A stretch of DNA of 64,000 bases, from positions 1-64,000 of the forward strand of contig JAJCZJ010000070.1 in assembly GCA_029262455.1 (NCBI GenBank). Direction: 5' to 3'. The position numbers were made by a program, and so were the translations under genes. Below, piece by piece: positions 1-64,000 of this stretch (position 1 is the stretch's first letter; the number at the start of each line of letters is the position of its first letter). The DNA comes from Deltaproteobacteria bacterium (GTDB lineage: Bacteria > Desulfobacterota > Binatia > HRBIN30 > CADEER01). The notes under the pieces were generated by a model that had not been told where the DNA came from, ran no database searches, and worked only from the letters and a program-made list of their open reading frames with translations.

Positions 1-1
1 A

Positions 2-1363
2 GACCGGCCCAAGAACATTGAGCGCGGGATCGATTTGGCGCGAGATCTTACTGGGGACGAAGACGCCTTCGTTCCATTCGTTCTCAACGTTGTCTCGTAC
101 ATCCTAGAGGAAGGTGGGCAGACGTCAGACACATCGACAGACCCACTGTTCGATTCCACCGTCTTATCTCAGTCAATCGCCAACGACTACGTAGTATTCA
201 AAATATGTCAACGAGAAAGCTACAAGTATACCCACGGTTTGGGCTCCAACACTCAGGTTGATTTCTTCACCGAGTTCGCATCGCGACATGGCGGAGCATG
301 TACAAAAGAGATCCTCCCGCAACTCCTTAGTGACCAAGTCGGCGGCCACGTGGATCGCGTCGTAGTTCAGGCGATGGAGAACCATCCACTGCTCCTCACC
401 CAAGGCAATACCGTATCCTTCCGGTACGATCTCCTGCGTTCCTACTTCCAGAGCGTGCTGATCGGATGCGTACTCAAGGGAAAAACTAAGATAGACGACG
501 GGGTCGCCCGAATACTAGCCCGCCATACCGAGCTCGACTCGGGCTTCGTACGCGACTGCTCTGCGCGAATCGACGATGCGCCGGAAATGGACGTCAACAT
601 GCGTCTATTGAGTCTGATCGACGACCTCTACAACCTTCAGGACGAGAAGGAAGCCGACGTCCGAAAAGCCGTGTCTGGACTGTTCCTAATCGCAATCGAT
701 CGGATTCGGGCAAAGGCCGGAGCACCCCTGTCACGGGAGAGAGCAACGCAGCTTATGCGGGACTTGTTCGGTTGCGAGGGTGGCATCGAGAGGCTCGCGC
801 TCTCTGGACTTACTGACAGGATACTGTTCGATTTCTCAGGTCTCCGAGTTCGCAACAGTTTGATCAGTGGGTACGACTCCTTCTGGGAGTGCAGCTTCGA
901 CAGAAGAACCCTATTTCAGGACTGTGAGCTGAAGCTCCTCCCCATGCAGGATGGAGTCCGGACAGCAGCCGACCGAAGCAACTTCGACCTAAGCAGCTGC
1001 GAAATCGACGACACAGTGATGCGGGGTCTCGAAGCGCGCACTGAGATATCTCGGTCGGAGAAAGCAGGGCGGCTGAGAGATTTGGAGCGTTTTCTCAAGC
1101 TATTCTACAAGCGGGGCAATATTGTCCCACAGAAAGTCGTAGTGCTCCGGGCCCGATACAAGGCAAAAGGCATGCTTGAGTTTGAGGACCTCGTCGACCA
1201 GCTGAAGCAGCTTGGAGTAATCGGGGATCACAAGAGCCACAAGGGAAAGTTGATCGGCCCCGAGCTGGAAATACACATCGAGTATCGTGAAGCTGCGCGG
1301 CGGTTCTGTTTGGAGGGAGCGATGTCATCGCGAATGAGGCATGTAATCGAGAAACTCGAGTAG
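2..1363 (+). CDS. C-terminal part of a STAND/NACHT-like NTPase (5' partial)
   Basis: The reading frame is open to the left edge, so the true start lies outside; an internal TTG at 35 is not needed. About 454 residues are visible. The segment around F-R-Y-D-L-L-R-S-Y-F (near 420-450) looks like the winged-helix part that follows the NTPase core in NACHT/STAND proteins. A stretch at about 800-920 (IL-F-DFSGLRVRNSLI...F-ECSF) has pentapeptide-like spacing, and the last 90 residues look like a second small helical/winged domain. The P-loop itself would be upstream and is not seen, so the family call is inference. It stops one base before a TIR gene, suggesting a two-gene immune module. Base use looks less GC-rich than the following genes, as is common for defence genes. 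Confidence 0.5.
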   Translation, partial: DRPKNIERGIDLARDLTGDEDAFVPFVLNVVSYILEEGGQTSDTSTDPLFDSTVLSQSIANDYVVFKICQRESYKYTHGLGSNTQVDFFTEFASRHGGACTKEILPQLLSDQVGGHVDRVVVQAMENHPLLLTQGNTVSFRYDLLRSYFQSVLIGCVLKGKTKIDDGVARILARHTELDSGFVRDCSARIDDAPEMDVNMRLLSLIDDLYNLQDEKEADVRKAVSGLFLIAIDRIRAKAGAPLSRERATQLMRDLFGCEGGIERLALSGLTDRILFDFSGLRVRNSLISGYDSFWECSFDRRTLFQDCELKLLPMQDGVRTAADRSNFDLSSCEIDDTVMRGLEARTEISRSEKAGRLRDLERFLKLFYKRGNIVPQKVVVLRARYKAKGMLEFEDLVDQLKQLGVIGDHKSHKGKLIGPELEIHIEYREAARRFCLEGAMSSRMRHVIEKLE

Positions 1364-1364
1364 A

Positions 1365-1778
1365 ATGAGAAAATCTCGGTACGACGTGGCACTCAGTTAC
1401 GCAGGGCAAGAGCGATGGATCGCTTACGGCCTCGCACAACATCTCAGACCACACTATCGAGTGTTCCTTGACATCGAAACAACGCGACTGTGGGGAGAAA
1501 GTCTGATTGATGCGCTACCCGACATTTATTTGCGATCGAGGGCCTGTGTCCTTCTAGTATCCCACGCATACATCAGAAAGATGTGGCCAACACTTGAGCG
1601 CCGAGTCATCGTAAAAAAGGTCAGCGATGCGAATAGTCAGGCGTTAATGTTGCCGGTTCGCGTGGGAGGTTTCGGCGGCACCGTCGATGAAATCGGGGAC
1701 GATCAGTGGATACCCTTCGAGGATGAGAACATTGCCTATCTCGCCGCCAGAATCCATGAGCGTCTTCAATCTACCTAG
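1365..1778 (+). CDS. TIR-domain protein
   Basis: A 137-residue stand-alone TIR domain. It opens with the classic YDVALSYAGQER strand/helix (residues 6-17), continues with VFLDIE (33-38), LWGESL (42-47) and the CVLLVSHAYIRKMW strand (61-74). Glu78 in W-P-T-L-E-R matches the position of the catalytic glutamate of NAD-cleaving TIR domains. Only one base separates its ATG from the stop of the upstream NTPase-like gene, so translation is probably coupled and the products likely act together: sensor/oligomerising NTPase plus TIR effector that degrades NAD or makes a nucleotide signal. The enzymatic role is inferred from the family; a purely adaptor role is possible. Confidence 0.8.
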   Translation: MRKSRYDVALSYAGQERWIAYGLAQHLRPHYRVFLDIETTRLWGESLIDALPDIYLRSRACVLLVSHAYIRKMWPTLERRVIVKKVSDANSQALMLPVRVGGFGGTVDEIGDDQWIPFEDENIAYLAARIHERLQST

Positions 1779-1893
1779 GCCGTCCTGAGGGATGCTGGAT
1801 CATGCAAAGCATCGCGCCAGCATTCATCAGATCGACGAAGCAAGACAATGAGCGCTGTAGATTGGCCCAAGTCCTGGCCAGCTGTGGTATCGT

Positions 1894-2352
1894 GTGCGGC
1901 TCTGCATATTCGCCGATTTGGAAAGATTCTGGTCGTTCATCGGTTATCCGCGCAGCGGCCACTCTCTGATAGGCTCGCTGATCAATGCGCATCCCGACGT
2001 CGTGGTGTGCCATGAACTGGACACACTGGGGACCCACCGTATCGAATCGGAATTGATCTTGAAGCAATCGACGCAACCCACAAGCGTCCCGAAGCTCCGG
2101 TGTCTGGAGGAGAAAATCCCACCGCAGCACAGGCACCTATTGGGCCACGAGAACCTTCGTCGAGCCGTGCCGGAGCTCGCTGCCATCGAACGAGAGACCG
2201 GCATCCCACCACCATTTTATTCGACGGTCGCCGAGGCGAGCCAGAACCCCTCGCGTCCCGAGTGCCGAAAAACATCGCGATCATCGCGCCGCACGAAACC
2301 TTTCCGGCGCCACCTGAACGAGCAGGGGCTACCCGGATACCGCCATCAGTAA
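1894..2352 (+). pseudogene. Decayed sulfotransferase-family gene
   Basis: From about 1906 the frame reads FWSFIGYPRSGHSLIGSLI, followed by NAHPDVVVCHELD. This is the N-terminal PAPS-binding loop of a sulfotransferase family common in these bacteria. Conservation ends near ETGIPP (about 2195-2212). A fragment reading VPKNIAIIA, resembling the family's RNP-DNIATIA motif, then appears in another frame near 2259-2285, so a frameshift is likely. No intact C-terminal half is found before the next gene, and the GTG at 1894 has no clear ribosome site. It is best read as a truncated, frameshifted remnant. Confidence 0.5.
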
Positions 2353-2698
2353 CTACGCCTCGGGGAACCAGCGGATGCGACCATCACTCGACCGCGCAGT
2401 ATCATCGAGTCATCGCCGACGGTCTCTTCGAATGGCACAGGCCCCAACGTGGCGTTTTGGATGTCTCCTGTCGTCGCACCGTGGAATTGCGAGTCCGGCG
2501 GGCGGCGTCCCAACCCCACAGACCAAATCCAATAGTAGCTAATGGTTCGCGGCGAGTTTTCAGTCTTCCGGTCTGCCTCTGGGGATTCGGTCAAGCAACG
2601 GATCACGGGCGATCTCGGGCAAGGGGCCTGCCACGCGCCGCAATGTGTGTCATGGTTTGTGTGTTTCGTTGATCCATGAATCTAGAGGAGACGCCTCT
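2353..2698. other. Intergenic region, no gene seen
   Basis: No frame in this 346-base stretch shows recognisable protein features. It probably holds the remaining decayed tail of the sulfotransferase pseudogene and the promoter of the channel gene. A GAGGAG ribosome-binding sequence lies just before the ATG at 2699. Confidence 0.4.
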
Positions 2699-3799
2699 AT
2701 GCGTAGTGCCGGTTTGTTCGCATTGCTATTCCTATTCCTCGGCGTGCTGCCGGTAAGCTTTGCTGCCGAGGAGATCGGTCCGCACGGAGTAGCCGAGCAG
2801 GTCACGGTTGCGATTCGTGAGGCGCCGCCGTTTGCGATGCGCGACACCGCAGGCAATTGGGAGGGGTTGTCCGTCGAATTGTGGCAGGATGTCGCCGACA
2901 AACTGAAGGTGCATTTCGAGTGGCGCGAGCTCGATCTGCCGCAAACGATCGAGGCACTGGAGAGTGGTGGGGTCGATCTCGCCATCGCCGCCTTGACCGT
3001 CACTTCCGAGCGCGAAGAGCGCATCGACTTCTCCTATCCGTACTTCACTGCCGGGCTCGGACTGGCAGTCGATGGAGCCGGGTCGTCGCCGTGGCGCGAT
3101 ACCTTGCGGAGTTTCTTTTCCCTTGAGTTCTTGAGTGCCGTGCTAGCACTGGCGGCGGTCTTGCTCCTCGCCGGTGCGGCCGTTTGGTATTTCGAACGCC
3201 GAGCCAACTCTGAAATGTTCGAACGCCGCATGGTACCCGGCCTCGCCTCCGCTTTTTGGTGGTCGGCGGTGACCATGACCACCGTCGGCTACGGCGACAA
3301 GGCGCCGGTCACTCTCGGCGGACGTTTGGTCGCGCTCGTGTGGATGTTCACCAGCATCATCATCATCGCCGGCTTTACAGCCGCGATCGCGTCGTCCATC
3401 ACCGTCAACCGACTCGAGAGCGACCTGCTCGACGAGCGCCGACTCACACAAGTCAGGGTCGCCGTGCTCGCCAATTCCAGCGCCGCCGAACACGCCACCG
3501 AGCGTGGGCTGCGCTTCCGCAGCTACGACTCTGTCGAAGACACGATCGCCGCGCTGCACAAAGGTCAAGTCGACGCCGTGCTGCACGATGCCCCGGTGTT
3601 GCGCTACGCCGTACGCAGCCTGGACCAGGACGGCATTGTGGTTCTGCCGGGAGTCGTCACGCGCAACGACTATGCTTTCGGCATGCCGCCGGCGAGCCCG
3701 TTGCGAAAGCCAGTCAACGTCGCGCTGCTTTCGATCATCCACGAGCCGGTCTGGCAGAATATCCGCCGTCGCTACCTCGGAGCCGACGACGACAGCTGA
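2699..3799 (+). CDS. GluR0-like ligand-gated potassium channel (bacterial ionotropic glutamate receptor)
   Basis: A 366-residue inner-membrane protein. The ATG at 2699 is chosen because it follows GAGGAG and starts a signal peptide (residues 1-22). Residues 34-130 form the first lobe of a periplasmic amino-acid-binding domain, including TSEREERIDFSYPYF. The domain is then interrupted by a channel: TM1 about 144-165, a pore helix with selectivity filter TVGYGD (195-200), and TM2 about 208-232. Residues 250-362 complete the second lobe (DAVLHDAPVLRY). This S1-TM-P-TM-S2 order and the potassium filter are diagnostic of GluR0-type receptors, which open a K+ pore when an amino acid binds. The ligand cannot be told from the sequence. 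It is a single gene with no obvious operon partner. Confidence 0.92.
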   Translation: MRSAGLFALLFLFLGVLPVSFAAEEIGPHGVAEQVTVAIREAPPFAMRDTAGNWEGLSVELWQDVADKLKVHFEWRELDLPQTIEALESGGVDLAIAALTVTSEREERIDFSYPYFTAGLGLAVDGAGSSPWRDTLRSFFSLEFLSAVLALAAVLLLAGAAVWYFERRANSEMFERRMVPGLASAFWWSAVTMTTVGYGDKAPVTLGGRLVALVWMFTSIIIIAGFTAAIASSITVNRLESDLLDERRLTQVRVAVLANSSAAEHATERGLRFRSYDSVEDTIAALHKGQVDAVLHDAPVLRYAVRSLDQDGIVVLPGVVTRNDYAFGMPPASPLRKPVNVALLSIIHEPVWQNIRRRYLGADDDS

Positions 3800-3925
3800 C
3801 CACCGCGTCGGGCGACCCAGAACGGGCCAGTCCAGCGGGTTACGGAATCCCAACTCCCGAGGGGCAGATCCCAAGGGATGCGGAATCCGGAAGGAGTTGC
3901 TCCGGGCTTAGAGCGACGCCCTGCC

Positions 3926-5473
3926 CTACGGCGTTTTTGCCTTGAACTGCTCTTCGGTGTTCTTGATGACCGAGCCAACCGGGAAGTCCGCGCCCCAGCA
4001 ATTCGAGTTGTCGGAGTTGATCAATCTCACTTCGACCGTCGACACCGGCAGTGGAAGCGTCGACGCACTCAGCGGCAGGGCGCCATCCTTGCCCTTGAAC
4101 AAGACCTTGGACTTGGCCAGCGTCGCATGCCCCTTTAGGGTCACGTTGAACACACCATGTGTTGCCGCTGCCTTGTCCTTGAACTTGAAACCGTTGTTGA
4201 TCGACCGCCAGCACGGCTTGCCCACGCAGGTCCCACCCGACTCGACGATCGCCGATAGCGTCAGCGCGGCGCCGCTGTAAATGCAGAGCTCGAAGCCTGT
4301 GGAAGCGACCGGTGAACCGAAGTCACCGGCGGACTGAGCCGGTCCGCCGAGGTACTTCCATGAAATCTTGTCCTTCTCTCCGGCTCCATCGCCATCTCTA
4401 TCTTTGATCTGAAGAATCGACTTCGCGGGCATGTCGCAGCCCGTCGGCGCCGCTGCCGGACACGCCGACGCGCACCGGTCGCCGACACCATCGCCATTAA
4501 GGTCGGTCTGGTCGTTGTTGGGAAAACCCAGACAGTTGTCGCACAGGTCGTGAACGAGATCTCCGTCGTGATCGGACAGGAGTTCAAGGGCGTCGACGTT
4601 GTCTGTGGGACCAAGACCAATCGACGCGGCCGAAATCGCAACGAAGGGAGTCGCGCCAATCGAGACTTCGATCAGGTCCGCCGGACCCGCCGGGATGGTC
4701 GCGAGAGAAGGCGATCCGGGCGCCAATGAGATCAGGCCTGTCCCACTAATCGCGTCGATGACATCACCAGCGCTCAGCCCGAGCGAACTCCCCGTGATCA
4801 CCGAAGGCGGTGTCGCGGCCCCGGTTGGGACGATAATATCCTCCGGCCCCGCGCCGATCGCCGCCAGGGTCGGCGAGCCCGCGGCCAGCGTGAAGAGCAC
4901 AATTGTCGTAGCGCCGGGGTCCATGATGTTCGCCGCATCGCAGAATTTCAGTGCCGCAAGATCGTCGAACGGCCCAGAGGACGGGGACTCAACCAAGCCC
5001 AGCGACGGCGGCACGCCGGCTGGTGCCCCATCCCCATCGATGGCGAGCAAGTTCGTTCCGAGTGGCGCACCCGTTGTACCACCAAAAAATACATCTGCAG
5101 CGACCTCGCCGACGATCGCCTCCGCCAGAGACGCCGATCCGGCCAGGCCAGTCGACACAGAGTCGACCGAGAACAAGATCTGCTCGGCGCCACTGGCGAC
5201 GCTGGTAATGATGTCGAAACCGTTGACAACATCGCCCGCCACCAGGCCAAAAGCCGCCAAACCACCAGGAACGACAAGAGGCGACCCAATCGGCGGCACT
5301 GTTATCGTAATGTCGCCCGCCGGCGTGCACAGATCGCTCCCCGGAGCACCGCAGACGGCGGAGCCGGGCGCCGTCGACATCGTCGGACTTGCAGCCAGCA
5401 CCGAAAACGGAGCAACAGTCATCGAGAGGGCGGCGCCGGCAAGGGCGACACCCGCCTGTAAAAGTGATCTCAT
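3926..5473 (-). CDS. Secreted protein with thrombospondin type 3-like Ca site and a CWRS C-terminal domain
   Basis: The start is placed at the ATG (5473) that begins a signal peptide, MRSLLQAGVALAGAALSM, rather than the longer frame. The first ~300 residues are Gly/Ala/Ser-rich with repeated patterns of the type SAGDVIDAISGTGLISLAPGSPSLA and IGAGPEDIIVPTGA, an extracellular repeat region of unknown fold. A DHDGDLVHDLCDNC...NDQTDLNGDGVGDRC segment is a thrombospondin type 3-like calcium-binding motif. The last ~160 residues form a separate domain (KSILQIKDRDGDG, GKPCWRSINNGFKFKDK, LPLPVSTVEVRLINSDNSNCW). Similar C-terminal domains are, from memory, frequent in secreted proteins of Binatota-type genomes. 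Function unknown; likely cell surface or secreted. Confidence 0.75.
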   Translation of the reverse strand: MRSLLQAGVALAGAALSMTVAPFSVLAASPTMSTAPGSAVCGAPGSDLCTPAGDITITVPPIGSPLVVPGGLAAFGLVAGDVVNGFDIITSVASGAEQILFSVDSVSTGLAGSASLAEAIVGEVAADVFFGGTTGAPLGTNLLAIDGDGAPAGVPPSLGLVESPSSGPFDDLAALKFCDAANIMDPGATTIVLFTLAAGSPTLAAIGAGPEDIIVPTGAATPPSVITGSSLGLSAGDVIDAISGTGLISLAPGSPSLATIPAGPADLIEVSIGATPFVAISAASIGLGPTDNVDALELLSDHDGDLVHDLCDNCLGFPNNDQTDLNGDGVGDRCASACPAAAPTGCDMPAKSILQIKDRDGDGAGEKDKISWKYLGGPAQSAGDFGSPVASTGFELCIYSGAALTLSAIVESGGTCVGKPCWRSINNGFKFKDKAAATHGVFNVTLKGHATLAKSKVLFKGKDGALPLSASTLPLPVSTVEVRLINSDNSNCWGADFPVGSVIKNTEEQFKAKTP

Positions 5474-5625
5474 CAGTCCCCCGTCGTTGTGGGTTACAAG
5501 GCCAATGGGCCAAGCCTGAAGATGGGGAACGCGTATCGAACACGTACAGGCCGCGTCAACCACTTGTTCTTGGCTTTGCGAGCGCTGGACCTCGACGCCC
5601 TCTAGAAACTACCTTCCTCACTCCC

Positions 5626-7089
5626 ATGCGCGAACAGCGACTTGCAGCTAATCTTGACCGAAGCGTCATCACCTGGCCGATGCTCTACTATGTGGCGGCT
5701 GCACTCGTAGTGCTGTGGGTTTGGCGCGACACGCCTTCGTACGTGTGGGCAACCGAGTACAGCGAGGATGACTGGGGGTGGCTACTGCGCGGCCGCAGCC
5801 CGGCCAGCTTTGCCGAGCATGTTCTGAACCCGTCAGGATTGTTTCGGCCACTCTTCCATTCGCTCTATTTCTTCTCTTACCAGCTGTTTGGGCTCGACGC
5901 CCGACCGCTCGCGGTTTTGCTCGCAGGCGCGTGGTGCGTCACCGGAGCAGCCACGATCTACGCTGTCGCGCTCGCCGGAATCGCCGGCCCTATCGCCGCT
6001 TTGGCGGTTCTCTCAATTCTCGGCGCATTGCCCATGACAGACGCCCTTGCCCAAGTCAGCTTCCACGCACACACCCTGTCGCGGCTTGTCATCGCAGGTA
6101 CTTGCATCGTATTCCTGCGCGGTGAGCCTCGCACCCGGGTATGGCTGACGCTTCTACTCACCGGATACCTGATCCACGAACAATCCATCGCCGCAGCGCC
6201 GATCATGCTTTCTTTTCTGTGCTTCCGAGACGGAATCCCTTCAATTCTGCGCCGGCTGTCGGCGACCGGAGCACTGCGCAACTACTGCATCGCCTTTGCC
6301 GTCGTTACAGCGTTGCGCGTGACGGCGTTCTTCCTGGTCGAAGGGTCGGGCGGCACGCACGCTCCGGCATTGTCGAATATCCCCAACAACCTGCGTGAAT
6401 TGCAGCCATACTGGCGGGGCTTCCTGCCAGCGTGGGGCCTGCTGCTCTTTGTGCCCCTCGGCCTCGGAGCGATCGCCAGCAAGCTATGCGGATTCCGGCG
6501 CATCCTCGCGCTCTCGATCGCCATCTTCTCGTTTGGCTACGCACCCTACTTGCAGCAGGGAGCCTACTTCGCGAGTTACTTCGCCAACCTTGCGATCCTC
6601 GGAATTGGAGTTGCGTTGGCGTGGGCCGCCCTGGCCGGTGTCGAGCACGACTTGTCGTCGCCGAAGTGGCAACTCAGGCTGCGCGCAATCTTCATCGCAG
6701 TCCTCACTCTATTCTGGGTAGGGCGAAACCCAACGCTCCCGCAACGACAGACGCAGGGGGTGGGCACCCGCATTCACGCCATCCTGGCTCCAATCATTCC
6801 AACTTCGGTCGGAGAGAACACCGTTGAGGTCCTCATCGCCGGGCCGCCCGCCGAAAACGAAAACACACACCCGGCCTACATCCGTGCTATCGGTGGCCTC
6901 GAGTACGGGAGATCCAGTTTCTTCGAGCTGTTCTGGCCCGGCATTCACTTTCGCTTCAAGCAGGTGTCGCTCGATGACGTGACCGAGCATCTGCCCCTCC
7001 CGTGCGAGCTCGTTCTCCTCGCAACCGCGACCCGCGTGCCCGAATCTCCGTGGGATATCAACGTGCGCGAACCGTTCGAGTGCCCATAG
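5626..7089 (+). CDS. Polytopic membrane protein, GT-C glycosyltransferase-like
   Basis: 487 residues from the ATG at 5626; the frame runs further upstream, but that part lies opposite the divergent gene's start and lacks protein character. It has a cytoplasmic N-terminus, a first membrane helix (about residues 15-32), then EYSEDDWGWLLRG in the first large loop. An acidic DD/DE pair in this place is typical of GT-C (polyprenol-sugar dependent) glycosyltransferases. About nine to ten further hydrophobic segments follow, and a soluble ~130-residue tail. Family assignment rests on topology and the DDW motif only; no close family is recognised. Confidence 0.55.
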   Translation: MREQRLAANLDRSVITWPMLYYVAAALVVLWVWRDTPSYVWATEYSEDDWGWLLRGRSPASFAEHVLNPSGLFRPLFHSLYFFSYQLFGLDARPLAVLLAGAWCVTGAATIYAVALAGIAGPIAALAVLSILGALPMTDALAQVSFHAHTLSRLVIAGTCIVFLRGEPRTRVWLTLLLTGYLIHEQSIAAAPIMLSFLCFRDGIPSILRRLSATGALRNYCIAFAVVTALRVTAFFLVEGSGGTHAPALSNIPNNLRELQPYWRGFLPAWGLLLFVPLGLGAIASKLCGFRRILALSIAIFSFGYAPYLQQGAYFASYFANLAILGIGVALAWAALAGVEHDLSSPKWQLRLRAIFIAVLTLFWVGRNPTLPQRQTQGVGTRIHAILAPIIPTSVGENTVEVLIAGPPAENENTHPAYIRAIGGLEYGRSSFFELFWPGIHFRFKQVSLDDVTEHLPLPCELVLLATATRVPESPWDINVREPFECP

Positions 7090-7350
7090 CCGGCCCGGAA
7101 TCGAAATTGCGTGGAACCAGCCCGGGGTCCGCATTGCGACGTTTGCAACGGCCTGCGCCGCCGCCTGGTGCGAAACGCGGCGGGCGAGAGCCCCTTCCGA
7201 GCGACGCTCGCCATGGGTGTTGCCGATTCGACCCGAACAGAGGCTACCAGCCACTCGGAATACCGAGTATCCGGCCCCCGGCCGTCAACCGTACCTAGCT
7301 CTTCCGCTGCGAAGTCGGCATAAGTGGGCCCTAACACAGTGGGCCGGATC

Positions 7351-8703
7351 ATGAGCTTCGACAAACCTTGGGAACTGCTTCGCAGCGCAATCGAACTCCG
7401 CGATCGTGAAGCGCTCGAAAGCGTTCTGCACGACATCGGTCCGATGGAAACAGCACGCGGGATCTCGCGGCTAGAACCACTCGCCCAGACCGAACTCTTT
7501 TCGATCTTGGGCTACCAAAACGCTGCCGACCTCTTGACCGAAATACCCGAGTTGCAGGCGGCAGAGCTGATCGAGGAGCTGTCCGCCGCACAAGCGGCAG
7601 CAATCGTCGACGAAATGCCTGCCGACAAACAGGCAGACCTCCTAGCCGAACTCGCAGAGGAAGACGCCGAAGCGATCTTGACCGAAATGCCCTCCGCAGA
7701 TGCGGATGAGGTACGCCGGCTGCTCGAGTATCCGCCAGATTCGGCCGGCGGCATGATGCTGCCTGAGTTCGTAGCATTCTCAGCTACGCGCTCGGTAGCC
7801 GATGTCCTCGATGACCTCCGCGGGCGCGGAGACGAGTACTCCGACTACGAAGTACAGTACGCCTACGTCATTGATGCCGGCGGACACTTGTTGGGCGTGC
7901 TCCGCGTGCGCGATCTGATTTTCGCTCGGCGCGATGCGGCGGTGACCGAGATCATGCTCGCCGACCCGATTAGCGTTGAGGTTCGATTGCCCCTCGCCGA
8001 CCTTCGCGATGTCTTTGAGCAGCACTCCTATCTCGGCGTTCCGGTGACTGAGGACGGCGTCTTGGTCGGAGTCGTGCACCGAGATCAGTTGGACGACGCC
8101 ATCGATCGCGAATCCGGACGCACACTCCTGCGCATGACCGGCATCGCCGGCGGCGAGGAACTGCGCAGCATGCCTCTGCGCACGAGAGCCGGCCGCAGGC
8201 TGTCCTGGCTCAGCATCAACGTCGTCCTGAATCTTCTCGCCGCTAGCGTAATCGCGATGTACCAAGACATCCTCGCAGAGGTCATCGTTCTCGCCGTCTT
8301 TCTCCCGATCATTTCGGATATGAGCGGATGTTCCGGCAATCAGGCAGTCGCTGTCAGCATGCGCGAACTGACCCTCGGCATCGTCAAACCACGGGACCTC
8401 CTGCACGTGCTTCGCAAAGAGGTAAGCGTCGGCCTCGTCAACGGCGCTGCCCTGGGTCTCTTGATCGCCTCCGCTGCGTTCATCTGGCAACAGAACCCCG
8501 TGCTCGGACTGATCGTCGGTGGAGCCCTGGCCATCAACACGTTGATCGCCGTTGCCCTCGGCGGAATTCTTCCGCTGGCACTGCGGCTCGTTGGCTACGA
8601 TCCGGCCCTGGCGTCCGGTCCGATCTTGACCACGGTAACGGACATGTGTGGATTCTTCGTCTTGCTGAATATTGCGAGTTCCCTGCGCGCCTACCTGGTG
8701 TAA
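7351..8703 (+). CDS. mgtE: Magnesium transporter MgtE
   Basis: 450 residues from the ATG at 7351, exactly the usual MgtE length; a GTG at 7324 would add nine residues. The N-terminal superhelical domain (about 1-130) shows repeats such as IVDEMPADKQADLLAEL and ILTEMPSADADEVRRLL. Two CBS domains follow (about 130-255), then five membrane helices. The pore region has CSGNQAVAVSMRELTLG, equivalent to the GNAGxQ...RxLALG of MgtE, and ASGPILTTVTDMCGFFV near the end, the conserved last-helix motif carrying the pore Asp. It acts as a Mg2+-gated Mg2+ channel of the inner membrane. I saw no clear M-box in the ~260 bases upstream. Confidence 0.95.
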   Translation: MSFDKPWELLRSAIELRDREALESVLHDIGPMETARGISRLEPLAQTELFSILGYQNAADLLTEIPELQAAELIEELSAAQAAAIVDEMPADKQADLLAELAEEDAEAILTEMPSADADEVRRLLEYPPDSAGGMMLPEFVAFSATRSVADVLDDLRGRGDEYSDYEVQYAYVIDAGGHLLGVLRVRDLIFARRDAAVTEIMLADPISVEVRLPLADLRDVFEQHSYLGVPVTEDGVLVGVVHRDQLDDAIDRESGRTLLRMTGIAGGEELRSMPLRTRAGRRLSWLSINVVLNLLAASVIAMYQDILAEVIVLAVFLPIISDMSGCSGNQAVAVSMRELTLGIVKPRDLLHVLRKEVSVGLVNGAALGLLIASAAFIWQQNPVLGLIVGGALAINTLIAVALGGILPLALRLVGYDPALASGPILTTVTDMCGFFVLLNIASSLRAYLV

Positions 8704-9072
8704 CACCCCAACAAGCGCCAGGTGCCCAGCTGCTTTCGCACGCAGCTCAGCGCCGCGTTTTGCGCGGCTCGACGGCGTCTCGCCCTCCCGCTGTCGCGCT
8801 GCTTTCGCACGCAGCTCAGTGCCGCGTTTTGCGCGGCTCGACGGCGTCTCGCCCTCCCGCTGTCGCGCTGCTTTCGCCTGCTTCAATCAGGGTGACCAAC
8901 CACCCTGACGTTCGCTTAATTGTCCCCACCCGAACAGCGTGGTACAAGCCGAGCCACCTAGACGCGGCACCCGGGAATCTGCACGGCGGCGGCAAACGTC
9001 CAAGGTTCCAGGTGCTGCAGCAGTGTCGTCAGTTTTCACTTTGGAGTTGCTTCCGGATTTGAGCCAGAACCT
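8704..9072. other. Intergenic region holding the 69-bp tandem
   Basis: Besides the tandem repeat, 8880-9072 shows no gene or convincing structural element. It presumably carries the promoter for the RND-like gene starting at 9073. Confidence 0.5.
8729..8877. repeat. Tandem 69-bp repeat, two full copies plus a third start
   Basis: Unit starts fall at 8729, 8798 and 8867, a spacing of exactly 69 bases; copies one and two are almost identical. Each unit contains GCGCGGCTCG followed by CTCGCCCTCC, and 69 is divisible by three, so spurious 23-residue repeats appear in every frame. The core resembles the dispersed element at 14267 and 18548. It lies immediately downstream of mgtE. Confidence 0.9.
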
Positions 9073-11658
9073 ATGACATCGGACAGCCGGGCACCAAGGA
9101 TCCTCGCGCCGCGTTTCGTGCTCGGTTTCGCCCTGCTCAGTGCGGCGTGCGCCGTGCCGACAGCCATCACTCTCCGGTTCGACGGCTCAGTGAATGCGCT
9201 ACTGGCCGACTCCGGGATCGCCAGCGTCGAGCGACGCCGAGCCACGACGGCGATGCGCGATGCGGAAATCATCGTACCCTGTTTTGAGGAATGCGATCGT
9301 GCTGAGATCGATCGACTATCCGGCTCGATCGCCGAGATCGGCGGAGTCGACTCGGTCAGGATCCGAACCCTGGGCAAACGCCGCGAAAGAGCGCCTGATA
9401 CCACCTCTGGCGCTGCGATTCATGTTCACCTCGAACAACCATACGGCGCGCTCCATACCAACCGAATCACGACGAAGATCGAGTTGCTGATCGGCGACAC
9501 GAAGACATCGAACATACACTCACTCAGCGGGCCAGCAGTCGCTGCGATGCGACTTTCGCAAACTCTCTCGCAGCTGGTGCTTTCCTTAAGTGTCGCCGCC
9601 TTCGCGATCGCCCTGACGGCCGCCGCGCTGGCGCTGCGCTCACTCGCCGGCGTCGCCTTGACTGGGCTTTGCTTGGCTGTCGGCTTCACTTGGACGATCG
9701 CCGGCATCGCACTTTCCGGTCACCCAATCACCGTGGTCACGGCCGGACTCATCCCCCTGCTCCCGCTAATCGGTGTGGCGTTCCCGCTGTACTACTTGTC
9801 CGAGCTCCAGGCCCACACCAACGCCCCGAGCGACAAGGATAACGCCCCCGGCGTCGCGCTGGTGCGAGTGCGTATTCCGCTCGGGGTCTTGGCGGCCGCG
9901 TTGGTGCTCGGTACGCTCGTCCACTTCGCCAGCGACTTTCCGGCGCTGCGCACATTTGCGCTCTTCGCCACCGTGGGCACCCTCTGCATCGGAGTTGCGA
10001 CGCTGCTCGTCGCGCCGGCCGGCGCGGCAACATGGTTGCCGATCACCGGCTCGGCGCATGCCGCCGACACTGCGCTGCGCCACAGCCGTTCGATCGAGCG
10101 CCTCGGCGCCGCCGTGACACACCACGGCTGGCCCCTCGCAGCGGCAGCGAGCGCTCTGGCAATCGCAGCGATGGTCGGAGTGTATCGCAGCGACAACCGC
10201 ACCGATCTCGACAACCTTACGCACGCAGTGAGCGATGGGACACCTAGATTCATGCAGGTCGACCAACGCACTTGGAGCGTGGACATCGATGGTGGGGAGC
10301 CCGGCGCAATCGCTCGATTGGACACGGTTCTTGCGATCTCCGACCTACAGCGCCTCATTTCCGAACAAGACATCGTCTTGGCCACACACTCCATCATCGA
10401 CTTCATCGCCGACAAGCCGGCACCTGGGAATCCTCCCGCACTCCCCGAGACACAGGAAGAGTTGCAGGATCAGTTGAACCAGGTGCCGCAGGGCGACCGC
10501 GACGCGATCGCTCACGTCGTCAACGCGGACTTTTCCAGAGCCAGGATTCTCGTTCAAACCGACAATATCGACAGCGCGCTCTTCAACGCTCTGCGCGAGC
10601 GCATCGAAGCGGTGTCACGGCGTACCGGCTGGAGCCGGTGGCTCGGCCGACAGACACCATTCCCACGAGACATCGACATCACACCATCGGGCGCGATGGT
10701 CGAGTTCCACCGCCACGGAGCGGACTTGAAGACCCACGTCCTCTACGGCCTCGCCGCGACCGCGTTGGCACTACTGCTCGTCGTCTCAATCCAGTTTCTT
10801 TCCGGCAGCGTCGGATTCGCGGTGGTGTTTCTGAACCTCGCGGCGATCATCGTCGCCTACGGCCTTACAGCCTGGACGGGAATCGCAACCAACCCGGTGA
10901 CGGCGCCGCTCAGCACCCTGCTCCTCGGCATCGCCGTCGGCCACACCGCCTACTACTTTCGCGCCCTGGGAGCCAACGGACGCACTCTCGACTGTCCGAC
11001 CGAGGCTCTCGCCGGCGTCGTGCAGTCGGCCGGTCGGCCCCTGGCTTACTGCGCGGCGGCACTCGTCGTCGGATTTGCTGTGATGTTGACGTCCCAGATC
11101 CCGGGCCTGCGTTGGTTCGGCATGCTCGGATGCGCAGGCATCGGCCTGGCGTTCTCGGCAAACCTCCTGATGCTCTCGTCGCGTATCCTGAACGCCCGCA
11201 TCATCACTGTAGCGGAGTTCCTCACCACTCGCCTGGGTCGAATCGAGGAACTGCCACTCTTCGAAGGAATGCACCCCTTCCAAGCAAGGCTCGTCGTCGT
11301 GAGCGGATACGTGCGCAGGGCAGCGCCGGGCGAAGCCATCGCCAGACAGGGGGAACAAGGATCCGAACTCTACTTGCTGATGAGCGGACACGCAGAAGTG
11401 CGCAAGAGCGAAGGCCGTCCGGTGATTGGCCAGATCCGCCGCGGCGACGTCATCGGCGAGATGGGCTTAGTCCGAGCAGCGCCGCGTTCCGCCGACGTCA
11501 TCGCAACCGAAGCCGTCGAGTATCTCGTTCTCGACGGAGACTTCCTGGATCGGCTGCGACGCCAGTATCCCCGCACAGCCTCCGTATTGCTCTTCAACCT
11601 GACCCGAATCTTGAGCGACCGTTTAGACTTGGCGACAGAGCGACTAGCAGCCCGTTGA
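9073..11658 (+). CDS. RND/MMPL-type membrane protein fused to a C-terminal cyclic-nucleotide-binding domain
   Basis: 861 residues. The N-terminal helix, a periplasmic domain, a block of membrane helices (about 158-340), a second periplasmic domain and a second helix block (about 560-720) give the duplicated topology of RND exporters of the MMPL/hydrophobe kind. The last ~130 residues are a cytoplasmic cNMP-binding domain (LPLFEGMHPFQ..., RQGEQGSELYLLMSGHAEV). It keeps the phosphate-binding cassette GEMGLVRAAPRSADV with Glu796 and Arg805, the residues that hold the ribose and cyclic phosphate, so nucleotide binding is plausible. The N-terminal half is more divergent than typical RND pumps. It converges on a nucleotide cyclase gene 86 bases away, suggesting cAMP/cGMP control. 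Substrate unknown. Confidence 0.8.
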   Translation: MTSDSRAPRILAPRFVLGFALLSAACAVPTAITLRFDGSVNALLADSGIASVERRRATTAMRDAEIIVPCFEECDRAEIDRLSGSIAEIGGVDSVRIRTLGKRRERAPDTTSGAAIHVHLEQPYGALHTNRITTKIELLIGDTKTSNIHSLSGPAVAAMRLSQTLSQLVLSLSVAAFAIALTAAALALRSLAGVALTGLCLAVGFTWTIAGIALSGHPITVVTAGLIPLLPLIGVAFPLYYLSELQAHTNAPSDKDNAPGVALVRVRIPLGVLAAALVLGTLVHFASDFPALRTFALFATVGTLCIGVATLLVAPAGAATWLPITGSAHAADTALRHSRSIERLGAAVTHHGWPLAAAASALAIAAMVGVYRSDNRTDLDNLTHAVSDGTPRFMQVDQRTWSVDIDGGEPGAIARLDTVLAISDLQRLISEQDIVLATHSIIDFIADKPAPGNPPALPETQEELQDQLNQVPQGDRDAIAHVVNADFSRARILVQTDNIDSALFNALRERIEAVSRRTGWSRWLGRQTPFPRDIDITPSGAMVEFHRHGADLKTHVLYGLAATALALLLVVSIQFLSGSVGFAVVFLNLAAIIVAYGLTAWTGIATNPVTAPLSTLLLGIAVGHTAYYFRALGANGRTLDCPTEALAGVVQSAGRPLAYCAAALVVGFAVMLTSQIPGLRWFGMLGCAGIGLAFSANLLMLSSRILNARIITVAEFLTTRLGRIEELPLFEGMHPFQARLVVVSGYVRRAAPGEAIARQGEQGSELYLLMSGHAEVRKSEGRPVIGQIRRGDVIGEMGLVRAAPRSADVIATEAVEYLVLDGDFLDRLRRQYPRTASVLLFNLTRILSDRLDLATERLAAR

Positions 11659-11665
11659 AACACGG
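11646..11665. repeat. CCGTTGAAA dispersed motif at the gene end
   Basis: AGCAGCCCGTTGAAACACGG overlaps the stop codon of the RND-like gene. Related copies occur at 59813-59835 (just after ArfB) and, more degenerate, at 38884-38903. Such motifs recur at gene ends in related genomes as far as I recall. The last codons of the RND gene come from the element. Confidence 0.45.
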
Positions 11666-11686
11666 ACAACGGCATCAAGATCCAAG

Positions 11687-11721
11687 TCGGCGTTGATCAG
11701 CGTTCATCTGCGGTTTGATCC
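11687..11721. repeat. ATCAGCGTTCATCTGCGG intergenic mini-repeat
   Basis: A copy of the short family built on GATCAGCGTTCATCTGCGGT, lying in the 86-base gap between two convergent genes. Further copies: 14402-14430, 15961-15992, 16652-16678, 45648-45679, with diverged relatives at 18598-18730. Internally it repeats GCGTT(C/T)ATC, about one turn apart. Confidence 0.85.
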
Positions 11722-11744
11722 CGTTCGGAAGCTTCTCCCGGATA

Positions 11745-14093
11745 TTAGAGGTCACCCAGCCAATTGAGCGCTACGTGGATTTGACGGGGACCGGTGACCG
11801 TCCCGTGCGTGATCATCAAGAACCTCTTTCCGTCGCGAGAGATTGAGTAATGCTGATGACCCGAGAGAGCGGCGTCGTGGTCACTTACGAACAGGACACG
11901 TGGACGGCTGGTGTGGAACGCGGGCTCGTAGGTGACATCAACCACCAGCATCTGCCCGCGTTCTCGAAAGTAGAGATTGCGCCCGTCCGGAGACCAGAGG
12001 GGCTCACCGCCCCCGTCACTCGAGATCTGATGCTTTGCACCCAACCCGGGAAACGATTGCACGAACACTTCGCGTCGATGCGATTCGTCGGCAACGTATG
12101 CGATCCACTTTCCGTTCGGCGATACGGTCGGGAACCGCTCGCGCGCTTGCGTCCGCATCAAGAGCTCCGGATCTTCTCCAGTACCGGGCGCCAATCGCCA
12201 GATGCCGTGCTCGACCAGATCGTAGAATAGAAGCGATCGACCGTCGGGCGCCCACGCGGTCGGGACGGCGTGACTGGATCGGACAAGTAACTCGGGGGTC
12301 CCGCTGAAGTCCGCAGAAGTCCAGAACAGGCTCCAGTGCCCAACGGGGGCACCAGACATGATCGCGATACGCTGTCCATCCGGCCGCCACTCGGACTCCC
12401 ATGTCGTACCCGACTGTGTGAGTTGTCGAAGCTGGCGACGCGACAGCTCGTAAATGTACACGTCCCGCATGCCGTCGGGCGAGTGGATGTCGACGGAGAT
12501 GCGCTCGCCGTTCGGAGCGAGCCGGGGGTGAACCCATGTGCCCGCCCCCGAGGTCACTACACTTTCGCCGCCATCGTGATCGACCCAGAGCAGCTGGTCG
12601 GGCGGCGGGGCACCCGGACTGGGGATTGACGCCAGAATCCCATTGTCCGACACGTCAAAATGAGTCACGACGACTCCGCCCAACCCCGGAGATGTATGGA
12701 TCCCTTGAATCACCGACACCGCAGACGGGAAGACTCCATCTTGGCCCTGGGCGAAGGGCGCGATCAGCAACTCCCCTGCGCGAGCGAAAAGGATGCGGTC
12801 CCCGTCGACTTCCACTCCCTGACTTGCGTCCGAGACGACGGTGCGCCATTCGCCGGAGCTCAGGGAGAGCAGCGCGACATGGGTTTTCGGTGTGACTGAA
12901 ACCGTAAAAAGCACAGCTCGACCATCAGCCGTAAAACGCGGGGAATGGTGGCCGACCTCGCCCGCCTTCGAATTCGGCGCCGTGACTTGCTCTGGGGTTC
13001 CTCCCGAAGCCGCGACAAGCCAAAGGCCGTCGTCGGTCGCGAATACAATCGTCTCGCCGTCCGGGGACCAACCGGCATCGAAGCCCACGACCCGATCGAC
13101 TGCGCAGATCGTTTGCGGCGCGCCGCCGCCAAGAGCCACCTTCTGGAGGACTTCACCGGCGAGAAAGCCTAGCCAACGGCCATCCGGCGAAAAGAATGGT
13201 GCACGACCGTTCTCGGTCCCTGGGATCGGCCGCGCTTCAACGGCATCCATTGCCCGGACGTAGAGTAGCGACTCCTTGCGCGCATCCTGCTGTGTGTAGG
13301 CGATTCGCTGGCCGTCACGCGACACCGCGATCAGACGAGAATAGTCGAACCTGCCGCCGCGAGCCGGTAAGCCGAGTCGCGAGTCGTCGGGCACTGCGAT
13401 GCTCCAGCGCGACACGGGAGCCGAAGTATCGCCAACCGGCCGCGCTACGTACCTGCTCAGCTGAACGGCCAGCGCCGCCGCTACAACGGATGCGGCCAGC
13501 GCTACGAACCAAGATAGTCGCGAGCCGCCTACCCGAGACGCGGGAGGTTTTGCAACATGGACCTGGCCTTCAAAATGCACGCGGAAGACTCGCACTGGAG
13601 CTGGGATGTTCTTGAGGCTCTTGGCCCCGAGATCTGTGCATCGGAAGTCAGACTGTTGCCTCAACTGTTCTTCTACCGCCCCCGAGACGCAGATTCCCCC
13701 AGGTTGCGCAATTGCCTCGATCCGCGCGGCAACGTTCACGCCGTCACCGTAGAGCCTGCCGCTCTCGACGGTAATGTCGCCAAGATGCACGCCAATTCGG
13801 AACAGCATACGGCGCGCGTCAGGCAGCTGCTGGTTGCGAGCAGCCAACACACGCTGAATCTCCACCGCCGCCTGCACGGCGTCGAGCGCAGTCGGAAATT
13901 CGGCGAGCACATTGTCGCCTGGCGCGTCGACGACACGGCCTCGGTGCTCATCGATCAAGCTGCTTATCTGAATGCGATACGACGTGATGGTCCTCACCGT
14001 CGCGGCCTGATCATCAGCCATCAGCCGGGAGTACCCGACAGCGTCGGCGCTGAGTATCGCAGCGAGTCGGCGTTCAAAGACCGGAGATCCCAC
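11745..14093 (-). CDS. Class III adenylate/guanylate cyclase fused to a TolB/WD40-like beta-propeller
   Basis: 782 residues from a GTG at 14093. Residues 6-175 are a class III cyclase catalytic domain: FERRLAAILSADAVGYSRLM gives metal Asp17, APGDNVLAEF gives metal Asp60, and GDGVNVAARIEA supplies the transition-state Asn120/Arg124 pair, so the active site is complete. A membrane helix follows (about 194-211). The rest is a PD40-type propeller with repeats such as FFSPDGRWLGF, RFTADGRAVLF and RWSPDGRNLYF. Assuming the cyclase is cytoplasmic, the propeller is periplasmic and could sense a ligand or partner. It converges with the cyclic-nucleotide-binding RND gene. ATP versus GTP preference is not decided. 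Confidence 0.9.
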   Translation of the reverse strand: MGSPVFERRLAAILSADAVGYSRLMADDQAATVRTITSYRIQISSLIDEHRGRVVDAPGDNVLAEFPTALDAVQAAVEIQRVLAARNQQLPDARRMLFRIGVHLGDITVESGRLYGDGVNVAARIEAIAQPGGICVSGAVEEQLRQQSDFRCTDLGAKSLKNIPAPVRVFRVHFEGQVHVAKPPASRVGGSRLSWFVALAASVVAAALAVQLSRYVARPVGDTSAPVSRWSIAVPDDSRLGLPARGGRFDYSRLIAVSRDGQRIAYTQQDARKESLLYVRAMDAVEARPIPGTENGRAPFFSPDGRWLGFLAGEVLQKVALGGGAPQTICAVDRVVGFDAGWSPDGETIVFATDDGLWLVAASGGTPEQVTAPNSKAGEVGHHSPRFTADGRAVLFTVSVTPKTHVALLSLSSGEWRTVVSDASQGVEVDGDRILFARAGELLIAPFAQGQDGVFPSAVSVIQGIHTSPGLGGVVVTHFDVSDNGILASIPSPGAPPPDQLLWVDHDGGESVVTSGAGTWVHPRLAPNGERISVDIHSPDGMRDVYIYELSRRQLRQLTQSGTTWESEWRPDGQRIAIMSGAPVGHWSLFWTSADFSGTPELLVRSSHAVPTAWAPDGRSLLFYDLVEHGIWRLAPGTGEDPELLMRTQARERFPTVSPNGKWIAYVADESHRREVFVQSFPGLGAKHQISSDGGGEPLWSPDGRNLYFRERGQMLVVDVTYEPAFHTSRPRVLFVSDHDAALSGHQHYSISRDGKRFLMITHGTVTGPRQIHVALNWLGDL

Positions 14094-14266
14094 TTCAGCT
14101 ATATAACGCGTGCCCCGGTTGCTGGCCAGCAGCCGAAGGTGAGTTCAGAAGATTGCCACTGCGATCCTCAGAAAAAGAGACTTCATCCAGTAGACAACGT
14201 AGATTTCGCCGATGCATCGCGAAACCGGACGAACGGAAGAATTCAGTCTGTCGTCGTGCCGTGAGC

Positions 14267-14310
14267 GAAAACCAGATCCGCTACGCGGCTCGGGCGGAGC
14301 CTCGCCCTCC
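14267..14310. repeat. 44-bp dispersed repeat, copy 1
   Basis: These 44 bases are identical to 18548-18591, 4.2 kb away: they begin GAAAACCAGATCCG, contain CGCGGCTCGGGCGGAG, and end CTCGCCCTCC. The CG-rich second half also matches the core of the 69-bp tandem at 8729. Perfect identity between non-coding copies suggests recent spread or gene conversion. Confidence 0.9.
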
Positions 14311-14401
14311 AAAGATCTCCCTACACTTCACCGGCATCAATAACGAGCGCAGCGAGCACCACCCTTAGCCTCAGCCTTCGCCCTCGCCGGAGCTTTTTTT
14401 C

Positions 14402-14430
14402 GATCAGCGTTCATCTGCGGTTTCATTTCG
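14402..14430. repeat. ATCAGCGTTCATCTGCGG mini-repeat
   Basis: Matches the copy at 11695 from GATCAGCGTTCATCTGCGGT onward. It lies 23 bases beyond the stop of the phospholipase D-like gene. Confidence 0.85.
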
Positions 14431-14452
14431 CCCAAACACCACCCCGAGGCGG

Positions 14453-15841
14453 TCACATCGCGTAGGTGGCCGGATCGAGCGCGTACGCAAGCCCCTCGAG
14501 CTTTTCGCCGAGCTCGCGCCGTTGCGCGTTCTCACGCGCGACTTTGCGGAACAGTTGCAACGAAGCCCTGTCGTCGAAATCGGTCGTGTCGATGCCGAGA
14601 TGCTCGCGAAACAGTTCGACGCGGAGGGCCCGCACCGTCTCTCCGTGCCAGAATGAAGCGTTGAGCTCCGTATCGCCATAGAACGAGCGGTTCGCGATAT
14701 TCGTCGACCCGATCGTGCACCAAGCATCGTCGGCCAGCGCGATCTTGGCGTGCACATAGATCTCCTGATAGCCGCCGGAGCTTCTGTTCGAAGCAATCGC
14801 GGCCAGGGTGAAGTGCGGCGATTCTCCCAGTGCCCGCAGTGAGTCCCAAAATGTCTGTCTGTCCGGTTGACTGCGAGCAGCAACCACCTGCTCGGCCGGC
14901 TCTCCCGGAACCAAGAACACGACCTCGACGCCCCTATCGAGCGCTCCAGCGAGAAGCTCATTGACCTCCGGAGAGGCAATCGTCTGATCCTCAACGTAGA
15001 TCGTCCGGCGAGCAGAGGCCAGCGCCAATCGATATTGGTCGACAACACTCGTCTCACCGGACGCGACGTCGAAGGGCTCGGCAGCAACCGCCGCGCTGCC
15101 ATCTGAATAGCGCTCGCGGCGCACGGTGCGCTGAATTTGCGCCGGCACGCTACCGGCCGGAGGCGACAAGACCTTCGGGAAGTGCAGGTTCGCGGCGTCG
15201 TGTGCCGCCGGCCACGTGCCGTCGGCTGCGTCACGATCGCTGGCCTCGTTCCAGCGTTGGACGAAGTTGTGATGCACATCGGTCGCCGACGGGCCGCGAA
15301 CCTCTACGTAAACGTCGTGGGTCGTGCCACCCTCGCGCGGCGGATGCCCGGCCGGCGCCATCGACCCGACGTCGAGATTGATTCCACCGACGAAGGCGAT
15401 CTCCTCAGGCGTCCCGGCATCAACCAACCAGCTCTTCTGGTGATGGCAGTAGTTGCCGTGCGCCTGATCCCAGCGAGCCAGAAACCCCAGTCCACGAGCG
15501 GCTAGCTCGGCACGCTGCTCCTTCGTCCCGGGGAAGTGAGTATTCGGCCTGAGTTGTTCGAGAACCAAATGCCGCCAAAAGATGACGCGCACATCGACCC
15601 CGCGATCGTGTGCCCGCCCCAAGACATCGAAGAAGTCACCGCGACCGTCCGGCATCCGAAAACGAGGTTCGATGAACGCGACCGTCACCCATACACTGTG
15701 TTGCGCCGCCTCGACTGCTTCACAAATACGACGAAACGCCGGCTCACCATCGACCAGAGGTACAACGCGGTTCCCCGCACGCAGCGGATACGAACCGCTA
15801 TCGACGCAGGGAATATGATTACCGTCCCGCTTCTCGATCAT
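14453..15841 (-). CDS. Phospholipase D-like / cardiolipin synthase-type enzyme
   Basis: 462 residues from the ATG at 15841, preceded by the strong ribosome site GGGAGGTG; an upstream ATG at 15943 overlaps a repeat and has none. Two HKD motifs are present: HHQKSWLVD in the first half and HAKIALADD in the second, the latter followed by IGSTNIANRSF as in cardiolipin synthases. The protein lacks the N-terminal membrane helices of ClsA and so resembles ClsB/ClsC or a phospholipase D. The usual second motif HxKxxxxD is intact in both copies, so it should be active. It could make cardiolipin or hydrolyse/transfer phosphatidyl groups. Confidence 0.88.
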   Translation of the reverse strand: MIEKRDGNHIPCVDSGSYPLRAGNRVVPLVDGEPAFRRICEAVEAAQHSVWVTVAFIEPRFRMPDGRGDFFDVLGRAHDRGVDVRVIFWRHLVLEQLRPNTHFPGTKEQRAELAARGLGFLARWDQAHGNYCHHQKSWLVDAGTPEEIAFVGGINLDVGSMAPAGHPPREGGTTHDVYVEVRGPSATDVHHNFVQRWNEASDRDAADGTWPAAHDAANLHFPKVLSPPAGSVPAQIQRTVRRERYSDGSAAVAAEPFDVASGETSVVDQYRLALASARRTIYVEDQTIASPEVNELLAGALDRGVEVVFLVPGEPAEQVVAARSQPDRQTFWDSLRALGESPHFTLAAIASNRSSGGYQEIYVHAKIALADDAWCTIGSTNIANRSFYGDTELNASFWHGETVRALRVELFREHLGIDTTDFDDRASLQLFRKVARENAQRRELGEKLEGLAYALDPATYAM

Positions 15842-15960
15842 CGAAGATGCACCTCCCGACTCCTTGCAAGAACTCCATATCCCAAGGAACGCGCCAACAA
15901 AACGATCGAGTTGACGACCGTCAAACAGCAATCCAGATGGCATCTACAAACGGAGACCCG

Positions 15961-15992
15961 AATCAGCGTTTATCGGCGTTCATCTGCGGTTT
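15961..15992. repeat. ATCAGCG...TTCATCTGCGG mini-repeat
   Basis: Longer version of the family with an extra GCGTTTATC step before GCGTTCATCTGCGGTTT. It lies in the divergent region between the phospholipase D-like gene and the Hcp-like gene. Confidence 0.85.
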
Positions 15993-16052
15993 CGAGATTC
16001 TCTTGCCGCGATTGATGCAGTGTTGTTAGGGTCCGAGCAAAAGGAGAAGTCC

Positions 16053-16598
16053 ATGCCCTATCTAAGACGTTCGATCTGGATCGTTCCGATGTTGGCCGCA
16101 ATGAGTCTCCTGATCGTCGGCGCCGCACCGGCAGCGCGCTTCGACAACGGCCAAGGCGTTCGGCACCGGTTGACCTTGCAAGACGAGCGCGGCGCGGAGA
16201 CGAATGTTGAAGTCTTCGGCTGGAGTCACGAGATCGTGTCGCCGCGGGATGCCGCCTCTGGCCTGCCGACCGGCAAACGACAACACAAGCCGCTGACGAT
16301 CACCAAGGCGGTCGACAAGGCGACGCCGCTGCTCCTCCAATCGTTGCTGAACAACCGGGTTCACGGCGAGGTCGTATTGGAGTCGTTTCGAAAGGCCCGC
16401 GGCGGCTGGCAGTTGTTTCGAACGATCCGCCTGACTGAAGCCTTCGTGAGCAGCTACAATCCGGTGGACATCCTGGCGCCTGAACGGATGCAAAACGGAG
16501 AACGGGAACACGTCGCGTTTACGTATCAAAAGATCATCTGGACCTTCGAAGAAGGTGGTGTCGAAGCAGAGGACGATTGGGAGACACCAGTCGTCTGA
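16053..16598 (+). CDS. Secreted Hcp-like (type VI tube family) protein
   Basis: 181 residues from the ATG at 16053, which follows AAAGGAG. An N-terminal hydrophobic segment ending GAAPA is a probable Sec signal peptide (about 1-28). The rest matches the Hcp fold family: LTLQDERG, EVFGWSHEI, the highly conserved KPLTITKAVDKATPLLLQSL, and VHGEVVLESFRKARGG, ending with an HVAFTYQKIIW strand. True T6SS Hcp has no signal peptide, and no other T6SS gene is nearby. This is therefore probably an exported Hcp relative of unknown role rather than part of an injection machine. Confidence 0.82.
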   Translation: MPYLRRSIWIVPMLAAMSLLIVGAAPAARFDNGQGVRHRLTLQDERGAETNVEVFGWSHEIVSPRDAASGLPTGKRQHKPLTITKAVDKATPLLLQSLLNNRVHGEVVLESFRKARGGWQLFRTIRLTEAFVSSYNPVDILAPERMQNGEREHVAFTYQKIIWTFEEGGVEAEDDWETPVV

Positions 16599-16612
16599 CG
16601 ACGCCACGATTC

Positions 16613-16678
16613 GAACCGCAGGTGAACGCCGATGGACGCGCAACCAAATCAGCGTTTATCAGCGTTCATCTGCGGTTC
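16613..16678 (+). terminator. Inverted pair of mini-repeats forming a 27-base-pair stem
   Basis: The left arm (16613-16639) and right arm (16652-16678) are inverted copies of the GCGTTCATCTGCGG family, separated by 12 bases. 23 of 27 positions pair; the four mismatches are all G opposite T, which become G-U pairs in the plus-strand transcript. It sits between the convergent Hcp-like gene (ends 16598) and the SGNH hydrolase gene (ends 16720), so it is likely to end transcription. No T-run follows. Confidence 0.6.
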
Positions 16679-16719
16679 CAAATTCCTGACCAAGCACCCG
16701 CCAACCTCTACTGAGGAAC

Positions 16720-17886
16720 TCAAAGTAGTTTGCGCTCACGGATCACTCGCAGCAGGGTCTCGGCCAACAGTCGGTGACCGCGTGGTGTCAGGTGTGCTCC
16801 GTCGAGGAACATTTCGGTCTGCTCCTCGCCGCCGACGCGGGCGAGATCCGGATAGAACTCGTAGGTTTCGTGCCCACCATCGCGCAACAACTTGCGCAGC
16901 AATGAATAACGCCGGAAGTAGCGCCAGTTGCGTTCGACTTCCTGGAGATGCTGAGTCTGCGGCAGCATCACGAAGAGCACTTTAGCACCAGCGTCGTGCG
17001 CCGCATTCTCGATCCCGGAGAAGATCCCACCAATCACTTGCTCGAGTTCGAGGGGGCCGAGCTTGGCGGGCTCGCAAAACAAGTGAATCAAGTCCAGCGC
17101 TCGTTCCTTCTTCGACCAAAGCAGTCGAAAAAAGAGACTTTGGGCAAGGTGGTCGATGCAATTGTCGGCAAGCAGATCTTCGTTGTGCAGTACCATCGCG
17201 CCATCGCGCATTTTGAAAAGCGGCTTGGTGTGCCCCCAACCGTACTCTAGTCCGGTCACCTCGTAGTCGTTTCCGGTGAACACGCCGACCACGACCAGCT
17301 TGGCGTTGACCAGCGGAAGCACCCGCTTCACATAGATGTAGTCCTGGTCCAACGAATAGCCAGAGACCGCGATATTTAGCACTTGCTCGCCGCCTAGCAT
17401 TCCCTCGAGAAGATGCGGGGCAGTCTCGTTGTCGCCGACGCCGTGGCCGTAGATGATCGAGTCGCCAGCGAAGACGACATGCGGCCGATCCGGATCGATC
17501 GTTTGCCCGCGCTGCCCGACGCGATCCGGTACGTCGGGCGGGGCCCAACCGAGATCCGCATCGTAACTCTGATTCTCGAGGGCGAAATGACGCGGACCGA
17601 TGCGCACAGCCGTGGCTGCCACGACGATTACAACAATCGTGATCGACGCGGTCCCCAGAGCGAGCACAATCTCCCGGCGTTTCGAGAAAAGGACGCCGTC
17701 TGGGTTCGACGTCAGCAGCGTATGGACAAACCACGAGACGCCGGTGACGACTAGTACGACCGCTATCGTCATCAGGGGCCACGAGGAAAACGTCGCAGTG
17801 TCGAGGCCGAGGCCAAAGAGCAGGCCTGCGCCTAGCAGTCTCAACCGGGTCTTTGCCTTTGTCGAAATCGCCATCTTCCGAGTCAC
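16720..17886 (-). CDS. Membrane-anchored SGNH/GDSL hydrolase
   Basis: 388 residues. Two or three N-terminal membrane helices (about 15-100) precede an exported hydrolase domain. Catalytic blocks are visible: VVFAGDSIIYGHG (nucleophile Ser in GDSI), VGVFTGNDYE (GND block) and FLDGAHLTPRGH (Asp-x-x-His). Esterase, acyltransferase-partner or O-acetyl-sugar activity is possible; SGNH proteins with helices often act on surface polysaccharide. The GTG start overlaps the stop of the upstream lipoprotein gene as GTGA, so the pair is translationally coupled; ATG at 17874 is the alternative start. Confidence 0.85.
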   Translation of the reverse strand: MTRKMAISTKAKTRLRLLGAGLLFGLGLDTATFSSWPLMTIAVVLVVTGVSWFVHTLLTSNPDGVLFSKRREIVLALGTASITIVVIVVAATAVRIGPRHFALENQSYDADLGWAPPDVPDRVGQRGQTIDPDRPHVVFAGDSIIYGHGVGDNETAPHLLEGMLGGEQVLNIAVSGYSLDQDYIYVKRVLPLVNAKLVVVGVFTGNDYEVTGLEYGWGHTKPLFKMRDGAMVLHNEDLLADNCIDHLAQSLFFRLLWSKKERALDLIHLFCEPAKLGPLELEQVIGGIFSGIENAAHDAGAKVLFVMLPQTQHLQEVERNWRYFRRYSLLRKLLRDGGHETYEFYPDLARVGGEEQTEMFLDGAHLTPRGHRLLAETLLRVIRERKLL

Positions 17887-18374
17887 TCCGGCACCAACCG
17901 CCAGCGGCGATCGACTGTTGCCAAGCGCCAGCCCGCTCGCACCTCTTCGAAGACTGCGCTTCCTTGCACAACTTGGGTCTCGCCGCGCTTGCGCGAACCC
18001 ACGCCGAGCAAACGCAACAACGCCAGTTGGCGCTCCACGACGGGAATCGCCTCCCCCCGACCGAAGCCGTTGAGAATCTCGCTTCGCTCATCGATGTGAA
18101 GATCATCGACATAGCGAAGCGTCGCTTCGAATTGCAGATCGTACAAGCTCGATCCGAAACGGAAGTGATCGGTCAGATACTTGTACTCGCCGCCGCCGAC
18201 ACGAAATTCGACAACCTCGAACACTCCGCTGCCGAACGAACGCAACGCCTGCTCCGCGGTCGTCGCCGAGCCGTCAAACGGAAGTGCCGGCCGGCGAGAC
18301 TCAGAGCAAGCCAACAAGCCGAAAGCCAACACGGTGGCCAACGTCAAACAGGAAACAGGTTGCGAGAGGTTCAT
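17883..18374 (-). CDS. Small lipoprotein of unknown function, coupled to the SGNH hydrolase
   Basis: 163 residues from the ATG at 18374, which begins a lipoprotein signal ending FGLLACSES; the cysteine of LLAC is the likely lipidation site. The mature part is mostly strands (FEVVEFRVGGGEYKYLTDHF, FEATLRYVDDL) and contains no recognised domain. It overlaps the downstream hydrolase gene by four bases. The shared operon suggests that it works with the hydrolase at the envelope. Confidence 0.72.
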   Translation of the reverse strand: MNLSQPVSCLTLATVLAFGLLACSESRRPALPFDGSATTAEQALRSFGSGVFEVVEFRVGGGEYKYLTDHFRFGSSLYDLQFEATLRYVDDLHIDERSEILNGFGRGEAIPVVERQLALLRLLGVGSRKRGETQVVQGSAVFEEVRAGWRLATVDRRWRLVPE

Positions 18375-18547
18375 CCGCGCGAGACCATAGCTAGAAACAC
18401 CAAGGGACGCCACGCCGCTCGAAAAACTGGCCACGAATGAACCTGGCCCGCACACTGTGCACTAAACATTTTGTTTCTGCGCGGCGCGCAAAGATTCTCA
18501 TCGACAATGAAGACTGGGAGCTCCAACTGCCGCCAGATACGGTCCGA

Positions 18548-18591
18548 GAAAACCAGATCCGCTACGCGGCTCGGGCGGAGCCTCGCCCTCC
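18548..18591. repeat. 44-bp dispersed repeat, copy 2
   Basis: Base-for-base identical to 14267-14310 and in the same orientation. Flanking bases differ outside the unit apart from a few preceding the copy. Confidence 0.9.
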
Positions 18592-18597
18592 ATTTTT

Positions 18598-18730
18598 CGG
18601 ATCCGTGTTCATCAGTGTTCATCCGTGGCCGAGTTCTTCGTCCGCATTATCCGCGTCCACCGGCGTTCATCAGCGGTTTGGTTCCGGCCGGCGGCCGGGC
18701 TGGGTTCATCCGTGTTCATCCGTGGCCTAG
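18598..18730. repeat. Cluster of degenerate TTCATC mini-repeats
   Basis: Three stretches (about 18598-18631, 18649-18683 and 18704-18730) read GTGTTCATC(A/C)GTG, GGCGTTCATCAGCGGTTTGG and GTGTTCATCCGTGG. They are diverged members of the mini-repeat family, ending seven bases before the stop of the gene at 18737. Confidence 0.7.
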
Positions 18731-18736
18731 AAAATG

Positions 18737-20119
18737 TCACGGCTGGATGGCGATATCCGAGGGCCCAATCGTCGAGTTGAGCGCGACCGTAGCCACCACT
18801 GTCCGCGACGCGATATCGACGACCGACACCGTTTGCTCGAGACCGTTGCCAACCAGTGCGACAGCTCCATCACTCGAAACCGCTGCCCGGATCGGCGCGG
18901 TTCCGACTGCGATCGTCTCCACATCCATTGGGGAGGAGCTTAGATCGACGATCGAGACGGACCCGGGGCCGATCGAGATCGGTTCGAAAATCACGTTCAG
19001 GTTCGTGACGATCGCGAGGCTCTGGTTCGGCACCAGGTCTACGTCGAACGGCGTCGGCCCGATTCCGTCGGCCAAGATACTGACGACGGACGGCGACATC
19101 GGAGTCTCGAGATCGAGAACGGCAAACGTACCGTCCTCGGTTAGGTTGGGATCGGTGAAGGAATGGACAACGTAACCGAGGGTGCCATTCGCCGACCAAG
19201 CGACACCCGACGGATCGTTTTCACCTGTCACCAGCGTAGAGACGATCTCCAGTGTCGCCGTGTCGATCACGCTCACACTTCCACCGACAGAATTGACCAA
19301 AAGGAAAGCGCCGTCCGATCGCAATGCCATTTCTTCCGGTTGCCTTGGTACGGCCAAATTCACCACCAATCGCCGCTCCGCCAGATCGATCACGGAGACC
19401 ACGCTCGCTGCGTAGTTGGTAACGTAGGCCGTCTGCCCATCCGGGTGGATCGCCACCCCTGTGGGTATGCTGTCTGCACCGACTTCAATGACGGCGACTG
19501 TCTCGCCAGCAATGACATCGACGATCGCGACAGAACCACCCGGTGCAGCACCGGGCGCCAGTGCTGCGATGATCGACTGCGGCAGGAACCCAACACCACA
19601 GGCGACAACCGCCGTACGACCATCAGGCGTAAAACGGACGCTGAAAGGACCCGGCGCAACATCAACCGCGATCCGTCCCATGACTTCGACGTTAGTGCCA
19701 TCGACACTGAGGACCGTCATCGCCAGGTCGTCAAAGTCGGCGGTGTAAGCCAATCGAGTTACTGTGATCGACACCGGATCGCCCACTCCGAAGGCGTTCT
19801 CCGCAATCAACGAAACCTCTCCGGCAGCAACTCCGGCGGGAACACGCACCACGGCGTTCTCACCCGCGCCGGATTCCACGCGCGGCGCCTCGATCCCGTC
19901 GACGGTCACTCGAACTCCGGGTCCGCTGAAACCCATCAAGGTCAAGTGCTCGCCAATGACGACGAGGCCATCGCCGTTCTCATCGACGATGCTCTCAACG
20001 ATCGGCGGCGGACCGGCGACGTCGTCGTCCCCCCCGCACCCCAGCGATGCCGTAGCCATCCATGCAAAGACCAACGAGAGCGCTGCTCTAACCACACCAA
20101 CCTTCTGGTACTCAAACAT
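18737..20119 (-). CDS. YVTN-type beta-propeller lipoprotein with an IPT/TIG-like N-terminal domain
   Basis: 460 residues from the ATG at 20119 after a GGGAGG ribosome site. The signal ends ATASLGCGGDDD, a lipobox. An IPT/TIG-like domain follows (about 35-125: VTVDGIEAPRVESG...VVRVPAGVAAGEVSL). The rest is a seven-bladed propeller of the YVTN kind: GVAIHPDGQTAYVTNYAASVVSVIDLAERRL and similar units at ~40-residue spacing. The domain is extracellular or periplasmic, probably for protein or ligand binding; no catalytic residues are evident. Transcribed alone. Confidence 0.85.
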   Translation of the reverse strand: MFEYQKVGVVRAALSLVFAWMATASLGCGGDDDVAGPPPIVESIVDENGDGLVVIGEHLTLMGFSGPGVRVTVDGIEAPRVESGAGENAVVRVPAGVAAGEVSLIAENAFGVGDPVSITVTRLAYTADFDDLAMTVLSVDGTNVEVMGRIAVDVAPGPFSVRFTPDGRTAVVACGVGFLPQSIIAALAPGAAPGGSVAIVDVIAGETVAVIEVGADSIPTGVAIHPDGQTAYVTNYAASVVSVIDLAERRLVVNLAVPRQPEEMALRSDGAFLLVNSVGGSVSVIDTATLEIVSTLVTGENDPSGVAWSANGTLGYVVHSFTDPNLTEDGTFAVLDLETPMSPSVVSILADGIGPTPFDVDLVPNQSLAIVTNLNVIFEPISIGPGSVSIVDLSSSPMDVETIAVGTAPIRAAVSSDGAVALVGNGLEQTVSVVDIASRTVVATVALNSTIGPSDIAIQP

Positions 20120-20251
20120 GTGCCGACCCCCTCCCAGACTCTTCCTTGCGTGACCCAAGCACGCCCCGGGAATCCCAGCAAACGGGCGCGCGGGTGGAAA
20201 TCGTAGGCCGGCCTTTTGCCATAGGGCACGTCACTAGAGTATGGAAGGTAC

Positions 20252-21499
20252 ATGATCCCCGATACTTCCCACCTGAGCGGAGAGACTCTCGATGTCGTGA
20301 CCCCGTCGCACTACGTCGACCACGGCTATCCGGACGCCGAGTGGACTTGGTTGCGACAGAACGACCCCGTGCATTGGTACGATCGCCACAACGTCGATCC
20401 GTTCTGGGCCATTACCAAACACGCCGACATCATCACCATCGGCAAGCGTCCGGACATCTTCCTCAATGGACCGCGGATAGCGGTTTTTACGAACGACCTG
20501 CCACCGCCGCCCGAAGGCGCATCGCGCCACCTATTGAACATGGATCCGCCCGACCACGCGCGCTACCGGCGGGTGACAAGCAAATGGTTCACTCCGCGGG
20601 CGATCAAAGCCATGGACGCGAAAGTCGAGCGCGTCACCCGCGACGTGCTCGACGATGCCGCGAAGAGCGAGGAAGGCGACTTCGTCGCGACCATCTCGGC
20701 GCGCATCACCATCGCAGTGATCGCGGAGATGCTCGGAGTGGATCGTGACCACTGGGATGCGCTTTTTCGCTGGACCAACGAGATCATCGCGCCGCAGGAC
20801 CCCGAGTTCAATCAAGGCCGGAGCCCGAGGGACACAGGTGAGGCAGCGCGGGAAGAGCTCTTCGCTCTCTTTAGCGGCCTCGCCGAAGAACGTCAGAAGC
20901 AGCCCTCTGACGACATCGTCAGTGTCGTCGCGAACGGCACGGTCAACGGCGAACCCCTGCCGATGGTCGAGCATCTGTCCTACTATTTCCTGCTGGTCGT
21001 GGCCGGCAACGAGACAACGCGCAACGCCATGACCGGCGGCATGCTCGCTTTGCTCGATAACCCCAACCAATGGGAAAAGCTCCGCGCCGACCCCACTCTG
21101 GTCGACAGTGCCGTCGAGGAAGTGGTGCGCTGGACCAACCCGGTGATTCAGTTCGCTCGCACCGCAACGGAAGACTACGAGCTGCGAGGGAAAACGATCA
21201 AGGCCGGCCAGTCCGTATGCTTGTTCTACGGGTCAGGCAATCGAGACGAAGAGGTGTTCGACGCGCCCTTCGAGTTTCGAGTCGACCGCCAGCCCAACCC
21301 GCACATTGGATTCGGCATGGGTGAGCACGTTTGCCTCGGTGCCCACCTGGCACGGCTCGAACTCCGCCACGCCTTCGCTCAACTCGCCCAACGGCTCGAG
21401 TCGTGCGAGGTGACCGGTTCGGTCGAGCGCGCCCAATCCAGCTTCGTCGGCGGGATTAAGCGAGCCCCGATGAAGTGGAAGATCCGGGCAGCGAACTAG
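20252..21499 (+). CDS. Cytochrome P450
   Basis: 415 residues; the ATG follows GGAAGG. All P450 landmarks are present: I-helix oxygen-binding motif A251-G-N-E-T-T256, ExxR at E290-V-V-R293, and the heme loop FGMGEHVCLGAHLARLE with ligand Cys361. The soluble class I length, HLLNMDPPDHARYRRV near residue 95 and NPHIGFGMGEHVCLGAHLA closely resemble CYP families acting on fatty acids, steroids or terpenes in actinobacteria and environmental proteobacteria (CYP124/125/142-like). Electron partners (ferredoxin, reductase) are not adjacent. Substrate not determined. Confidence 0.95.
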   Translation: MIPDTSHLSGETLDVVTPSHYVDHGYPDAEWTWLRQNDPVHWYDRHNVDPFWAITKHADIITIGKRPDIFLNGPRIAVFTNDLPPPPEGASRHLLNMDPPDHARYRRVTSKWFTPRAIKAMDAKVERVTRDVLDDAAKSEEGDFVATISARITIAVIAEMLGVDRDHWDALFRWTNEIIAPQDPEFNQGRSPRDTGEAAREELFALFSGLAEERQKQPSDDIVSVVANGTVNGEPLPMVEHLSYYFLLVVAGNETTRNAMTGGMLALLDNPNQWEKLRADPTLVDSAVEEVVRWTNPVIQFARTATEDYELRGKTIKAGQSVCLFYGSGNRDEEVFDAPFEFRVDRQPNPHIGFGMGEHVCLGAHLARLELRHAFAQLAQRLESCEVTGSVERAQSSFVGGIKRAPMKWKIRAAN

Positions 21500-21516
21500 T
21501 GGTAGTCGGCCGCCCC

Positions 21517-23319
21517 CTACCCCACCGCTGCAACAGCATCTCCCCCGTCGAGTGAAGCAGCCATTGTTTCGTGCGGCAAGGTGAACCAAAACGTAGAGCC
21601 GGAGCCAACTTCGCTATCGACACCAACGCTACCCCCTAGTTCTTCCGCGATGCGTCGGACAATCGAGAGACCGAGCCCGTGGCCTTCGACGCGGCGATCT
21701 CCGACACGCGCAAACTCCTCAAACAAGTGCGCCTGCTGCTCGACATTCAGCCCGTCGCCGTTGTCGCGCACCCAAAATCGCACCTTGCCATCGACCGGGA
21801 CGTCGGTACCAAGCTCAATTCGCGGTGGCGCGCCTCCGTACTTGATCGCGTTGCTGATGTAGTTCGCCCAGATCGCCTCGACCCAAGGCGCATGCCCTAG
21901 GGCGCCCGGCCACTCATCGGAGAAAACAACCTCCGCATCTTTCTCGGCGATCAGCGTAGCGAGTCGATCCAGAGCGTTACGCGCACTTGCCTCGACATGG
22001 ATGGGCACACAAGCGGCTTTTCGGCCCTTCCGCACACTCGCGAGCAACAGGAGATCGTCGATGATGGCATTGATGCGGCCGCATGCACGCTCACTGGTTG
22101 CGAACAACTGGCGCTCATCCGGAGTGAGGCGGTCGGCAGCTGACTCACATGCCAGATCGAGAAAACCAGCGACGACGTTGAGGGGATTCTTGAGATCGTG
22201 CGCAACCAGCCGAGCGTAAGCATCGAGATCTCGGACAAGCTCGACGCGATCGGTCACGTCGCGCCAGATTCCGATACACCGAAGGACCGCACCGTCTTCA
22301 TCGAGGATCGGCGCTCCCCATCCCTCCAGGCAATACAACGTTCCGTCTGTGTGCGTCACACGGAGATCCATTTTTTGAAAGTGCCCCGCCATGACCGCCT
22401 CAATCGCGTTCGCAAACGGCAGCCGATCCTCGCTACACACGGTCTTGAGCACCGAAAACGCGTCCTCGTAAAGAGAATCAGGTACACGGCCGGTAAACAT
22501 CTCGAAGGCCGGGCTGACGTACTGGATTCTGCGGTCCGGTGACCAGATCCAGATGATATCCGAGCTGTGCTCCGCAAGCTGGCGGAACCGAGCCTCGCTC
22601 TCCCGCAACGCCCGCTCCGCTCTCCAAAGGCGAAATCGCCGTTCCCCCTGCTTGTGCGCAACGATCACCGATACGCCGACACCGACGAGAGCGAACATGC
22701 TGATCGGTTGGAACCCGCCAACGAATAGCGCCGAAACAAGGATCGCCAATACCGCTTCGACCACCACGAAGAGCTGATAGCGTAACCTCCACGGCATCAT
22801 CAGCGGAATCGCCAATGTGAGATTCACGGCGACAACCGGGACGGGGAATACCTCGTTCACCCAGAGCGCATGCCAAACCGAACTCGCGTGCCACCAACCC
22901 GCCACGCACACAACGACCCACGCAAGAACAAGAGAACGCCGCTCGTGTCGCAGCAGCGATAGCACTCCGACGCACATTGAGATCGTAAGAACCTTCTCCA
23001 GGAGAAGGATTCCAGCGATGTCTCGGTAGACAAACCAATCCTCGAGACTCAGCACTGCGTAAACTGCCATCACGATCTGCAACATCGTACGCAGACCATC
23101 GGCCAACTCCTCGCCAGAGCCCTCCCAGTACTCGTCGATCTCGGATCTACTGCCGCAACGAAGAGACGAGTCTATCGAGCGCTTGGACGCCGGAGTTTGA
23201 ACCGACCCGGAAGCATCGACTGTCGCCCCGCCGACTTCGAAGTTCGCCTGCGGAAGGATCGTCCCCCCGGTGCCGCGCACGCTCACGAGAGGACCGCTTT
23301 CTCCACTATGCAGATCCAC
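21517..23319 (-). CDS. PAS-containing membrane sensor histidine kinase
   Basis: About 600 residues from GTG 23319; the first ~60 residues are low complexity and the start is uncertain. Six or so membrane helices (about 80-225) form the sensor part. A PAS domain follows (about 245-375, IIWIWSPDRRIQYVSPAFEMFTGRVPDS with a PAC-like tail). The kinase core has LVAHDLKNPLNVVAGF (phospho-acceptor His), NYISNAIKYG (N box), VRDNGDGL (G1) and GHGLGLSIVRR (G2). No response regulator is next to it; the nearest is at 25689. It ends 18 bases from the P450 stop (convergent). Confidence 0.88.
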   Translation of the reverse strand: MDLHSGESGPLVSVRGTGGTILPQANFEVGGATVDASGSVQTPASKRSIDSSLRCGSRSEIDEYWEGSGEELADGLRTMLQIVMAVYAVLSLEDWFVYRDIAGILLLEKVLTISMCVGVLSLLRHERRSLVLAWVVVCVAGWWHASSVWHALWVNEVFPVPVVAVNLTLAIPLMMPWRLRYQLFVVVEAVLAILVSALFVGGFQPISMFALVGVGVSVIVAHKQGERRFRLWRAERALRESEARFRQLAEHSSDIIWIWSPDRRIQYVSPAFEMFTGRVPDSLYEDAFSVLKTVCSEDRLPFANAIEAVMAGHFQKMDLRVTHTDGTLYCLEGWGAPILDEDGAVLRCIGIWRDVTDRVELVRDLDAYARLVAHDLKNPLNVVAGFLDLACESAADRLTPDERQLFATSERACGRINAIIDDLLLLASVRKGRKAACVPIHVEASARNALDRLATLIAEKDAEVVFSDEWPGALGHAPWVEAIWANYISNAIKYGGAPPRIELGTDVPVDGKVRFWVRDNGDGLNVEQQAHLFEEFARVGDRRVEGHGLGLSIVRRIAEELGGSVGVDSEVGSGSTFWFTLPHETMAASLDGGDAVAAVG

Positions 23320-23355
23320 CTCAACCGCCTATGATAACGCCCAACAGCCATTTAC

Positions 23356-23384
23356 TCATTTGTATAACTTAATTATTCAAATGA
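23356..23384. promoter_or_regulatory. 29-bp near-perfect palindrome, probable TetR operator
   Basis: Half-sites TCATTTGTATAA and TTATTCAAATGA match at 11 of 12 positions around a five-base spacer CTTAA. It lies in an AT-rich pocket between the divergent kinase gene (start near 23319) and the TetR-family gene (start 23414). Size and placement fit an autoregulated TetR operator that could also control the kinase. Confidence 0.65.
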
Positions 23385-23413
23385 ATGAACAACGTTTTCA
23401 CGGGAGAGCGAAA

Positions 23414-24058
23414 ATGACCAGGAGTGCAGGACAAAAGGGGGGTGACACGCGGCAGCGCATCTTGCAGGTCGCGCTGGAAGTCTTTGCGGCGAATGGCTTC
23501 GAGGGAACCAAGACCAGAGACATCGCAGCCCGTGCCGCCGTAAACCAGGGACTCATCACCTACTACTTTGAAACCAAGCTAAAACTCTGGCGTGCGGCAG
23601 TCGACTTGGCTTTCTCTGCCATGCGCGACGCCGTAGCAATCGCCGACGCCCCTGAGCTCGAAGAACACCAGCGTGCAAGCCACCTCCTAAAGGGCTACGT
23701 CCGGTTCGTCGCGCAGAATCCACAAGTCGTTCGCTTGTTACACGACGAAGGCCGGCGGCGCGGCGAACGCATGCGTTGGATGGTCGATCGGCACGTGCGA
23801 CCGATGTACGAGGGCCTGATCGAACTGATCGGGTACGCACAGGATCGCGAAATGTTTCCCGGCCACATCGAACCAGCCTACATCTTCTACACGATCGCCG
23901 GGGCCGTGAGCTTCATGTACCACCAGGCCGAGGAATGCCGCCGGCTAACCGGCCTGGACGCAAGCGACGACGAGGTCGTCGAGGCGCACGCCGAAGCAGT
24001 CGTCAGCCTCCTCTTGGCGCCGGCGAAGGTCGAGATCGCAGCCCAGACTCAGCCCTGA
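23414..24058 (+). CDS. TetR/AcrR-family transcriptional regulator
   Basis: 214 residues from the ATG at 23414, preceded by GGGAGAG; a longer reading from 23381 would begin inside the palindrome. The N-terminal HTH is typical: TRQRILQVALEVFAANGFEGTKTRDIAARAAVNQGLITYYFETKLKLW. The ligand domain (about 70-205) is all-helical and resembles the AcrR/CecR-like group (FVAQNPQVVRLLHDEGRR...MYEGLIELIGYAQ). It probably represses its own gene and possibly the divergent kinase through the palindrome just upstream. Inducer unknown; the nearby P450 suggests a lipophilic compound. Confidence 0.92.
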   Translation: MTRSAGQKGGDTRQRILQVALEVFAANGFEGTKTRDIAARAAVNQGLITYYFETKLKLWRAAVDLAFSAMRDAVAIADAPELEEHQRASHLLKGYVRFVAQNPQVVRLLHDEGRRRGERMRWMVDRHVRPMYEGLIELIGYAQDREMFPGHIEPAYIFYTIAGAVSFMYHQAEECRRLTGLDASDDEVVEAHAEAVVSLLLAPAKVEIAAQTQP

Positions 24059-24124
24059 ATTGGCCCGACGCTATCCACGCCGCCGTCGCAATGGAGTCGA
24101 GGGGCCGGCAATCCAATCCGGCGA

Positions 24125-25450
24125 CTACGGGCAGGCACTGGTATCGGTTCGGCACTTGCCTGTAACGACGTTAAGCCAACCGCCCTGGGCGCCGCAGGTG
24201 TCGGGACTCAAAATCATTAGGTGCGCTTCGAGCCCACCGTCATCGCAGTCCCCGCAACGGGCACAGTCCGTTTCGACGAACAAGTCGAAACCCCGTTCAC
24301 CGCTTAGGGAGTTTGCCTCGCTGCTCGAAGTTGGCGGCAGCGGCCCCGCCTGCCAGAGGAACGGTGACGCAGCGTCGGCCCCCCTGACGCGATACGTAGT
24401 ACTACCGCTTGCCGGCGACGACACGATGCGAAACGAAGTCTCGGGAGTATGAGCGGTTACAGCCCCACCTACATACACATCGAGCCCAACGACAGCGCCG
24501 CCGTATTGTCCCGCGGATGCGTCCACCGCGACATTGCTTCCGTGGATATGCAGGGTCCCGAGGCCTAGAGGATTCACCTCTGGCCACTTCGAGTTGTTGC
24601 TGTTCAATCCCACCCGCAGACCAGCGACTTGCGGCGGCGAGGCGCCCGGTGCGACTTTGACGCCGATAGCCGATCCAAAAATCCGGACATCGCCGCGAAG
24701 GGAAACATCGATCGCAACTTCGGAGGTCGCGACCTCTCCGGCAAACATCCACATCTCCGAGCACTGAGAGAAAATGCCCTTCGGTCCCGACACCCGACTG
24801 TCGTAGAAATAGTGCTGGCTCTGAGGAGAACCCGGATCGACGTTTTCGAAGGGCGCTCCACATTGCTCATACACCGCAAAGTTGGTGCCCTCAATCGCGA
24901 CATCGTACCACCGTGATGTACCACCGTGAAACCACCAGACCCCGTAGCCGAGAACATCATTCAGGCCACCACCTCCGTCACTCGTAACGCGCAGTCGTTC
25001 GAAGTGGAGCTCGTCGCAATTCTCCGCAAAGACCCCCTGAAGGGTCGACAACGAGCGTGAGACTCCCGCAAACGTGACATGACTGAAGATGTGCCCGACA
25101 GACCCATACGTCGAGCAATGAAGTGGCCCGAAGGTCCCTGGCCCAATCTCAACCCTGAGTGGCGTCGTCGCCGTCGGGCTTCGGCTGTCGATCTCATCGA
25201 CCAGAGACGCTGTCGTCGTAAAACAGTTCACGTACTCCGTACAGTCTGATCTGAGATGCAGCAGTTCAAACGGCAGAGCAGCGAGGAGGCCCGCGTCGAC
25301 ACTCTCGAGCGCTGTTTGGACGTTACCCCCAAGCGTCCACGAAAGGCCCGCGTCATCAAATCCGATATCCGAGGCCTCGGTCTGCCCCAGCCCCACACTC
25401 GGAACCGCAATGAGAAACATGATCGGGATAAAGACTCTTGCACACGTCAT
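24125..25450 (-). CDS. Secreted protein of unknown function, possibly beta-helix
   Basis: 441 residues from the ATG at 25450 after AGGAGG, which begins a clear signal peptide (MTCARVFIPIMFLIAVPSVG). The mature part is rich in short strands and Gly/Ser turns (FERLRVTSDGGGG, VRIFGSAIGVKVAPGA, LGTLHIHGSNVAVDASAG) as in right-handed beta-helix proteins. Many paired cysteines (CTEYVNC, CARCGDC, CGAQ, CRTDTSAC) suggest an oxidised extracellular protein. No catalytic motif is recognised. Confidence 0.65.
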   Translation of the reverse strand: MTCARVFIPIMFLIAVPSVGLGQTEASDIGFDDAGLSWTLGGNVQTALESVDAGLLAALPFELLHLRSDCTEYVNCFTTTASLVDEIDSRSPTATTPLRVEIGPGTFGPLHCSTYGSVGHIFSHVTFAGVSRSLSTLQGVFAENCDELHFERLRVTSDGGGGLNDVLGYGVWWFHGGTSRWYDVAIEGTNFAVYEQCGAPFENVDPGSPQSQHYFYDSRVSGPKGIFSQCSEMWMFAGEVATSEVAIDVSLRGDVRIFGSAIGVKVAPGASPPQVAGLRVGLNSNNSKWPEVNPLGLGTLHIHGSNVAVDASAGQYGGAVVGLDVYVGGAVTAHTPETSFRIVSSPASGSTTYRVRGADAASPFLWQAGPLPPTSSSEANSLSGERGFDLFVETDCARCGDCDDGGLEAHLMILSPDTCGAQGGWLNVVTGKCRTDTSACP

Positions 25451-25688
25451 CGAACGTCCTCCTAGGCTAGCTGTCGCGGGCGGGACTCCCCCCGCTGAAA
25501 ATGAGTACGGCCGGATCCTAGCCGCCGTCGTGGCCGCGCGAAATCGCCCGATCGAGTCATTTCTCCTAGTGCCTTTGGACCATCCAGGAGTACCAGTACA
25601 TATGGTACGGAAGGACCATTTCGTCCGGACCACGCTGCGTAGTAGATAGTGAACCGACTTTATTGATTGGGAGAGGTCCCTTACGGTC

Positions 25689-26357
25689 ATGACATCAGGT
25701 CAGATCACGGTATCCATTGTCGACGACCACCCGGTCTTCCGCGAAGGACTGCGGCAGTGCCTCAATGCGCGCAAGTCGATTCAGGTCCTGTCGGCCGTCT
25801 CGCGTGGCGCGGAGATGTGGGAGAGCATCTCGGCTGGTCACCTGCCGAGAATTGTCTTGATGGACATTGAGATGCCCGGCGGGGGCGGTATCCAAGTAAC
25901 CAAAGAACTCACCGAGAAGCATCCGACCGTCAGCGTCGTGATGCTGACCGCCTTCTCCGACACTGAGCGTGTAGTCGCAGCCCTCAAAGCAGGAGCAGTC
26001 GGGTACCTTCTCAAGAACGTCTCGCCTGACGTAATCTGCTCAACCGTCGAGCGAGTAGCGGCCGGCGAAGCGATGCTGTCTGGCGAGATCGCCGGACGCG
26101 TACTGCGCGAGTTTGAAAATGAGCGGAACGAAGACGTGCATCGAGAACGCCTGGCTGCTTTGACATCCCGCGAACACGAGATCCTTCGGCTCCTCGCTAC
26201 CGGGGACTCGAATCGCGAGATCGCCCAACGTCTATTCATCAGCCAACAGACCGTCAAGAATCATGTCGCTCACATTTTCCGCAAGCTCCAGGTCAACGAT
26301 CGCACCAAGGCCGCGCTACTAGCGGTTCAAATGGGCCTGTCCGAGAAACCCCGGTGA
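25689..26357 (+). CDS. NarL/FixJ-type response regulator
   Basis: 222 residues. Receiver domain: acidic pocket V-D-D-H (11-14), phospho-acceptor Asp59 in VLMDIEMPGGGG, and Lys109 in GYLLKN. A LuxR/GerE DNA-binding domain follows (LTSREHEILRLLATGDSNREIAQRL, then FISQQTVKNHVAHIFRKL). Its stop overlaps the start of the next gene as GTGA, so it is translated together with the histidine kinase that presumably phosphorylates it. Targets unknown. Confidence 0.95.
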   Translation: MTSGQITVSIVDDHPVFREGLRQCLNARKSIQVLSAVSRGAEMWESISAGHLPRIVLMDIEMPGGGGIQVTKELTEKHPTVSVVMLTAFSDTERVVAALKAGAVGYLLKNVSPDVICSTVERVAAGEAMLSGEIAGRVLREFENERNEDVHRERLAALTSREHEILRLLATGDSNREIAQRLFISQQTVKNHVAHIFRKLQVNDRTKAALLAVQMGLSEKPR

Positions 26358-27889
26358 AGCGCTCGCATCGCGGCTGGTCGCTCGCCCTTGTCGGGGGCGC
26401 GGCGATGCTACTCGTCGCCGCCAGCAGCGACTTCCGCACGGTCGATTGGCCGATCTACGTCGTCTTCCTTCTTCTCATCAACGGCACCATGCCCTTCGTC
26501 GTCGAAGTTCTTCCGCACTTCGGTCTGTGCCTACCCGAACTAGCCGCGACACTGGGCTTCCTTTACATCGGAGGCCCGCCAATCGCCGTCATCTTCTTTC
26601 TAAACGGAATGGTCATCACACCTCCGCTCAAGCGAAGGATCCATGCAGAGGAAGAGACCGCCGGGCCCATGAGTCGCTTCGCCGATTGGCGAAATCGAGC
26701 GACCCTAGACTATATCACCGAGTCCTCGACCTTCGCCATCGGGCTCGTGGTCCGTTGGTTCGTAGCTTCGTCGATCGCCGGAACGGACCTACCAATAACC
26801 AATGCCTGGGCAATCCTGGCGGCCGAAGCCAGTGGCTATTTGACCTGGGCACTCCTGTCGGTCCTCCCCTTCTACCCAAGTCGCGGCCAGAGCCGTACAT
26901 TGCTGCCACTGTCGATACCAAGAGAAGTCTTCCGCACTGCGTTAGTCGACATGGCGTTGCTGACAGCGTGTACGCTGACACCGTTCGTTTTTCTCATCTC
27001 GTACGGCTTCCAATCGGCGGGCCTGCTCGGTGCGGCTCTCGGCACATTGGCTGCGCTCGCGCCGCACTTCATCTCGAAGCGCCTGATTCATCGGCGCCGT
27101 GTCGTCGAAGAACAGAACGACACTCTCGAGGCTCTCAACCGCGAGCTTCAACAGCGCGAGAGACTTTCTGCCATCGGAAAAACTTCGACCATCATCTCCC
27201 ACCAAATCCTGCAGCACCTCGGCGTCATCGGGTTGCACGCAGACCTCATCCACCATGCCAACGATGAGAACGACATCGCGGCGCTGAGAAAGGGAGTGCG
27301 CCAGAACGCATCGGCGATCGAGCAATCCCTGGAGGATGTCAATCGAGTCCTGCAGGATCTATTGATCTTCAGCCGCGACCAACGTGTGAATCTATACGAG
27401 CACCCGATCGTGCCGGTCTTGGAGGAGTGTATCGTAGAGTGCGAAAATGAAGCCACGAGCAAAGAAGTGTTCGTCGAACACCGCGTCCGATACGACGGCG
27501 CCGCGAACTTCGACAAGCTGAAGATTCGGCAAGCTACGGTCAACCTGCTCAGAAACGCCATCCAGGTCTCGCCACGCCGCAGCAGAGTGATCCTGACCGC
27601 GCACGTAGAAGGCAAGGAACTCAGGATATCGGTGACGGACCAGGGTCCAGGGATCCTCGCCAGCGAGCGCGAAAAGATCTTCGCGCCATTTCATACCACG
27701 AAGCAGGAAGGAACCGGTCTCGGTCTAACCATCTCACGGATCTTTGCGGAGGCCCATGGCGGCACCGTCGTGATACGGGACCCCCTGCCCGGCGAAGGAA
27801 CCGGCGCGACCTTTGAACTCCGCCTACCTGGCGCAGCACTCAGTACCACAGATACACAAGCAGTCGCGGCACTTCGGCGACCCGAGTAG
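26354..27889 (+). CDS. Membrane histidine kinase, partner of the upstream regulator
   Basis: 511 residues from a GTG that overlaps the preceding stop. Residues 8-245 hold about seven or eight membrane helices. A short coiled linker (248-272) leads to RERLSAIGKTSTIISHQILQ, with phospho-acceptor His283. The residue after the His is Gln instead of the usual Glu, and the following motif is QHL rather than RNP, an unusual H box. The ATPase part is complete: TVNLLRNAIQVSP (N box), VTDQGPGI (G1), FHTTKQEGTGLGLTISR (F/G2). NtrB/FixL-like in the catalytic half. The membrane domain gives no clue to the signal. Confidence 0.9.
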   Translation: MKRSHRGWSLALVGGAAMLLVAASSDFRTVDWPIYVVFLLLINGTMPFVVEVLPHFGLCLPELAATLGFLYIGGPPIAVIFFLNGMVITPPLKRRIHAEEETAGPMSRFADWRNRATLDYITESSTFAIGLVVRWFVASSIAGTDLPITNAWAILAAEASGYLTWALLSVLPFYPSRGQSRTLLPLSIPREVFRTALVDMALLTACTLTPFVFLISYGFQSAGLLGAALGTLAALAPHFISKRLIHRRRVVEEQNDTLEALNRELQQRERLSAIGKTSTIISHQILQHLGVIGLHADLIHHANDENDIAALRKGVRQNASAIEQSLEDVNRVLQDLLIFSRDQRVNLYEHPIVPVLEECIVECENEATSKEVFVEHRVRYDGAANFDKLKIRQATVNLLRNAIQVSPRRSRVILTAHVEGKELRISVTDQGPGILASEREKIFAPFHTTKQEGTGLGLTISRIFAEAHGGTVVIRDPLPGEGTGATFELRLPGAALSTTDTQAVAALRRPE

Positions 27890-27969
27890 GGCCTTCCCTT
27901 CACCCAGGCCGCGCCGATCTCAACCCCCAACGCTCAACGGACGGCGAGTACTGTTTCTCACCTCAATAT

Positions 27970-29217
27970 TCACCGCTTCGCGGCGCGCCCGAAGAGAATT
28001 CCCGCAACCCGTCGCAGCTGGATCTCGTCGGACCCCTCGGTGATTTTGTAGCGTCGATGGTGCCGGTAGATGTGCTCAAACGGCTTGTGTCGGGTGTACC
28101 CAATCCCGCCGTGCACTTGAATCGCCCGATCGGCGGCGTCGCAGACCAGCCGGTTGGCGCGGTAGTTACACATCGAAACCTTGTCGGTGACGTCCATGTG
28201 GTGCTCGCGATCGAGCTGCCAGGCGGTCTTGTAGACCAGGGTTCGGACCATTTCGCATTCGGTGTGTAGCTCGGCGAGTGGGAATTGAATCGCTTGATTG
28301 ATCCAAAGCGGTTTGCCGAAAACCTTGCGCTCCTTGGCGTAGCGGACGCTCTCGTTGATGCAGAACTGCGCCGCACCGACCCCCGAGGCCGCCTGGCGGA
28401 TTCGGTTCTCGTGAACAAATGTCTGCGCCAATTCGAGCCCCCGGCCCTCTTCACCAAAGATCGTCGAATCGGCGACTCGAACATCCTTCAGCGACACCTC
28501 GGGGTGATCGGTGGGCATATTGAAGGTCCACCACATGAACTCGACCTTGAATCCAGGCGTATCGACGGGAACCAGAAAACACGTGATCCCGCGGGCTTCC
28601 CCTTGCTCCCCGGAGGTGCGGGCGAAGATCATGTCGTGTGTCGCGCTATGCAGGCCGGAGTTGAAGCGCTTGGCCCCGTTGATGACCCATTCGTCGCCAT
28701 CCCGTTTGCCAGTCGTCTCGAGCCACGTCGCGTCGCTACCGTGGTCGGGTTCGGTGAGACCAAAGCCAACGCGCACCGAGCCCTTGAGCGAGCCTTCGAG
28801 AAACACGCTTTTCTGCTCCGGAGTCCCGAAGCGATCCATCATCAGCGCGAATGGGAAATTGCCGACGATCGAGGACTCGTTCTGCAGGTCATTGTGCAAC
28901 CCGAGCCCCTTCGCAGCGAGATGCTCGCGAATCGCAGCCATCGCCAGATTGCTGCCGCCCTGCCCGCCGAGCTCCTTCGGTAACCCGAAGCGCAAATGCC
29001 CGGCGGCATCTGCACGGCGCCGCATCTCGGCCAACAACTCCTCCCAATCGCGCCGCGGCTGACCGTCGTTGTCCCAATCCGTGCGCGCCCACTCCCGCCG
29101 ATGATCGAAGAAGCGAGCGTTGTCGTCCTGCCGCTCCAGCGGTTTGATTTCCCGCTCGATGAACTCATCTAGCTCCTCGAGCTTCAGTCTAATGTCACTG
29201 GGCAATTCAAAATCCAT
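27970..29217 (-). CDS. Acyl-CoA dehydrogenase family protein
   Basis: 415 residues from the ATG at 29217 after a GGAG site. Flavin/substrate signature VGFGLTEPDHGSDATWLET and the C-terminal QVHGGIGYTRHKPFEHIYRHHRRYKITEGSDEIQLRRVAG are typical. No Glu is seen at the usual medium-chain base position; the RHHRRYKITEGSDEIQ stretch carries Glu in the long-chain/FadE-like arrangement. It probably oxidises an acyl-CoA thioester to the enoyl-CoA in the cytoplasm, passing electrons to ETF. It stands alone; no thiolase or ETF gene is adjacent. Substrate chain length not determined. Confidence 0.92.
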   Translation of the reverse strand: MDFELPSDIRLKLEELDEFIEREIKPLERQDDNARFFDHRREWARTDWDNDGQPRRDWEELLAEMRRRADAAGHLRFGLPKELGGQGGSNLAMAAIREHLAAKGLGLHNDLQNESSIVGNFPFALMMDRFGTPEQKSVFLEGSLKGSVRVGFGLTEPDHGSDATWLETTGKRDGDEWVINGAKRFNSGLHSATHDMIFARTSGEQGEARGITCFLVPVDTPGFKVEFMWWTFNMPTDHPEVSLKDVRVADSTIFGEEGRGLELAQTFVHENRIRQAASGVGAAQFCINESVRYAKERKVFGKPLWINQAIQFPLAELHTECEMVRTLVYKTAWQLDREHHMDVTDKVSMCNYRANRLVCDAADRAIQVHGGIGYTRHKPFEHIYRHHRRYKITEGSDEIQLRRVAGILFGRAAKR

Positions 29218-29325
29218 CGGGGCTCCTTCAGGTCAGTCAGCACCAGTACAGGATCTGGCCGACCCTTGTCATCTGCTAAACAGATGGACGACGCCAAGAT
29301 CCCCAACTAGGCTCTCTCCGTACAG

Positions 29326-30318
29326 ATGCCAACGCTCGAGAACATCGTCACACCAGCGCTGATCGTCGACGGCGACATGGTGGAAGCAAACCTCATGGCG
29401 ATGTCCACCGCCCTACCCGGCGACCGGCTACGCCCGCATGTGAAGGCCCACAAGTGCACGCAGCTGGCCAAGCGCCAAGCGTCGCACGGGCACATCCGAT
29501 TTTGTTGCGCGACAGTCCGCGAGGTCGTAGGCATGGCCGCCGCCGGACTCGGCACAGACCTTCTCTTGGCCAACGAAACTCTCGATGCCAGCCGACTCGC
29601 ACCGCTGGAGGCCTGCGTCACCGTGGCGGTCGACTCGCTCGAGACGATCGAGGCTGCGGCGCGTGCCGGCGGCGCCGTCGAAGCCGTGTTGGTGGACGTC
29701 AACGTCGGCCTGCCGCGTTGCGGCTGCAAGCCCGAGGACGCAGGGCGCCTCGCCGACGCCGCGCGCAGTAAAGGACTCGGCGTGCGCGGAGTGATGGGTT
29801 ACGAAGGCCATGTCGTCGGACTAGAAGATCGCCAACAACGCATCGATCAAACAAGCCAGGCGATGGAGATCCTGCAGCGAGCGCACGCCGACGTCGGCGG
29901 CAACGTCATCTCAGCGGGCGGCACCGGCACCTACGACATCAACACATGGGCGACGGAAATCCAGGCCGGCTCGTACGCGTTGATGGACACGGCGTACGGG
30001 AAGCTGAATCTCCCCTTTCGTCAGGCGCTGTGGGTCTGGTCGACCGTCATCTCGGTCTCCGACGAGTACGCCGTACTCGACTGCGGCCTAAAGTCGTTGG
30101 GGATGGATCACGGCAATCCCCAAATCGAAGACGGCCAGGTCTGGTTCTGCTCCGACGAGCACACCACCTTCTCGACACAAGCCAAAGTCGAAGTCGGCGA
30201 CCGAATGCGGGTAACCCCGGCACACATCGACCCAACAGTCGCCTACCACGAGGCATTGCACGTCGTACAGAACGGCGAGATTGCCGATACTTGGCCAATC
30301 GACCTCCGCGGATGGTGA
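29326..30318 (+). CDS. D-threonine aldolase-like PLP enzyme (fold type III)
   Basis: 330 residues. RPHVKAHKC near the N-terminus carries the PLP-binding lysine (Lys40), and the domain has the alanine-racemase-like barrel with EGHVVG and ISAGGTGTYDI phosphate-loop-like motifs. A C-terminal pair H300-I-D302 matches the His/Asp metal site described for D-threonine aldolases, whereas D-serine dehydratases have His/Cys there. The likely reaction is metal-assisted retro-aldol cleavage of a D-beta-hydroxy amino acid to glycine and an aldehyde. D-serine dehydratase remains the alternative. No partner genes. Confidence 0.8.
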   Translation: MPTLENIVTPALIVDGDMVEANLMAMSTALPGDRLRPHVKAHKCTQLAKRQASHGHIRFCCATVREVVGMAAAGLGTDLLLANETLDASRLAPLEACVTVAVDSLETIEAAARAGGAVEAVLVDVNVGLPRCGCKPEDAGRLADAARSKGLGVRGVMGYEGHVVGLEDRQQRIDQTSQAMEILQRAHADVGGNVISAGGTGTYDINTWATEIQAGSYALMDTAYGKLNLPFRQALWVWSTVISVSDEYAVLDCGLKSLGMDHGNPQIEDGQVWFCSDEHTTFSTQAKVEVGDRMRVTPAHIDPTVAYHEALHVVQNGEIADTWPIDLRGW

Positions 30319-30320
30319 GT

Positions 30321-30348
30321 TTGCGTCATCGGCGTATTGTTCTAGATT
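30321..30348 (+). promoter_or_regulatory. Candidate promoter giving a leaderless transcript
   Basis: TTGCGT (30321-30326) and TAGATT (30343-30348) are separated by 16 bases. Initiation about seven bases after the second box would fall on the ATG at 30355, which has no ribosome-binding sequence. Weak match; offered as a hypothesis. Confidence 0.3.
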
Positions 30349-30354
30349 ACTCCA

Positions 30355-33261
30355 ATGCAGCAAGCAGCGACTAAAGGTCCCCTGTTAACGCTAGGCGCGA
30401 TCGTCATCTGCGTATCCATGAGCCAAATCGGTGCGAACGCCGCAGACACCAGCGTCGAGGGACGGCGCCTGGTCATCGTCGATGGCGGACCTGAGGGAGC
30501 GTCCAAGGTGATCTACGTCGCCAAAGGAGACTCGTTCACCAAGGGCAGCGGAACCGACGCAGGTGCCATTTCGGCGCGCATCGACATCAGCCGCGGTTCG
30601 TCGAATGGTGGTTTCACCATTCCGGCCGGAGCGGCGCTGCAGAACGGCGACGGCTGGCGGGAAAATAGCGCAGCCGCGGCGCGATACTCGAACCGGGCCG
30701 CAGCGACAGGAATACCCACCGGCGTCCGCAGTCTGGTATTCAAGGCCGGCAGCAAGCTAAGGGTGACGACACGCTCCATCGGCGACGACCCCATCGACAT
30801 CGTCTCCATGAGCGCCGCGTCCGTCGGCATCCGCGTCATCACAACAATTAGCAACGACGGCGAGACGAACCGTCACTGCACGATCTTCCCGGCCGCCGAT
30901 ATCAGCACAAGCGGACCGTCTCCATCGGGCCGCACCAAGCTCGTCGCGAGAAGGGGTCAAGCAGCTCCCTGCCCTGGGATCTTGCTCGCCCCGACCCCCA
31001 CTCTTCCAACTGCACCGAATGCACCATCGTTGTACTTCAACGGTAGCGACCCAGCTGCGCTCGCTGCACTTAGCGCGCGCATCACCGACCCGGCAACACA
31101 GGCCTACTTCAACAGCTTTCGTGCGACCGTCGACAACGCACTCGGCTCGCTGGGCAGCGCCAGTGACGACACTCTCGCCAGGGTCGCGAAGGCCTCTGCG
31201 CTGCTCCACTTCCTCGAACAAGTACCGCCGGCGCCGAGCGGCTTCACGCAATACAGCGAAGTCACGGTGACCGCGCTGCTCGGCATTAAGGACCGCACTG
31301 CGCTCGATAGCGTCGATGAGTTTTTGAACCCGCCACCAAACCTCCTCAACGTGCTGCAAGACAGCGGCCGGCTACAATCGATGGCCGAGGCCTACGACCT
31401 GTTGCGCGGAACGACGATCGATCCGGCGGACGACTCGGCGATTCGTGACCTGATCGCCAACTGGGCTCTCGCCTTCGTCGAGGATTGGAACCTCATCGGC
31501 GACCCCTTCGGCGTGTTTGCAGGCCACAGGGACAACTGGGCGGTCAAAGCTGGTAGCGCCCTGGTCACCGCGTCGCTCGCCCTGCCGGCGCATCCATCCG
31601 CCCCGACTTGGCTGTCCTTCGGCATCACTCATCTGAACGAATCCTTGTACGAGGTCGTAATGGGGCCCGGTTGGTACTCCGAAGGCCCGCACTACGTGAA
31701 CTACTCGCTCAACAATCTGGCTTCGACAGCGTGGCACGTCCGCCACGCGGCCGGCGCCGATTGGTTCGACGACCTGGCACCGCTGGTCGAAACCGCACTG
31801 GCATTACGACAGCCAGACGGCGAATCAGCGCCTTTCGAAGAGGGTGTTGCAAACGTCTTCCCCTACGATGTGCTCGCGGCAGCTTACCCAGCGTTGGCGC
31901 CGCAGATGCTGTGGGCGTGGGACGAAAGCTCGAAGGATCCCGTCAACTACGACAACCAACAGATTCACTCGGTCACACGCTTCTTGGTTGTCGATACCGC
32001 GACGAGTCCGGCCGCGCCAACAGCTGCTCCCACGTCATTTCTCGCAGGTGACACCAATGCTGTGGTCCTGCGCTCCAGCTGGGACGCCGACGCCGTCCAG
32101 CTCACGTCGATCACAGCGCTCGATCACTCAGCCGCCGAAGTGTTCGAATCACGCCACAATACCGAGAACCCTCTCGATGTGACCTTCTATGGCGCCGGGG
32201 CGATGCTCTTGCCCACCGCGAGCGGCGGTCCACAGGTTACCAGCTCAGCCAACCGCGCCGTTTACCTCGAGCCCTCGTCCAAGAACATCCCGCTGGTCGA
32301 TGCCAATGCACCCTACCTTCTAGACCCATTCGCCATCGCTCAAAGCGAGTTCCTCGACAGCCGCGATGCCGGAGGGATCGCAAACCGCCTACTCGACACC
32401 GCGACAACGAAGATCACGGAATTCGCCCCAGGAGTGACGGTCGAGCGCACGGTCGGCCTGGTAGCGGATCGCTACGGCATCATCCTCGACCACTTCGAAA
32501 GCACCGCCACCCACGACTACGGGGCAACTTGGAGAGGACGCGGCGACGCAGCGGTAAGGATCATCGACACGAACCATCTCGGAGTCGACTACGCATGGCC
32601 GACGTCCGTGTCGCCGAGTGCGCACCTGTCGGTGGATGTAACTTCAGCCACACCTCTTACCGGCGGTCTTGGCAGCGGACTCTACGCTCCCGCCTGGGGA
32701 GTTGAAGAGGCGCTACAGCCTCTGGACGTCGCGGCTTCTAGCACCGATGCATCCTTGCTGGCGCTATTGCGGCCACGCACGGATGCCAACGCCGCCTCAA
32801 CCGTCGAGGTCCTCACTGCCATCGGCGGCGCGGCCGCGTTTCGTGTCGTCGACGGCAGCAGCGAACACGTCATCGCGAGCCGTGGCGGTCAAGCTTTCTC
32901 AGTCGATGGAATCTCGAGCGACGCGATGCTGGCAATCGTCGAACGACAATCCGGGACGACAACCGGCCTCGCCTTCGTCCGCGGCACCAGCATCGAAGAG
33001 AACGGACAAATCGAAACCAATCGCCCGGTCACCCTGTCACTCAGCCTCGATTCCGGAGCAGCGGCGATCGTCGTCGGCTCTAAACAGGGCCAGACACTCC
33101 GCATCACCTTGAGCGACCTACCGGGGCTGGACGCTGGCGCGGCCCATAGCGCCGAGCTCGACGGGACTCCACTCAGCGGCAACTCCTTTGTCCAATCCGG
33201 CACGAAGTTCACCATCCGCATCGCAACCGGCGGTGTGATTTCGATCACCCCCACCCCATAA
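30355..33261 (+). CDS. Exported heparinase II/III-like polysaccharide lyase family protein
   Basis: 968 residues with an N-terminal signal segment (about 1-30, ending SQIGANAADT). An unassigned N-terminal beta region (30-215) is followed by a long helical (alpha/alpha)-toroid part (about 225-560: GPGWYSEGPHYVNYSLNNLASTAWHVRH). A beta-sandwich of the heparinase II/III kind follows, with GDTNAVVLRSSWD, ALDHSAAEVFESRHN and FYGAGAMLLPTASGG, then C-terminal sandwich domains. Tyr and His in GPHYVNY and DHSAAE are candidates for catalytic residues. Family members cleave uronic-acid polysaccharides. The match is by overall architecture, so substrate and even activity are uncertain. Confidence 0.6.
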   Translation: MQQAATKGPLLTLGAIVICVSMSQIGANAADTSVEGRRLVIVDGGPEGASKVIYVAKGDSFTKGSGTDAGAISARIDISRGSSNGGFTIPAGAALQNGDGWRENSAAAARYSNRAAATGIPTGVRSLVFKAGSKLRVTTRSIGDDPIDIVSMSAASVGIRVITTISNDGETNRHCTIFPAADISTSGPSPSGRTKLVARRGQAAPCPGILLAPTPTLPTAPNAPSLYFNGSDPAALAALSARITDPATQAYFNSFRATVDNALGSLGSASDDTLARVAKASALLHFLEQVPPAPSGFTQYSEVTVTALLGIKDRTALDSVDEFLNPPPNLLNVLQDSGRLQSMAEAYDLLRGTTIDPADDSAIRDLIANWALAFVEDWNLIGDPFGVFAGHRDNWAVKAGSALVTASLALPAHPSAPTWLSFGITHLNESLYEVVMGPGWYSEGPHYVNYSLNNLASTAWHVRHAAGADWFDDLAPLVETALALRQPDGESAPFEEGVANVFPYDVLAAAYPALAPQMLWAWDESSKDPVNYDNQQIHSVTRFLVVDTATSPAAPTAAPTSFLAGDTNAVVLRSSWDADAVQLTSITALDHSAAEVFESRHNTENPLDVTFYGAGAMLLPTASGGPQVTSSANRAVYLEPSSKNIPLVDANAPYLLDPFAIAQSEFLDSRDAGGIANRLLDTATTKITEFAPGVTVERTVGLVADRYGIILDHFESTATHDYGATWRGRGDAAVRIIDTNHLGVDYAWPTSVSPSAHLSVDVTSATPLTGGLGSGLYAPAWGVEEALQPLDVAASSTDASLLALLRPRTDANAASTVEVLTAIGGAAAFRVVDGSSEHVIASRGGQAFSVDGISSDAMLAIVERQSGTTTGLAFVRGTSIEENGQIETNRPVTLSLSLDSGAAAIVVGSKQGQTLRITLSDLPGLDAGAAHSAELDGTPLSGNSFVQSGTKFTIRIATGGVISITPTP

Positions 33262-33398
33262 TAGCCGGTTGTAAAAAGAGGCCGCCTTGCAGCGTGGCCA
33301 GCCGGGTCAGCATTCGGGCCGATGGAACCACCCTTTCCCGAGCAATCCGGTCAAATCTCCTATTGACCAAACCCGTGATTGCCAGCCAGGATACGGGT

Positions 33399-35411
33399 AT
33401 GCGACCCCGAGTGCAGAGGATGCCCGCCGTCAAACGGTCCGCGTATGCGCGAATCTTAATTCTCGCCGCGACCTTCGTATTTCTGACAGCACCGACTGGC
33501 GCCAGCACAGACGCAAGAACCAACGGCTCTGACGCTTGTCCATCCGGAGAGTCATTTGACGGCACCTTCGATGCGATCCAGGCACTGATCTTTGAGAACC
33601 GGTCTTGTACGGCTGGGCCATGTCACGGATCCAGCGCATCCGGAGGCTTAGATCTTCGCGACGGGGCATCGTACGCAAACCTGTTTGATGTTCCTTCGCA
33701 AGGCAGCTCCCTACTCTTGGTTCACCCGGGTGATCGCAAGCGCAGCTACCTATATTCGAAACTCGCTGCGGCCACCTTTCCCGGCAGTGTCGAAATCGCC
33801 GGCGCCCCGATGCCCAACGGTCTAGCGCCGCTAACCCTCGACGAACTCGACCTGCTGCGTCTGTGGATCACGAGCGGCGCGCCCGAGACGGGAACCGTCG
33901 AGGGCACCGAAGATCTCATCGACGGGTGCCTGCCCGAGCCTGAACCGATTACGATCGAACCACTCACCCCGCCAGCCGAAGGTGAGGGCGTCCAGTTCGT
34001 CATGCCCCCGTGGGACCTGGCGGCGGAAGACGAAGACGAGGTCTGCTTCGCAACGTACTACGACTTCACCGGCACGATCCCCGAACAGTTTCTCAACGAG
34101 GACGGCACGTCCTTTCGTTTCAACGTGATGGAGCTGCGCCAGGACCCGCAGTCTCACCACCTACTACTGCACTACACACCCAACCTCGACCTGAACCCGC
34201 ACGATCCCGCCTTCGGCGAATGGACTTGCGCCGGCGGCCCAACGCCGGGACAAGCCTGTGACCCGGTCGACCTCGGCGCGTGCGGCAACGGCGGTCTCTG
34301 CAGAACCGCACCCGCTTCGGGGGCAGCCTGTATCGGTTGGGGTCCAGGTCAAGCAGCTTCTCGGTGGTCACAAATCGGAGGCGCCCAACAGGCGATTGCG
34401 CTGCTGCCTTTCAGCGACGGGGTCTATGCCGACTTTCCGCTCAAAGGCGTGCTGCGCTGGAATTCCCACGCCTTCAACCTCACCAAGATCGATGCGGAGA
34501 TCAACGGCCGACTGAACTACACCTTTGCCGCCAATCAGCAGCACCTGGTGCGACGAATTTTCAATGCCAACCAGATCTTTAAGGCCAACGCCGCACCGTT
34601 CACGACCGAAGAAGTCTGCCATAGCCACGTGCTTCCGCGCGGATCGCGACTATTCAGTCTGACTTCACACACCCACCAACGCGGCAAGCGCTTCCGCGTT
34701 TGGAACGGAGACTTCACCTGCGACGGCGGGCCGAACGCGGGACAGCCATGCGCGCCCAGTGAGAAACTCGACGATGCGCCCGATCTTTGCGCCGGGGCGC
34801 AATGTCGATCCGTACGGTCTCTCTACGTAGGCGATTGTAACGGCGACACAGAGGTCGGGATCAATGAGCTGATCACCGGTGTGAATATCGCCTTGAACAT
34901 CACACCGCTCGACCAGTGCCCGGACTTCGACACCAACACCGACAACCGGGTTGCGATCGGCGAGCTCCTGCGGGCCATTCGAACCTCGCTGGACGGCGAG
35001 CCGACCGAGATCGACCGCGACCCGGAGACGACACAAATCTATGCCTCGTTCCAGTACACCGACCCGCTGTACGCGGACTACGAGCCCCCGCTGGCCTTCA
35101 ATTCGAGTGATCGATTGGAACGCACCTTGACTTTTTGCTCGCTCTACAACAACGGCGTAGCCGACGACGGTGCAGCGGATCTCGCCTCGGTTACGCGTCG
35201 ATCAAAAACGCCACCAAACTCGTTCGGCCCGTGCCGCGCCGTCGCGTGCGTCAACGATGGAATGGTAGGAGAGAGCTGCCAAACCGATCGCGCGTGCGAC
35301 TCATCGCCTGGCGCGGCCGACGGTTGGTGTGATGCCTGCAATATCACCGGCGGCGTCAGCACGGAGAATGAGATGTTCATCCTGATTGGACTGTACTGGA
35401 TCGAGCCGTAG
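33399..35411 (+). CDS. Secreted copper type II monooxygenase-like protein with N-terminal CxxxxCH segment and dockerin-like domain
   Basis: 670 residues if the ATG at 33399 is used (33420 is an alternative; the frame opens at 33294). A signal peptide ends TAPTGAS. Next come SCTAGPCHGSSASGGLDL and APMPNGLAPLTLDELDLLRLWI, a planctomycete-type cytochrome-like segment with a CxxxxCH motif. The central region has DPQSHHLLLHY and EEVCHSHVLPRGSRLFSLTSHTHQRGKRF, whose histidines match the copper sites of ascorbate-dependent monooxygenases (PHM/DBH type). Inserted before the end is a dockerin-like pair of calcium loops (VGDCNGDTEVGINELI and DTNTDNRVAIGELL). It may oxidise a small substrate outside the cell. 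Confidence 0.7.
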   Translation: MRPRVQRMPAVKRSAYARILILAATFVFLTAPTGASTDARTNGSDACPSGESFDGTFDAIQALIFENRSCTAGPCHGSSASGGLDLRDGASYANLFDVPSQGSSLLLVHPGDRKRSYLYSKLAAATFPGSVEIAGAPMPNGLAPLTLDELDLLRLWITSGAPETGTVEGTEDLIDGCLPEPEPITIEPLTPPAEGEGVQFVMPPWDLAAEDEDEVCFATYYDFTGTIPEQFLNEDGTSFRFNVMELRQDPQSHHLLLHYTPNLDLNPHDPAFGEWTCAGGPTPGQACDPVDLGACGNGGLCRTAPASGAACIGWGPGQAASRWSQIGGAQQAIALLPFSDGVYADFPLKGVLRWNSHAFNLTKIDAEINGRLNYTFAANQQHLVRRIFNANQIFKANAAPFTTEEVCHSHVLPRGSRLFSLTSHTHQRGKRFRVWNGDFTCDGGPNAGQPCAPSEKLDDAPDLCAGAQCRSVRSLYVGDCNGDTEVGINELITGVNIALNITPLDQCPDFDTNTDNRVAIGELLRAIRTSLDGEPTEIDRDPETTQIYASFQYTDPLYADYEPPLAFNSSDRLERTLTFCSLYNNGVADDGAADLASVTRRSKTPPNSFGPCRAVACVNDGMVGESCQTDRACDSSPGAADGWCDACNITGGVSTENEMFILIGLYWIEP

Positions 35412-35595
35412 GAGTGGCCAAACAGTCGCCACACCGGCTCGCAGATTCCCACTGGTCGGCCACGGCCCGCTTTCATCTCGACCTCGCACGTAGTACCGAA
35501 TCCGGTATTCGCTGAGCGTTGCCGCATTCGACTCATCCCCGCGGTGAATTTGTATTCCGAGAGGTTCAGCACGGACACTTCATCGAGGAAGAGCA

Positions 35596-36777
35596 ATGAC
35601 GCCAACGGCCGAGGCACTCGAAAGCTACCTGCTCGACACCCTGCTGCCGCGCTGGGCTGAGTTCGGCTGCGACCGCCAGAACGGCGGCTGGCATCTATAC
35701 CTCGACCAACAGCTCGCACCCACGGCGTCGTCGGACTTCCGCCGGCTCGTCGTCCAGACTCGGCAGATCTACTGCATGTCCGTCGCGCATCGCATGGGAG
35801 CCGGTGATTGGGCCCTCGAAGCAGCGACAGAGTCCGTACAACACCTGCTAACCACCTTCCACGACAGCGAGCACGGCGGGTTCTACTACACGACCAAGCC
35901 CGACGGCACAGTGCTCGACGATCAGAAGGACACCTACGCCCACGCCTTTGTCCTGCTCGCTCTTTCGACATTCTTCGAAGCGACCGGTGACCCACAGGCA
36001 TTGCGCCACGCCGAAGACACGCTGGCGTTACTCGATCGCCATTTGAGCGAACCCACCGGTGGATACGCCGAAGGCGCAAAGCGAGACTGGAGCCCGCTGA
36101 ACCCACAACCAGATCGCCGCCAGAATCCGCACATGCATTTGCTTGAAGCGTTCCTCAGCCTGCACGGTACCACCGGAGAAGAAGGATACCTCAGGCGAGC
36201 CGGTGCAATGGTCCAACTATTTCGCGATCATTTCTACGACCCGGAAACCGAAACGATCGGCGAATATTTCGACCAGCAGTGGAAGCCCGCCACGGGAGAC
36301 CGCAGCACACATATCGAGCCCGGGCACCACTTCGAATGGACCTGGCTACTGCACCAATACGCCGACGCCAGTGGCGAGACCGACCTATTGCCTGCGGCCG
36401 AATCAATTTGCCGGAAGGCTCTCAAGTACGGCATGACCGCTGGCGGCCGTGCGGCAATCGACGTCATGGACCGACACGGCGTGCCTCGTGACACCGACCA
36501 AAGGGCATGGCCACAAACCGAGCTACTCAAGGCACTCACGGCACGCGCACCGTTTGACAAAGACGCCAGGAAGCGGCTCGACAAGGTACTCGCCCATTGC
36601 TTCGACAGCCGCGTCGACAGCAACAGCGGGCTGTGGCGCGAGAAGTTCAACGTTCAGGGCGACTGTATCGAGCCGCACTTCTTCGCCTCGACGGTCTACC
36701 ACATCGTGCTCGCACTCGTAGAGGTCATCCGATTGCAGAGAAATGAGACCGCTGGGCAGGAGACGGCCAAGAAATAG
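35596..36777 (+). CDS. AGE-family sugar epimerase/isomerase
   Basis: 393 residues; the ATG follows GAGGAAGAG. An (alpha/alpha)6 barrel of the N-acylglucosamine 2-epimerase / mannose isomerase family: GGWHLYLD, RQIYCMSVAHRMGAG, DTYAHAFVLLALS, QNPHMHLLEAFLSLH and EPGHHFEWTWLLHQYA, the last carrying the catalytic histidine region. Closest in style to D-mannose isomerase / YihS-like or cellobiose 2-epimerase members; the substrate cannot be fixed. Cytoplasmic, and transcribed without close partners. Confidence 0.88.
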   Translation: MTPTAEALESYLLDTLLPRWAEFGCDRQNGGWHLYLDQQLAPTASSDFRRLVVQTRQIYCMSVAHRMGAGDWALEAATESVQHLLTTFHDSEHGGFYYTTKPDGTVLDDQKDTYAHAFVLLALSTFFEATGDPQALRHAEDTLALLDRHLSEPTGGYAEGAKRDWSPLNPQPDRRQNPHMHLLEAFLSLHGTTGEEGYLRRAGAMVQLFRDHFYDPETETIGEYFDQQWKPATGDRSTHIEPGHHFEWTWLLHQYADASGETDLLPAAESICRKALKYGMTAGGRAAIDVMDRHGVPRDTDQRAWPQTELLKALTARAPFDKDARKRLDKVLAHCFDSRVDSNSGLWREKFNVQGDCIEPHFFASTVYHIVLALVEVIRLQRNETAGQETAKK

Positions 36778-36822
36778 CTGAAGGTCCTCGTTCGTTTGGC
36801 TCCAAACTTCCGACACGGCAGT

Positions 36823-37242
36823 TCAGCGGAAATCTCGCCGAGAATACACGTATCGATCCATCACAGACGTCATGCGGGCCGTTGTCGGATCGAGGTGGAA
36901 GGTCTGAACCATCACTACGAGCGAGCCAACGTCGCTCGAAGTCTCGAGGATCGCCTGCGCCGCATCCCGCGGCTCGGCGAATTTCCCAATCGCGTGCCTA
37001 CGGGTGCGGAACCGGTCGAGCGCATCGCGTGCCGCCGACGGGAGTGTCCGTTCGTCGAGGACGGCATGCCCCTTCTCGACGCGTTTCAAAACAGCCACGA
37101 CAATCGGCGGCTTCGGCGTCGAATACATCGCCCAGCCAGAGTGCTTCCATGGGTTGAGGTCATAGCGCGCGACCAACCCCCGATGAATCAACGGCCAAAC
37201 TCCGGCCCACAACAACACAAACGTCACGACTGCTTCCTTCAT
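36823..37242 (-). CDS. Small exported/membrane protein, coupled to the HTTM-like gene
   Basis: 139 residues from the ATG at 37242, which overlaps the stop of the upstream membrane gene as ATGA. One N-terminal hydrophobic helix (VVTFVLLWAGVWPLIH) is followed by a soluble part with no recognised domain (YDLNPWKHSGWAMYSTPKPP near the start). The W-K-x-x-G-W-x-M-Y pattern is typical of small proteins accompanying HTTM/gamma-carboxylase-like membrane proteins. Function unknown. Confidence 0.7.
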   Translation of the reverse strand: MKEAVVTFVLLWAGVWPLIHRGLVARYDLNPWKHSGWAMYSTPKPPIVVAVLKRVEKGHAVLDERTLPSAARDALDRFRTRRHAIGKFAEPRDAAQAILETSSDVGSLVVMVQTFHLDPTTARMTSVMDRYVYSRRDFR

Positions 37243-38282
37243 AGCATCGTCGGCGTGATGAGCTCGGAGCCAGGGAACAGCCCCCAAGCGGCGCCAAGCG
37301 CCCACAGGTAGGCCACGGCAAAAAACGGCAACAGTCTGCGATTCCACGGCCCGGGCAGGAACGGCAAGAGCAGGTTCACAAACAACATTGCGAATACGAC
37401 CTCACGAGCACCAAGTTGAATGACGGAGACGAGTAGAATCGACGTACAGGCCGCCACCGCTCGCGTTCGGCCCCACATCAGCAGGACCGCCAGCCCCATC
37501 TCCAGGACATAGATCGCGTTCGAAAGGATGGTCACCACTGGCTCGGATACACGATAGGGCCCAGCATCCGTGAGGATGGGGTTGTAGCTCTGCAATCGCG
37601 CGATCTCGTCGGCGGGGATGGCAAACGCGAACAAGTCCGCAAACCTCCCTCCCCTCCCGACCATGAACGCCAGAAAATCTCCGTGGACGTAGTGACCGTA
37701 GAGCACTTTCTGCAGCCCGGTGTGAAACAGGATGAGAGCCGTCATCCACATGAGTCCGCGCAACACCAAGGTTTCGTCACACTTCGGGTGCCGCCCAACC
37801 AGCGTCACCAGCAGCACCGCCAGCAGCTCGACGAAGAAGTGATTGTCGGTCAGCGGAAAAGTCAGCGCCAGTTGTAGCGCCAGCCCGGCAAGAGCGAGAC
37901 GCGGCCCCAGGTAGGCAAGACGCGGAGCCAGGCTCAAGCCGAAGCCGGCGCTGATCACCGCCGCCGCGACCGCCAGGAGAAACGGACTCAGTCCGGCATC
38001 GTGTTCGACTGCCAAGGCGAGCCACAGCCAAGAACGCACGGCGCCGTGTAGCAGCAAGAACTGGCGCAACGCGGACACTTTCCCCGACGCCACGTCTGTA
38101 TCGAAGTCACCTGCCAAACCGAGAAACTTGTCAAAGACGCCCCGCTCGGGAATAGCAACTCCCGCCTTGGCGCGGGAACGGGCCTCGGCACGGCGCTCGC
38201 GCCGGCTCAACTCCGCCTCCTGATCCGCTCGAGTTTCAAGTCGCTTGTCATCTTCAAGTCGATACGGCACTAGCAGGTGCAT
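37239..38282 (-). CDS. HTTM-like polytopic membrane protein
   Basis: About 347 residues; start placed at the ATG at 38282, though no ribosome site is clear and it shares bases with the start of the divergent gene. An Arg/Glu-rich N-terminus (about 1-55) precedes roughly eight membrane helices. FPLTDNHFFVELLAVLL, LMWMTALILFHTGLQKVLYGHYVHGDFLAF and ILSNAIYVLEMGLAVLLMW resemble the horizontally transferred transmembrane (HTTM, vitamin-K-carboxylase-like) group. Enzymatic activity is not established. It is the first gene of a two-gene operon. Confidence 0.65.
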   Translation of the reverse strand: MHLLVPYRLEDDKRLETRADQEAELSRRERRAEARSRAKAGVAIPERGVFDKFLGLAGDFDTDVASGKVSALRQFLLLHGAVRSWLWLALAVEHDAGLSPFLLAVAAAVISAGFGLSLAPRLAYLGPRLALAGLALQLALTFPLTDNHFFVELLAVLLVTLVGRHPKCDETLVLRGLMWMTALILFHTGLQKVLYGHYVHGDFLAFMVGRGGRFADLFAFAIPADEIARLQSYNPILTDAGPYRVSEPVVTILSNAIYVLEMGLAVLLMWGRTRAVAACTSILLVSVIQLGAREVVFAMLFVNLLLPFLPGPWNRRLLPFFAVAYLWALGAAWGLFPGSELITPTML

Positions 38283-38733
38283 GGCCAACGATGCACGCGC
38301 AATCGAGAACCTTCTGTACACCTACGCCGAGCGGATCGACCAAGGCAACCTCGAGGCCGTGGCGGAGTTGTTCACCCACGGGCGCATCAAGCCATCACCG
38401 GATGCGCCCGCCGAACAAACCTTCGAAGGACGGGCCCGCGTCCTATCGATGTACCGGGCGGCGACGCGCATCTACGGGGATGGAACTCCAAGAACACATC
38501 ACGTAACCACCAATGCGATCGTTGAAGTCGAAGCCGGCAATGCCCAGGGCGCGGCCCGGAGTTACTACACGGTCTTCCAACGAACCGACGAGCTGCCGCT
38601 GCAACCAATCATCTGTGGCCGCTATCACGACACCTTCCACAAGATCGACGGCCAGTGGTGGTTCGACACCCGCATCATGTTCGTAGACCTCGTCGGGGAC
38701 CTGAAGCAGCATCTACTGTACGAGCTACCGTGA
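38281..38733 (+). CDS. SnoaL-like / NTF2-fold protein
   Basis: 150 residues from the ATG at 38281 (AGCAGG precedes it). MANDARAIENLLYTYAERIDQGNLEAVAELF is the standard opening of the SnoaL_4/nuclear-transport-factor-2-like family; the middle has TRIYGDGTPRTHHVTTNAIV with the usual histidine pair, and it ends DGQWWFDTRIMFVDLVGDL. Members include dehydratases, isomerases and small ligand-binding proteins; the reaction is not assigned. Confidence 0.88.
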   Translation: MANDARAIENLLYTYAERIDQGNLEAVAELFTHGRIKPSPDAPAEQTFEGRARVLSMYRAATRIYGDGTPRTHHVTTNAIVEVEAGNAQGAARSYYTVFQRTDELPLQPIICGRYHDTFHKIDGQWWFDTRIMFVDLVGDLKQHLLYELP

Positions 38734-38757
38734 CAGAACCCGCAGCCGGGGCCAGAA

Positions 38758-38854
38758 GGTTGGTAGGCTAAAGCCAACCCTACGGCATCCCGATTCCATA
38801 GCGGGCGCGGCTGACCAATGTGCCCTTGGTAGGGGTGGCTTTAGCCTACCAAAC
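38758..38854. terminator. Long inverted repeat between convergent genes
   Basis: The arms 38758-38783 and 38829-38854 match at 24 of 26 positions, sharing TTGGTAGGCTAAAGCCA and CCCTAC. A 45-base loop separates them. It lies between the SnoaL-like gene (ends 38733) and the esterase gene (ends 38945), both pointing inward. It looks like a palindromic repeat serving as a two-way terminator. Confidence 0.65.
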
Positions 38855-38944
38855 CCGCAGACGAACGAACCTCGTGGCACGTCCTAGCAGTCTATTGAGA
38901 ACAGACGCGCAAGCGAAAATGAGGATTCTCGTGTTACAGCCCCG

Positions 38945-40141
38945 CTAGGGCAGAACCGTTTTCGAAGACGGGACGCAGACAAGAAAAGCCTTCTTGGCCG
39001 CGAGATCCAAGGTTCCGAATTGGTTTACTACGCGAAGCTTCGGGCGGTCCGCCGTCAGGAGCTTCGGGCCTCTGACCTTGTAACAAGTGAGATGCCCCGC
39101 GGCGTTCTGAATCCCGGCCCCGTCTACATCGACTGGGTTGCAAACCATCTGCGGTTTCTTGACTTCGAAGTCTCCGTCGTTGACGCCAAATTGATCGCTC
39201 AGCGAAACACTCGTAGCCACGAAGGTCGGATTCTCGAGATCCTTGGCCAAGTAGCACTTGAAAGAATCCAGGCCCCCGCTTGCCCTCGGTAGTTGGAATC
39301 TCGAAAGGAAGTCCCAAGCGATCTGCGACAACACCAAGCCGTCATTGTTGAAGTATATGACATGACCATCGAACGGCGGCGGCAGGATGCCGTCAATACT
39401 GCACAGACCCACCTCAACGCCCGACGAACAGTTCAAGTATGATTCGCAGAAACTGTTTCCCAACGACGTCGTCACATCCGGCACTGAGCCGGCACAGGAA
39501 TTCGTATCACGCCAAAAGGTCAACGTCGGCTGAGCGAACACATAGGACACCGTCTGATCAGTCAGGCCCATAAAGGTCAGGACGGCAATATCGCGTGACG
39601 GCCGGCACTGGGAACTCGGAAAGAACGGAACCGGAAACGCGAGCGGCGCAGCCGCCGCAAAGAGGTCGGCTGCTTCGCACGCCAACCGGTGAGTCATCGC
39701 ACCACCGTTCGAAAGACCGGTTGCATAGATGCGCACCGGGTCGATGTTCACTTCGCCTTGGACGGACGCCACCATTGCTCGAACGAACCCAACATCATCG
39801 ATGCCCATGGACTGCGCAGTCCCACAACACGTACCGCCGTTCCACGAATTAAACAGCCCCTGCGGATGCACCAGGATGAAACCCTCGGCATCGGAGCGCG
39901 CCCTGAACCCCGAGATCTGCCCTTGCTGTACCTTGTTGGAGCCCAGCCCGTGAAAATCGATGACCAACGGGACCGCCGATCCGCCGGTATAGGTTGGGGG
40001 CACGTGGATATCGTAATCACGCGTGAAGCCGTCGAATGACAGAGTGCGCGAATAGTCTCCCGGCAACAGATCAGCCCAGACTGGCCCAACTCCAACTACC
40101 AATAGCCCCAGAGCCAGCCAAAGAACGCGCAACACAGTCAC
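38945..40141 (-). CDS. Secreted PHB-depolymerase-like esterase with a Cys-rich KCY C-terminal domain
   Basis: 398 residues from a GTG at 40141 behind GGAGGGGA. Signal peptide 1-23 (ends GPVWA). Residues 25-285 form an alpha/beta hydrolase of the LpqC/PHB depolymerase/feruloyl esterase group: VIDFHGLGSNK (oxyanion loop), CCGTAQSMGIDDVGFV, ATGLSNGGAMTH with nucleophile Ser144. The last ~110 residues are a separate domain, DSFKCYLAKDLENPTF...FEVKKPQMVCNPV...LTCYKVRGPKL...KKAFLVCVPSSKTVL, with four to five conserved cysteines. The same domain opens the next gene. It likely hydrolyses polyester or aryl esters outside the cell. Confidence 0.85.
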   Translation of the reverse strand: MTVLRVLWLALGLLVVGVGPVWADLLPGDYSRTLSFDGFTRDYDIHVPPTYTGGSAVPLVIDFHGLGSNKVQQGQISGFRARSDAEGFILVHPQGLFNSWNGGTCCGTAQSMGIDDVGFVRAMVASVQGEVNIDPVRIYATGLSNGGAMTHRLACEAADLFAAAAPLAFPVPFFPSSQCRPSRDIAVLTFMGLTDQTVSYVFAQPTLTFWRDTNSCAGSVPDVTTSLGNSFCESYLNCSSGVEVGLCSIDGILPPPFDGHVIYFNNDGLVLSQIAWDFLSRFQLPRASGGLDSFKCYLAKDLENPTFVATSVSLSDQFGVNDGDFEVKKPQMVCNPVDVDGAGIQNAAGHLTCYKVRGPKLLTADRPKLRVVNQFGTLDLAAKKAFLVCVPSSKTVLP

Positions 40142-40289
40142 TCCCCTCCAACTCCTGCGATACGCAGGAAGCCACCTAATCCACAGAACGCTATAGCCTC
40201 AGACACTTTTGTCACCGAGAGCCTTCTCCAGCCGACTGTCCACGAACTCACCGGTCGATCTCGATGCCCGAGCCGTCGGGCGTATTTCC

Positions 40290-41525
40290 CTACGGCGACA
40301 CCGCCCAGTCGAAGTCGACCGCCAAGGGGTCGTGGTCACTCAGCGGATCGCCGACACCGTCCACAAAGATCGTTGTCTCAAAGTTCCAAGAAGTCGGCGT
40401 GATTGTGACACCGCCGCCACTGCGGAATAGAAATTTGTCGATGCGACCGGGCTCAGGACAACTGAGAGTCGCACAGACATCGAGCAATCCGGTTTCCGAA
40501 AGCAGTCTCTGGAACTGCGTCGAGTCCGGCTCGCTGTTGGTGTGCAGGTTGAAATCTCCGCCGACAATCAATGCACGTCCAGGCGAGACCGCATTGATGA
40601 AGTCGGAGAGCTGCGTGACGGCTGCGTCGCGCAGCGCATCGTCTTCGGGATCACCTCCCGCCTCCATGTGCAGATTGTAGACGTCGACCGTCACCCCCGG
40701 AGTCAACATGGTACGCGCATACGAGAAACCCTTGAGAGAAAGGCAATCGGCGGCGCTAGCGTGGCAATCGGTCCAGCGGTGGCGCACAACATCATCGACG
40801 AAGAAGAGCTGCGACATTCGGTTCAAGCCATCGCTGACCTGGGCCTGCGGCCGTTCCGGATCATTGCCGAGGGGAAGCGGAGCGGAGATCGACTTGTACG
40901 GGTGGTCGGCCTCTGCGACCAGGAGCTCGTGATAAACACGAAGAGGCGCCAGCGGATTGGGATCTGGCGTCTGCCAACTTTCCTGCACCACTACGAGATC
41001 GTAGCCGTTCAACAACGGACTGATGATCGGGGTGTTTGCCAGTGGTGATGAGCCAGAAAGCCCTTCGGGCAATCCGGCGACGTTGTAGGAGAGTGCCGAG
41101 AACGAGCCGGAAGTCTGATTGAGCAGCACCTTCTTCGATGACGGCACACACAACAGCTGCGGCTTTTTCACCTCCAACTCGAGCGTACCGAGCTGGGTCA
41201 CACTTTGAACCCGCGGTCGATCCGCCTTGTCGAGCTTGGGGCCCTTCGTCTTGTAGCAGACCAGGTGGTCGGTCGGGTTCTGCGGATTCTCCGCAAGACC
41301 CGTCGCCGGGTTGCAAATCAGAAACGGACGCGTTGCGATGAACGTCCCATCGTTGATCGCAAACTGATCAGCCAACGACACCGAGACCTTCTCGAACTTC
41401 GGATTCTTGAGGTCGGTCGCCTTGTAACACTTGTAGTCATCGAGAGCATTCGCACTCCCCGCAACAACCAGTCCAAAAACGACAGGTGCAGCGACAAGGC
41501 CCCACAATCTGAACTCAAAAGTCAT
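40290..41525 (-). CDS. Secreted endonuclease/exonuclease/phosphatase-family protein with N-terminal KCY domain
   Basis: 411 residues, signal peptide 1-27. Residues 28-140 are the KCY domain seen at the C-terminus of the neighbouring esterase (DDYKCYKATDLKNPKFEKVS, LICNPATG, LVCYKTKGPKLDKADRP, KKPQLLCVPSSKKVLL). Residues 150-408 form an EEP (DNase I-like) domain: SYNVAGLPEG, VVVQESWQ, VDVYNLHMEAGG, IVGGDFNLH and the final SDHDPLAVDF, all metal and catalytic blocks. Sphingomyelinase C, phosphodiesterase or extracellular nuclease activity is possible; the YNLHMEAG and DHDPL motifs are compatible with any. Confidence 0.85.
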   Translation of the reverse strand: MTFEFRLWGLVAAPVVFGLVVAGSANALDDYKCYKATDLKNPKFEKVSVSLADQFAINDGTFIATRPFLICNPATGLAENPQNPTDHLVCYKTKGPKLDKADRPRVQSVTQLGTLELEVKKPQLLCVPSSKKVLLNQTSGSFSALSYNVAGLPEGLSGSSPLANTPIISPLLNGYDLVVVQESWQTPDPNPLAPLRVYHELLVAEADHPYKSISAPLPLGNDPERPQAQVSDGLNRMSQLFFVDDVVRHRWTDCHASAADCLSLKGFSYARTMLTPGVTVDVYNLHMEAGGDPEDDALRDAAVTQLSDFINAVSPGRALIVGGDFNLHTNSEPDSTQFQRLLSETGLLDVCATLSCPEPGRIDKFLFRSGGGVTITPTSWNFETTIFVDGVGDPLSDHDPLAVDFDWAVSP

Positions 41526-41616
41526 CGCAGGACTGTACCCCCTTCCCCCAGGAACCTGTCAAACGGCGCCAGCCGCCGGTGCGCTGGCACCGAGAATCGC
41601 CAGGACATCCACAGAG

Positions 41617-42567
41617 TCACGGGAGCCGCCCGATCCACTCCGCGATCGCCATGCCGATGGCGTCGGGTTGGTCTTCCTGGATGAAATGTAAACCCGCACC
41701 GACCCCGACAGACTCCAAGTTCGGTAGGGTTTCTAGCGAAGCGCGCTCGGACGGCGGCAACAGGACCCCCGGGTCTGCGTAGAGCCACAGCTTCGGGACC
41801 GGGTCGCTCTGCAAGTAGCGATAGTAGCTCCCAATGGTTTCGGCATTGTCTGCCGGGACTCCATCGATGGGGATCTCATTCGGCCACACGAGAATCGGAA
41901 GGCGATCGGCCGGATCGAGAAACGGAGCCCTGTAGACGTCGAGCACTTCCTCACTGAGTCCTCCCGGGCCCGCGCTACCGAGGAGCTGCTCGATGAAGAC
42001 GTTCTGGTCGATAATCATCATCCGGCCGAGCACAGGGTCACGAAACTGCGCCAGGATCGGAGCAAACAAGGGCGGCACAGTCTCGGTGGAAAAAGGGCGC
42101 ACCAACGTTTCCATGAACGCAATGCCTGCAATGTTGTCGCGATGGGCATCGGCGTATGCAAAACCCAGCCCTCCGCCCCAATCATGCAGCACGAGAATGA
42201 CGTCGCGCAGTCCGAGCTCTGCGATGAATGCTTCGAGATACTGCAAGTGCGTCGAAAACCGGTAGTCGATGTCCGGCTTGCCCGAATCGCCGTGGCCAAC
42301 CAAGTCGACGGCTATCGTGCGTCCCAGATCCGACAGGTGAGGCGTCACGTTGCGCCACAGGAAACTCGAAGTCGGGTTGCCGTGAATCAACAGGATCGGC
42401 CGCCCCTCACCGCGTTGGACGAAGTGCATCGTCGTATCCAGCACCTCGACAGAGTTCGAACCTTGCTCAAAAGTTCGCTGTGACGCCGCGTCGTCATCCG
42501 AGCCGCAGCCGGCCTGCCCAGCAACCAGCAAGCCTACCAAACCAAACATCGCCCATTGATTCGTCAC
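41617..42567 (-). CDS. Haloalkane dehalogenase-like lipoprotein
   Basis: 316 residues. The GTG at 42567 is chosen because it follows AGAGGAG. The N-terminus is a lipoprotein signal with Cys21 in AGQAGCGSDDD. The hydrolase part has HGNPTSSFLWRNVTPHL, LVLHDWGGGLGF with nucleophile Asp129 and halide-binding Trp130, acid candidate Glu153 in FMETLVRP exactly 24 residues after the nucleophile as in LinB, and base His294 in GAGLHFIQED. Asn64 supplies the second halide ligand. All five HLD-II residues are thus present. A surface-anchored dehalogenase is unusual, since known ones are soluble; epoxide hydrolase or another esterase is less likely because of the Asp-Trp pair. Confidence 0.8.
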   Translation of the reverse strand: MTNQWAMFGLVGLLVAGQAGCGSDDDAASQRTFEQGSNSVEVLDTTMHFVQRGEGRPILLIHGNPTSSFLWRNVTPHLSDLGRTIAVDLVGHGDSGKPDIDYRFSTHLQYLEAFIAELGLRDVILVLHDWGGGLGFAYADAHRDNIAGIAFMETLVRPFSTETVPPLFAPILAQFRDPVLGRMMIIDQNVFIEQLLGSAGPGGLSEEVLDVYRAPFLDPADRLPILVWPNEIPIDGVPADNAETIGSYYRYLQSDPVPKLWLYADPGVLLPPSERASLETLPNLESVGVGAGLHFIQEDQPDAIGMAIAEWIGRLP

Positions 42568-42697
42568 TTCCGCTCCTCTTCCGACCATCTCCGGCCGCAT
42601 CACCAATGCGTGCAGTCAAGCAGCGTGCCGCAGTAGTCGCAATGTTCGTTGGGAGGGTTGAGAAGGACAGTTAGTACCGTATCGGCACCCGACGCGA

Positions 42698-45550
42698 TCA
42701 CACCCCGCAGGGGGTGAGCGCGTTTCGCACCGCGGAGATCAGCTCTGAGATCGCCACCTCGGTGTCGCGGTCGCTGTCGATTCCGGGACACAAGAGCAAG
42801 TTGTCGACGCCGAGGGCGATGTTGACTCCTCGGATGAGATCCCCGATCGAAACACGTCCGTCGCCGTCGCAATCGCCGGCGCACTGGAAGACCGGACTCG
42901 ACGCATTGGCCGGATCACTACCCGCATCAATCTCGTCGCGATCCGCGATACCGTCGCCGTCACGATCGATACCGACGCGCTCCCCGGAGCCGGGCGGCGT
43001 GCACGTAAAGGTGAGCGGCGACTGTTCGGCCAGCCCGACCAGCTCCGATCGCGACCTGGTCGAGTCGCCATCCCGATCCCCGGAAAAGGCGTCTACATTG
43101 GGCCGATAGACCCAACCGCGGTCCTCGTCGTTCCAAAGCCCGCGCACGACGAGGTCGCACTCGCCTTCCTCAGCGCGAGCAATCAACAGGTCCATCCGGC
43201 CGAGATCTGCCGGGCCGGCTCCGTCACCAATCGTCACTTGCTGACCGACGACCGGGGCAAGGTTCGAATCAAAGGCGAGAAGAAACGCTTCGATTTCCCG
43301 ACGCGAGGGCTCACCCAGACTAAAGATGCCGGCACTCAGGAAGCGGTTGAGGGTATCGACGCTGCCGTCGTGAATGTAGCCGAAGCCGCGGATCTGGTCT
43401 CCGGTATGTTCGGTATCCAAGCCGCCACCAAACATCGGGATCGGCGCGACGCCAAACATGCCGACTCGCTGGTACATGTTGCGCAGGTGCGGGGTTTTGA
43501 ACTCCTGCGTCTCGAGCGAAATCGATTGGGTCGCGTTCGTACCGAACAAGCCGCGCCCCGGCTCGAGTGTGTGGCAGATACTGCAGGTGATGAAGGTATT
43601 GAAATACTGCCTCCGACCGGCTTCCTCCTGGGCGTTGAGCTCGTTGTCGAGACCGCGAATCGGATTCGGCGGCTGAATGATACGCAGCGCGAAATCTGTA
43701 TAGGCGTCCATCTCCAAGTCAGAGATCTCTGCTTCGCGGCCCAACAGTTCTACGAAGGCACCATTGAACTGCCGAAACGCCGCCCGCTCATCCAGCCTGT
43801 CACCTCCCGATAGAACACCTCCATTGCGCTCACCTCGCCAGTGCATCGGCCCGTGATCCGCCAAGCCGCGCAGAGTCTGCACCGTCATCGGCCCCTTCAT
43901 CGGGTGAAAACGAGTCGATCCGACACGTACGGTCTGGCCGTCTGGGTTGCCAAGATCCCATCCCAAATCGTCGACGTCACCAAACACGTGGCAGGAGGCG
44001 CACGACGCCTCCCCATTGCTGGAGGCAAACGACGCGTCGTACAGGGTGGAGCGTCCCTCCGTAACCGTCGATGGCTCTGGGTTGTGCAGCGCAAGGTGCT
44101 GAACCTGGCGGCGCGTCGTCAAATCGACCGACACGACGGCATTGTCGAAGCGCGTCAGCACGTACAGCCGGTCGCTCTCCTCATCGAGCACCAATCCAGA
44201 CGGACCGCCACCGGCAAGCTCGATCCGGTCGTCTGAGGTGGGTACACGCCTGCCGGACTCGAGCTCGCCGACATCGACCACTCCGATCGCGGCGGAACCG
44301 AAAGCCGCTACGTAAAGCGTCTTGCCATCTTCGGTGACGACCATTTCCAGAGGCGTGGCGAGACTCCGCTCCTTGACTCCGGCCGGGCTAGGCACAACGT
44401 CGTAGTCGATGTGCGGGTTCAGGTGACGAGGAGTTACCTCGCCCGACTCCGCATCGATCACCGTGATCCTGGCCTCGTGCAGTCGGCTGCGCACAGTGGA
44501 GTTGCCCAAGATACCTGGTCCTTCGAAGCGCACTTCGTTGCGCGCTTCGGTATTGGTCACGTACAGCGCTCCGGTCAACGGGTTGGTCACCATGTTGAAC
44601 AAGATCGTCCCGACATGCGGAAACTTCATGACTTCGACCGGCACATCGGCGACGGCGTCGATCGAAAAGACATCGTAGTCGGGTAAGCTCAGGCGCACCG
44701 CGTGGCTCCAATCGCGGCCGAGCTCATCCTGCCAGGCACCCGTCTCGCGATCGAACTTCACGATCAACCCAACCTCGGGCTGCACGTTGCCCTCGACGTT
44801 TTGCCTCGGCCCGGGCAACCCCCCCGGCAACCTCTGCCCCTCGAGAGAGCAAGTGCCGGCGACGCCGCCGTTGCACACCAACTCTTCGTTGATCACCGTG
44901 GTCTGATTGCCAGAGTGGAAAACCGCGGCGTACACGGTACGGCCGTCTGGGCTTACCGCCAGAGCGCGCGGAGTATCGCCAAAAAGAGTCACGATGGTCA
45001 GCGGTGTACCACCCGCCGGCTCGCCGAGATCGTCCGCGTCGAAGACCCACACGTCCGCGCGCCCAACCCCAGGGGTCGTCAGCTGCGGGTCAAACGGAGC
45101 GTTCTGCCCGCGGTGCGCCGTCGTCACAAAAGCGCGGTCGCGATCAGTCCCGGCGAAGACGATATCGCGCGGTTCGTCGCCAACCCATAGGGTTCGAACC
45201 ACGCGCGGTGGTGTCGTCGAAACATCGACGACACTGATGCTGTCGGACAGATGATTGACAACCCACACCTCACCGTCGTCGCGCACCGCTACCGCCACCG
45301 GCTCGAGGCCAACGCCAACCGAACCGATCGCCGCCAATTCGCCCTCGGCGACAGAAAAAATCTCGAGGCGATTGTCCGGAATGTTAGCGACAAACAACCG
45401 ACTGCCGTCAAACGACATGGCCAACGGACGCACTGGCCCACTCTCAAACGCCGTAAATGAGGGCTGTGCCGATGCGGCCGAGACCACGGTAAGGATCAGT
45501 CCCAAGATCAACGATACGATCCAACTGCGCTCAGCGCTCATTCGTTCCAT
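42698..45550 (-). CDS. Exported propeller / di-heme cytochrome c peroxidase-like protein with dockerin-like C-terminus
   Basis: 950 residues from the ATG at 45550, after GAGG. Signal peptide ends VSAASAQP. Residues 25-490 are YVTN-type propeller repeats (LFVANIPDNRLEIF, ALAVSPDGRTVYAAVF, LYVTNTEARNEV). Two heme sites follow, CASCH and CSICH, spaced like MauG/cytochrome c peroxidases, with a distal GPMHWRGERNGG region. The tail carries a thrombospondin type 3-like loop (DRDGDGIADRDEIDAG) and a dockerin-like pair (GDCDGDGRVSIGDLIRGVN and DSDRDTEVAISELI). It is probably a cell-surface or periplasmic redox protein, possibly linked to the neighbouring exported enzymes. Confidence 0.85.
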   Translation of the reverse strand: MERMSAERSWIVSLILGLILTVVSAASAQPSFTAFESGPVRPLAMSFDGSRLFVANIPDNRLEIFSVAEGELAAIGSVGVGLEPVAVAVRDDGEVWVVNHLSDSISVVDVSTTPPRVVRTLWVGDEPRDIVFAGTDRDRAFVTTAHRGQNAPFDPQLTTPGVGRADVWVFDADDLGEPAGGTPLTIVTLFGDTPRALAVSPDGRTVYAAVFHSGNQTTVINEELVCNGGVAGTCSLEGQRLPGGLPGPRQNVEGNVQPEVGLIVKFDRETGAWQDELGRDWSHAVRLSLPDYDVFSIDAVADVPVEVMKFPHVGTILFNMVTNPLTGALYVTNTEARNEVRFEGPGILGNSTVRSRLHEARITVIDAESGEVTPRHLNPHIDYDVVPSPAGVKERSLATPLEMVVTEDGKTLYVAAFGSAAIGVVDVGELESGRRVPTSDDRIELAGGGPSGLVLDEESDRLYVLTRFDNAVVSVDLTTRRQVQHLALHNPEPSTVTEGRSTLYDASFASSNGEASCASCHVFGDVDDLGWDLGNPDGQTVRVGSTRFHPMKGPMTVQTLRGLADHGPMHWRGERNGGVLSGGDRLDERAAFRQFNGAFVELLGREAEISDLEMDAYTDFALRIIQPPNPIRGLDNELNAQEEAGRRQYFNTFITCSICHTLEPGRGLFGTNATQSISLETQEFKTPHLRNMYQRVGMFGVAPIPMFGGGLDTEHTGDQIRGFGYIHDGSVDTLNRFLSAGIFSLGEPSRREIEAFLLAFDSNLAPVVGQQVTIGDGAGPADLGRMDLLIARAEEGECDLVVRGLWNDEDRGWVYRPNVDAFSGDRDGDSTRSRSELVGLAEQSPLTFTCTPPGSGERVGIDRDGDGIADRDEIDAGSDPANASSPVFQCAGDCDGDGRVSIGDLIRGVNIALGVDNLLLCPGIDSDRDTEVAISELISAVRNALTPCGV

Positions 45551-45647
45551 TGCTCGCCTCAAGGTCTGGCATAATCGGCATCCAAGTTCGCATCTAGAAC
45601 CAATACGCCTCTGGTTTCGAAACGGATGCAAATAGTTTTGAAACCCT

Positions 45648-45679
45648 CAGCGTTTATGAGCGTTCATCTGCGGTTTCCC
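45648..45679. repeat. ATCAGCG...TTCATCTGCGG mini-repeat
   Basis: Reads CAGCGTTTATGAGCGTTCAT then CTGCGGTTT. It ends six bases before the menB stop codon, on the menB 3' side. Confidence 0.8.
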
Positions 45680-45684
45680 ATTAC

Positions 45685-46581
45685 TCAGAAGTGCCACGGA
45701 AACTTCGAGTAATCCTGGGGCCTTTTCTCGAGAAACGCGTCGCGCCCCTCGACCGCCTCGGGCGTCCCATAGGCCAGCCGGGTCGCCTCGCCGGCAAACA
45801 GCTGCTGCCCCACCATTCCGTCGTCCACCATGTTAAACGCATACTTTAACATTCGCATCGCAGTTGGGCTTTTTCCATTGATCTTTGCTGCCCACTCGAG
45901 GGCGAAGGACTCCAACTCGGCGTGCGCTACGACGGCATTGACCATGCCCATGTCCGCACCTTGCTGGGCTGTGTAATCGTCGCCGATGAAGAACACCTCA
46001 CGAGCCTTTTTCTGCCCTGCCTGGCGCGCCAGGAGGGCCGAACCGTATCCCCCATCGAAACTGGCGACATCGGGATCCGTTTGCTTAAACCGCGCGTGCT
46101 CCTCGCTGGCGATCGTGAGATCACAGACGACGTGCAGGCTGTGCCCTCCCCCGACTGCCCAGCCCGGAACAACCGCAATCACGACCTTCGGCATGAAGCG
46201 GATCAAGCGCTGCACTTCGAGGATATGCAGACGACCCAGCTTCGCGGGATCCGGCTGAAGAGCCTCGGCTCCCTCGTATTTGTACCCGTCGGCACCGCGA
46301 ATCCGTTGGTCGCCCCCCGAGCAAAAGGCCCAGCCCCCGTCCTTTGGCGACGGACCGTTGCCGGTCAGCAGGACGCAACCTACGTCGCTCCACTGGCGCG
46401 CGTGATCGAGTACGCGGTACAGCTCGTCCACCGTATGGGGCCGAAAAGCATTGCGCACCTCAGGACGGTTGAAGGCAACACGCACAGTGCCTTGGTCGAT
46501 GGCACGATGATACGAAATATCGGTCAGATCGAAGCCGGCAACCGGCTGCCAACGTTGCGGCTCAAAAATTTCTGATACCAT
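45685..46581 (-). CDS. menB: 1,4-dihydroxy-2-naphthoyl-CoA synthase
   Basis: 298 residues from an ATG preceded by GGAGG. Crotonase-fold enzyme with menaquinone-specific landmarks: FRPHTVDELYRVLDHAR, AFCSGGDQRIRG, VVPGWAVGGGHSLHVVCDLTIAS, and QTDPDVASFDGGYGSA with the catalytic Asp/Gly pair. It converts O-succinylbenzoyl-CoA to 1,4-dihydroxy-2-naphthoyl-CoA in menaquinone synthesis. No other men gene is within the window, so the pathway is scattered or this gene is isolated. It is divergent from the tandem glutaredoxin-fold gene. Confidence 0.95.
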   Translation of the reverse strand: MVSEIFEPQRWQPVAGFDLTDISYHRAIDQGTVRVAFNRPEVRNAFRPHTVDELYRVLDHARQWSDVGCVLLTGNGPSPKDGGWAFCSGGDQRIRGADGYKYEGAEALQPDPAKLGRLHILEVQRLIRFMPKVVIAVVPGWAVGGGHSLHVVCDLTIASEEHARFKQTDPDVASFDGGYGSALLARQAGQKKAREVFFIGDDYTAQQGADMGMVNAVVAHAELESFALEWAAKINGKSPTAMRMLKYAFNMVDDGMVGQQLFAGEATRLAYGTPEAVEGRDAFLEKRPQDYSKFPWHF

Positions 46582-46626
46582 GAATCCTCCTGCCAGCTCG
46601 GGTCGCGAGCAGAAAACGTACCCGGT

Positions 46627-47370
46627 ATGTCCACGGGAATCGACGACCCGCCCACACGAAAGGGAAAACCTGTGATCGCAGACGCACTGAACCTCGCTAC
46701 GTCACTCGCCACTACGATCGGGCGCGGCACCCTGGGACTATCGGTCGGCAATCTCGGACCGCGTCCCGAGAAGAGACTCGCGCTCTACGACTTCGAGGCA
46801 TGTCCGTTTTGCCGCAAGGCGCGCGAGGCACTGTCGATGCTCGATTTGGAAGCGGACATCTACCCCTGTCCGAAGGGCGGACCGCAATTCCGACGCGAGG
46901 TCAACAAGCGTGGCGGCCGTGCGATGTTCCCCTACCTCGTCGACCCCAACACCGGGCGGGAGATGTACGAATCCGACGATATTGTCCGTTACCTGTTCGA
47001 AACCTACGGAGACGGCACCGTTCCCACCTTGCTGCGGCTCGGTCCGCTCACCGACATCGGCTCAACTCTCGCCGGCATCCCGCGTGCCGGACTCGGTGGA
47101 TTCTACCGCAACGCGAAGCAACCAAAGCGCCCTCTCGAACTCTACAGCTTTGAAGCCTCACCGTATTGCCGCCTGGTGCGCGAGCGACTCTCGAGTCTCG
47201 AGCTGCCCTACATCCTGCGCAACGTCGCTAAGGGTAGTCCGAGTCGCGCCGCCTTCGTCAAACGCTCCGGCAAGATGCAAGTGCCCTTCTTGATCGACCC
47301 CAACACCAAGACCGAGATGTTCGAGTCGAAGGACATCAACGCCTACTTGGATTCAGAGTATGCGGAGTAG
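46627..47370 (+). CDS. Tandem glutaredoxin/GST N-terminal domain protein
   Basis: 247 residues. After a ~45-residue leader (an alternative start is the GTG at 46672) there are two copies of a thioredoxin-fold GST N-terminal domain: LALYDFEACPFCRKAREALSMLDLE...MFPYLVDPNTGREMYESDDIVRYLFETYG and LELYSFEASPYCRLVRERLSSLELP...QVPFLIDPNTKTEMFESKDINAYLDSEYA. The first keeps CxxC; the second has SxYC, a single cysteine. No GST C-terminal helical domain is present. Such two-copy proteins are known as plant and bacterial 'glutathione S-transferase N-terminal domain' proteins of unknown role. Confidence 0.88.
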   Translation: MSTGIDDPPTRKGKPVIADALNLATSLATTIGRGTLGLSVGNLGPRPEKRLALYDFEACPFCRKAREALSMLDLEADIYPCPKGGPQFRREVNKRGGRAMFPYLVDPNTGREMYESDDIVRYLFETYGDGTVPTLLRLGPLTDIGSTLAGIPRAGLGGFYRNAKQPKRPLELYSFEASPYCRLVRERLSSLELPYILRNVAKGSPSRAAFVKRSGKMQVPFLIDPNTKTEMFESKDINAYLDSEYAE

Positions 47371-47668
47371 CGGGGTACATCAGAGCGGGGTACAGGGTAC
47401 AGGGGACAGGGTACGGGGTACGGGGTACGGGGTACGGGGTACAGGGTACGGGGTACGGGGTACGGTTTATGAAGAGCGCACCTCGCCTCCGAGGCCGGAC
47501 TCTCTGCAGGCTCCACCCCTAGGTTGTACCACGATAAAAAAACGCGCCGCTTACCCCTACTCGTACGGAGTCAAACTCGGAGACCGGACTCAGCAGACTG
47601 CGCACCCCCGTAGGCCGTACCCCGTACCCTGTACCCCGCCCTTGTGTACCCCGCTCTTGCGTACCCCG
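47371..47668. repeat. GGGGTAC arrays with inverted arms between convergent genes
   Basis: The left arm, about 47371-47465, consists of near-perfect seven-base repeats GGGGTAC / GGGTACA. The right arm, about 47616-47669, is its inverse (GTACCCC, GTACCCT). Between them are ~150 bases with no gene. The element fills the gap between the glutaredoxin-fold gene and the alkaline phosphatase gene and overlaps the phosphatase stop region. It can form long hairpins and resembles the one at 54110-54332. Confidence 0.85.
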
Positions 47669-48973
47669 CTAATCAGGCATCGCCGCCTTCAGGTAGTGAA
47701 AGATTTCCGTGTTCTCGATCGTTCCCGGGAGATCGATGGAAGTGCCCGGGGGAGCGAAGACGTAGAGCGGTACGTCCATTCCTCCGTGGGTCTCGTATTT
47801 GAGCGGCACCCCGGCGCGCTGTCGGTATTTCGGAGATGCCGGTTCGATCGAGGCCTTCGGTGGCTTCGACGCGGCCGGACCGTTGCCATACAACAGTGCC
47901 GTGTAGGGCATACCGTTGAGGTCTGTCCCCGCCTCCGTGAAAACATCTTCGGTGACCGGAGCATAACCGGAGATGACCATGGTGTGGTCGTGGTCGGCGG
48001 TTACAAAAATCAGCGCTTCGTCGCCAACTGCATCGACCGTCGCGCCGACAGCCGCGTCGAAGGCCAACATGTCTGTGATTGCACGATAAGCGTTATTGAC
48101 GTGATGCGCGTGATCAATCCGGCCACCTTCGACCAACAGGAAATACCCCTTCGGGTTTCGCCGCACGACCTCGAGTGCCGCCTTGGTCATTTCGGAAAGG
48201 CTCGGCTCGGTCGGTGCAGACTTCGCCCGATCCGCTTCGAACGCCATATTGTCATCTGAAAACAGTCCCAGTATCCGCGCCGCGCCGGACTCCGTGGCGT
48301 CTCGGAGCTCTTCGGCAGACACCACCACTCGGTAATTCGCTGTCTTTAGCTCGTCGAGCAAATCGCGCCCGTCTCTGCGAAGCCCCCCGGCAGCCTCGGG
48401 CACGAAGAAGCGCCGGCCACCTCCCAAAAGGACTTCGATGCCATCGCGCAATCGAGGGTTCGCTCCCCCGGGAACCATCGCCGGTGCGATATCGCGCTCT
48501 TCAAAACGATCCGCCACATGCGCGTAGGCTCCCGCCGGGGTCGCATGGGTGAGACGCGTCGTCGTAACCACACCGGTCGACAGCCCGCGCGACTCCGCAA
48601 CCTCAACCAATGTCGGCAAGATTTCCAGGACGTTCCCCGGTCCGTTACGGGCACCGAGCGCTTTGTTCAACACCTTCTCGCCGCTCATCATTGCGGTGAT
48701 GCCCGCTGCGGAGTCCGTGACCATGCCGTCGGCACTCCACGTTCGGACCAAACACGAACGCGTTGCCCGATCGAGATAGAGCTTGGCCGCACTCGGCGGG
48801 TCCACTCCCTCGATTGCCCCTTTGTGAATCCGCGCCGCCGTCACCGTCGCCACGCCCATGCCATCACCGACAAACAAGATGACACCGCGCGGGCCCGCCG
48901 GACGGCCGACATGCGAGCAGCCGATCACCGCAATCCCCATCAACAAAAGCGTCACGCCCCTGAGACTCCGCAT
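47669..48973 (-). CDS. Alkaline phosphatase lipoprotein
   Basis: 434 residues from the ATG at 48973, preceded by GGGAGAGG. Lipobox IAVIGCSH. Metal and catalytic blocks of the PhoA family are in order: VGDGMGVATVTAARI, VTDSAAGITAMMSG (nucleophile Ser in DSA), EGGRIDHAHH, VTADHDHT and YETHGGMDVPLYVF. It hydrolyses phosphomonoesters in the periplasm or at the cell surface to supply phosphate. Transcribed alone; no Pho box was recognised by eye. Confidence 0.93.
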   Translation of the reverse strand: MRSLRGVTLLLMGIAVIGCSHVGRPAGPRGVILFVGDGMGVATVTAARIHKGAIEGVDPPSAAKLYLDRATRSCLVRTWSADGMVTDSAAGITAMMSGEKVLNKALGARNGPGNVLEILPTLVEVAESRGLSTGVVTTTRLTHATPAGAYAHVADRFEERDIAPAMVPGGANPRLRDGIEVLLGGGRRFFVPEAAGGLRRDGRDLLDELKTANYRVVVSAEELRDATESGAARILGLFSDDNMAFEADRAKSAPTEPSLSEMTKAALEVVRRNPKGYFLLVEGGRIDHAHHVNNAYRAITDMLAFDAAVGATVDAVGDEALIFVTADHDHTMVISGYAPVTEDVFTEAGTDLNGMPYTALLYGNGPAASKPPKASIEPASPKYRQRAGVPLKYETHGGMDVPLYVFAPPGTSIDLPGTIENTEIFHYLKAAMPD

Positions 48974-49000
48974 AAACGTCCTCTCCCAATAAGATGCTGG

Positions 49001-50128
49001 TTACGGCTTCTTACGATACTTGAACGGCGCCAATGCGATACTCGTCTGGCGATCCAACACGCACTCTGCGACCAGTTTGGCAGTAATCGGCGCCAGCAAG
49101 ATACCGTTGCGATGGTGGCCGGTCGCGGCCGTGACATTCTCGTATCCGCCAATCGGTCCGATGATCGGTCGGCGCAACGTGCACATCGGTCGAATGCCCG
49201 ACCAGTGACGCGACACCGGTGCGTCTGCGAGCGCCGGCATCATGCGCGTCGCGAACCCGCGAAGCAACTGCAACGACTCGTCTGTGGTCTTGTTCTCTGT
49301 CTCGCCCCGAGCACTCGTGCTCCCGACAAACAACTCACCACCAGCCCGCGGGACCAGATAGCTCTGGCGCCATACCGTGGTCTGTCTCGGCAGCACAAGC
49401 GGTCGCAGCGCGATCATCTCACCGCGATCACCGCGAATCGGCATTTTGGCTCGCAACATCGTTCCGAGTTCGCGAGACCCAAGCCCGGCCGCGATCACCA
49501 CCTCCCCGGGCTCGAACCTGCGCTCACCTGCCTCAACGACTCTGAGCCTTCGCTCTTCCTTTTCGACTCGACCCACCGGACTATCGAAGACGAACTCGAC
49601 CCCGAGCTTTTGTGCCGATTGGTACAGCGCGCGCACCAAGGCTTCGCTGTCGAGAGCGCAATCGCCCGGGAAGTACGCGCCCACGCGCGCTGCCTCGCTG
49701 ACCAAACCGTCAATCTCACGCATCTCGCGCCCGTCGAGAAGCCGGACCGGCTCCCCCGAGGCGAGGCGTTTAGAGACGACTTTGCGGAGATCGCAGTCAT
49801 CGCGTTCGCTGAGGGCGATCTCGAGGACCCCCTCGGAGCGATACCCAACATCGACCCCGGTCTCTTCACTCAACTCGGCGACCAACTCCGGGAACAGAGC
49901 GAGGCTCTCGCGTTTGAGCCGCAGCATCACTCCACTCGCGGCGCGCGAGCTACTTACGGCAAGGACGCCTGCGGCGGCGGCAGAGGCACCGCCACCCAGC
50001 TTGCCGCGATCGACGACGACGATGCGGCCGGCACGTCGTCGCGCCAGCTCGCGGGCGATCGCGCAGCCGATGACGCCGGCACCAACAATCAGAAAGTCGG
50101 GCCGATCAAATGCCGGCGAGGTACTCAC
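49001..50128 (-). CDS. thiO: Glycine oxidase ThiO-like FAD enzyme
   Basis: 375 residues from a GTG at 50128. FLIVGAGVIGCAIARELARR is the dinucleotide-binding FAD motif, followed by GGGASAAAAGVLA; the C-terminal part has HWSGIRPMCTLRRPIIGPIGGYENVTAATGHHRNGILLAPITAKLVAE, the canonical DadA/ThiO ending with the conserved GHxRNGILL. It oxidises glycine to iminoglycine for thiazole synthesis or acts as a D-amino-acid oxidase. No thiS/thiG is nearby, so the thiamin role is inferred from the family alone. Confidence 0.88.
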   Translation of the reverse strand: MSTSPAFDRPDFLIVGAGVIGCAIARELARRRAGRIVVVDRGKLGGGASAAAAGVLAVSSSRAASGVMLRLKRESLALFPELVAELSEETGVDVGYRSEGVLEIALSERDDCDLRKVVSKRLASGEPVRLLDGREMREIDGLVSEAARVGAYFPGDCALDSEALVRALYQSAQKLGVEFVFDSPVGRVEKEERRLRVVEAGERRFEPGEVVIAAGLGSRELGTMLRAKMPIRGDRGEMIALRPLVLPRQTTVWRQSYLVPRAGGELFVGSTSARGETENKTTDESLQLLRGFATRMMPALADAPVSRHWSGIRPMCTLRRPIIGPIGGYENVTAATGHHRNGILLAPITAKLVAECVLDRQTSIALAPFKYRKKP

Positions 50129-50206
50129 GCGGCATTCTTAACACTTCCCCAGTCGCTGCAGTAGCCAACCGTAGAGTTCCGCTAGCGCTCCAAAAGGAGC
50201 ACCGCC

Positions 50207-50533
50207 CTACGGAAACTCAGGAGGACCGAATCGAATCCGCTCGGTGCCTTCGACATGCTCCGGCGTGAGGAACTGGGTCCCATCAAACACGCTGGCCACA
50301 TCGCCTGCCGCTTCCTGATTGCCGGCAGTGAGGAAGCCAGTGATCCCGGAAAGCTCCGCCCCGACCACCGTGACGGCAAGTCGAACCGGCACGTAGAAAA
50401 CATTCATCAGGGCAGCCGCAAGGGCATATCCAGGCTTGCGTTCACGCACTTCGAGCGGATCCGCGGCCGAGACTTGGCTGGCGGCCAACATGACTACGCA
50501 AAAAGCAAAGACTGTGTTTTTCATCACTCGCAT
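50207..50533 (-). CDS. Small secreted protein of unknown function
   Basis: 108 residues if started at the ATG at 50533, nine bases after GAGGAG. Signal peptide (MRVMKNTVFAFCVVMLAASQVSA). The mature part contains a second hydrophobic helix (ALAAALMNVFYVPVRLAVTVVGA) and a GLTAGNQEAAGDVASVF-like stretch. This helix-then-GlyThr pattern is found in small proteins of unknown role in these lineages. Downstream of thiO but divided from it by ~80 bases. Confidence 0.6.
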   Translation of the reverse strand: MRVMKNTVFAFCVVMLAASQVSAADPLEVRERKPGYALAAALMNVFYVPVRLAVTVVGAELSGITGFLTAGNQEAAGDVASVFDGTQFLTPEHVEGTERIRFGPPEFP

Positions 50534-50680
50534 CGTCAACATCTCCTCAGTGCGGCACAATAGCCGTGTGAGCGGCTTCTGTCATCCGGTTTTTTCGCTT
50601 TATCAAAGCTATATAGCCGCTGGCAAAGCAGAAGCGAAGCGCCGTGGACTCGCTACTGCATCCGAGATAGGGGTCTCGCC

Positions 50681-51967
50681 ATGAGTCGGAGCTGTGTCGT
50701 AGTCGGCGGCGGAATAGCCGGACTGAGCGCCGCCTATCGCCTGTCAAATGCAGGCATTCGGGTAACCGTACTGGAAGCCGACTCCACCTTCGGCGGGCGC
50801 ACACGGACAGAATCCGTCAACGATTGCATCGTCCATACCGGAGCGGGGTTCATCACCAGCTTCTACGACACCACACTGGCACTGGTGAAAGAGCTGCAGG
50901 TCGAAACGGTCGAGCCGAAGGAGCAAAACGGTGTCGTCGCGACTCCCTTCGGCAAGCTGCCACTGGACCTCCGCTCGCCACGCCGGTTGATTCAGTTCCC
51001 GCTCATCACAACCGCCGACAAGATCCGCACCTTGTCCACGGTCGCGCAATCCTACCTCCGCCGGCCGCTGCACATCGGTAAACCAGCCAGCCTGGCGCGC
51101 TTGGACCGCGGCTCCACGATCGAGAGCTGGGGGAGACGAACTCTCGGCGAGAATGCATATCAATACCTCCTACGGCCTGGAGTCGAGCCGTTCTTTTACT
51201 TCGGGGCGGACGAGGCATCTTCGGCCTTGGGCAAGGCTCTCGTCCGACACGCTCGCTCCTGGCACATGTTGGCTATTCAGGACGGCATCGGGATCCTTTG
51301 CGACGCGCTCGCACAGCGCATCGAGGTGCGCACCGGATGCAAAGCCCACGAGGTCGAAGAACGAGACGAGTCGGTCGTCGTACGCCACTCCGGCGGGACG
51401 ATCGAAGCCGATCACGCGATCCTCGCCATTCCGGCGCCGGCGCTCGCAAAATTGACCGGTACCATCTCCGAAGAAGATCGCGCGCAGATCGAAGCCGTTC
51501 GCTTCGTGCCCAATCTGCTACTTTACTTCGGCTACGAGCGCCCGATCACAGTACAACACCCACTGGTCACGCCGGCAGGCCCAGATCGACACCCGATCGC
51601 CCGCATTCGAACGATTTCGGAATGGGTACCGTCGTATGTCCCCGAGGGTAAGGAACTCATTTCAGTCCACGCTTCGAGTTGGCGCAGCGCTGAGCTCATC
51701 GATGAGGAACCCGAGAAGGCCATCAATGAGCTCCGCCGAGACGCGGAAGCGATCTTCGGCAGGCTAGCCGATCCAGATTGGATCCGACTTTACCCGAGAG
51801 CTGAGGCAGTCGTCCTGCCCGAGCCCGGACACTATCGGCGCATGCGAACGTTCCTGCGCAGGCCTCGCAAGCGACTCCTGTACGCCGGAGACTGGCTCAC
51901 AGGTTCAACCATTGAAGGTGCCGCTCGAACCGGCATCAACGCGGCCGAGGTGATCCTTTCGCGCTAA
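50681..51967 (+). CDS. Protoporphyrinogen-oxidase-like FAD amine oxidase family enzyme
   Basis: 428 residues. SCVVVGGGIAGLSAAYRLSNAGIRVTVLEAD is the FAD motif, followed by GGRTRTE. The N- and C-terminal signatures (ESWGRRTLGENAYQYLLRPGVEPFFY and RLLYAGDWLTGSTIEGAARTGINAAEVIL) resemble HemY/HemG2-type protoporphyrinogen oxidase and related desaturases. Family members oxidise protoporphyrinogen, carotenoids or amines; no heme gene is near, so the substrate is open. Cytoplasmic or membrane-associated. The start is the ATG at 50681. Confidence 0.75.
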   Translation: MSRSCVVVGGGIAGLSAAYRLSNAGIRVTVLEADSTFGGRTRTESVNDCIVHTGAGFITSFYDTTLALVKELQVETVEPKEQNGVVATPFGKLPLDLRSPRRLIQFPLITTADKIRTLSTVAQSYLRRPLHIGKPASLARLDRGSTIESWGRRTLGENAYQYLLRPGVEPFFYFGADEASSALGKALVRHARSWHMLAIQDGIGILCDALAQRIEVRTGCKAHEVEERDESVVVRHSGGTIEADHAILAIPAPALAKLTGTISEEDRAQIEAVRFVPNLLLYFGYERPITVQHPLVTPAGPDRHPIARIRTISEWVPSYVPEGKELISVHASSWRSAELIDEEPEKAINELRRDAEAIFGRLADPDWIRLYPRAEAVVLPEPGHYRRMRTFLRRPRKRLLYAGDWLTGSTIEGAARTGINAAEVILSR

Positions 51968-51987
51968 TCCCCGCCAGCGAGAATCGC

Positions 51988-52386
51988 TCAGGGTGTGATG
52001 CGCAGGCCCGTGAACGCCTGAGCCGCAGCGACGAGGACCGCCGCGACTCCGATCCAAACATGCACTTCACGCGCATTCACGCTGCCCCGTAGCATCCGGC
52101 GTGACGATACAAGACTCAAGCCGAGTAAGGTCACCAAGGTCGAGCCCAGACCAAAGTGATTGGTTTCAGCAAAGTCGATATCGCCGCGTAAGAAGTGGGT
52201 CGACAGGCCTCCAGCGACCCAAGTCAACAGGACAGCGGCAAAGGCCCACGGGGCAATCGCGGAATGAGCCGCCAACTTCCGCGCTCGATTGCGCGGCCGG
52301 CCGCGCGCCCCGATCCCCTGCCAAGCCGCATAGAGCAGCAACGCCAATGCGGCGGCGCCGAGCACGGGATGAACGTAAACCAGCAA
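51988..52386 (-). CDS. Four-helix membrane protein, DUF4079-like
   Basis: 132 residues from a TTG at 52386 behind GAGGAG. Four hydrophobic helices; YVHPVLGAAALALLLYAAWQG, HSAIAPWAFAAVLLTWVAGG, and REVHVWIGVAAVLVAAAQAFTGL place conserved histidines on helices one, two and four, as in heme-binding DUF4079/cytochrome b561-like proteins. Heme ligation is inferred from the histidine pattern. Confidence 0.65.
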   Translation of the reverse strand: MLVYVHPVLGAAALALLLYAAWQGIGARGRPRNRARKLAAHSAIAPWAFAAVLLTWVAGGLSTHFLRGDIDFAETNHFGLGSTLVTLLGLSLVSSRRMLRGSVNAREVHVWIGVAAVLVAAAQAFTGLRITP

Positions 52387-52487
52387 GCTAGGCTCTCCTC
52401 ACGCGCCGTTCAGGCCGTTGCCAGGTATCGCCAGGGGCCGGGCCTTCACCAATTCGGGCGGTCGAGGGGCACCCCACGGCCTACCGA

Positions 52488-52691
52488 TCAGGCTTCCTCG
52501 GCGACAGCCTCGGGCTCCGGGGCGTCAGCAGACCAACCCTTCTCTAAGCACGGATGGCAAACAGCGGAGATGCGCCGCTCCCTCCCAGTCCCTAAGGTTA
52601 CGCCACGCAAAAGCTCCACCGAAAGCTCTGTGCCGCACCCTTCACAGGCCGCCTGCAGGGTCGGATTCTCTTTTGCCTTTTCACCAGCCAT
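52488..52691 (-). CDS. Small CxxC zinc-ribbon protein
   Basis: 67 residues from the ATG at 52691, preceded by AGAGGA. Cysteine pairs CEGCGTELS and CHPCLEK make a four-cysteine zinc ribbon; the tail is acidic (APEPEAVAEE). Likely a small metal-binding adaptor; role unknown. Confidence 0.6.
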   Translation of the reverse strand: MAGEKAKENPTLQAACEGCGTELSVELLRGVTLGTGRERRISAVCHPCLEKGWSADAPEPEAVAEEA

Positions 52692-52954
52692 GGGATTCCT
52701 CTCGGTTCCACCCTAGTTTGCGCCACGGAAATTCGCGCCCCGATAATTCGCGGCCCGAAAATCCCCTGAAACGACAGCTTTTAGGGTCAGAACAGCCTTG
52801 AAACCATATCATCCTAGCGATCGCAATACGGTCACCCACGTCGGATGCTCTGTCATACCGCAAGTAAGAACAAAAAACGGATGTGAATCCAGTGCGAGTT
52901 GTTATGCTTCGAGAGGATGCGCTATTTCATCTCCACCATGTGTCGGGAATTATC

Positions 52955-54106
52955 ATGAACCCGGTAAGACTGATCTTCATCGAGCGTAGTCACGCGCGCG
53001 CATCCAAATTGGCTGACGCACTCGAGCCGCTCGGGGCGATCGAATGGGAATGGACCGCCAACCCCGGTGAGGCAGCTTCTCGCTTGACCAAAGCCAAAGT
53101 AGACGCGGTACTCGCCGACTGGGACGTCCTGGGTGGGATCGAGGGAGTACGGGTGATCGGCTATCACCCCGGCATCCCGCTGATCATCACGACTGGGCGC
53201 ATCGCCCAGGACGATGTCGTCGCCTGCCTCAAGGCGGGAGCGCTCGACTGCGTGCGGCGATCCAACCTAACCCGTGTTCGGGCCGCACTCGCCGAATCCT
53301 TAGAACAGGCAGAACTCGACCAAGACGGACCGATTGACCAAAGCCGCTATCATCAACTGATGCAGGATCTCGCCAGTGCTGACAAAGCCCGCGCAGAATT
53401 CGTGGGAAATCTGTCGCACGAACTGCGCACACCACTCAACGTCATCATCGGCTACAGCGATATGCTCCTCGATGACGCCTTTGGCGTACTCACGAAAGAC
53501 CAAAACAAGACGATCGACCGGATCCATCGTCAATCGCGCGAGCTCCTCGATCTCGTGAACACAACTCTCGAGCTAAGCCGCGTTGAGGCCGGGCGCATCC
53601 CGCTCGACGTTGAGCGAGTCGACATCGGCGAGGTCATCGACGAAATCATCGAAGAGACCAATGTCCTGGCCGCAACCAAGGAGCTCGAAGTCTCGCATCA
53701 AGTCTCGGCGGCGACAACCAAGCCCAACACAGATCCGGTCAAGCTCAAGGTCATCCTCAAGAACTTGGTCGCGAATGCCCTGAAGTTCACAGACCGCGGT
53801 TTCGTCCGAATCCATGTCGAGAACAGTGCCGATGGCGTGGCCTTCACCATCAGCGACAGTGGCCGGGGCATCCCCGTAGACCAGTTGAACACGATTTTCG
53901 AGCCATTCGAACAGGGCGACAGCGCCAAAGGACAAAGGGGCGCCGGACTGGGTCTGCATATCGTTCAGAGGCTACTCGCCATTCTCTGTGGAACAATCCG
54001 TCTCGAGTCTACTATCGGCGAAGGGTCAACATTTCACGTGTGGATCCCGGAGCACCGCCCCGATGCAGAGGACCCCTCACAAGACTCCCGCAGTAGTGCA
54101 GCTTAG
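52955..54106 (+). CDS. Receiver-like domain fused to histidine kinase
   Basis: 383 residues from the ATG at 52955. Residues 1-115 form a receiver-like domain (LIFIERSHARASKLADALE, VDAVLADWDVLGGIEG, LKAGALDCVRRSNLTRVRAALAESL). The acidic N-terminal pair is replaced by Glu-Arg, so phosphorylation may be reduced. The kinase part has FVGNLSHELRTPLNVIIGYSDMLL (phospho-acceptor His), LKNLVANALKFT (N box), ISDSGRGIP (G1) and GAGLGLHIVQR (G2), all intact. Hybrid of the REC-HK kind with no membrane helices; likely cytoplasmic. A short leader duplicating MNPVR lies upstream. Confidence 0.88.
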   Translation: MNPVRLIFIERSHARASKLADALEPLGAIEWEWTANPGEAASRLTKAKVDAVLADWDVLGGIEGVRVIGYHPGIPLIITTGRIAQDDVVACLKAGALDCVRRSNLTRVRAALAESLEQAELDQDGPIDQSRYHQLMQDLASADKARAEFVGNLSHELRTPLNVIIGYSDMLLDDAFGVLTKDQNKTIDRIHRQSRELLDLVNTTLELSRVEAGRIPLDVERVDIGEVIDEIIEETNVLAATKELEVSHQVSAATTKPNTDPVKLKVILKNLVANALKFTDRGFVRIHVENSADGVAFTISDSGRGIPVDQLNTIFEPFEQGDSAKGQRGAGLGLHIVQRLLAILCGTIRLESTIGEGSTFHVWIPEHRPDAEDPSQDSRSSAA

Positions 54107-54109
54107 TTT

Positions 54110-54332
54110 CGGGGTACAGGTGCGGGGTCCAGGTGCGGGGTCCAGCCTACGGGGTACGGCCTACGGGGTACGGCCTACGGGGTACGGCCTACGGGGTACG
54201 GCCTACAGGGTGCGCGGGGTATGGGTAAGAGAAGTGCAGCTTAGTTCGGGGTTAGGCCTACGGCTACGGGTTAAAAGAAATGCAGCTTCGCTACCTAGGC
54301 CGTACCCCGTACCCCGTACCCTGTACCCCGAA
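54110..54332. repeat. GTAC-type repeat array, second copy
   Basis: The left arm (54110-54228) carries four copies of a 14-base unit CCTACGGGGTACGG starting at 54146, 54160, 54174 and 54188. The right arm (54293-54332) is the inverse (GTACCCCGTACCC). AGTGCAGCTTAGTT occurs twice (near 54095 and 54233). It lies between the kinase gene and arsS, which converge. Confidence 0.85.
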
Positions 54333-55322
54333 CTACGCCAAAGCGCCGCCGCAGCTTGAACCGGCGCCGGCTGTGCAGCCGAAGCAGTGCGGCGCCGTTG
54401 CGATGTTGCTACCGACCAGGTCCTCGAACGTCTCGATATCCCAGATCGTCGAGCGATCTTCCAAGCCGGCCGCACCGATCTCCAACATCTGATTGAAGTC
54501 GCAATCGTAGAGCACGCCGTCCCAGCCGACACTGACCATGGAGCGACACATCACGTCCTCGACCGCTGAAGGATTGAAATGATTGACCAGGAGCTCCATG
54601 TAGGCCTGGTAGTCTCCCCAGCGCTGCAGCTGCTCCGCAAAGCGCTTGATCGGCATATTGGTAATGGTCAACAGACGACCGAACTCAATGCCGAAGAGGG
54701 CGCGTAACTCTTCCCTGTACTTGTTCTCTAGTTCTTCCTGCGGCGGTGGCAAGAACGCACCACCCGGGTTGTAAACCAGGTCGAGCGACAGCGACGATCC
54801 CGGCATGGCGTAACCCTTGCCGTTGAGAATCTTCAGGGCGTCGATGCTCTGCTGGAAAACACCTTTGCCGCGCTGCTGGTCGACGTTCTCCGCCGTGTAG
54901 CACGGCAACGAACAGACCAACTCGACGCCCTGATCGCTATAAAAGTTCGGTAAGTCGGACTGGCCTTCAACGAAAATGACCGTGAGGTTGCAACGTGCAA
55001 TGACCCGGTGACCACGCTCACGCATTCGTCCCACAAACCAACGGAACTCCGGATTCAGCTCCGGCGCTCCTCCGGTCAGGTCGACCACGTCGATATCGGG
55101 ACTTGCAGCGACCAACTCGTCGAGTCGCTCCAACGTCCGTCGAGTCATGATCTCGGTGCGCTTTGGCCCGGCCTCGACGTGGCAGTGGTGACACGCCTGA
55201 TTGCAAAGCTTGCCGAGATTGACCTGCAGCGTCGCTAGCCCCTGTCGCCGCAACTCCGGCAATCCATTAGCACCGAGAACTTCGTCGAAGTCGGGCGCCG
55301 CTATGGGGGCAGTGACGCTCAT
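54333..55322 (-). CDS. arsS: Radical SAM protein ArsS, arsenosugar biosynthesis
   Basis: 329 residues. The radical SAM cluster motif lies in LGKLCNQACHHCHVEAGPKRTE (CxxxCxxC), followed by VVDLTGGAPELNPEF. The C-terminal end has DCDFNQML, CTAGAGSSCGG and CFGC, extra cysteines typical of this family. ArsS transfers a 5'-deoxyadenosyl group to dimethylated arsenic, giving arsenosugar precursors. Its ATG overlaps the stop of arsM by four bases, so the two are translated as a unit. Confidence 0.93.
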   Translation of the reverse strand: MSVTAPIAAPDFDEVLGANGLPELRRQGLATLQVNLGKLCNQACHHCHVEAGPKRTEIMTRRTLERLDELVAASPDIDVVDLTGGAPELNPEFRWFVGRMRERGHRVIARCNLTVIFVEGQSDLPNFYSDQGVELVCSLPCYTAENVDQQRGKGVFQQSIDALKILNGKGYAMPGSSLSLDLVYNPGGAFLPPPQEELENKYREELRALFGIEFGRLLTITNMPIKRFAEQLQRWGDYQAYMELLVNHFNPSAVEDVMCRSMVSVGWDGVLYDCDFNQMLEIGAAGLEDRSTIWDIETFEDLVGSNIATAPHCFGCTAGAGSSCGGALA

Positions 55323-56470
55323 TCACACTCGCCCGGGCCACAACAATCGGAACCGTCGGTGGTCTCGCTGTACTCCAGCCCCTTGGTCTCGCGCGGGCTG
55401 CGGACAAGATTGCGCGAGCAATCGAACAGGCGCGCATCCTCAGCTGAGACGGCATCGCGCGGCTCGACTGCGATCACATCCGCGTCGTACGGCTCGCGGG
55501 TGTAGATCTCGTATGTCTTCTGACAAACCGCCGTCGGCTCGCCGCGACGCAACACGTGACCATCGTCGTCGGTCACCTCACTCCAGGGACCACGGTAGAT
55601 CACAGCCTGATTGTGATCCCAGCACTCGCCTTCCTTGCCCTTCCAAGCGCGCACGGTGACCGAGCGAAACTCGATGCCTTCGACGACACGCCACGGCTCC
55701 TCGTCGCGCTTCAGAATTTCGATGCCGTAGAATCCAGCCTTGGAAAAAGCTTCGATAAATTCGGACTCCTGATAAGCCCCAGAAACGCAACCAGACCACA
55801 GCTCCGGATCCGCCTTGAGACTGTCCGGGACATATTCGTCCGACACGATATCGGAGATCACCGCACGGCCGCCGCGCCGCAGCACACGGAAAATTTCATC
55901 CATGAGTTCGGCCTTCTGCCGGTCATCCACCAGGTTGAGGACGCAGTTCGATACCACGACATCAACCGAGTCGTCGGCCACCAGGGGACGCGCGTTGCGC
56001 TGCTCGTCGACAAAACCATCGTAGCTCGTCAGCGCATCCAGCGATCCGACCGGGTGGTCGACAAGATAGGTCGCAACCTCGTCGAGGTTCGTGCGCAGGT
56101 CCTGAATGCGACCACGACGAAACTCGACATTCGAGTAACCAATCCGCTCGGCAACCTCGTCCTGATACTGCTTCGCCAAGCCCAGCATGTCGTCGTTGAC
56201 GTCGACACCAATCACTCGCCCTTCGGGACCGACGACCTGCGAGGCGATGTAACAGATCTTGCCACCGCCAGAACCGAGATCGAGAACCGTGTCGCCCTCA
56301 GCGACATAAGCCGAAGGATCGCCGCAGCCATAATCGCGGTCGAGGATCTCCTGCGGAAGGACCTTCAAGTACTGGGTATTGTACTGAACCGGACAACAAA
56401 GACTCTCCTCACGAGCCTGAGCCCCCTCGGCATAGCGCTCGCGGACGACCTTATCGACATTCAGATTCAT
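55319..56470 (-). CDS. arsM: Arsenite methyltransferase ArsM (arsenosugar type)
   Basis: 383 residues from the ATG at 56470, after GAGGGG. SAM-binding motif VLDLGSGGGKICYIAS; arsenic-binding cysteines at ESLCCPVQYN, DYGCGDPS and the later DVVVSNCVLNLV, plus GEC and CC pairs at the C-terminus (DCCGPGE). The extended C-terminal domain is typical of the ArsM that partners ArsS. It methylates As(III) with SAM in the cytoplasm. Neither an ArsR repressor nor an efflux gene is adjacent. Confidence 0.93.
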   Translation of the reverse strand: MNLNVDKVVRERYAEGAQAREESLCCPVQYNTQYLKVLPQEILDRDYGCGDPSAYVAEGDTVLDLGSGGGKICYIASQVVGPEGRVIGVDVNDDMLGLAKQYQDEVAERIGYSNVEFRRGRIQDLRTNLDEVATYLVDHPVGSLDALTSYDGFVDEQRNARPLVADDSVDVVVSNCVLNLVDDRQKAELMDEIFRVLRRGGRAVISDIVSDEYVPDSLKADPELWSGCVSGAYQESEFIEAFSKAGFYGIEILKRDEEPWRVVEGIEFRSVTVRAWKGKEGECWDHNQAVIYRGPWSEVTDDDGHVLRRGEPTAVCQKTYEIYTREPYDADVIAVEPRDAVSAEDARLFDCSRNLVRSPRETKGLEYSETTDGSDCCGPGECE

Positions 56471-56828
56471 GACCCCTCACTTCCGAAAAAAATACAACCG
56501 GACCGATCGCGTCACGCCACATTACCCCATCGGCACGCTATTCTCGAAGAACCGAAAACGACCACAATTGGTTCCACCAAAGATGTACCGCAATCTGCCC
56601 TCTGCGATTGGCACTGTAAAGCCGCAGCGAAACCCGGCCACCCCACGGAGAGAACGACTCCAACCATCATCTTGTCCGATGTCCGGTTTCTGCTCCGGTG
56701 CCCGGTGTTTTGTAGGTTGGGCTGCAGCCCAACCATCCCGGCTAACCCGGCCGGTAAAGGTTATCCTCAGTGTGGGTCACCACAGCTGGTGGACTGAAGT
56801 CCACCCTACGCTTTCGAAGGAAACGGAC
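56471..56828. other. Intergenic region upstream of arsM with palindromic elements
   Basis: Holds the promoter side of arsM (56471-56600, unremarkable) and a repeat element at 56711-56809. No gene is seen; reading frames crossing it are low-quality. Confidence 0.5.
56711..56809. repeat. GTAGG...CCTAC palindromic element
   Basis: Begins TGTAGG and ends CCCTAC, and contains a perfect 20-base palindrome (GGTTGGGCTG and its inverse, 56715-56734) and an 18-base inverted repeat (GGTGGACT-GA-AGTCCACC, 56788-56805). It stands 19 bases beyond the stop of the gene at 56829. The same GTAGG...CCTAC logic appears in the element at 38758. Confidence 0.8.
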
Positions 56829-57734
56829 TCAAGGGATCGGCGTCGGAACGGCGAAGACATCGACTCGCCTGCCATACTTCTCCATCCACCAAACGTTGTA
56901 CTCGTCCCAGACCTCCAACAACTGTTGATGTTTCACGGGCTCCTGCAGTTGCTCGATTGCCTGAATGCGCGACACCTCAGGACCAACCGGAGGCCCTTCC
57001 AGCTGCTGACTACGAATTTGGGCGAAAGTCATGAGGCGCATCGGAGCACTCGCCACCCTGCCCAATCGATCCATCTCATACCTCGCAATCGCCAGCATGT
57101 ATTCGGCCTCACGCTTCCACCATCTTTGGGTCTGCGCCTCGCCATCGGAATAGAAGGAAAGAGACGACGGATAGCGGGAGAGATACGCCTGAAGAATCTT
57201 CGTCGGTTCCGGACACGGCAGAGCAACATGCCGTACCTCGCCACTCTCGTCAGGCAGCCAATCCCCACAACTGGCAGTGAGAGAGACCTCTACGTCCCCG
57301 CCGGATACCCACCCGTAACTCTTCACACACGTCGAGCGCTTTCCGCAGTGGAAGTAGACGACACCGCCCCCGACTTTCAGCATCTTGGTTCCGGGAGAAA
57401 ACTTGCCATCTTCAGTGCGAAAGCCGCTTTCGACTTCGTGTGCCACATAGAGCCCTTGGGAGTGGCGGTAGAGCTCCACGTGCACCCCCATTTTGCGGCC
57501 CTTGTCCAAGTACAAGGTCGCGGCAGCTAGGTTGCGTACGTCCTTATCTCGAACAATGGCACCGCCATACTGCAACGACCCGCCGGCGCGGAAGGTGTCC
57601 CCGCGTTTCGAGTGCACAAACGGAGGGATATCTCCGACAATCATCCATTCCGCCAACCGAGGATCGACGGCAGGCATGGCGAACGCGGTACTCGTCAAAA
57701 CGATAAGTACCAAAGCAACTAATTGATTGATCAT
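56829..57734 (-). CDS. Secreted protein of unknown function
   Basis: 301 residues from the ATG at 57734, which starts a signal peptide (MINQLVALVLIVLTSTAFA); the frame opens at 57761. The body contains VGDIPPFVHSKRGDTFRAGGSLQYGGAIV and VYFHCGKRSTC...CGDWLP cysteine pairs, and a helical C-terminus (RWWKREAEYMLAIARYEMDRL). No domain is recognised. Confidence 0.6.
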   Translation of the reverse strand: MINQLVALVLIVLTSTAFAMPAVDPRLAEWMIVGDIPPFVHSKRGDTFRAGGSLQYGGAIVRDKDVRNLAAATLYLDKGRKMGVHVELYRHSQGLYVAHEVESGFRTEDGKFSPGTKMLKVGGGVVYFHCGKRSTCVKSYGWVSGGDVEVSLTASCGDWLPDESGEVRHVALPCPEPTKILQAYLSRYPSSLSFYSDGEAQTQRWWKREAEYMLAIARYEMDRLGRVASAPMRLMTFAQIRSQQLEGPPVGPEVSRIQAIEQLQEPVKHQQLLEVWDEYNVWWMEKYGRRVDVFAVPTPIP

Positions 57735-57964
57735 TGATCGCGTGTTGTTCCCAATCCCCATCGACGAGCCTCGGTGCGTTGGTTCGGCCTAAAAAACAGC
57801 CAGCGGAAGTAGCCGTCAACGCCGTCGCATTCTCTCCTCCGAGCGCCGCGCATACCGCCTATTAGGATGGGACCGGGCCGGTAAACTCGAGCGCTATCAC
57901 AGTCAAGCACGATTGCCGCTTCAAACAAGGAGGAACGACCTCGAAGCTGATCGCTTCACGATCG

Positions 57965-59224
57965 TCAGGCTGAAGCCTCACCTACGACCGGGGGCTTGGG
58001 ATGCTGCTTCGCTGCGGTGTGTATCGATGGTCGACTGCGCCAGAGCACGGCGGCTGTAATCAATAGGACGACCGCCGCCACGCCCCAGGCCAACGGGACG
58101 CCGCTATATCGCGCCAACAGACCCAGTACCAACAGCCCGGCTGAGCCGCCGAGCATGAACGACATCGTCTGAATCGACAGCACTGTGGCGCGCTGGTGAC
58201 TCTCCGCGTGCTCGTTCATCCAGGCTCCCAGCAACGGGTCACTCGCGCCGGTGCCCGCCGCCTGCCCGATCAGCCCCAGAGTCGCTTTGCCAAAACCGCC
58301 GGACAAGGCCGCCACCACAACTCCGATGCAGCGGAAGACGCTCAAGTACAGAGCCGCTCGCGGCCGACCAAAGCGCGCCAAAAGCCTCGGCAGCGACCAA
58401 CTTCCAACCAGGGCGGCGAGGTTCAAGAACGCCCATACCCAACCGAGCAACCACGTCCCCTGGTCGGACAGACTCTTCAAATGAGCCGGCCACATTTGCA
58501 TCACCGGCATCTGCGCAAACGACAACAACGCCGTGACGCCACAGAGAAAACGCAACGTCGGATGCCGCGATACCGTCGTCAGCCCACCGCTGATCTGAGC
58601 CTGGATCGCCGGCAATGGATTCAGCCGCGCGAGAATCGTAGCTCCCGACCTCACAGGCGCCGCTTCCGGGTAATCGCGTCGCATCAACGCCGCCCCAACC
58701 GTCATCGTCACGAGGAATCCGCAGACACCGACCAGCCACGGGTAGGCGATGTCGACGTCGCCGACATACCCGCCGATCAAACCACTGACGATCATCGCGG
58801 CGTGCGACAACATCCTTCCCCGCGAGAACAGCCGGTCGGCAGGACTGTTGTCGCCCTCCTCTTTCATCCCATCGATAGCCCAGGCATCGAGTGCACCGCT
58901 CGCCAGCGTCGTGCCGATCGCATCGATGATCTCGGCGAAAACGAAGCCGGCGAACGTGTCCATCGTGAAGTAGAGCGCGAACGCCGCGGCTCGAACGGCG
59001 CAGCTCAGTAAGAACGAAACCTTGCGGCCGAACAGATCGGCGATCGCTCCCGTCGGCACCTCGAATGCGAAGTTGCAAAACAAATAGACCGCAAGAATCG
59101 CGTTGATCTGGAACAGATCCAGGCCACGCGACATTAGAAAGAGCGGATAGATGGCTCCCATGAACGCCCACGACAGGTTATAGAGGGCGAAAACGATGTA
59201 GTATGTTCGCTCGGAGCGCGTCAT
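57965..59224 (-). CDS. MFS transporter
   Basis: 419 residues from the ATG at 59224 (MTRSERTYYIVFALYNLSWAF); a frame to 59284 is less likely. Twelve membrane helices; motif A is present as TGAIADLFGRKVSFLL between helices two and three. The C-terminal tail is short and Pro-rich. Resembles bacterial multidrug/sugar efflux MFS proteins of unknown substrate. Shares a divergent region with arfB. Confidence 0.85.
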   Translation of the reverse strand: MTRSERTYYIVFALYNLSWAFMGAIYPLFLMSRGLDLFQINAILAVYLFCNFAFEVPTGAIADLFGRKVSFLLSCAVRAAAFALYFTMDTFAGFVFAEIIDAIGTTLASGALDAWAIDGMKEEGDNSPADRLFSRGRMLSHAAMIVSGLIGGYVGDVDIAYPWLVGVCGFLVTMTVGAALMRRDYPEAAPVRSGATILARLNPLPAIQAQISGGLTTVSRHPTLRFLCGVTALLSFAQMPVMQMWPAHLKSLSDQGTWLLGWVWAFLNLAALVGSWSLPRLLARFGRPRAALYLSVFRCIGVVVAALSGGFGKATLGLIGQAAGTGASDPLLGAWMNEHAESHQRATVLSIQTMSFMLGGSAGLLVLGLLARYSGVPLAWGVAAVVLLITAAVLWRSRPSIHTAAKQHPKPPVVGEASA

Positions 59225-59364
59225 TCGATCGGGGTACGACTCGGAAAATCGGACCACTTTCGCGCTTCCCCCCCTCGCACACAAGAGCCAAGATCCACAC
59301 GATCCCCACGATCGTAGAATCTGCTAGACTCTCTCCCCAACGACAACCAAGTTGCTCACTGCCC

Positions 59365-59793
59365 ATGGAACAGATCCACATCAACGACCGTATTTCGATC
59401 CCGATCAATGAGATCGACTTCTCGTACGCTCGCTCCGGCGGTCCGGGCGGACAGAACGTCAACAAGGTCGAGACCAAGGCCGTCCTGCGATTCAATCTCG
59501 TGGGAAGTCGCGCCATCCCCTATGAAGACCGGGCTCGCGCCAGGCAGAAACTCGCCAGCCGGCTGACCAAATACGGCGTGCTGGTGATCCAGAGCGACCG
59601 CCACAGAGATAGGGAGCGCAACCGCAACGACGCGATCGAGCGCCTACAAGAGCTGCTGAGACTAGCGGTTCACCGCCCGCGCCGCCGCGTCCCCACCAAG
59701 CCCTCGCGCTCCCAACGCGAACGCCGCCTGACCAACAAAAAACAAAACGCCAGCAAGAAACGCGACCGTGGCAGGGTCAGTATCGGCGACTGA
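59365..59793 (+). CDS. arfB: Alternative ribosome-rescue factor ArfB (GGQ hydrolase)
   Basis: 142 residues from the ATG at 59365. SYARSGGPGGQNVNKVETKAVLRF carries the GGQ motif and the RF-1-like core; the C-terminal tail is Arg/Lys-rich (KPSRSQRERRLTNKKQNASKKRDRG), as needed to enter the mRNA channel. It hydrolyses peptidyl-tRNA on stalled ribosomes. Length fits the family. Confidence 0.95.
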   Translation: MEQIHINDRISIPINEIDFSYARSGGPGGQNVNKVETKAVLRFNLVGSRAIPYEDRARARQKLASRLTKYGVLVIQSDRHRDRERNRNDAIERLQELLRLAVHRPRRRVPTKPSRSQRERRLTNKKQNASKKRDRGRVSIGD

Positions 59794-59812
59794 CATCTTG
59801 GCAGGGGCCCCC

Positions 59813-59835
59813 AGCAGTCCGTTGAAAAACAGGCT
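59813..59835. repeat. CCGTTGAAA motif after arfB
   Basis: AGCAGTCCGTTGAAAAACAG, 20 bases downstream of arfB, resembles 11646-11665 at the end of the RND gene. It lies between arfB and the convergent LplT-PlsC gene. Confidence 0.45.
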
Positions 59836-59843
59836 GTAGCCTG

Positions 59844-61811
59844 TCAGTTGCCCTCTACCACCGCCTGCGCCCCCCCGAGACTCGGCGGCGGCGTCATGTC
59901 GGCCAGCCGCGCGACGCGGTGCGACAGGGAGACGGCATCCGCCTCCTCGGCCGCCACGGCAGGGCCGATGACGAGCGAGACCCGCGACCAGATCCTGCGA
60001 AAAGGCCGCCGCAGAGTCTTACCGTCCTTGCGCGAAAAGAAGCTGCCCCACATTCCCTTTAAGGCCATGGGCACGACCGGTACCGGTGTGCGCTCGAGAA
60101 TGCGCTCGACACCCGTCCGAAACACGTTGATCTCCCCGTCGCGCGTCAGCTTTCCCTCGGGAAAGATACAGACCAAGTTCCCATTTTCGAGCTCAACCGC
60201 AATCCGCTCGAACGCCTCGACCAGGGTGTCCTCCGACTCGTGCGCCGGCGCGATAGGAATCACCTTGGCGTCGCGGAACATCCAAGAGACGAAACGCATG
60301 TCGCGAAACCCGTGGTACATCACGAATCGAGGTGGCCGCTCACACGCGCTGGCGACGAACAACCAGTCGACGAAGCTGACGTGATTGCACACCAGGAGCG
60401 CCGCCCCCTCTTGCGGCACATTGTCGAGCCCGACGACTCGCAAACGATACATGATGTTGGCGACGACCCAAGCAGCGAAACGAAAGAGAAACTCGGGGAT
60501 CGTTTGGTAGATGTAGAACGCGACCGCAATGTTCATCAGCGATAGCACCAAAAAGATCTGCGGGATCTCCAAGCCGGCACGCAACAGCGCCATCAACATG
60601 ATCGAGGAAGCGACCATGAACAACGCACCCATAATGTTGCTGCCGGCGATGACACGAGATCGGTAAGCCGCTTCCGAGCGCTGCTGCACCAGCGTGTAGA
60701 GTGGGACGATGTAGAGGCCCCCAAACACGGCGATCAAGACAAAGTCGAACATGATCCGCCAGCTCGACGGCACCCCGATGAATCCCCCAACTCCCAAAAG
60801 TGGCCCACCAACAGCCTCGGGAGTGCCGGCCAGAAACAGATCGAGCGCCGCTAGACTCATGCCCAGCGAGCCAATGGGCACAACGCCGAGCTCGACCGTG
60901 CGACCAGAAAGCCGCTCGCACAACAAGGACCCCACGGCCGTACCGACGCAAAACAGGGCAAGCAGTAAGGTCACGACATGCTCGCCACCGTGCAGCACCG
61001 ACTTGCCGTAATCTGGCAGGAGCGCGATGAAGCAACCGCCGAAAAACCAGAACCACGCAATCCCGAGAATCGAAAGAAACACCGTGCGGTTGGCACTGGT
61101 CACGCGCACGGTCTCGCGCAACGGCGTGATCGGATTCAGGGAGATCGCCAGGGTCGGATTCTCCGCCGGTAGCGGTGGCACCCGCAGGCTGGCGAGAAAT
61201 CCCGCGACCGCGACGATCAACACAGTGCCAGCCACTAGATACACGCCGTAGCCTGGCACTGAAATCAACACACCACCGAAGATCGTACCCAACAAGATTG
61301 CCAGGAACGTACCGGTCTCGACCAACGCATTGCCACCGACCAACTCATCCTTGTGCAGTAGCTGCGGCAGGATGCTGTACTTGACCGGACCAAAGAAGCT
61401 CGACTGGGCGCCCATCAGGAAGAGAACGAACAACAGCAAGCGCAGATCTCCGAGCGCCAACCCAACCGCGGCGATCGCCATGAGAACGATCTCCGCCAGC
61501 TTCACCCAGCGCACCAACGGCGGTTTGCGAAATCGATCGGCCAACTGGCCGGCGAACGCCGAGAACAACACGAATGGCAGGATGAACACCCCGGCACTCA
61601 TGACGACGACTTCGCTCGGATCCAAGCCGGCCACCGAGAGAGAACGAAAGACGATCAGGATCGCCAGGGCGTTCTTGAACAGATTGTCGTTCAACGCTCC
61701 GAGAAACTGCGTCCAAAAAAACGCCGAGAAACGACGCTCGCGCAACAGATGCATCTGGCTCACCGGTGTCCCACCGTTCTCATATCTCCGCACTGCATCA
61801 TGAACCGTCAT
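59844..61811 (-). CDS. LplT-like lysophospholipid transporter fused to PlsC-type acyltransferase
   Basis: About 655 residues; start at ATG 61811 (GTG at 61820 possible). Residues 30-430 are an MFS permease of the LplT kind (FSAFFWTQFLGALNDNLFKNALAI, MGAQSSFFGPVKYSILPQLL). Residues 445-640 are a PlsC/AGPAT domain: VCNHVSFVDWLF (HxxxxD) and VCIFPEGKLTRDGEI. E. coli splits this into LplT plus Aas; here there is no AMP-ligase domain. It should flip lysophospholipids inward and re-acylate them using acyl-CoA or acyl-ACP. Two bases after the rhombosortase stop, it belongs to the operon with the VWA protein. Confidence 0.9.
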   Translation of the reverse strand: MTVHDAVRRYENGGTPVSQMHLLRERRFSAFFWTQFLGALNDNLFKNALAILIVFRSLSVAGLDPSEVVVMSAGVFILPFVLFSAFAGQLADRFRKPPLVRWVKLAEIVLMAIAAVGLALGDLRLLLFVLFLMGAQSSFFGPVKYSILPQLLHKDELVGGNALVETGTFLAILLGTIFGGVLISVPGYGVYLVAGTVLIVAVAGFLASLRVPPLPAENPTLAISLNPITPLRETVRVTSANRTVFLSILGIAWFWFFGGCFIALLPDYGKSVLHGGEHVVTLLLALFCVGTAVGSLLCERLSGRTVELGVVPIGSLGMSLAALDLFLAGTPEAVGGPLLGVGGFIGVPSSWRIMFDFVLIAVFGGLYIVPLYTLVQQRSEAAYRSRVIAGSNIMGALFMVASSIMLMALLRAGLEIPQIFLVLSLMNIAVAFYIYQTIPEFLFRFAAWVVANIMYRLRVVGLDNVPQEGAALLVCNHVSFVDWLFVASACERPPRFVMYHGFRDMRFVSWMFRDAKVIPIAPAHESEDTLVEAFERIAVELENGNLVCIFPEGKLTRDGEINVFRTGVERILERTPVPVVPMALKGMWGSFFSRKDGKTLRRPFRRIWSRVSLVIGPAVAAEEADAVSLSHRVARLADMTPPPSLGGAQAVVEGN

Positions 61812-61813
61812 CT

Positions 61814-62452
61814 CTACCACGAAGCGGCAGCAACCAAACAGTCATCATTCTTCGGCGGCACCAAACAGGGGAGCCACCCTAGCGCCGCGCCAAGTGCATG
61901 CGCCAACGGCACCGGCGCGATGCTCGAGCTATCGAAGAAGAGGGCTCGCCCAGTGACGAGCTCAAAGCAGACCTTCGCCGTCACCACCCCCGCCGCCAAC
62001 CATCCCGCCAGCTGGAGTTCGGAGTCGCGCGAGTTCACACAGTGGCCCGCAACGAGAGCGAACAACGCACAATCGACACCCGAAAGCCCGCGAAACGCCG
62101 TCAAGTCGGGCACCAGAGCATAGACCACGGCAGGCAGGATCGTGAAGGACATCAACAAACAGCACAGGTAGCGGCGCGGCGCCAAAATTTCACAAACCGC
62201 GCCGAGTACCGCAAAGGTAGTTACGTCCCAGAACAGATGCTCCCCGTCCCAGTGTGTCAGCTGAGATGTCACCAGGCGCCACGGCTCCCCACCAGCGCCG
62301 CGCGCCCAGTCGAGCTGCCAGGCCTCACCCAGCCCGAACACGTGGGCCAGAATGGCGGTGACGACCACTCCGATCGTCACCACCGGCCACCGCCAAGTGC
62401 GTCGGGCCGGACCGTTGCCGGCCCCACGGTGATTCATTGCTGGCAGAAACAT
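61814..62452 (-). CDS. rrtA: Rhombosortase (rhomboid-family sorting protease)
   Basis: 212 residues, six or so membrane helices. Rhomboid marks: HWDGEHLFWDVTTFAVLG, catalytic Ser124 in FRGLSGVDCALF, and His185 in PLAHALGAALGW. The compact size and the 'RGLSG' loop fit rhombosortase rather than GlpG. Rhombosortases cut the GlyGly-CTERM tail of exported proteins and help anchor them; the upstream VWA gene ends with just such a tail, nine bases before this gene's start at 62452, which follows GAGG. Confidence 0.85.
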   Translation of the reverse strand: MFLPAMNHRGAGNGPARRTWRWPVVTIGVVVTAILAHVFGLGEAWQLDWARGAGGEPWRLVTSQLTHWDGEHLFWDVTTFAVLGAVCEILAPRRYLCCLLMSFTILPAVVYALVPDLTAFRGLSGVDCALFALVAGHCVNSRDSELQLAGWLAAGVVTAKVCFELVTGRALFFDSSSIAPVPLAHALGAALGWLPCLVPPKNDDCLVAAASW

Positions 62453-62461
62453 CCGCCCGCC

Positions 62462-64000
62462 TCACGAACGTTGCCGACGACGCCGGGCGCGTAACGCCGC
62501 GAAGCCAACACCGAATGCCGCTACACCACTGAGCGGGTCGATCGCCCCCGAACCACCACCGCGGCGACGCGGCGCACGGCCGGCGAACATTCCACGCCGT
62601 TTCTTCTCGGCCAGCGGCTGTCCGGGTTGCGCCGCCGCTGGCGCAGCGGCCGGTGCATCCACCCGGTAGTTGCGCGGCGCCGACATCGCTCGTCGAGTTT
62701 GGGCGCTATTTTCTCGTGCAACACGATCGCGATTGGCGCGATCGATCCCGTGACGCTGATGACCGGCATCGTCGAGTACGATCATCGAGGTGTAATCGGT
62801 CACCAGCTGGTAGTCGACACCGATCTGTTCGACGGCTGGCCCCAAGGCCCCTTCCAGCAGCCCGACCGCGTCGAGGTCTTCGAGCTCCTCGATACGACTC
62901 AGCGCCCAAAGGCGTTCGATCTCGGGATGTTTATCATCCGAGGCCGGCATCACGAACTTCGTCGAGTAGGTCTTGTCCTCTCCAGTGAGCCTCGCGCGCA
63001 GTTGCAGCCGCGCCTGGCCGGACCCTTCGTACTTCCCAAACAGCACCAACTGCTGACCCCGATAGACTCGGCGCGGAGTCAGCCCGGTGACGTCAAAGAC
63101 ACGCACACCGTCAATCTCCAATTCGACATCGTGTAAGACTTCGTGACCAATCTTCTCCTTCGCCAGCGCCACCTGGCCGATCAAATCATCGGCATTCGAA
63201 ACACCGGCGGAGAATCCACCGGTTCGACTCGTGATCAGGCGCATCAACGGCCAGTTGGCATTGTTGCCCATCAAAAAACCGTAGACCCGCACGTCGTAAC
63301 GCGACACCAGCGCCGCAAAGTCCTGCGGCGCAATCATGCCGACGTTTGCGACGGCATCAGTAACAAGAACCACGCTCGTAGCTCGCTCGTCATCGAGACC
63401 GTCGGTCGCGATCTCCAAGCCGGCGTACAGATTCGTTCCATTCGAGGCCCGCAATCCCCGTATTGCGGCTACGGAGGATCGCAACTTTGCCTCGCCCACT
63501 TCCTGCCACCCGACCACTTCCCAAGCCCGGTTGTTGAAAGCGACAACGCGGAAGCGATCGCCAGCCCGTAACCCCTCGATTGCCTGGACAACACCGTCCT
63601 GCAGCGTGGCCATCTTTGCCGCCATGCTCCCGGACACATCGATTACGAAGACATAGTCAGTACCGCCGCTGATCGGTTTCAGGTCGATCCCCGGCGTGAC
63701 GACCAACATGAACGTCCCCGGCGCATTCGGATCATCGCGAAACGGGATCATCTCAACCCGCCCGGGGAGATCGTCCTCGAGCCTGTAGTACAAGACAAAA
63801 TCTCGCCCAAGCTCAGCACCCTGGCGTTCGACATGGACTTTGAAGTTCCCGTCGTCGACGCGATCGATCTGAGCTACCTTGTCATAGTCCGGAACTCGGA
63901 CATCCATGATCGGCCAAACCGATCGCAACTCGACGTCGATCGAGAAGGTCCCTTCGACCTTCTCGTTTGTTGACCAAAAACGTTGCGCCGCATCGTCGGT
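62462..64000 (-). CDS. VWA/VIT-domain exported protein with GlyGly-CTERM sorting signal (5' partial)
   Basis: The frame is open to the right edge; about 513 residues are visible, so the N-terminus and signal peptide are outside. The visible start (EKVEGTFSIDVELRSVWPI) belongs to a VIT-like domain, followed by a von Willebrand A domain with metal site FVIDVSGSMAAKM, SNGTNLYAGL and VLVTDAVANVG. After a helical linker and an Ala/Pro-rich stretch, the C-terminus is a GlyGly-CTERM tail: RRGGGSGAIDP, a hydrophobic helix and a terminal arginine cluster RARRRRQ. This is the recognition signal of the rhombosortase encoded next. Similar to inter-alpha-trypsin-inhibitor-like surface proteins. Confidence 0.9.
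   Translation of the reverse strand, partial: TDDAAQRFWSTNEKVEGTFSIDVELRSVWPIMDVRVPDYDKVAQIDRVDDGNFKVHVERQGAELGRDFVLYYRLEDDLPGRVEMIPFRDDPNAPGTFMLVVTPGIDLKPISGGTDYVFVIDVSGSMAAKMATLQDGVVQAIEGLRAGDRFRVVAFNNRAWEVVGWQEVGEAKLRSSVAAIRGLRASNGTNLYAGLEIATDGLDDERATSVVLVTDAVANVGMIAPQDFAALVSRYDVRVYGFLMGNNANWPLMRLITSRTGGFSAGVSNADDLIGQVALAKEKIGHEVLHDVELEIDGVRVFDVTGLTPRRVYRGQQLVLFGKYEGSGQARLQLRARLTGEDKTYSTKFVMPASDDKHPEIERLWALSRIEELEDLDAVGLLEGALGPAVEQIGVDYQLVTDYTSMIVLDDAGHQRHGIDRANRDRVARENSAQTRRAMSAPRNYRVDAPAAAPAAAQPGQPLAEKKRRGMFAGRAPRRRGGGSGAIDPLSGVAAFGVGFAALRARRRRQRS

Follow-up and report, generated by a model that had tools for sequence, protein, structure and literature searches.

Why should a gene for a lysophospholipid flippase fused to an acyltransferase lie directly beside a rhombosortase gene? 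The 64,000-nucleotide stretch of DNA analysed here (the window) carries on its minus strand genes for a VIT/VWA surface protein, a rhombosortase and an LplT-PlsC fusion, and a preliminary description of it had suggested that this fusion could produce or recycle the lipid used in anchoring. The matter bears on what C-terminal sorting enzymes attach to their substrates and on the source of the lipid. We lean, by a little, towards a sigma-54-controlled operon that couples VIT/VWA display with membrane-lipid repair, and favour co-regulation of this repair with surface anchoring rather than a flippase that is dedicated to the lipid of the anchor.

Genes and putative control elements of the operon

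The order, shared direction and families of the three genes are as first described. The window holds the 3′ part of the VIT/VWA gene (62462..64000, minus strand; 512 codons), and we retrieved the full gene that the preliminary description had called for: it encodes 680 aa at 62462-64504 of contig C70, with 504 bases outside the window. The full protein has VWA domains (PF13519/PF00092) and a VIT domain (PF08487, residues 38-142), so that the name 'VWA/VIT protein' holds for the complete gene, but its VIT part lies outside the window. By eye, the N-terminus is signal-like and the C-terminus has a tripartite tail of Gly-rich motif, hydrophobic segment and basic end (GGGSGAIDP-hydrophobic segment-RARRRRQRS; 62465..62560, minus strand), which bears out the tail reported earlier. 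TIGR03501 does not list this tail, either in a search of the own genome to E 10 or by hmmscan to E 5, and TIGR03788 (marine sortase target) scores the full protein at 170.8, below its cut-off of 551.65. Most of 46 listed VWA proteins that adjoin rhombosortases (45 distinct) likewise show, by eye, a Gly-rich motif, a hydrophobic stretch and a basic end. The GlyGly-tail search of the own genome gave six weak matches. The two above the cut-off are one C-terminal tail without GG and one internal match; the weaker L039 and L041 are C-terminal, in proteins with a GGCAV motif, which is a Cys-type tail. Since TIGR03501 misses even the tail of the VWA protein itself, the VWA protein cannot be asserted to be the sole substrate.

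The rhombosortase (61814..62452, minus strand; 212 aa), a rhomboid intramembrane protease, scores 95.3 bits against the curated TIGR03902 cut-off of 84 and is the only one above that cut-off among 58 genomes (its own and 57 relatives). The two residues named previously, Ser124 (in GLSG; codon 62081-62083, minus strand) and His185 (codon 61898-61900), are invariant across eight aligned rhombosortases. The enzyme is expected to cut and anchor the VWA protein.

The LplT-PlsC fusion (59844..61811, minus strand) has the predicted two-half make-up of a lysophospholipid flippase-acyltransferase, as proposed: an MFS half (MFS_1, PF07690, residues 35-334; 68 bits, cut-off 33.4) and a PlsC-type half (PF01553, residues 459-587; 94.2 bits, cut-off 23). 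The PlsC-type acyltransferase motifs HX4D (H480, D485) and FPEG (553-556) are invariant in five aligned sequences. Because the score for NF008397, the LplT lysophospholipid transporter, falls below the cut-off (103.8 against 297 bits), we term the transporter half LplT-like. NF005291, an acyl-ACP--phospholipid O-acyltransferase fusion, also scores below its cut-off (534 against 1349 bits), and its alignment runs from 4 to 607 of 1140, so the acyl-ACP synthetase (Aas) domain is absent. The gaps of nine and two bases given earlier between the three genes hold with ATG 61811 as the start codon of the fusion, but not with GTG 61820, which would overlap the rhombosortase gene by 7 bases, or with GTG 61763, which lies 50 bases past the rhombosortase stop. 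In the alignment, GTG 61763 falls opposite the first codon of the orthologue in G019 and opposite the second Met of the one in G002.

The operon had also been called self-contained. Its three genes do lie within the window, but its promoter-like site and regulator lie beyond it, where a sigma-54-like site and the gene of a divergent sigma-54 activator (EBP; Sigma54_activat, PF00158, 164.1 bits against 20.2) lie upstream of the VWA gene. The -24/-12-like site begins 46 bases upstream of the start codon of the VWA gene and matches 10 of 11 positions of the sigma-54 consensus; random windows reach nine in 197 of 6600 cases. Both rpoN and gspD, the type II secretion secretin gene, are present in the genome. 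The N-terminal domain of the EBP is conserved and predicted to be all-helical (pLDDT 86.8 for the model; six sequences). A Foldseek search found no fold match for it, the best hits being FadR chains (E 0.31, TM 0.26), and a second fold comparison reached a best Z of 4.2.

Recurrence of the linkage

The preliminary description had proposed a survey for LplT-PlsC neighbours beyond chance, and that is what the phylum yields. Among 395 genomes with 8 rhombosortase carriers and 33 LplT-PlsC carriers, LplT-PlsC lies within ~2.1 kb of the rhombosortase in four of the eight (window included); in the other four it is found nowhere in the genome at E<=1e-50. A rough binomial P for location within 10 kb is 2e-12, or 2.5e-9 without the window (3/7) and 2.6e-6 if the Geothermobacter pair is also counted once (2/6). 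A contig scan seeded with four rhombosortases added four linked loci (L085, L087, L089, L096) among the 22 of 39 examined (L083-L104, of which L092, L100 and L101 have none of the genes), a count biased by three of the four seeds already having an LplT-PlsC neighbour. When ORFs from 25 neighbourhoods were clustered and antisense families set aside, LplT-PlsC was present in eight, ranking after rhombosortase, VWA and EBP. On a tree with 23 of the 33 phylum LplT-PlsC proteins (fetched rows G442 and G083 left out), the link needs six changes, as many as the starred branches force. The adjacency thus recurs on separate branches, across lineages that differ in LplT-PlsC subtype and gene order, and is unlikely to be due to chance.

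The link is nevertheless facultative, because the planctomycetal neighbourhoods fetched do not have it and because the same EBP family adjoins LplT-PlsC, fatty-acid or glycolipid genes in genomes with no rhombosortase match. We fetched 40 of 43 planctomycetal matches (25 above the TIGR03902 cut-off, 15 below); LplT-PlsC is in none of the 40 rhombosortase neighbourhoods, 27 of them with VWA, and the EBP was seen in only 10, several of the contigs being short. VWA is present in 21 of the 25 above-cut-off neighbourhoods. Absences are soft at loci on contig ends, such as L087, L092, L095, L096, L173, L181 and L199. Lipid-type hydrolases join some clusters: an alpha/beta hydrolase at L096 and G099, and at G099 also a Ceramidase-like protein below its cut-off (30.5 against 32.5 bits). 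The culturable Geothermobacter hydrogeniphilus HR-1 has a cluster that combines a rhombosortase, an amidohydrolase-like gene and LplT-PlsC-Aas.

One EBP family adjoins both VWA-rhombosortase pairs and LplT-PlsC alone. Nine of the 395 genomes have both EBP and LplT-PlsC (2.1 expected), and in eight of the nine the two lie no more than ~3 kb apart; G020, G118, G205, G333 and G405 have them as neighbours but give no match to rhombosortase at E<=1e-19. The EBP also adjoins Fab-type clusters, a ketoacyl-synthase megaprotein and an MGDG synthase, and about 8 of its 26 loci in the phylum sample have no lipid gene by eye, as a raw count; neighbour names at these and some other loci were assigned by eye unless a Pfam match is given. 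Sigma-54-like sites matching at least 9 of 11 positions precede 10/19, 4/13 and 5/10 starts in three linked groups, many starts lacking one, and 2/20 unlinked LplT-PlsC starts. The LplT-PlsC-Aas gene of G099, a separate unit, has its own such site.

Origin of the locus and readings of the linkage

A genome of the same genus, G002, has the order MFS - arfB - LplT-PlsC - CoA-transferase-like gene (the last named by eye), and thus keeps LplT-PlsC in the same place without VWA, rhombosortase or EBP between; its LplT-PlsC is sister to that of the window. In G001 and G003 the junction falls at contig ends, one contig stopping 147 bases before the aligned start of the gene and the other beginning inside it. 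In a quick tree, built with L095 omitted as a duplicate of L195 and flagged by the program for long branches, the nearest relatives of the VWA protein are planctomycetal VWA proteins encoded beside rhombosortases. A close VWA match is absent from the 19 other genomes of 20 searched; distant matches of 24-25% occur in G001, G003 and a second place in G000. Given an LplT-PlsC gene resident in the genus and a VWA protein of planctomycetal affinity, the probable course is that a VWA-rhombosortase-EBP cassette inserted ahead of the resident gene. The planctomycetal grouping and the lack of a close match in 19 of 20 genomes lead us to favour insertion in G000 over loss in G002.

Such a history could be taken to mean that the cassette merely happened to insert before a housekeeping LplT-PlsC, and the bare gene of G002 did suggest this. 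The phylum survey overturned the idea: with the adjacency recurring across lineages, subtypes and gene orders, an insertion adjoining and in line with exactly this gene is hard to ascribe to accident given the binomial values, and we consider coincidence improbable. Another possible explanation is defence against phospholipases, in which the EBP would answer lysophospholipid released by lipases, whether hostile or the cell's own, LplT-PlsC(-Aas) would repair the membrane and the VIT/VWA protein would serve as a surface shield or adhesin. LplT/Aas reportedly contributes to the protection of E. coli against phospholipase, and in G444, G449, G450 and G451 LplT-PlsC-Aas has neighbouring alpha/beta hydrolases that, by eye, look like exported proteins. 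The operon in the window, however, has no such hydrolase, and the presence of the EBP beside clusters for fatty-acid synthesis is in keeping with a wider role in lipid metabolism; this explanation, too, is unlikely.

The proposal of a dedicated lipid partner deserves more weight, although we regard it as doubtful. LplT-PlsC would then recover lysophospholipid from anchor making, trimming or release, or fix the acyl chains of the donor. The recurrent adjacency and the hydrolases in some clusters speak for it, as does the glycerophosphoethanolamine reported on VesB in the available text of PMC6219818. In the part of PMC7157517 available, artA lies beside pssA/pssD in Methanosarcina, and homologues act in ArtA-dependent lipid anchoring in Haloferax. 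Against it stand the 27 planctomycetal VWA-rhombosortase neighbourhoods without LplT-PlsC, the five genomes in which the EBP and LplT-PlsC are neighbours with no rhombosortase match, and the gene standing alone in G002; moreover, the transamidation onto phosphatidylethanolamine proposed for VesB would yield no lysolipid. What survives of the original proposal is adjacency beyond chance. In a wider version, of similarly limited likelihood, the rhombosortase would join the VIT/VWA protein to a phospholipid, and a dedicated lysolipid flippase-acyltransferase, in some lineages together with further lipid hydrolases, would make, recycle or remodel this anchor lipid, all under one lipid-sensing sigma-54 activator. 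If true, such a system would parallel archaeosortase-PssA/PssD among bacteria and, more loosely, resemble the remodelling of GPI anchors.

Under the co-regulation that we favour, an envelope or lipid signal would be read by the divergent EBP, which with RpoN would fire the -24/-12-like promoter ahead of the VWA gene. Once exported, the VWA protein would have its GlyGly-type tail parked in the inner membrane, where the rhombosortase would cut at the tail glycines. The C-terminus so formed may, by analogy with reports on VesB of Vibrio cholerae, be joined to a glycerophosphoethanolamine-containing moiety, and type II secretion would then take the lipid-joined protein to the surface. LplT-PlsC, presumably made from the same message, would flip lysophospholipid inward and re-acylate it, which would keep the phospholipid pool, anchor donor included, intact. 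The recurrent separate linkages hint at such joint switching-on of surface anchoring and membrane-lipid upkeep.

Relation to known sorting systems

Pairs of a single substrate with a rhombosortase were described in 2011, as were VIT/VWA proteins that carry tails of this type; the links to a lipid gene and to an EBP are additional here, and we found no paper on a rhombosortase link to either. In the available text of Haft and Varghese 2011 (PMC3237569), dedicated GlyGly-CTERM/rhombosortase pairs have a single substrate gene beside the enzyme gene, as here, with Desulfuromonas, Geobacter, Syntrophobacter, Opitutus and Rhodopirellula in Table 3 and VIT/VWA proteins with GlyGly-CTERM tails in a figure legend. 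The window adds LplT-PlsC and a sigma-54 activator, and its tail is missed by TIGR03501; that available text nowhere uses 'acyltransferase'. VesB/RssP of V. cholerae (PMC6219818, PMC13393428, each in part) share the enzyme family and tripartite tail, with a secretin gene in the window's genome, whereas V. cholerae has several GlyGly-CTERM proteins per single enzyme. The lipid on VesB was inferred from a glycerophosphoethanolamine remnant, and the accessible portion of PMC6219818 contains neither 'LplT' nor 'acyltransferase'.

Archaeosortase A, called a nonhomologous analogue in the available part of PMC7157517, is likewise a sorting enzyme with a genetic tie to phospholipid metabolism, and it shares the C-terminal lipid anchoring that is predicted for the window; PssA/PssD synthesise a headgroup lipid, whereas the partner in the window is of the lysolipid-recycling kind. 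LplT/Aas remodelling also combines an MFS flippase with an acyltransferase, but the window's protein has no acyl-ACP synthetase domain. The excerpts available from PMC11416262 note fused LplT-Aas ORFs, whose functions are uncharacterised there, and hold no tie of LplT/Aas to a sorting enzyme. As far as the partial sources go, sortase-linked VIT/VWA targets (TIGR03788) share a VIT/VWA target and PEP-CTERM systems share sigma-54 regulation of sorted proteins; in both the sorting enzyme differs. Free-living bacteria with a single substrate, a single rhombosortase and a single lipid-recycling protein per operon would make the question of the lipid genetically testable, and an EBP family that adjoins both lipid genes and rhombosortase operons makes the regulon readable from genomes.

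Gene content of the operon and its upstream region

The analysis confirms the three genes of the preliminary description; they are co-directional and lie on the minus strand. The gene for the VIT/VWA surface protein (VWA), in which VWA domains were identified by family search, runs from 62462 to beyond the window. It is followed by the rhombosortase gene (61814-62452; TIGR03902 at 95.3 bits, where the cut-off is 84) and by LplT-PlsC (59844-61811), where MFS_1 and Acyltransferase domains are joined in a single protein of 655-658 amino acids. By family search, this protein is without the acyl-ACP synthetase domain that longer relatives (LplT-PlsC-Aas) carry. The active-site residues Ser124 and His185 are invariant across eight rhombosortases, and the acyltransferase motifs HX4D and FPEG are invariant in five aligned LplT-PlsC sequences.

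Extending the VWA gene upstream on the contig, as had been proposed, gave a complete protein of 680 amino acids, VIT domain included, with its start at contig position 64504, outside the window. A sigma-54-like site, TGGCACGAGTGATGC, begins 46 bases before the start codon and has 10 of 11 matches to a sigma-54 consensus. Divergent from the VWA gene lies a gene for a sigma-54 activator (EBP; PF00158). The first 200 residues of this activator gave no Pfam match at E-values up to 0.1. The genome carries rpoN, as well as gspD with a score above the cut-off. Elsewhere in it, two loci (L039, C69 near 25430; L041, C88 near 451301) encode C-terminal tails with GGCAV, a hydrophobic stretch and basic residues; these are Cys-type sorting tails, so a second C-terminal sorting system is possible in this genome.

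Recurrence and origin of the lipid-gene link

The adjacency of rhombosortase and LplT-PlsC that had been singled out in the window recurs in a sample of 395 genomes of the phylum. Rhombosortase (E<=1e-19) was found in 8 genomes, 7 of them above the TIGR03902 cut-off, and LplT-PlsC (E<=1e-50) in 33. Four of the eight rhombosortase genomes carry LplT-PlsC, always within about 2.1 kb: directly downstream in the window genome (G000) and G314, separated by one amidohydrolase gene in G352, and two genes off on the opposite strand in G099. The other four (G135, G260, G292, G343) have LplT-PlsC nowhere in the genome at E<=1e-50. A rough binomial estimate, which assumes one 4-Mb genome and 10 kb either side, puts chance linkage at 2e-12 for the eight genomes with the window included, 2.5e-9 without the window, and 2.6e-6 when, in addition, two Geothermobacter are counted as one.

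Scanning a species collection with four rhombosortases from the phylum survey returned 39 loci, and LplT-PlsC was near in 6 of the 22 examined (L083, which is G352; L085; L086, which is G099; L087; L089; L096). One of these, L089 from a Desulfobacteraceae MAG, has the exact order of the window, with EBP divergent from VWA, rhombosortase and a two-domain LplT-PlsC. ORF clustering of 25 neighbourhoods placed LplT-PlsC in 8 loci. With the families that we judged to be antisense excluded, only rhombosortase, VWA and EBP are commoner. On the LplT-PlsC tree the link requires six changes, by gain or loss, and the starred branches force as many changes.

The VWA-rhombosortase pair also occurs with no LplT-PlsC beside it. 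Rhombosortase-like matches (E<=1e-15) are found in 41 of 294 Planctomycetota genomes, 25 being above the cut-off. The 40 neighbourhoods searched, out of 43, contain VWA in 27 cases, EBP in 10 and LplT-PlsC in none; LplT-PlsC is therefore dispensable beside the VWA-rhombosortase pair. Both G449, from this set, and G444 (locus L090) encode a close LplT-PlsC-Aas on a different contig, which in G444 shares one cluster with EBP.

Among the window genome and 57 relatives, rhombosortase exceeds the cut-off only in the window genome itself. The same-genus relative G002 has the chromosomal order of the window, MFS - arfB - LplT-PlsC - CoA-transferase-like gene (the last named by eye), at 68% identity for LplT-PlsC and 78% for the CoA-transferase-like gene, and within this stretch VWA, rhombosortase and EBP are all absent. 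In a 34-row tree the two LplT-PlsC proteins are sisters with support of 100. By tree, the window VWA protein groups with nine Planctomycetota VWA proteins (support 99, best identity 56%), and a search of 20 genomes gave no close VWA relative in the other 19. The simplest account of these sequence relationships would be that a VWA-rhombosortase-EBP cassette arrived horizontally and inserted immediately 5' of an LplT-PlsC gene already resident there.

The activator family and sigma-54-like sites

Searching with a model built on the N-terminal domain of EBP located the family in 25 of the 395 phylum genomes, at 26 loci. EBP and LplT-PlsC occur together in 9 genomes versus 2.1 expected (P 5e-5), and in 8 of the 9 they lie within about 3 kb. 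Five genomes in which no rhombosortase matched at E<=1e-19 (G020, G118, G205, G333, G405) have EBP divergent from LplT-PlsC, with an intervening Amidohydro_2-like gene, assigned by similarity to copies tested against Pfam, in four. Fab-type fatty-acid clusters adjoin EBP in G058, G092, G132 and G432. Its neighbour in G237 is a ketoacyl-synthase protein with a length of at least 2790 amino acids; in G114 and G312 it is next to an Amidohydro_2-like gene and MGDG synthase, and in G252 phospholipid genes lie 3' of it. By raw count and by eye, about 8 of the 26 loci lack a lipid gene among the matches listed.

In loci with rhombosortase, sigma-54-like sites (at least 9 of 11 consensus matches) precede 10/19 starts of an operon or of LplT-PlsC. 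They also precede 4/13 EBP-linked starts where the locus is without rhombosortase, 5/10 Planctomycetota starts with EBP, and 2/20 starts of unlinked LplT-PlsC genes; they occur in 197/6600 random windows. The LplT-PlsC-Aas of G099 is a separate unit with its own site.

Several gene families recur around these loci. The Fab-type clusters (L298 in G092, L295 in G432, L300 in G058, L302 in G132) encode an acyl transferase, KAS III, a FabA-like protein and a ketoacyl synthase, and the activator beside them belongs to the EBP family with an NPF-type N-terminal domain, so far without a name. An Amidohydro_2-like protein stands between EBP and LplT-PlsC-Aas or MGDG synthase in L255, L256, L259, L261, L301 and L303; in L076, L079 and L087 such a protein follows rhombosortase. 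A DUF2339 protein adjoins an EBP (L288, 5314-8025), a DUF2238 protein is near a VWA-rhombosortase pair (L090, 4980-5579), and by eye similar proteins are near EBPs in L255, L256 and L259.

Possible roles of LplT-PlsC

Rhombosortase cleavage and a glycerophosphoethanolamine remnant are reported for VesB (PMC6219818). In E. coli, lysophospholipid is flipped by LplT and re-acylated by Aas, and fused LplT-Aas-type ORFs exist, uncharacterised (PMC11416262). Combining these reports, we consider it most likely that the operon would display the VIT/VWA protein and restore phospholipid within one response. Lineages without LplT-PlsC argue that anchoring needs none nearby, and repeated assembly argues that having LplT-PlsC together with rhombosortase is useful. 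Action on the anchor lipid itself, the role suggested in the preliminary description, is a candidate; there is a published case, archaeosortase with PssA/PssD, in which such synteny led to a role in anchoring (PMC7157517).

Single-substrate rhombosortase pairs and VIT/VWA proteins bearing GlyGly-CTERM tails are already known (PMC3237569). Open-access papers naming rhombosortase make no mention of LplT, and some of them contain the term acyltransferase. Within the open-access literature, no account was found of the link to a lipid gene, of its recurrence or of the EBP.

Other putative lipid-related genes neighbor the longer fusions. In G099 (L080, 7535-9434), LplT-PlsC-Aas and rhombosortase are separated by an alpha/beta hydrolase and a Ceramidase-like membrane protein that scores slightly below the Pfam cut-off. 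Directly 5' of LplT-PlsC-Aas genes in L139, L140, L141 and L096 are alpha/beta hydrolases that, judged by eye, seem to be exported.
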